Shown here: one piece after another, positions 1 to 22,346 of the stretch
Layout of the letters: every line of letters begins with the position of its first letter
How positions within the stretch are numbered: position 1 is the first letter of the stretch
DNA from: a virus
Direction: 5' to 3' (one strand)
Virus record (IMG/VR): IMGVR_UViG_3300025132_000342
Location: 1-22,346 of that record
Length of the DNA: 22,346 nt
Notes under the pieces: generated by a model
What the model saw: only the letters and a program-made list of their open reading frames with translations
What the model was told of the DNA's origin: nothing
The model's database searches: none
Position numbers and translations under genes: made by a program

Positions 1-1
1 A

Positions 2-379
2 ATGGAAAACTATCAAAATTACAGGAGTATAGACTTAAAGAACTTAGAAAGCATGGATGTAGAACCGAGGTTTACAACGGAGTCGGGACTTGATGTAGGG
101 GATGATTTTTTAGATACCCTTCAAGGTTTAGAGATAAGAGTAGGAATAAAGATTGCTAAGTTTATAGCAGAGCACGTAAAAAAAATTGAACCTAACGAAT
201 TAGTTTCTACAGTTATTGGGGGTGTAGTTATGGATAATAATAATAAACCTGTAACCTTTGCATTAGAAATAATAAAATCAAAAGACTTTAATATTATGTT
301 GTCAGATTTAGAGCTGGTGGATATGGATGAGTACTTAGACTTAATCAACTTAAATAAAAAAATAAATGGAACTAATTAA
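2..379 (+). CDS. Hypothetical phage protein, possibly 5'-truncated
   Basis: A 125-residue open frame begins with ATG one base into the window, so the true start may lie upstream and no ribosome-binding site can be judged. I do not recognise the family. The protein is acidic overall, with predicted alternating strands and helices: a hydrophobic helix-like stretch around residues 47-62 (IKIAKFIAEHV) and strand-like segments around 67-90 (VSTVIGGVV, VTFALEII). No catalytic or metal-binding motif is visible. Its last 14 bases overlap the start of the DnaA-domain-like gene, so the two are probably co-transcribed and translationally coupled. That neighbour hints at a role in early infection or DNA metabolism, but this is inference from position only. 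Confidence 0.75.
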   Translation: MENYQNYRSIDLKNLESMDVEPRFTTESGLDVGDDFLDTLQGLEIRVGIKIAKFIAEHVKKIEPNELVSTVIGGVVMDNNNKPVTFALEIIKSKDFNIMLSDLELVDMDEYLDLINLNKKINGTN

Positions 380-719
380 AAAATATATACTGTCTTATGA
401 TTTACATAAAAAAAATAAAAAAAGACATTTAGTGTACACTAGAGCATATCTATATGCTTATTTAAGGTATACTTATAATTTACCACTAGAAAAAATTGGA
501 GATTTATTTAATAAAAACCACGCTACTGTAGTGCATGGATTAAAACTCTATGATTTTTTTAAAGAGGATAGCTTGTTTATGGAGATGACAGAAGAAGCTA
601 GAAAGGAATTTACTTTAGGGGAAATGAAAAATGATACTCAAGCAGGTTGTATTATGTTTGAAATTTTAGCTCGTCAAGATATGTTAATAAAAAAAACCTT
701 AAAAAAGAATTGGAATTAG
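366..719 (+). CDS. DnaA domain IV-like DNA-binding protein (no ATPase domain)
   Basis: This 117-residue protein contains a helix-turn-helix segment at about residues 22-64 that follows the pattern of the C-terminal DNA-binding domain (domain IV) of the replication initiator DnaA. An Arg-rich first helix leads into YAYLRYTYNLPLEKIG, then FNKNHATVVHGLK, which corresponds to the DnaA signature (IGxxFxxRDHTTVxxA). The Arg-Asp before the conserved His is replaced by Lys-Asn, so box specificity may differ. The AAA+ and domain I parts are absent and the protein is a normal short phage gene, so this is not a truncated DnaA. It overlaps the upstream gene by 14 bases. Likely roles are binding the phage origin, recruiting host replication factors or repression; the sequence does not choose among them. 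The stop is TAG, and a hairpin with a T-tract lies about 55 bases downstream. Confidence 0.8.
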   Translation: MELIKKYILSYDLHKKNKKRHLVYTRAYLYAYLRYTYNLPLEKIGDLFNKNHATVVHGLKLYDFFKEDSLFMEMTEEARKEFTLGEMKNDTQAGCIMFEILARQDMLIKKTLKKNWN

Positions 720-773
720 AAAAAATATAATTAATTTTAGGTATTACTTTCTGTAAGTGATTCATAATTGGTT

Positions 774-826
774 AAAGGTTGTCTAGCTAGTTAACTTGGG
801 AGAGTGGGTTAGGCAACCTTTTTTTT
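774..826 (+). terminator. Hairpin plus T8, intrinsic-terminator-like RNA structure
   Basis: Bases 775-788 pair with 807-820 as 14 consecutive pairs, three of them G-T, and an A-T pair at 774/821 can extend the stem. Within the loop, ACTT (794-797) can pair with GAGT (802-805) around a GGGA tetraloop. The 3' arm runs directly into eight T (819-826). This is the form of a Rho-independent terminator for the DnaA-like gene. The next ATG is at 833, so the structure and U-tract fill the whole leader and ribosome-binding region of that gene. It could therefore also act as an attenuator or a translation-control element. The rest of the 720-832 gap is A/T-rich, with no tRNA and no promoter I can defend. 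Confidence 0.65.
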
Positions 827-832
827 ATAACA

Positions 833-1072
833 ATGGACTGTAGATATAAAATACAAGATATAGAAAAGATACTGGGGTTTACCTCTTGGTCGGATAAGAA
901 AAAGATTGATACCCTTCTATATATTGATTGTAATATGTATGCTAACCTTGGTTCAGATTCTTTAATGAAAGAAAAAAAAGAAACCAAACAACAATCAAAA
1001 AGAATATACAAAGCAATAAAAGAAATTAATGTAGAGATGGGTAAAACCCTACTACAAGCAATGGATGTGTAA
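833..1072 (+). CDS. Small conserved-type phage protein, unknown function
   Basis: A 79-residue basic, mostly helical protein. The pattern IEKILGFTSWSDKKKIDTLL, followed by a YIDCNMYANLG segment, resembles a short protein I associate with aquatic phages, but no function is attached to it. The C-terminal half, from about residue 45, is a Lys/Glu/Gln-rich helix. No Cys/His metal site or catalytic motif is seen. The ATG lies six bases after the T-tract of the hairpin at 774-826, so there is no room for a conventional ribosome-binding site. Expression may depend on read-through or on unfolding of that hairpin. The stop overlaps the next start as TAATG (shared base 1072), so it is translationally coupled to the acidic 62-residue gene. 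Confidence 0.75.
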   Translation: MDCRYKIQDIEKILGFTSWSDKKKIDTLLYIDCNMYANLGSDSLMKEKKETKQQSKRIYKAIKEINVEMGKTLLQAMDV

Positions 1073-1260
1073 TGGGAATAGCACCAGAAGATACGGAGAT
1101 GATAAAGCATATAGAATTTATATGTGATCATGTCCACGACTTCGGTGATGAACTCTATGAAGACTTAATGGATCGTAACCACGATGCTGTTAAAGCTAAA
1201 GCCAAAGAATTATTAGATGTATTAACAGACTTAATAGAGTCTTTAACAGAAGATATCTAA
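1072..1260 (+). CDS. Very acidic small helical protein, unknown function
   Basis: A 62-residue protein with 18 Asp/Glu against 5 Lys/Arg, predicted to be almost entirely helical. No family is recognised. The start overlaps the previous stop (TAATG) and its own stop overlaps the next start in the same way at 1260, so it is embedded in a coupled cassette. That arrangement, together with an open frame kept between two coupled neighbours, supports it as a real gene despite its size. Small, strongly acidic phage proteins are sometimes DNA mimics or inhibitors of host nucleic-acid-binding proteins. Nothing here beyond charge and length supports that, and it could equally be a regulator or assembly factor. 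Confidence 0.65.
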   Translation: MGIAPEDTEMIKHIEFICDHVHDFGDELYEDLMDRNHDAVKAKAKELLDVLTDLIESLTEDI

Positions 1261-1616
1261 TGCCTTATCTAAAAAAAGAAGATCAGGCTGTTTCATCCAA
1301 GAAACATTATGAGGCTAATAAAGAAAAGATAAAAGCCCGTTCTAAAGTTTGGTCCAGAAAACAAAGAATAAAGAACAGAGAGTTCTTAAAAGAATTTAAA
1401 AGTAAAAACCCTTGTGTAGATTGTGGAGAGACCAACCCACTAGTCTTAGACTTTGATCATGTAAGGGGAGAGAAGAAAAGAAATATATCCGACATGGCTC
1501 ACGCTTGTTGTTCTATTGATACTATAATAGAGGAGATGGAGAAGTGTGATGTACGATGCTCTAACTGTCACAGAATAGCAACATATAATAGAAAAAATAA
1601 TGAACTTAATGGATAA
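1260..1616 (+). CDS. HNH endonuclease-like protein
   Basis: A 118-residue protein with a basic helical N-terminal part (residues 1-48) and a compact HNH domain. CVDC (C52, C55) and CSNC (C100, C103) form the usual structural zinc site. LDFDH gives the Asp-His pair (D66, H67) of the first beta hairpin, and the His after the last Cys pair (H104) fits the metal-binding position. It is therefore probably a metal-dependent DNA nuclease that nicks or cuts DNA. It sits in a coupled small-gene cassette: the start overlaps the previous stop, and its last 17 bases overlap the next gene. It could be a free-standing homing-type nuclease or one serving phage DNA metabolism or host DNA attack. It is far from any packaging gene seen here, so a terminase-associated role is not supported. 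Confidence 0.85.
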   Translation: MPYLKKEDQAVSSKKHYEANKEKIKARSKVWSRKQRIKNREFLKEFKSKNPCVDCGETNPLVLDFDHVRGEKKRNISDMAHACCSIDTIIEEMEKCDVRCSNCHRIATYNRKNNELNG

Positions 1617-1881
1617 AGAAATGTTAATGGAAGCTCTCACTGAAGAGGAGTGCTTACTAGCCGATGGGTATGATGATGCTTTAATAGGTATCACTGAAGG
1701 CATGAACCCTGTAGCGGTATATAATACCGATAAATGTATAAAGATACTCATGAGAGACGATGAGCTTACACATGAAGAAGCCTTAGATCATTTTTATTAC
1801 AACACTGTAGGCGCATATGTAGGAGAAAAAACTCCTTTATTTTTACGTATGATAGATGGAGAATATTACAGAACTTTATAA
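1600..1881 (+). CDS. Small conserved phage protein (ALTEEE...TPLF type), unknown function
   Basis: A 93-residue acidic protein. The order of motifs is typical of a small protein found in many phages: ADGYDDALIG near residues 21-30, VAVYNTDKCIKILM near 38-51, then EEALDHFYYN and VGEKTPLF. I recognise the pattern but know of no established function. The start could be ATG 1600, which overlaps the HNH gene by 17 bases, or the in-frame ATG at 1609; neither has a ribosome-binding site that decides. The 3' end overlaps the next gene by 26 bases. The conserved TPLF close to the C-terminus suggests a small globular fold, not a disordered peptide. A role in early takeover is only a guess from location. 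Confidence 0.8.
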   Translation: MNLMDKEMLMEALTEEECLLADGYDDALIGITEGMNPVAVYNTDKCIKILMRDDELTHEEALDHFYYNTVGAYVGEKTPLFLRMIDGEYYRTL

Positions 1882-2395
1882 TAAGATATATTTTACAAAA
1901 GAATTTGTAGACGATACCTGCTCTTTAATACCACCTAACGTAATAGACTTTTGGGATTTGGAAATTCTGGACCCAACAGATGGATGTATTCGTACAGCTA
2001 ATAATAAGATCGTAGCTATTTATTTTTATATAAAGTCTAGCGTCCAGGATAAATCTATAATTAAATTTGATTATAAAGATGAGGAGCTGGTGTTTGATTC
2101 TATATATGTACGTAAAAATTTATATGGAGAGAGTAATAAGTATAAAGAATTTAGATACGATAAAGATGCTAAGGTGATAGCGTCTTATGATTTTTTTATA
2201 GACCAACCTTTTTGTTCTCAAAATAAAACCACCATCAATAATAAAAGCTACAGTCGTTATGAGAAACCTCAAGAAGCTAACGAGTTAGTAAAAGAATTTT
2301 CTAAAGAATATTTAACTAAAGAAATAACAGACCAATTAATTAGAGCATTCTATATTACAGGAAATGAAAAAGAAATTTATTGGCTTATACAATAA
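1856..2395 (+). CDS. Hypothetical protein at the end of the + strand cassette
   Basis: A 179-residue protein of unknown family. It is rich in aromatic residues and in alternating hydrophobic and charged stretches that look like beta strands (about residues 50-110: IVAIYFYIKSSV, then IIKFDYKDEELVFDSIYV). A Lys/Glu-rich helical tail begins at about residue 138. There is no signal peptide, membrane segment or recognisable active site. It overlaps the previous gene by 26 bases and starts at the first in-frame ATG. It is the last gene of the rightward cassette: its TAA is separated by one base from the stop of the leftward giant gene, so the two transcripts must converge here without an intergenic terminator. 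Confidence 0.8.
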   Translation: MENITELYNKIYFTKEFVDDTCSLIPPNVIDFWDLEILDPTDGCIRTANNKIVAIYFYIKSSVQDKSIIKFDYKDEELVFDSIYVRKNLYGESNKYKEFRYDKDAKVIASYDFFIDQPFCSQNKTTINNKSYSRYEKPQEANELVKEFSKEYLTKEITDQLIRAFYITGNEKEIYWLIQ

Positions 2396-2396
2396 G

Positions 2397-5300
2397 TTAT
2401 TTACTTTGTGTTTCTTCTAACCCATATGCTTTTATTATTTTTTTAAGTTCCTCAACAGAAGCACCTTCGTCTTTCATTTTCTGAACTTCCTGTCTCATTC
2501 TTTCTTCAATACCTTTATATTGCTTGTAATATTTTTTAATCTGTTCTCTGGGTACCTCGTTATTTTTCAAATATTCAAGAATCTGTTCTTGCGCCTCCTC
2601 TATCTTTTCCTCTCTATCTATCCTATTTTCTTTTTGATAATACTGATTCGACATATATTTATTTATATCTTTATATAATGGTATTAAACCTACACTCCCT
2701 AATACTTGAAGAAGCGAAACATTTTTTAATCTTTCTCTATATTTCTCTTTTGTACTTTCTTTTTCACTCTTTTCTATACGCTGCAAGTTACCCCATGCAC
2801 GTGTTGCTATTTTAGATACAGGACCTAGAGGACCTGAAAAGCTATGGATTAATAACTCAGGTAGACTTTTGTTTTGTAAATCTTCCTGGCTCAATATATT
2901 AAAAGTTAATGCATCAGTGAATCTATCATACTCTTTTTGTTTTACAGTAATCTCCTCCTCACCAAACCTTTTTTTTGTAAGAAACTTTAAATTTTCCTCA
3001 ATAAGTTTTTCTTTATCATCAGCATCTTTAAATTGCTCTTCTAACTTTTTTCTGATTTCATCCACTTCCTTTTGTTGTTCTTCTGCTATTTTAAAAGGAT
3101 CTTCACCCTCTCTAAAATCATCAAGATAAGGTTTATTAATATACTCTTCTATACCTAAACCTATCATAGAGCGAGGTACATTACCAAGTCCCCTCTGTGT
3201 TATAAGAGTGAGCATAGACCCTGCTAGCTGACGAACTAATAGTAAACCGTAGTTTACTTCCTTTTCCTTTCTCTTATCATCTGGATATAAAAAATCAAGA
3301 TTCTTCTCAATAAGTTTTTCTTTATCATCAGCATCTTTAAATTGCTCTTCTAACTGTTTTCTCATTTCTTCTCTCGCTTTATCCACCTCCTTTTGATACT
3401 CTTCCTCTCTTTCCTCTTCTGTATCTCCAAAAAGTAAACTTGCTAGTGGAGCTAGAACATAAGAATCAAAGAAAGATTTTGCAAAAGTATATGCTGATAC
3501 ATACGCTGTCATTCTCCCTGTTATACCAGCGAGAGTAGCGGCTGCTTGTGATTTTGAAATCTCCCCTTTTCTCGATAAATTTAAGACAGCATTTCTAGCG
3601 GTAACATATTCATTAAGAGCAAAGCTTGCTAAATAAGAGTTAACTGTTTTATATGCTGCTACATAGGAAGCATCGTCTTTTGTGATAACATTTTTTGGTA
3701 CTACATTAAAAGGATTCCTACTGTTAGTCATCTTCACACTTTCCTGATCCGCATATTTTGTAGCATTTTCTCTAGCCTCCTTAAACTCTGGACCTAAATA
3801 TTTAGAAGTACCATCAGCTATCTCCTGCATATCTTTAGCTGTTAAACTTATACCCGTTGAAGCTTTAAAGCTTCTAGCAAAACTACCAAACCACATAGGC
3901 CTTGCAATCAACTTATCCCCACTTGTTATTAATTGATCGGCTAATAAATCTGAAATTAATTTTATCTGCTTCGGCCCAAACTGTGTCATCCTACTTAAGC
4001 GTTCTAATATAATATGTTCTTTTTGCTGTACTGTATTAGTGGTTTTTGATAAATTAGCGTCCACCATTTTACTAGATAAATTTTGACCGCCATAATTTTT
4101 CATAGTCTCCTTACTATTTAAAGCCATCATAGCTTTATACCCTTGATTACCCATAGAGAATTGAGCAAAACTTTTCATAGCCTTACCAAAGTCTTTAGGG
4201 TTCGTCATAGCATAAGATAAATTACTCACAATCTCGGCGGCAGATCTAGGCACCGAACCTAAAGTTGCACGATACCCTAGCCTTACACCTTCGTTTATTA
4301 TACGACTTAGTGGCGTACCTGTACCCAGAGCTACCTCAAAGACACCGCTATTTACTTCATTTACAACACTTTGTAAAGCAAGTATTAATTGCTTTTGGTT
4401 GTTTGTACTGTTAGGGTTATCAAGAATCTCCTTCGTTAATTCTTTTATTGTATTATCAACAACACGTAAAGCATCTGTTACATGATAGTCAAGTAAAGTT
4501 TGAACAGCTCCTCTCTTCGTAGAAGATATAGGATCAAAGTTTATTGGTTTTGCACCGCCTTTTCTTTCTATTAACGTTTGAGATTTTGTTGAAGGTCTGG
4601 TAAATTTCTCTTGTTGAGCTGTATAATCTTTTTTAGCATCCTTATCATTCATTAAAACCTCATGATGCATATAGTTACTTATAGGTTTTATTCCTGTACC
4701 TCTAATAACTGTCGCAGTCCAGTTAGCTTTTTGCTCCATAGAAGCAGCTTCATCAATAAGTTTCAAAGCTTTCTTCTCTTTACGACTCATGGCATTTTCA
4801 ATCTTATTCATATCTATCTTCTCATCCCCATAGATGTTGTCATCAGTGTAGTTTTCTTTAATTTCCCTTAAAACTTTTTTATCTATCTTACTTGTTAAAG
4901 GAGACTTTATAGTTTCATTAATAAAATCTAAAGCTGATGCTACCTGCTTACTATCTGGATTAGATTCAAACTCTCTTTGTAACCTGTAAGTTTGAACTAA
5001 ATATTTAGAACGCTTTACTTTTTTTACTGACTTTAAAGTAGTAGGTAATAATCCTTGAGATAATAAAACCTCAGCTTTATCTAACTTATCTGTTACATTA
5101 AACTTTAAATCAGATTGATAAGCACTATAAGCAGTAGCTAATTTACCAAAGGTGTTATCGTATATTGTCTTATCATTAAAGTTTCCAAACACATCATCTA
5201 CCGCTGTAGTCATAGTACCACGTAAAGACTGTTGTTGTTGCGTCTTCGACCCACTCAAAGTCCAAAGACTTTTTAATCCTCCATAAATAGTAGAGAAAGC

Positions 5301-8300
5301 CATTCTTAAACTTCTTTTTTTAGATCTAGTATCTACAATATTTTTTATTTTTTTCTTAGACCTATTAACTTCTACCTTATTCATGATGGTATTAGCTAAA
5401 GCAGGCATATACCCTTTGTTTATATTTTCTTTAACTCGACTTAAGTTATCCACCATAGTATAATCTTTGGTGCCATCCTTCTTTGTTACAACTAAACCAT
5501 CAATATCTTCTTTGGTAAGATTATTTAACTCACGAGCTAAATTTTGTGCATCAGTAAATTTAGAAACGTTTTTTAAATTTATTTTATTTTCTAATACATC
5601 CTTTAAAAGTTTTTGTCCCTCTTCCTCTGCCTTCTTATTAGCCTCCTTCTTTTGTTCAATCAGATATTCAATACGACTTGTGATTGCTTTAGACTCTATA
5701 TCTTCTTTATCTTTCACCTCTTCCAGGGCAGCTTCTAGTTCTTCTAAAGTATTTTTATTACTAACTCCTTTAGGAGTATCAGACACTTCATTCTCTGTGA
5801 TGACAGCATCTATAATCTTTCCCGCCTGTTCTATTACTTCTCCTGATTCCGCTAAATCTCGTAACACTTTTTTGCTTTGACCAAACTGTGTAACTAAGTC
5901 TATATATGAATCAAGTTGACTATCAGGAATTACCTCTGGGTTTAATGTAAAGAGTTCTCTAAGAACACTAAGTAAACTATTATCAAAAGTTACTTTAGCT
6001 TTTAAATTCTTTAATGCTTTTCTTCTTTTTTTATCAGCATTATCCATCTTACCTTCTACCTCCGCTGCCTCCAATGTTTGCTCTACATAATCTTGGAAGT
6101 TTTCTACCTGGGTAGTATTTAAAAGATTAAGAGACAATGCTTTTTTAATTAAATTCTCTGCAGTCTTCGCTGATATTTTACCATCTTTAGCTAGTTTATT
6201 TATAGAGGATGCTAAATCTTTCGCCGCATCCTTATAACTTTTCGTAGCTTCTCTAGCTGCTCTAGCCTCCAATTTAATCTGGTCTTTAAGAGCGGTCTTC
6301 TCTTTTACTGTAACCTTTGTATCCTTTGGTGTACCTATTATTTTCTTCGGTGATGGTGGGTCTGTTTTCTTTTTCGTTTTAATTTTAACTCTCCCTTTAA
6401 AATTTGTTATCTTCTCATATCTCTTTTTACCAAAGGAAACTTTTGCTTTAGTTTTTTTCTTTTTAATATTTTGTTTAGCTTCTTTTATTTGAGCCTTCGT
6501 TTCTTTAATCTCACTCTTTATATCTCCTAGTATTTTATTTTGATATGCCTGCTTACCGTTCTTTAAAATATCAATAATTTCATTTCTAATATCTTGATCC
6601 GAGAAGCCATGGTCATACCCTAAAACATCACTTAACCCTCCATTCGTTCCAAGATTTTCAGCAGCCTCTTCTACACTTACCCCTCTCTTACTTGTGAGTG
6701 CTGGAGATATATCTTGATTTGTCCCTACTTTACCACCAGTCTCATTACGTGCAGACTCTGGTGTTATCTTATCCATATTTTCTGCTATTTGATAATAAGG
6801 ATTCTCTTCGGTTAATGTAGTTAATTGTCTTTCTAGTTCCTTTAGCTTGCCCTCTAAAATATTAAGGTTACTCTCTTCTCCTTCTGCTTTACGCTGCTCC
6901 GCCTCGTCTATATACTCTTGTGTACCTTCTTTCTCCGCTTCTTTTCTTTGCTTAACTTCTTCTTTAAGCTCTAAATCTTCTTTAATTTTATCTTCTTTTA
7001 ATTTTAAGTTAAGATTAATTAATTTTTGTTTACCCTCTGGGAAGGCTGCTTTTTCTCTAGGGTCAGGTACTTCTTCGCCTCTATCTAAAGCATCTTTCAT
7101 TCCTTGTAATTCCTTATCAACATTAGACCTAGTCTTTACATCTCTACTCTTATACCAATCAGATTTTTTTATTTTATTAATAACTTTCTCTATGGTTTCT
7201 ACAGTAAGAGCCACCCCTTCTAATGCTGTGTCCCATACTTGAACTGGTATAATGGTACTCAGCGTTCCTTTACCCTTGAGTTTACCTTCACGTATTTTAT
7301 CCGCTAAACTTACTTCCTTCTCCTCTGTCTTCTTAGTTTCATCTTGGATTTCTTCTGTTGTCTCTGGCGTTTCGGGAGGGGTCCTAACGTCTCCTTCTCC
7401 CACTTCTCCGCTATCTTCGGTAGATTCTGGTACATCCACCTTCTTTGGGCTTGGCTTTTGAATGGCATCTTTATCTTTTGTTTTAGTTTCTACTAAAGCA
7501 TCTAGCTCTGCTTCTATTTCTTTCATTCTAGCTTTCTGTGCTGTTACTAGATTTTCATTTTTATTTTGTATCTCTGTAGCTACTCTATTGTATTCTACTA
7601 TTAAGTCAAAAGCTTTAGCTTTATTTTCTACATCATTAGGAATCTCTTCCATTACACCAATTACAGTTTTGAATTGGTCCATATAAAACTTAGCATCCTT
7701 CTTACTCATCTTCCCTTTTAAGATTTCCATCTTTAAAGTTTTGATCATACTGGACTGCAGCTTAGGGCTATCAGACATAAAGTGTAATAGCTCTAACATA
7801 TCAGGTGTCATCTGTACACTTTGTATTCCATCCTTTAACATCTTAGGAGCAGTCATAGCAGTAGACATTAACGCACCTCCTATAGCTTCTAATATCGCAC
7901 CTTCAGCAATTTGAGAGAATACTTCTTTCCAGTTTTTAGGTAGTTCAAACATAGTAGTCCCGCTATTATTATTGTATGCGGTTTTTACTAATTGGTCAAC
8001 AACCTCTTGACTTCCCCCTGTTATACCTTCTGTCAAAGTACCCTTCGAGATTTTAACAACACCGTTAGCTAACAAACTTTCCGTCTCTTCAGCTACCAGT
8101 CTTTTCCATGTTGATACAGGTACCTTTTTTCCTCCTACCTTTTTAACTACCCTGCCTAGTACGTTTTTAAACATACCCTTACCTATCTGACTTGTAGTAA
8201 ATATAGTCTCTAAACCTGCTCTCTCTAGTATCGCTTGCATAGTGCCTATTAACCCTCCAACAATAAGTAAATCATGTAAAGGCATCTTTTCATAGTTAGG

Positions 8301-10382
8301 ATTATTTACCCACTCTTCCGCTACTGAATCAAAAACTTGAGTAGCCATAGCTACTGTCCCAACGATTGGTCCAGCTGCATTTAAAAGCATAGCGGGTAAG
8401 GATCTGAACACCCCTGTCGTACCTGTATAAAGCATACTATTCTCAGGGTTATTTATAAAGTCATCTTTAGTTGCAAAGCTATCAGTGAAAGAACCTTCTA
8501 GAACTTCCCTAACTATTTTTATTCTCTTCTTACGATCAAGGTCTTTAACGTCAGCATATTTCTTTATAGCTTCCGCTTTATCCTTCTCACCGTATGCTTC
8601 CAATAGAGTTTCTAATAACAAGAACTGACCTTCATCTAATGTGGCATCTAGTGTTTCTAACAAAGTATATATACCAGATAAAATATCTTCTATACCAGCG
8701 AGAAAACTTTTAGCTAACGAAGCAGTAAAAGTACCTAGATTTTCTTGTGTTCTAGCTTTATCTCTTATACTTATACCTACAGCTAAATTAATTTCTTTTA
8801 ATATAGATTCTTCATCCCTTATTTGTGCAACAACCTTTTTGTATTCATCTATCAAAGAGTTAGCTAACTCTATCTGTGCTACAGTAGGAGGAGTATTTTG
8901 TGTGGTAATTAATTTTTCGAGATCATTAGATTTTTTAACAATATCATTATAAGAAACCATTAGCCCTTCAATCTTAGCTGCACTGTCTGTACTAATTTTT
9001 TCATAAGCCTCTGGTGTAAATACACCAGGTGATTCTTTTATTATATCTACAAGCGGAGCCTCTGTATCTTCTACAGCTCTACTTACAATAAAATCTTCAA
9101 TAGCTTTTATTTGGCTTTGAGCATACTCATCAGACGATCCTATAGCAGAATCTAATAAATCTCCTGATACTTTTAAAGCACCCTTCGCAGGTATTACAAA
9201 ATCTGTCCAATCATAATCAGTCCATTCTGGAGACATATCAATAGTTAAACCTTGATCATCTTCACTTAAAGAGGAATTAATAATAAGCTTATCCCCTTGA
9301 ATATCAACCTCAATACCCATGTCTCCATAGTTGAGTTCTATTTGGTCCGCTATTTGTTCAGGAGTATAGTTGTAATTAGAACCATCCCACTGTAAATCAA
9401 TGATATTTTCTTCACCTATTTTATCAAGAAAAGCTTCTCTTCTTTCTTGAAATTTATCGTCATAGTCTTTCTTAATAAAATACTCAGGACCCTTTGCATC
9501 AACACTAACTTTCTTATCCCACTCCTCACGTAATTCCTTTAACTCTTTATCGCTAAGCTTTCTAACATTAGGATCTACTTCATCCCATCCACCTTCTTTA
9601 TATCTACTGAGAAAATTACTTGTAGTCATCTTCCCTTCTTCAACTAAACGTTTAGCTCTCTCATACTGAGTAGCTTTTTCTTGGTAGTCTTTAACATCTT
9701 CAATGTATTCCTCTACACTTTCAATAGTTAAGTCAGGGTATTTATTTTTTTTATCTATGATTCTACCAGCTACAGTGTTAGCTAAGGCTTTAGCTTTATC
9801 GAGTAGGTCAGCTAGTTTTCTATTTTTTTTCTTATCCGAATATACCGTTACTTCTTCAACGTCCTGTTCCTTGATTTTCTTCTTCTTATCCTTCTTCTTC
9901 TTAGTATCGTCTATAGGTTCTTCAACAACTTGTTCGGCTTTAATATCCTCATCACCTGTACCACCTTCATCTTTACCTTCTTTTGTTTTATCTCGGTCTT
10001 TCGTTACACGAATACCTGTTGTTTTTTTAAACTGCTGTTTACCAAACTTCTTTTTCTTCTTCTTCTTACGTTTACCTTTGTCGTTTGCTAAAACAGCCGA
10101 TAAGCCAGTAAGACCCTCCTCTTGTTCGGTATCGGATCCCGTATCTTCCTTTTCCGAAGTACGTTGAGATTCGCCTTTTTTTTTTACTTTATCCTGGAAG
10201 GACTCACGAGTATATCTATCTTTAAAAGTTTCATCGGTATTACTAATCCAATCAAACATCTGAGAGGAATAGTCTTCTCGCTGCATATTCTCCTTAAATT
10301 TTTCTGGAGAATATCTTTTAGAAAATGAATCGTCAGTCTTACTAACCCATGTATATAAATCGTCTAAGTATTCTTTTGCCAT
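2397..10382 (-). CDS. Giant putative internal virion / DNA-ejection protein (T7 gp16 position)
   Basis: A 2661-residue, mostly helical, Lys/Glu-rich protein and the last gene of the leftward structural operon. In order: a tandem repeat at residues 8-33 and 41-66 (W, TD.[ST]F, RY and F aligned); a low-complexity segment with two poly-Lys runs (about 104-112, 161-169); helical segments; a more hydrophobic part around 640-850; a Pro/Glu/Thr-rich acidic linker near 970-1040; a conserved-looking stretch at about 1206-1282 (NETGGKVGTNQDISP) like those in large polyvalent phage proteins; and a helical C-terminus with a duplicated EEQFKDADDKEKLIE block. I see no transglycosylase, protease or RNA polymerase motif. 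Its place after the gp14- and gp15-like genes suggests a protein packaged in the head and ejected with the DNA; T7 gp16 has about 1300 residues. A polyvalent effector protein is the main alternative. The start follows an 11-base gap. Confidence 0.75.
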   Translation of the reverse strand: MAKEYLDDLYTWVSKTDDSFSKRYSPEKFKENMQREDYSSQMFDWISNTDETFKDRYTRESFQDKVKKKGESQRTSEKEDTGSDTEQEEGLTGLSAVLANDKGKRKKKKKKKFGKQQFKKTTGIRVTKDRDKTKEGKDEGGTGDEDIKAEQVVEEPIDDTKKKKDKKKKIKEQDVEEVTVYSDKKKNRKLADLLDKAKALANTVAGRIIDKKNKYPDLTIESVEEYIEDVKDYQEKATQYERAKRLVEEGKMTTSNFLSRYKEGGWDEVDPNVRKLSDKELKELREEWDKKVSVDAKGPEYFIKKDYDDKFQERREAFLDKIGEENIIDLQWDGSNYNYTPEQIADQIELNYGDMGIEVDIQGDKLIINSSLSEDDQGLTIDMSPEWTDYDWTDFVIPAKGALKVSGDLLDSAIGSSDEYAQSQIKAIEDFIVSRAVEDTEAPLVDIIKESPGVFTPEAYEKISTDSAAKIEGLMVSYNDIVKKSNDLEKLITTQNTPPTVAQIELANSLIDEYKKVVAQIRDEESILKEINLAVGISIRDKARTQENLGTFTASLAKSFLAGIEDILSGIYTLLETLDATLDEGQFLLLETLLEAYGEKDKAEAIKKYADVKDLDRKKRIKIVREVLEGSFTDSFATKDDFINNPENSMLYTGTTGVFRSLPAMLLNAAGPIVGTVAMATQVFDSVAEEWVNNPNYEKMPLHDLLIVGGLIGTMQAILERAGLETIFTTSQIGKGMFKNVLGRVVKKVGGKKVPVSTWKRLVAEETESLLANGVVKISKGTLTEGITGGSQEVVDQLVKTAYNNNSGTTMFELPKNWKEVFSQIAEGAILEAIGGALMSTAMTAPKMLKDGIQSVQMTPDMLELLHFMSDSPKLQSSMIKTLKMEILKGKMSKKDAKFYMDQFKTVIGVMEEIPNDVENKAKAFDLIVEYNRVATEIQNKNENLVTAQKARMKEIEAELDALVETKTKDKDAIQKPSPKKVDVPESTEDSGEVGEGDVRTPPETPETTEEIQDETKKTEEKEVSLADKIREGKLKGKGTLSTIIPVQVWDTALEGVALTVETIEKVINKIKKSDWYKSRDVKTRSNVDKELQGMKDALDRGEEVPDPREKAAFPEGKQKLINLNLKLKEDKIKEDLELKEEVKQRKEAEKEGTQEYIDEAEQRKAEGEESNLNILEGKLKELERQLTTLTEENPYYQIAENMDKITPESARNETGGKVGTNQDISPALTSKRGVSVEEAAENLGTNGGLSDVLGYDHGFSDQDIRNEIIDILKNGKQAYQNKILGDIKSEIKETKAQIKEAKQNIKKKKTKAKVSFGKKRYEKITNFKGRVKIKTKKKTDPPSPKKIIGTPKDTKVTVKEKTALKDQIKLEARAAREATKSYKDAAKDLASSINKLAKDGKISAKTAENLIKKALSLNLLNTTQVENFQDYVEQTLEAAEVEGKMDNADKKRRKALKNLKAKVTFDNSLLSVLRELFTLNPEVIPDSQLDSYIDLVTQFGQSKKVLRDLAESGEVIEQAGKIIDAVITENEVSDTPKGVSNKNTLEELEAALEEVKDKEDIESKAITSRIEYLIEQKKEANKKAEEEGQKLLKDVLENKINLKNVSKFTDAQNLARELNNLTKEDIDGLVVTKKDGTKDYTMVDNLSRVKENINKGYMPALANTIMNKVEVNRSKKKIKNIVDTRSKKRSLRMAFSTIYGGLKSLWTLSGSKTQQQQSLRGTMTTAVDDVFGNFNDKTIYDNTFGKLATAYSAYQSDLKFNVTDKLDKAEVLLSQGLLPTTLKSVKKVKRSKYLVQTYRLQREFESNPDSKQVASALDFINETIKSPLTSKIDKKVLREIKENYTDDNIYGDEKIDMNKIENAMSRKEKKALKLIDEAASMEQKANWTATVIRGTGIKPISNYMHHEVLMNDKDAKKDYTAQQEKFTRPSTKSQTLIERKGGAKPINFDPISSTKRGAVQTLLDYHVTDALRVVDNTIKELTKEILDNPNSTNNQKQLILALQSVVNEVNSGVFEVALGTGTPLSRIINEGVRLGYRATLGSVPRSAAEIVSNLSYAMTNPKDFGKAMKSFAQFSMGNQGYKAMMALNSKETMKNYGGQNLSSKMVDANLSKTTNTVQQKEHIILERLSRMTQFGPKQIKLISDLLADQLITSGDKLIARPMWFGSFARSFKASTGISLTAKDMQEIADGTSKYLGPEFKEARENATKYADQESVKMTNSRNPFNVVPKNVITKDDASYVAAYKTVNSYLASFALNEYVTARNAVLNLSRKGEISKSQAAATLAGITGRMTAYVSAYTFAKSFFDSYVLAPLASLLFGDTEEEREEEYQKEVDKAREEMRKQLEEQFKDADDKEKLIEKNLDFLYPDDKRKEKEVNYGLLLVRQLAGSMLTLITQRGLGNVPRSMIGLGIEEYINKPYLDDFREGEDPFKIAEEQQKEVDEIRKKLEEQFKDADDKEKLIEENLKFLTKKRFGEEEITVKQKEYDRFTDALTFNILSQEDLQNKSLPELLIHSFSGPLGPVSKIATRAWGNLQRIEKSEKESTKEKYRERLKNVSLLQVLGSVGLIPLYKDINKYMSNQYYQKENRIDREEKIEEAQEQILEYLKNNEVPREQIKKYYKQYKGIEERMRQEVQKMKDEGASVEELKKIIKAYGLEETQSK
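2997..3355 (-). repeat. Pair of identical 50-bp direct repeats inside the giant gene
   Basis: Bases 2997-3046 and 3306-3355 are identical. The offset is 309 bases, exactly 103 codons, so the reading frame is kept. They encode the block EEQFKDADDKEKLIE near residues 2343-2359 and 2446-2462. Similarity weakens quickly outside the 50 bases at DNA level, while the proteins stay similar for some residues on both sides (EVD, then RK and QLEEQ or KLEEQ; NLDFL and NLKFL). That points to a recent duplication or a gene-conversion event in a coiled-coil region. Recombination between the copies would delete 103 codons in frame. Confidence 0.95.
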
Positions 10383-10393
10383 TTGTATATTTT

Positions 10394-11917
10394 TTATGGT
10401 GCTACAAAGTAAGTACCAAGTAATCCTGCTGCTTTAAAACTATCATGAAAAAGTTGAGTTGAATTTCTATTTGGCGATGCATCCTGTACAAAAGCAGAAA
10501 AACTTTTAATGTTAACAGGATTATCCATATCTATTATTGCTAGTGTTGGCTTATCTGTATAAGACTGACCCCTTACATCCCTTTTTTGTATTGCGTCTTT
10601 AATCGTCCATGTATTGTTAGCTGGATCATACTCGGTATAATATGAACCTTTTATAGCTTTAACCAGAGAGTCCATTCTAGTCTCATAATCATCTTTTTGC
10701 TCAGGCGTAGGATTGTTAGCTGGATTTATACCTTCTACTATTTGTGTTAACTCTATTGCTAAAGCTGCGTCACCTGTAGTTCTGTTAGAGCGACCTCCAC
10801 TAAAAGACATTAGTTTAGTTTTTACTGTTTGGCTATCATCTAATTTACTCAGAAGAATTTCTCTTGCAAAACCAAATACATTTTCTTTCTGCTCATCACT
10901 CAGTTCCGCCTCATATAATTCATAATCATTGGGTTCAAAAATAATTATATTATTCTCAGCTAAAGATTTTCCTTCTTTTTTTAATTTAGCATCTAACGCT
11001 TCATGTGCTGCTCTAGTACCTGTCTCATACTTTGTTCCATTAGGTGTTTGACCATACTCACTACCTTGCTCTGCTAAACGCCTAGCCAATCCTGCATAAT
11101 CCGTATCGGTTCCCATTGCCATAAGATAACTGTTCATTAAATCATTATCTCCTTTTATTCTACTATACTCATACTCCCATTCTTGAACAGTTAACCCGTC
11201 TTTTATTACGTCACTTACAATATAGTTACCTAACTCATCAGCTGTTTCAGTAGCTAATTCATCTAGTTGAAACTTGTCTATCTGTTGAGTTATTTTTACA
11301 CTTAAATTTTTTAAAGATTGAGCCTCTCCAATAATATTACCGTTGTTATCTTTTCTAATTAAACCTACCGATCCGTAACTACTTGCGTTATTATTACTCA
11401 TATCAGCCACGACATCAATACCATCTAAATTTACATATCCTAACGCACTGTTACGTAAATCTCTTTCGAGAAAAGAACTCTCATCTTTCTGAATCCTCTC
11501 TGTAGATACTTTATAAACTCCATCGTAAGTTTCAGCGATGTTTTTAAATAACTTCGCACCTGATTTAATATTATGAGAAGCCATACTATACTCGTTCTCT
11601 GTAATAAGCCCTTGTTTTAATAACTGATTAGCGTCCGCTAAATCCGAACCTAAATTCTGACCAGTTTGAATAGCTTTTTGTTGCAGGTCAGGAGCCTCAT
11701 AATCCCCCATATCCTGCAACTTCTCCTGTTGTTTACGATAGTTTTTTTCTATCTTAGCTTTTCTTCGTGCTCTATCATCACGAATTGAATCAACAGTATC
11801 TGTAATTTTTTTAGCCTCCGCGCCCCAATCAATTCTTTGTCTTGGATCAATTCTTTGATATACGCTAAAATCTTGATCTTTTCGAGCAACGGTACTTGTA
11901 TCTTTTATTGTAGCCAT
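10394..11917 (-). CDS. Putative internal virion protein (T7 gp15 position)
   Basis: A 507-residue soluble, mostly helical protein. Its N-terminus is polar, followed by a highly basic helix at about residues 44-70 (RARRKAKIEKNYRKQQEKL). Next comes a segment around 95-125 (LLKQGLITENEYSMASHNIK) of the kind seen in gp15-like internal core proteins, then alternating helices with few Cys and no recognised enzyme motif. I do not recognise the family from sequence alone. The assignment rests on order: it follows the gp14-like gene by 18 bases and precedes the giant gp16-like gene by 11. In T7, gp15 forms a tube with gp16 that spans the cell envelope during DNA entry. A scaffold-like or tail-cargo role is an alternative. 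Confidence 0.65.
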   Translation of the reverse strand: MATIKDTSTVARKDQDFSVYQRIDPRQRIDWGAEAKKITDTVDSIRDDRARRKAKIEKNYRKQQEKLQDMGDYEAPDLQQKAIQTGQNLGSDLADANQLLKQGLITENEYSMASHNIKSGAKLFKNIAETYDGVYKVSTERIQKDESSFLERDLRNSALGYVNLDGIDVVADMSNNNASSYGSVGLIRKDNNGNIIGEAQSLKNLSVKITQQIDKFQLDELATETADELGNYIVSDVIKDGLTVQEWEYEYSRIKGDNDLMNSYLMAMGTDTDYAGLARRLAEQGSEYGQTPNGTKYETGTRAAHEALDAKLKKEGKSLAENNIIIFEPNDYELYEAELSDEQKENVFGFAREILLSKLDDSQTVKTKLMSFSGGRSNRTTGDAALAIELTQIVEGINPANNPTPEQKDDYETRMDSLVKAIKGSYYTEYDPANNTWTIKDAIQKRDVRGQSYTDKPTLAIIDMDNPVNIKSFSAFVQDASPNRNSTQLFHDSFKAAGLLGTYFVAP

Positions 11918-11935
11918 AATTTATTTATCTTAATC

Positions 11936-12673
11936 CTATTTCCACGTAAACCCAGCACCACCACCTAAGTAAGCTGCAGAATTGGCATCATATTCCTTTC
12001 CTAAATACTTCCAGTATTCTTCCTTACTTAATTCCTGTGCCCACTGCGCATCAGACATACCACTTGGTTTTGATTTTGCATACTTCTTCGCTAGTTTTGA
12101 TCCCTTTCTACCAGCCTTATCTTTGGTAAATAAAGGTACCGTTTCACTTACAGAAGAGATAGTATCTGTTACACCTTGAATACCGCTAGAAATACTTTGT
12201 GCTCTCAGTATCTCAGCGTCTTGTTTTTCCAGTGCCTTATCTCTAGCCATATCTGTATACATAGCTATCATGGTATCGTCTTGACGGGTCTTAGCGTCTG
12301 CTTTCATTTTATCTAAAGCAAACATATCTTGACCCATGTCCGCTGTAGTTTGTTGTCTTCCCTGCGTAACTTGAGCACCTAACCCTGGAGTCAAAGAAGC
12401 TATGTTTCTTTGGTCCCCTTGTGTAACCATATCCATAACAGTCTTGACATCTTGAGCGGAACCTTCTTGCTTTTGTCTGTATGCCTCCATAGGCACAGAA
12501 AGTTTAGAGTAGCGATCAATCTCTGCTTGAGCTGTCGCTTTTTTCATAAGGTCGTCTTGTTTTTTCTGAGCATCTGCTGCCCTATCTTTTTGTTTTTCCG
12601 CTTCTGAAAAGGACATAGCTGCACTAGCTACCCCTCCAACTACTCCTAATACCGCTGATGTTATTGCTGCCAT
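11936..12673 (-). CDS. Putative internal virion protein with N-terminal membrane helix (T7 gp14-like)
   Basis: A 245-residue protein. Residues 3-20 (ITSAVLGVVGGVASAAMS) form a small-residue-rich hydrophobic helix. After it comes a long Ala/Gln/Lys/Asp-rich coiled coil (about 24-160) and a basic C-terminal part ending in a Gly-rich tail (GGGAGFTWK). This layout is typical of T7 gp14-type internal virion proteins, which are ejected first and insert in the host outer membrane. The gene starts one base after the stop of the GNAT-like gene and is followed 18 bases later by the 507-residue gene, as gp14 stands between gp13 and gp15. The N-terminal helix lacks a signal peptidase site with the usual features, so secretion is less likely. 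The stop is TAG. Confidence 0.75.
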   Translation of the reverse strand: MAAITSAVLGVVGGVASAAMSFSEAEKQKDRAADAQKKQDDLMKKATAQAEIDRYSKLSVPMEAYRQKQEGSAQDVKTVMDMVTQGDQRNIASLTPGLGAQVTQGRQQTTADMGQDMFALDKMKADAKTRQDDTMIAMYTDMARDKALEKQDAEILRAQSISSGIQGVTDTISSVSETVPLFTKDKAGRKGSKLAKKYAKSKPSGMSDAQWAQELSKEEYWKYLGKEYDANSAAYLGGGAGFTWK

Positions 12674-12674
12674 A

Positions 12675-13085
12675 CTATATTTTTTTTATCATTTCTTGGT
12701 TATAACTACTAGCCGCTATAAACCCTACTTTTTTATATGTATCTATTAAAGGTTTATTTTTAATTAAAGCATATATATATTTCATTCCTAATAACTCCGC
12801 TTTATTACTTATTGTATTTATCAATAACTCTAAAGCCTCTTTTCTTTTTACTCTATCTTTATAATTTATATTAGATATAATCCAATCGCACCATATTGCC
12901 TTTGAATTAGTAATATACATAAAACCTGCACATACTGCTATATCTCCATCATAAACTATAAATCCACCTTTACCATTGTCAGGTAGAAAGTCTTTTAACG
13001 GTGGTGACCACCTCCAATCTCTCCACCATCCACACAGAATATTTTCATAATCTGTTTCTTTAAGCGGTATTATATTTAATTGCAT
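12675..13085 (-). CDS. GNAT-fold protein, probably catalytically dead (T7 gp13 position)
   Basis: A 136-residue protein with the outline of a GNAT acetyltransferase. A strand-rich core (about residues 41-72: GFIVYDGDIAVCAGFMYITN, AIWCDWIIS) is followed by a long helix (80-99) and the strand-helix pair MKYIYALIKNKPLIDTYKKVGF (101-122), where the YKKVGF ending matches GNAT motif B. The acetyl-CoA pyrophosphate loop (Q/R-x-x-G-x-G/A) expected before the long helix is replaced by a sequence with no glycine (YKDRVKRKEALE). This argues against ordinary acetyl transfer. T7 gp13, of nearly the same length, is assigned from memory to the same fold group and stands directly before gp14, as here. A structural or assembly role is therefore more likely than modification of a host protein. 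A possible -7 promoter element lies just upstream. Confidence 0.75.
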   Translation of the reverse strand: MQLNIIPLKETDYENILCGWWRDWRWSPPLKDFLPDNGKGGFIVYDGDIAVCAGFMYITNSKAIWCDWIISNINYKDRVKRKEALELLINTISNKAELLGMKYIYALIKNKPLIDTYKKVGFIAASSYNQEMIKKI

Positions 13086-13087
13086 TA

Positions 13088-13123
13088 ATGCAAAGATAAT
13101 AAATTCTATGGAAAACTTTGCAT
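13088..13123. repeat. Inverted repeat ATGCAAAG / CTTTGCAT in the 276-136 gene gap
   Basis: ATGCAAAG at 13088-13095 and CTTTGCAT at 13116-13123 are perfect 8-base inverted repeats around a 20-base spacer containing the stop codon of the 276-residue gene. The left arm overlaps the candidate -7 element. It could form a weak hairpin in the operon mRNA or mark a regulatory site. There is no T-tract, so it is not a standard terminator. Confidence 0.4.
13091..13098 (-). promoter_or_regulatory. Candidate Bacteroidota -7 promoter element before the GNAT-like gene
   Basis: Read on the - strand, this is TATCTTTG followed by C, a full match to the TAnnTTTGC -7 element known for the primary sigma factor of Bacteroidota. 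It lies in the 20-base gap between the 276-residue gene and the GNAT-like gene, with only five bases between the element and the ATG. No clear -33 TTTG is seen at the usual distance. If it is active, the transcript would be leaderless or nearly so. The match is short and could be chance. Confidence 0.35.
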
Positions 13124-13936
13124 AATACTTGACCCTACCGAAAACAACTCTACTGCTGTAGTATCATTATTATTTAAAGTAAAGTGCATATAATATCCTC
13201 TAGCTCCATGAGACTCTGCTATAGCGTTTTTAATAAAAAATATAAAATCTCCATTAGCAGGTGGTGTTCCGTTAGGAGTAAAAGCTGTACAGTCTATGGT
13301 TACAGACGCAGGAGTTACCACGCCCGCAACAGATGTTGTACTTTGGTTTGTTATTGCTGTTACTGTTCCCGACTTTACTACAGGGTTAAATGTAGTGGGA
13401 GGGGTAGGTGCAGATGTACTTTGCCAATATACAATATCTCCAATACTTAATATACTATCTATATTAACATTAAATGTAATAACCACTGCAGTAAGTGGAC
13501 CTGATACCGTTACAGATGTACCAATACCATTAGCTGATCTATCTTTAAAATTAACTGTATCTTCATTTTCTCTCAAGAACGAAAACCATTCTCCTTCTTT
13601 TTGTACAAAATATGTAGAAAGCATAGAGCCTGTACTTAAATCTGTATACAAAGAAGTACACGCCCAAGCGGCACTACTCTCATAAGACATTGTCTTAAAA
13701 AGTTTTATAGTGCTAGGTTGTACATTAAATACCGAAGTAATACTTGAGGAATACTGTACTCCATAATAATTATTACGAATGGGATTAGTGTTGTGTCTAT
13801 ATAAATTTCCGCCACTCCAAGAATAAAAATACCCATTCATACCTATCATATAATCAGGTAAATAAGAGTAAAATGAAGGCCATCCTTTAGCATCTTCACT
13901 ATAAGATATTGTATACGCTGCGTTTGTATTTGCCAT
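13106..13936 (-). CDS. Putative phage tail / host-contact structural protein
   Basis: A 276-residue beta-rich protein. The N-terminal part (about residues 10-95) has a pattern I associate with structural proteins of marine and crAss-like phages: SYSEDAKGWPSFYSYLPDYM, then a YFYSWSGGNLYRHN segment, RNNYYGVQYSS and a later FKTMSYE. The middle (about 140-235) contains a Gly/Thr-rich module with GDIVYW and NGDFIFF. It ends with an ARGYYMHFTLNNND segment. These features suggest a strand-rich tail protein, perhaps part of the tail tip or of a fibre base. The gene lies 12 bases after the 327-residue gene and just before the ejection-protein cassette. No enzyme motif is present. An exact role such as plug, fibre or receptor binding cannot be chosen from sequence alone. 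Confidence 0.7.
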   Translation of the reverse strand: MANTNAAYTISYSEDAKGWPSFYSYLPDYMIGMNGYFYSWSGGNLYRHNTNPIRNNYYGVQYSSSITSVFNVQPSTIKLFKTMSYESSAAWACTSLYTDLSTGSMLSTYFVQKEGEWFSFLRENEDTVNFKDRSANGIGTSVTVSGPLTAVVITFNVNIDSILSIGDIVYWQSTSAPTPPTTFNPVVKSGTVTAITNQSTTSVAGVVTPASVTIDCTAFTPNGTPPANGDFIFFIKNAIAESHGARGYYMHFTLNNNDTTAVELFSVGSSIMQSFP

Positions 13937-13948
13937 TTCTATTATTTA

Positions 13949-14932
13949 TTATGGACAAGCAGTTACTGCACTAACTAATCCGTTACTATCTACATCTACC
14001 CAATAAGTGGTAGGTACCCCGCCAAAAGTTACAGGATATTGTCCTGCAGGTTGCTGTGTCACTCCATTTACATCTGCAAATGCCCAGTCATTCACCTGAA
14101 TAGAGGTAGAAATTCCAGATGCACCATGCACAGAAGCTGTATAAAAGGGTGTAGTTATAGTACCACAAGGGTCACCTATAGCACCACCATTAAAAGTGTT
14201 TAAATTATTAGGGCAATTTACTTGTATATTCCATGAATTACTTCTACATACTGCGTCTATATCTAAAGTTAAAATTTCTGGTGTATTATTAGGTTTAGGT
14301 ACAACCATAATAAAAACACCTGGAATACCATTTACTAAAGTTACATCAGAGGCATTATAAGGACCTAAAGATATAGTGCTTACTGGATTTACAGGAACAA
14401 AAGTGTTAGATGAAAAGTCATACATATAATTAATCCCTGGTACATTAGCTCCATTACTACCTAAGTTATTACTCAAATAGTCAGGGCCTGGGATATTATT
14501 ACACAGATTATAAGTTCCTCCGTTCGCTGGGTCATTATATTTCCCTACAATACCTTGAGCATAACCCCACGTAGGACTACTATATTCTGAAGCGCTTAAC
14601 CCGTCATATGTCCAAGTGACACCTGCAGGACTTGCGTTACTTTCAAATCGTATAACAACAGCACCTGTACCTGTACCTAAATTAAAGTTCACATTATATC
14701 TACCTGCTGAATCACCGCTACCTGCAATCTCTTTACTAGCACATAATATAGCGCAACTAGGGCAAGGTTGAGTAGCTAACAAAACACCACCTGACATTTC
14801 TCTGATTACACCACCAAAAGAATATAAACCGTCATCGGCTAGTATACTTAAAGCAGCATCTTTATATAATTGCGTTGCATTAGCAAAGCTATTTCCTGCA
14901 AAAAAAATTGTTTGTGAATTATTACAAGCCAT
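13949..14932 (-). CDS. Cys-rich putative receptor-binding or tail-tip protein
   Basis: A 327-residue beta-rich, Asn/Gly/Ser/Thr-rich protein. The N-terminal segment (residues 9-60) reads as IFFAGNSF, then LYKDAALSI, DGLYSFGG and a CPSC ending. The C-terminal segment (262-326) has PFYTASVHG, then AGQYPVTFGG, and closes with DVDSNGLVSAVTACP. Both resemble the final 90 residues of the 1771-residue protein, which closes with QIGAQGVVIAEGTC. The middle contains further Cys at 144, 229, 240 and 256. Such Cys-capped strand modules at protein ends suit an exposed, host-contacting position on the tail. The gene stands right after the large tail protein, where fibre or adhesin genes are often placed. 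I know no named family for it; receptor binding is inference. Confidence 0.65.
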   Translation of the reverse strand: MACNNSQTIFFAGNSFANATQLYKDAALSILADDGLYSFGGVIREMSGGVLLATQPCPSCAILCASKEIAGSGDSAGRYNVNFNLGTGTGAVVIRFESNASPAGVTWTYDGLSASEYSSPTWGYAQGIVGKYNDPANGGTYNLCNNIPGPDYLSNNLGSNGANVPGINYMYDFSSNTFVPVNPVSTISLGPYNASDVTLVNGIPGVFIMVVPKPNNTPEILTLDIDAVCRSNSWNIQVNCPNNLNTFNGGAIGDPCGTITTPFYTASVHGASGISTSIQVNDWAFADVNGVTQQPAGQYPVTFGGVPTTYWVDVDSNGLVSAVTACP

Positions 14933-14947
14933 ATTTTATTTTATTTT

Positions 14948-17900
14948 TTAACATGTTCCTTCTGCTATTACTACTCCTTGAGCACCTATTTGAATCCATC
15001 TCTTTGGTAATATCGAAGGAGAGACCGCGCTAACAATATAAAAGCCTGACGTTTTAAACGGTGCCCCACAATTAATAGTAGAATAAACCACATCTGCAAT
15101 AGTAGGAATAGACCCATTCCCTAAGAAAGAGAATATATTATTATTTCCTTCTTGCGGGCTAGTTACATCTGTAGTGCATGCGGCTTGCGCGGTGTCTCTA
15201 TAAGGACCCATAAATATATTTTTACATGGTACCACACAAGTACAACATACATCTTGTGCAGTACTTGCAACTCCACCAATTATAGGAGGACAGTAACACA
15301 CCTCTTGTGAACTAATAAGCCTTAAATCCCATATTAAATATAAATAATTATTAACGTCAGGAATAGTAAAAGTTGTTTCCGTAGCTTCATATATATCTGG
15401 AGCAGGATTACTAATTGGAGAAACTTCAGAGCTTGCACTTAATAAAGATTGTAAGTCTGCTGAAGTATTTAAATATTCTGTATTAGAAGAGAGTATTCTA
15501 AACTTATGATAGTTAGGATTAAAATCAAAAGTATCTGTATTAATTTTTTCTGTTTTTAATGTTATATCCGTACCTGTATAAGGGAATACACCTAATGATC
15601 TAACCCCTGTATTAGAAACGTATTCAGAAGCTTGAATCGTAGTTAAGTTTGCAGGAGAAATATCTCCGAATGGACTAATAGTAGTACCATCTGTCCATTG
15701 ATATTTAGTATGAATAGATTGCCCCGTATAGTTATTACTAGATAAAACAACTTGAATTACTGTTATATTTTTTATAGGAGGACACTCTACTGTTATTTCA
15801 TAGCTAGATGCTTCGTTTGGTGTTATAAGAACATTACATGTAGTAGGAGTATTTGTAGTTTTATTAAAAGTTAAAGTTCCAGAACTGGTAGCGTTTGAAA
15901 CTGTAGCTACCGTCCCTCCACTCCATGTGATAGTAATATTAATACTCCCTGATGTAATAATATATGGAATATCAATCGTGCCTACCACTAACCCTAAGTT
16001 TACATCATAAGTAACACTGGCCTCAGAATTTTGATGTTGACTACGCTGACCGCAAGGCACTATAGTAGGCGGCACAGGTACAGCAATTAAGTTTGTTCCT
16101 AATACATACTCGTTCATATAAGGGTCATACCCTCCTAATTTCTGTGTAGTCAGTTGAGCAATAAAAGTGTCTCTAAACCATGAGTTCATATTAGCTTGTG
16201 ATATAACTTGTATCTGATCGTTTTTTGCGCTAGCTCCTCTTAAGTTTATAACCGCCCCTCTTTTAGCATCTGTAAAAAACATATCATAACCCCAAGAAAC
16301 AAAACTTTCAGGATTAAAACTTATACCATACTCTTCTATTCTTGCTATTTGTGTTCCTAATATTGTAGGCTTAGATACAATAGCACCCCCTCCTGTAGCA
16401 TCGCTAATAAGACTTTTATCTGCTAACACATATGTTATTCTATCTTCTTGTAAAGTAAGTATATCTGTTTCTCGTGCGTGCAATAATTGTATAGGTCCAA
16501 AGACAGTTTCACAATCTTTAAAATTAGCTAGCCCTAAATTAAATTCATTAAGATTATTAACATTAGCAGAGCTTACATAGATACCACTATAAGTCATACC
16601 AGCAAATCTATCGGCCTCTTTAAAATCTTGTTGTGATACAGCTAATGTTCTTTCTCCTAATTGAAAATATTTTGTTATAGGACTATCATATATTCTATAA
16701 CTTTCTACACCATTTCCAAATGTATAACAATTATATGCATCTAATATTGTTATTAAAGGCTGTGTAGCAGTTTGGTCTTGCGCTACTAAGGGGTCAGCTA
16801 AAGAATAAGCAGGAGGAGTAGTAGTAAATTTTTGTTTTGCCATATGAAATTTCTGACCCCCTGGAGTGTAAGATTTTATCTCCAATAAATTAGATGCGTC
16901 AAAAAATAAATTTGGATCTGGTTCTGTTGGCTCTGTTTCAAAAACAAATACTCCAGCGGTTCTTCTTACTTCAATTTCTAAATTTAAATGTCCATAAAAA
17001 ACACCCATATTATCCCACGAAACCTCATCACATGTAACTAAAGAACTAGCTACCATAAAAAACATTTTACCGTTAGATAATTGCCCTAACTGTGCTACGA
17101 GTTCGTTGTCTGTAGCGGAAGGGGGAGGTAAAAATTCTGAACCATTGAATGGTATAGGTTGTTGTAATATAGGGTCAAAACTAATATCTAAACCATCTAT
17201 GTTACTAACCCCTGGGGAGTTAGTTTGCATTTGACTTTGTAAATCATCTCCAATAGCCCAAGCATGAAAATTAGGATAGTTAGTAGAAGAAGTAAAAGTT
17301 TTATTATAATATATACCTTTCGCACAATCACTCCCCCCTCTCCATGTATTTGTTTTAATCACAATAGTTGATCCTGCAGGAATATCATACGGTACTCCAT
17401 TTGCATCATTAACGGAGTAGGTAGTAATAGCCTCTGCTCCTGCTGGTAAGTTTATAGCAGCTATTAAACCTGGTGTTATACCTCCAAACAATACTCCCGC
17501 CACTGCAGACCATACATAAGTAGTGTCTACATCGGTTTGTATATGCATGTTGCCATACATATAATTAGCTGCCTCGTCTTGTTCTATACTCCATCCGTCA
17601 GGCTTTAATAACATATATAATCCTGCTAGAGAAAATTCTGTAATTCCTTTTCCAGAAAAAGATTGTATATCTAATATTACCGACTTAGCTTCACTTAATA
17701 CAGGTCCTAATGAATCTTGTTTAACATATAATATATCCCCTGTCTTTAATATATTTTGATTTTGACCTTCGAGTCTAAACCATACTTGCCCTGGGTCATT
17801 ATTTATTGCTACAGGTAAACCTGAGTTTCCCTCTGCACTTCCATCTTGTTGGTAAAATACATTAGAGAAAACAGTGTTATAATCTCCTTGACTTGGCTTT

Positions 17901-20263
17901 ACTACAAATTTATAATGCGTAGCCCAATATGGTGGCACATTATTTAAATTAACTTTTATTTTATTTCTAAACACTGATTTATTTGGTTTAAAATAAACAG
18001 TATTTTCTGTGCTTGTAAGAACTGTAGAAGCTCTAGCATATTCATCCATATATACTATACCAACCTCATAATCTCGGTTAGAATGTAAGCTGCTAGTTTC
18101 AAAGTCTAAAGCGTAAGCTGCGCTAGATCCCGATGCAAGAAAATTATAATATCTATAAGCTTCTGCATAATTACCTGAGCCAGTACCATCGGCAGAAAAA
18201 TATTTTGTAGCAGGAACTTGAAGAGAAAATGTTGTACCCCCTGCCGCGGGTGGAGTGTATAAAAATCCTTGAGCAGGACAAATCGCAGGAGTATTGTTAA
18301 CAGCATTTATTATGTATGGAATATCCTCTACATCTAATCCTGCATAATCATTATTTGCAGTTAAAGCTAATTCTAATTCAGTGTCACTTACAATTTGAAC
18401 GATTGTAGTTTGTTGAGATGTACTACCATTTATAACTACATCACCAACTTGAATAGGAGGCGAGAGAGTATTAAAGTTCACAGTAGTGTCAGTTAAAAAA
18501 GTTGGGGTTGCATCTGTAGTTGTACTATTAAGTAGCTGTTGTCCGCCACAATCAGTTGGAAAAGGGATAGTGTCTAAAAATGTACCAACTACAGGGAGGC
18601 ATGTGTTTGTAATACCCCCTGTAACTAAAGTAAAATTAGTCCCTGTCATAGGGGTTTCAGCTGTGTTATAAAATTTATCACTTAACGTCCCTCCTAATGC
18701 ACTGTTGTTACAAGGATATAAATCTTGAACTAGATAACTATCATTTGGAGGACCAAAACCTTGGGATAAACTCCCTCCAATTCTGTTTTTAAATTCCTGA
18801 GAGGTAAGCATTGCTTCAACACTTTGATATTCTTGAGGACAAATAAAGGTCATTGAAATAAAAAAGGGAGAAGGCTGCTGCTGTGTTACTCCTGCGCATG
18901 AACCAGCTAAATTAACATTACAGTTTGAAAATACATCTGTAGTTTGCTGTATACTAAATTGAAAACTAATCGTGGTGTTCTGTGCAATAGGAGTATCTAG
19001 GCCCGCTAAATCAAATGTTATCTTTGAATCAACCTCTGTGTGTGGACCACCTACCGTATCAATAGTATAAGCATCGCCTGTAGAAGTTACAGGCGCAGCT
19101 AAAACTTCACCTGCTATAGGCTCGCTAATTCCATTTAAACTGTAATCTAAAGCAATAAATGGACCGTCTTCAGTTTTTCTTAAATCATAACCATCTACAA
19201 TGTTTCCATATACCAACCTGTTCCCTTGAATAGTTTGGGCTTTAGCTAATCTAGGAACATTATCATACTGTCGTAATAACTCATCAGCCCCTAGTGTAGT
19301 ATATATTTCACTATTAGTAAATTGAATTGTAACAAAATTATTATCAGCCCAACCTTGATCTTCTTTTATATATCTTTTGATAACATATATAACGTTAGAT
19401 ATACTTTGTTTATATAATAAATCTACTTCTTTTACTCTTTTGCTTCCTGTAGAAAAAGTAACATTACACCCATTATATTTATTTTCCATTCCTTGATTCC
19501 AGAAATTCTGTAAACTTAATTGAAAAAAGTTGGGTTGAAAGGCAGGGTCAGAAAATAAAGAGGTAGCACTATACTGTCCATCCTCATATCTATATCTATA
19601 TGCAAAAGACAAAAACCTTGTCTCCATATAATTTTCTTCTCCTGCAAGCTGTAATAATTCTACGTGAGGAGAACCTAAAGGAGCAATCTGCCCAGTAGTA
19701 TAATCTTCAAAACCTGGCGGCTTTACTATTACACTTACATCCTCTTCCTCCAGTACAGTATCTAGTCCTCCAGTAGGTTCATCATAATTTCTAGTCACAT
19801 TTATTACTCTAGGAGGATTATAATCATCGGTAAAAAATAATAAGTTTTCAATCTTCGATACTCCTGTAACAAGATATTTAGAATTAAAATTTAAAACTTC
19901 TGTACTAACTACGTGATAAATTAAAGTATTACTATTAGTATTAAAAGACACTATCATGTCTACGACACCTGTACTAGGAGAATTAGGGTTATTTTCATCA
20001 TGTACAAACCAATAAAGAGTTTCGTTTATACCATCTTCAAAACAGCCTATAGTCCTTGCATTAGCAGTTAAATTAGCACCCCCATACTGAAGGTTAGCTA
20101 ATAAAGAGTTGCCTTTAGAATTTTCTACAGCTCCTATCTCAGTATTTTCTGTAGAGCCTAAACGCACGTTAAGTGCATCAATATACTCACCTGAACTAAT
20201 TAAGCGTTCGTCCACGCTTTTATTCATTCTGCCCAGTATAAAATTTGTTAAAGTTATTGGCAT
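14948..20263 (-). CDS. Very large tail / stabilization-type structural protein (T7 gp12 position, crAss muzzle-like)
   Basis: A 1771-residue beta-rich protein. The N-terminus (residues 7-60: FILGRMNKSVDERLISSGEY, a DALNVRLGS stretch, then AVENSKGN) is the opening I associate with large tail or packaged-DNA stabilization proteins of marine podophages and crAss-like phages. FAYRYRYEDGQYSATSLFSDP (219-240) is a second such landmark. Residues about 580-655 hold an inserted beta module with VGDVVINGST. Residues about 1320-1400 (SWGYDMFFTDAKRGAVINL, an IQVIS segment, then GGYDPYMNEYVLG) look like propeller-type strands. About 1410-1500 resembles an Ig-like sandwich. The last 115 residues are Cys-rich (C1656, 1658, 1673, 1674, 1676, 1680, 1696, 1732, 1771). 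T7 gp12 has 794 residues, so this is over twice as long. The gene follows the 306-residue gene by one base (TAGGATG). It probably forms the tail nozzle or muzzle and carries host-contact domains. Confidence 0.75.
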   Translation of the reverse strand: MPITLTNFILGRMNKSVDERLISSGEYIDALNVRLGSTENTEIGAVENSKGNSLLANLQYGGANLTANARTIGCFEDGINETLYWFVHDENNPNSPSTGVVDMIVSFNTNSNTLIYHVVSTEVLNFNSKYLVTGVSKIENLLFFTDDYNPPRVINVTRNYDEPTGGLDTVLEEEDVSVIVKPPGFEDYTTGQIAPLGSPHVELLQLAGEENYMETRFLSFAYRYRYEDGQYSATSLFSDPAFQPNFFQLSLQNFWNQGMENKYNGCNVTFSTGSKRVKEVDLLYKQSISNVIYVIKRYIKEDQGWADNNFVTIQFTNSEIYTTLGADELLRQYDNVPRLAKAQTIQGNRLVYGNIVDGYDLRKTEDGPFIALDYSLNGISEPIAGEVLAAPVTSTGDAYTIDTVGGPHTEVDSKITFDLAGLDTPIAQNTTISFQFSIQQTTDVFSNCNVNLAGSCAGVTQQQPSPFFISMTFICPQEYQSVEAMLTSQEFKNRIGGSLSQGFGPPNDSYLVQDLYPCNNSALGGTLSDKFYNTAETPMTGTNFTLVTGGITNTCLPVVGTFLDTIPFPTDCGGQQLLNSTTTDATPTFLTDTTVNFNTLSPPIQVGDVVINGSTSQQTTIVQIVSDTELELALTANNDYAGLDVEDIPYIINAVNNTPAICPAQGFLYTPPAAGGTTFSLQVPATKYFSADGTGSGNYAEAYRYYNFLASGSSAAYALDFETSSLHSNRDYEVGIVYMDEYARASTVLTSTENTVYFKPNKSVFRNKIKVNLNNVPPYWATHYKFVVKPSQGDYNTVFSNVFYQQDGSAEGNSGLPVAINNDPGQVWFRLEGQNQNILKTGDILYVKQDSLGPVLSEAKSVILDIQSFSGKGITEFSLAGLYMLLKPDGWSIEQDEAANYMYGNMHIQTDVDTTYVWSAVAGVLFGGITPGLIAAINLPAGAEAITTYSVNDANGVPYDIPAGSTIVIKTNTWRGGSDCAKGIYYNKTFTSSTNYPNFHAWAIGDDLQSQMQTNSPGVSNIDGLDISFDPILQQPIPFNGSEFLPPPSATDNELVAQLGQLSNGKMFFMVASSLVTCDEVSWDNMGVFYGHLNLEIEVRRTAGVFVFETEPTEPDPNLFFDASNLLEIKSYTPGGQKFHMAKQKFTTTPPAYSLADPLVAQDQTATQPLITILDAYNCYTFGNGVESYRIYDSPITKYFQLGERTLAVSQQDFKEADRFAGMTYSGIYVSSANVNNLNEFNLGLANFKDCETVFGPIQLLHARETDILTLQEDRITYVLADKSLISDATGGGAIVSKPTILGTQIARIEEYGISFNPESFVSWGYDMFFTDAKRGAVINLRGASAKNDQIQVISQANMNSWFRDTFIAQLTTQKLGGYDPYMNEYVLGTNLIAVPVPPTIVPCGQRSQHQNSEASVTYDVNLGLVVGTIDIPYIITSGSINITITWSGGTVATVSNATSSGTLTFNKTTNTPTTCNVLITPNEASSYEITVECPPIKNITVIQVVLSSNNYTGQSIHTKYQWTDGTTISPFGDISPANLTTIQASEYVSNTGVRSLGVFPYTGTDITLKTEKINTDTFDFNPNYHKFRILSSNTEYLNTSADLQSLLSASSEVSPISNPAPDIYEATETTFTIPDVNNYLYLIWDLRLISSQEVCYCPPIIGGVASTAQDVCCTCVVPCKNIFMGPYRDTAQAACTTDVTSPQEGNNNIFSFLGNGSIPTIADVVYSTINCGAPFKTSGFYIVSAVSPSILPKRWIQIGAQGVVIAEGTC

Positions 20264-20264
20264 C

Positions 20265-21185
20265 CTATTTTATAATTTTATTCTGACCTCTTAAATTTTG
20301 TAATAATCTACCAGGATGTATGTTGCTTAATCTTAATTTAGCATTACGTAGTAAAGAAGATTTGTCTTTTCTAGTTCTGTTAACTATATATTCAGGAATA
20401 CCGTATTTTCCATTTAATAAAGCATATCGTATATAAGCATAGATAAAGTCTTCAAATAATTTATTTACACTTACATTAGCATCATCCCCTCCTTCTAAAC
20501 CATCCGATACATACTCTAAGACAACTAACTTACCCGACATATCAGATGTGAAATTTATAACACCTCCTTTTTTATTTATACTGAATGTTGGATTAATGTT
20601 AGCTGTCTCAGTATTTAAACCAAAACGTGCGCCGATGTTGTAATCAAAGTACCATGCTCCATCTACATTCCACCCCATCACACCATGGTATGGCCCATCA
20701 CCTAGGTACATGTTTTTTTGCTGACCATCCAACCTTTGCTTATCAAAGAATGAGTTATCAGGTTTTAATACATTACCATCTATATCAAATAATATATTAC
20801 AGTCATTATCTTGTAAGTATGCTCCACTCCAATTAGTCTGTATATTTTCTGTCATTGGATATAACATACCGTTTTGCTCTAAAGATATTCTTACCCAATT
20901 AACATAGTCGGGAGGTAAAACAAAACGTAATTGATCACATACCGTAAGCTCTAATATTTTTATCTCTTTCATCGCATCGTAGTTCAATTCTTGTATTCCT
21001 CGTTTTGCGTGAAATAAAACTTGATAACGATTTATATTATTAATAAGCTCATTATTACCTTGATACATTAACATAAAATTATTTACAATATCTTCTAAGC
21101 TAACGTATTGGTATGAACCCCAGTTAGAGTCTGTTGGGACATTCCCCCCATTTTCATAATATTGATAATCTGTAATGTATGCCAT
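20265..21185 (-). CDS. Putative head-tail connector / tail tubular-type protein
   Basis: A 306-residue protein. The segment around residues 29-100 has an order I associate with connector or ring proteins of marine podophages and crAss-like phages: SLEDIVNNFMLMYQGN, INRYQVLFHAKRGIQELNYD, then ELTVCDQLRFVLPPDYVNWV and RISL. An aromatic, Asp/Asn-rich strand region (about 110-230) follows. A helical C-terminal part (243-300) has LFEDFIYAYIRYALLNGKYG and a basic end (RTRKDKSSLLRNAKLRL). It probably docks to the portal or to the ring beneath it and so links head and tail, as T7 gp11 or P22 gp4 do. The two-base gap to the preceding 320-residue gene and one-base gap to the large tail gene indicate a co-translated set. 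Paralogous ring versus adaptor identity cannot be decided without structure comparison. The stop is TAG. Confidence 0.75.
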   Translation of the reverse strand: MAYITDYQYYENGGNVPTDSNWGSYQYVSLEDIVNNFMLMYQGNNELINNINRYQVLFHAKRGIQELNYDAMKEIKILELTVCDQLRFVLPPDYVNWVRISLEQNGMLYPMTENIQTNWSGAYLQDNDCNILFDIDGNVLKPDNSFFDKQRLDGQQKNMYLGDGPYHGVMGWNVDGAWYFDYNIGARFGLNTETANINPTFSINKKGGVINFTSDMSGKLVVLEYVSDGLEGGDDANVSVNKLFEDFIYAYIRYALLNGKYGIPEYIVNRTRKDKSSLLRNAKLRLSNIHPGRLLQNLRGQNKIIK

Positions 21186-21187
21186 AG

Positions 21188-22150
21188 TTATGATGTTTCT
21201 TGTGTTTCAGTATTTTCTTCTGCTTTTCCAAAATTATAAACGTCTGCTTCTCGAATTTCTATACCAACGTATTGACAAATCTTGGCAATTAATGTTGGCT
21301 CATCCGATTTAGGTAATTCAAAATCTTGAAAGTCAGCTTGGGTAGCGTCAAAAATTGGCTCTCCTACCCCTATATTTATATATGTCCATTTTGGAGCATA
21401 TGGGTATCTAATATATTGAGAACGTATAGCTCCCTTCTGCATAATAGTAGTAGGATATACTGTAATATTATTAGCGTCTAATACGTATGCAGGATAACTT
21501 TTTGTAGGGGCTGTAAGTAAAGAGTTAGTTAAATAAAATATTTTATTTTGATCTACTCTTTCTACCTCTTTAATTTTTGTATCTGAATATATAACATAGT
21601 CATTACCTATTACAAAAATATCCTCACTTAAACTAATAGTTCCTGTTCCAGGTGTATCAACTTTAGTTATATAAGCCTCCCGTAAAGTAGTGGTATTTAC
21701 AATAATACTACCAATAGGTGGGGTTGGTGCAGAGTTGGGTATATTAGTCCATACCGCAGACTGTGTTGCATCTGTTATAGTGTTACCTAATGCTGTTCCT
21801 GTAATAGTTCCTGAGTATAAAGGTGTTGAATAATAAAATAATTTATTTATTAAATAGTAATCCGATGGTAAAGCGTAAGTGTTAGCGTTTACTTGAGACA
21901 AAAAAACTTGCATCGAAAAAGTGTCCATCACTTCAGATAAATTTTTATTTATATCTGCATATCCTATTCCTGATTGTCTAGCATTTTCTTTTTGAGTCCA
22001 TGTATTATATACATAAAAATAATCTTCAAACATATCCATCTGTGCTTGCTGTGCATACAAGTTAAAATCTTGTGGGGATATATAACCGTAGTTATTTTTA
22101 TTTGCTATTGCTAATACAGTATTTCTTACTTCGTTTATTGATGCTGCCAT
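21188..22150 (-). CDS. Putative connector / tail adaptor protein with inserted beta module
   Basis: A 320-residue protein. Its N-terminal helical part (residues 5-50: INEVRNTVLAIANKNNYGYI, then SPQDFNLYAQQAQMDMFEDY) is of a type I associate with structural proteins of uncultured marine phages, found next to the 306-residue type. The strands LPSDYYLINKLFYY follow at 94-107. Residues about 112-190 look like an inserted beta module (TDATQS, then PPIGSIIVNTTT, REAYITKVD, GTISLSEDIFVIGNDYVIY), similar to one in the 1771-residue protein. The domain then resumes through IFYLTNSLL and ends in an acidic tail (EENTETQETS). It probably acts in the connector or upper tail. It is preceded by the longest gap of the operon (51 bases), which carries a possible -7 promoter element. 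Confidence 0.75.
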   Translation of the reverse strand: MAASINEVRNTVLAIANKNNYGYISPQDFNLYAQQAQMDMFEDYFYVYNTWTQKENARQSGIGYADINKNLSEVMDTFSMQVFLSQVNANTYALPSDYYLINKLFYYSTPLYSGTITGTALGNTITDATQSAVWTNIPNSAPTPPIGSIIVNTTTLREAYITKVDTPGTGTISLSEDIFVIGNDYVIYSDTKIKEVERVDQNKIFYLTNSLLTAPTKSYPAYVLDANNITVYPTTIMQKGAIRSQYIRYPYAPKWTYINIGVGEPIFDATQADFQDFELPKSDEPTLIAKICQYVGIEIREADVYNFGKAEENTETQETS

Positions 22151-22168
22151 ATTATATAAACATTTCTA

Positions 22169-22176
22169 CAAAGATA
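22169..22176 (-). promoter_or_regulatory. Candidate Bacteroidota -7 promoter element before the connector genes
   Basis: On the - strand this reads TATCTTTG, matching TAnnTTTG, 18 bases before the ATG of the 320-residue gene. It shares the nine-base core TTATCTTTG with the site before the GNAT-like gene. The 51-base gap (22151-22201) also holds an A8 tract and a GAGGAGGG stretch on the + strand, but no hairpin. A -33 element at the normal distance is not evident, so this is a suggestion only. Confidence 0.4.
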
Positions 22177-22201
22177 ACAAAAAAAAGAGGAGGGTAATTT
22201 A

Positions 22202-22346
22202 TTACAACGTCCAGTCTGTTATTCTCATATCCGTAACTAGATCAGGTTGTATATAATTTAAAGATGGCTCATCTACTAAACGTTGAAGAGCTAGTATTAC
22301 ATTACCTGTAAACCCAAGTGTTGCACCTGTACATGTAAGTGTAGCT
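22202..22346 (-). CDS. 3' end of an upstream structural gene (partial)
   Basis: On the - strand an open frame enters from the right edge and runs 47 codons to a TAA at 22202-22204. The visible residues begin ATLTCTGATLGFTG, continue through NVILALQRLVDEPSLNYI and end TDMRITDWTL. The length is too short to name a family. It is in the same direction as the whole structural operon and ends 51 bases before the connector gene, so it is probably another head or connector gene of the same transcript. It was found by translating the reverse strand at the window edge. The frame has no start inside the window. Confidence 0.7.
   Translation of the reverse strand, partial: ATLTCTGATLGFTGNVILALQRLVDEPSLNYIQPDLVTDMRITDWTL

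Follow-up and report, generated by a model that had tools for sequence, protein, structure and literature searches.

A protein of 136 residues encoded at the position of T7 gene 13 in a flavophage-type podovirus is predicted to have a GNAT fold without the acetyl-CoA loop; most likely, a former enzyme fold has been reused in building the virus particle. Its gene (12675..13085, minus strand, ATG start; PHROG 17252), designated here as the gp13-like gene, lies in a window of 22,346 nt, the whole stretch of DNA analyzed, which corresponds to positions 1 to 22,346 of IMG/VR record IMGVR_UViG_3300025132_000342. The more specific proposal that the protein is a pseudoenzyme that assists in the assembly of the ejection proteins without catalysis has, in our estimate, an even chance of being correct, and we favor this presumed role over an enzymatic role or a permanent structural one. 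T7 gene 13 is among the less understood T7 genes. The presence of a GNAT-like protein at its position is not new, as it was described for cobaviruses (PMC6775973) and is noted in the record of epsilon15 gp13. New in this study are the assignment of PHROG 17252 to the GNATs at this position, the family-wide absence of the loop, the invariant residue Arg81, and conflicting data on the presence of the protein in virions.

The gp13-like gene and its family

The open reading frame at 12675..13085 is a real gene and not a chance one, because dN/dS-type estimates are low and relatives occur in more than 200 contigs. The estimates against four relatives were approximately 0.10–0.17 (NG86 dN/dS pairs of 0.085/0.65, 0.12/0.84, 0.20/2.0, and 0.20/1.16), indicating purifying selection. 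The first scan recovered relatives in 211 viral contigs, and isolated flavophages also encode them; in bacterial genomes scanned with one divergent member, relatives were not found.

Profile searches of Pfam and NCBIfam with the window protein returned no family at an E-value of 1. In PHROGs, the protein matched family 17252, labeled 'unknown function', over its whole length (residues 8–135, E = 4.6e-39), and a second match, to an acetyltransferase family, was weak (E = 0.0013). Among the relatives, MW202828 alone carries an acetyltransferase name in GenBank. The expectation in the preliminary description that automatic annotation would call this protein an acetyltransferase was therefore not borne out, apart from that one GenBank entry. 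PHROG 17252, with members in Pachyviridae, Pervagoviridae, Elemovirus, and related flavophages, comprises direct homologues that share the gene position and all lack the loop. Its members from isolates are 33–46% identical to the window protein, except for phi40:1 gp098, the identity of which is much lower.

Predicted GNAT fold

An AlphaFold2 model of the window protein, built from a 51-sequence alignment (pLDDT 92.7), has strands (b) and helices (a) in the GNAT order, b1-a1-a2-b2-b3-b4-a3-b5-a4-b7. Foldseek matched the model to 398 PDB chains at E ≤ 0.001, and among the matches listed all 50 were GNATs or complexes containing a GNAT. The best PDB chain in VIA-align was the N-acetyltransferase RimI of E. 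coli (5isv_A), which shares the fold with a Z of 16.0 and an rmsd of 2.1 Å over 128 residues. The segment MKYIYALIKNKPLIDTYKKVGF (residues 101–122; 12720..12785, minus strand), which had been recognized from the sequence as the last strand-helix unit of a GNAT, forms the b5-a4 unit of the model and places Tyr117 at the usual position of the general acid. The a1-a2 region (residues 20–41; 12963..13028, minus strand), with the pattern WW..W.W...LP..G.GG, is among the most conserved parts. The GNAT fold is thus confidently predicted by the model and its match to solved GNATs, and this part of the earlier observation is sound. Sequence searches of the PDB with family profiles retrieved no GNAT; the best match in one of these profile searches, a TPR-like repeat protein, looks like chance and was rejected.

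Loss of the acetyl-CoA loop

Active GNAT enzymes have a glycine-rich motif A loop, exemplified by RREGVA in 3jvn, and this loop and helix a3 carry the canonical CoA-binding motif. The window protein differs in having no such loop: as the preliminary description had stated, its place is taken by the b4-a3 segment NINYKDRVKRKEAL (residues 72–85; 12831..12872, minus strand), from which the motif A glycines are absent. In a profile alignment to the GNATs of cobaviruses, with their loop placed in turn against RREGVA, the canonical sequence in 3jvn, K76, E83, and L85 fall at the three motif positions, and the segment contains a four-residue insertion, R78–R81. Helix a3 begins at residue 78 of the model and is 21 residues long. 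The homologues carry approximately one additional helical turn, ending in Arg81, where the loop would be.

The pattern [QR]xxGx[GA] was found between residues 66 and 92 neither in the window protein nor in any of 127 distinct homologues, which include those of Cellulophaga, Flavobacterium, Tenacibaculum, and Maribacter phages; an intact loop is accordingly missing from the related phages as well. Position 83, which corresponds to the first glycine of the motif, is mostly E, K, D, or Q among the homologues, and position 85 is mostly I or L. Arg81 (codon at 12843..12845, minus strand) is invariant in 127/127 distinct homologues, and Asn72 is kept in 125/127. A tyrosine general acid in a4 is frequent among GNATs but not universal; in this family, Tyr117 is kept in 116 of the 127 homologues, throughout the clade of the window protein among others, and F or L replaces it in the other 11. 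Once the homologues had been clustered at 70% identity, conservation was approximately 2.3–2.7 bits in the loop and in helix a3, which placed them among the weaker parts, and was highest in the a1-a2 region and the b3-b4 turn (approximately 3.0–3.6 bits). The CoA-binding segment is expected to be among the best-conserved parts of an active GNAT. We take these sequence patterns to mean that the family as a whole has lost the canonical cofactor site.

Gene order in the cassette

All genes of the cassette discussed below lie on the minus strand of the window. In the direction of transcription, two smaller virion proteins are followed by a tail nozzle/muzzle-like virion protein of 1771 aa (14948..20263; phrog_14478, E = 1.2e-207), a 327-aa protein, and a 276-aa protein with a crAssvirus muzzle C-terminal domain (13106..13936; PF25729, E = 9.4e-14), which is encoded directly upstream of the gp13-like gene. 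The gp13-like gene is followed by those for a gp14-like internal virion protein of 245 aa (11936..12673), a gp15-like ejection protein of 507 aa (10394..11917), and a gp16-like giant ejection protein of 2661 aa (2397..10382). The corresponding order in T7 is 12-13-14-15-16, and the gp13 position ascribed to the gene in the preliminary description is correct.

The gp14-like protein has a hydrophobic N-terminus and matches phrog_13764 (E = 7.8e-07) and, at E = 0.0089, phrog_805, the family of T7 gp14; its profile comparison with T7-type gp14 is weak (P = 0.0026), and the alignment covers the hydrophobic N-terminus only. The gp15-like and gp16-like proteins were assigned by order and size. Their PHROGs matches, phrog_35506 (E = 5.2e-09) and phrog_32588 (E = 2e-64), respectively, are both of unknown function, and the 2661-aa protein had no Pfam match at an E-value of 0.01. 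The product of the last gene of the cassette was detected by MS/MS in phi18:3 and phi40:1. The coding sequence of the gp16-like counterpart in MW202828 reaches 11.6 kb. The muzzle C-terminal domain sits on its own open reading frame, separate from the 1771-aa nozzle/muzzle protein, and the two proteins share no significant BLAST similarity.

The gp13-like gene was present in 14/14 related records searched. It adjoins the muzzle C-terminal domain gene in 133 of 135 distinct loci, and the gp14-like gene follows it directly on the same strand in 123 of the 132 distinct loci for which the stretch is available, as counted with iterated profiles, which catch divergent gp14-like genes missed by a single BLAST query. 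Nine loci depart from this arrangement: those of Cellulophaga phages, of Gundel_1, and of contigs that a query with a Cellulophaga phage retrieved (Pachyviridae-type). Where the Cellulophaga exceptions are annotated, small reverse-strand genes separate the gp13-like from the gp14-like gene. Such inserts were seen in phi19:3, phi46:3, and phi13:2, and those of phi13:2 and phi19:3 include a tRNA-Cys. The gp13-like gene itself is reversed relative to its neighbors in phi19:3 and Gundel_1.

Two small genes near the start of the window lie on the plus strand. One (366-719) encodes a 117-aa stand-alone DnaA domain IV without the ATPase domain (Bac_DnaA_C, E = 3.5e-08). The other (1260-1616) encodes a 118-aa protein with the pattern CxxC...DFDH...CxxCH, which resembles an HNH endonuclease by eye and had no Pfam match at an E-value of 0.01.

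T7 gp13 and other GNATs at the same position

A model of T7 gp13 (PF11090 Phage_T7_Gp13, PHROG 308), built from 16 relatives (pLDDT 93.6), is likewise predicted to have a GNAT fold (Z 12.1 to the GNAT domain 4u5y), and again no loop is conserved. T7 gp13 itself reads RLSGKA at this place, but we do not regard the sequence as an intact loop, as the relatives, including close ones, do not have it. T7 gp13 and the window protein have in common their length, the predicted fold, the gene order, a 21-residue a3, the absence of a conserved loop, and basic residues early in a3. They differ in that T7 gp13 has no Tyr in a4, has other invariant residues, and shows no significant sequence or profile similarity to the window protein. 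The window protein did not match the PF11090 and phrog_308 profiles at an E-value of 1, and hhalign of the window family with T7 gp13, using narrow and wide alignments, gave a plausible register but no significant match (P-values of 0.15, 0.026, and 0.043). We do not claim membership in PF11090 because these profile-profile comparisons were never significant, and for the same reason fold and position are the basis of the comparison with T7. The two families may share descent within podoviruses or may each have recruited a GNAT independently.

Pfam labels the T7 gp13 family 'probable scaffold protein'. T7 gp13 is required for infection, and its location was not established as of a 2021 review (PMC8811829); according to the cobavirus paper, a part in virion morphogenesis has been suggested for it (PMC6775973), and it goes unmentioned in a 2024 paper on the T7 core structure.

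Other phage GNATs resemble the window protein to various degrees. The gene for epsilon15 gp13 likewise lies between gene 12 and the gene for the gp14 internal protein, and an HHpred match to the GNAT 3fbu_A is given in its record; however, the protein groups with the T7 gp13 sequence family (a relative, SPN1S, was found by search) and not with PHROG 17252. The cobavirus GNAT (SIO1 pc40, PHROG 1249) also adjoins internal virion proteins and was proposed to correspond to T7 gp13 (PMC6775973). It differs in passing Pfam Acetyltransf_1 and in having a loop of normal length, RGK[PK][AG]S in most. In the cobavirus GNATs that we inspected (L214:15268-15729 and relatives L221-L234), RGK[PK][AG]S or RHTKAG stands in place of RxxGxG/A, and judging from these motifs the cobavirus proteins at the gp13-like position may be partly degenerate too. 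Rac (LUZ19 gp28) is also a phage-encoded GNAT; unlike the gp13-like gene, its gene lies beside the RNA polymerase gene, and its predicted acetyl-CoA pocket is present and needed (PMC7552054).

Detection in virions

The preliminary description had proposed a virion assembly or structural part, and the proteomic data on relatives bear on both. In phi40:1, the product of a divergent homologue in the same gene position, gp098, is annotated 'structural protein, experimental MS/MS'; its homology is significant (phrog_17252, E = 3.5e-10; profile, E = 1.1e-12). On the other hand, phi18:3 gp116, a PHROG 17252 member (E = 4e-71) and a nearer relative of the window protein than gp098, is left 'hypothetical' and is not marked as MS/MS-detected in the deposited annotation, whereas the four genes before it and three of the late genes after it, including the gp14-like gene, are so marked. 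In the virion proteome of the T7-like phage phiPsa17, gp13 is missing, and gp14–16 and even the scaffold gp9 were detected (PMC4517105). As phage GroEL also turns up in virion preparations of phi38:1 (PMC13288928), being detected is not in itself proof that a protein is structural. The evidence for a structural part is divided between phages, and an assembly part fits better, since neither phi18:3 gp116 nor phiPsa17 gp13 is among the detected virion proteins. The virion data would be best explained by a protein that acts transiently in assembly and is carried over into particles to a variable extent.

Discussion

We suppose that the gp13-like protein, having no canonical acetyl-CoA pyrophosphate loop, most likely works by binding other proteins. 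It would be expressed late, together with the ejection proteins, and would aid the assembly or loading of the gp14-like, gp15-like, and gp16-like proteins onto the portal during head assembly; in mature virions it would persist in small quantities at most, or only in certain lineages. An assembly role is suggested by the fixed place of the gene between the nozzle/muzzle and gp14-like genes, by the GNAT-fold model of T7 gp13 without a conserved motif and its Pfam label, by the requirement for T7 gp13 in infection (PMC8811829) and its suggested part in morphogenesis (PMC6775973), and by the two virion data sets in which the protein was not detected. The structural annotation of phi40:1 gp098 and the non-significant profile homology to T7 gp13 count against it, as does the reversal of the gene in phi19:3 and Gundel_1, since an assembly factor would be expected to share expression with its partners.

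That reversal, together with the accessory genes inserted beside the gp13-like gene in other Pachyviridae, would suit an accessory, moron-like gene for host takeover that is located in the late cluster by chance. We consider this very improbable, as the position is kept in nearly all distinct loci, all the related records searched have the gene, and it is co-directional with the cassette except in those two phages. The MS/MS annotation of gp098, which is flanked by virion proteins on both sides, is what speaks for a true virion component, namely a minor internal or tail protein with a recycled fold that is ejected or retained with the core proteins. This reading deserves some weight but is rather unlikely given the unmarked gp116 of the nearer relative, the phiPsa17 proteome, the GroEL in phi38:1 preparations, and the silence of the 2024 T7 core paper on gp13.

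It is also unlikely that the protein has kept acyltransferase activity by means of a non-canonical cofactor site, in which Arg81 at the start of a3 would bind phosphate, and that it modifies a virion or host protein as Rac does. Such an enzyme would be consistent with the intact predicted fold, with Tyr117 at the general-acid position of most homologues, and with the strictly invariant Arg81 and nearly invariant Asn72, both near the expected location of the phosphates; moreover, the predicted acetyl-CoA site of LUZ19 Rac is needed for its host effect (PMC7552054). However, the loop glycines are missing in all members, their positions being taken mostly by E, K, D, or Q at 83 and by I or L at 85. 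This absence, the insertion ending in the invariant Arg81, the replacement of Tyr117 in 11 homologues, and a conservation that is lower in the loop and a3 than in the a1-a2 region and the b3-b4 turn all argue for a pseudoenzyme, against which the retention of Tyr117 in the clade of the window protein has to be set.

A broader form of the assembly-factor reading can be offered tentatively, and we hold it to be possible rather than probable. In short-tailed phages generally, a loop-less GNAT fold would serve in the assembly of the ejection proteins; gp13 of the T7 and epsilon15 type and the flavophage family would be deep relatives or convergent; lineages such as that of phi40:1 would have kept the protein in the particle; and Arg81 would mark a partner-binding site that replaced the cofactor site.

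Our results caution against listing gp13-like genes as acetyltransferase auxiliary metabolic genes. They also provide a concrete hypothesis, that a former enzyme now serves as an assembly factor, and point to isolates with proteomics, phi18:3 and phi40:1. An abundant group of marine flavophages would thereby have a counterpart of T7 gp13 with the same predicted fold, the cofactor loop being conserved in neither group.
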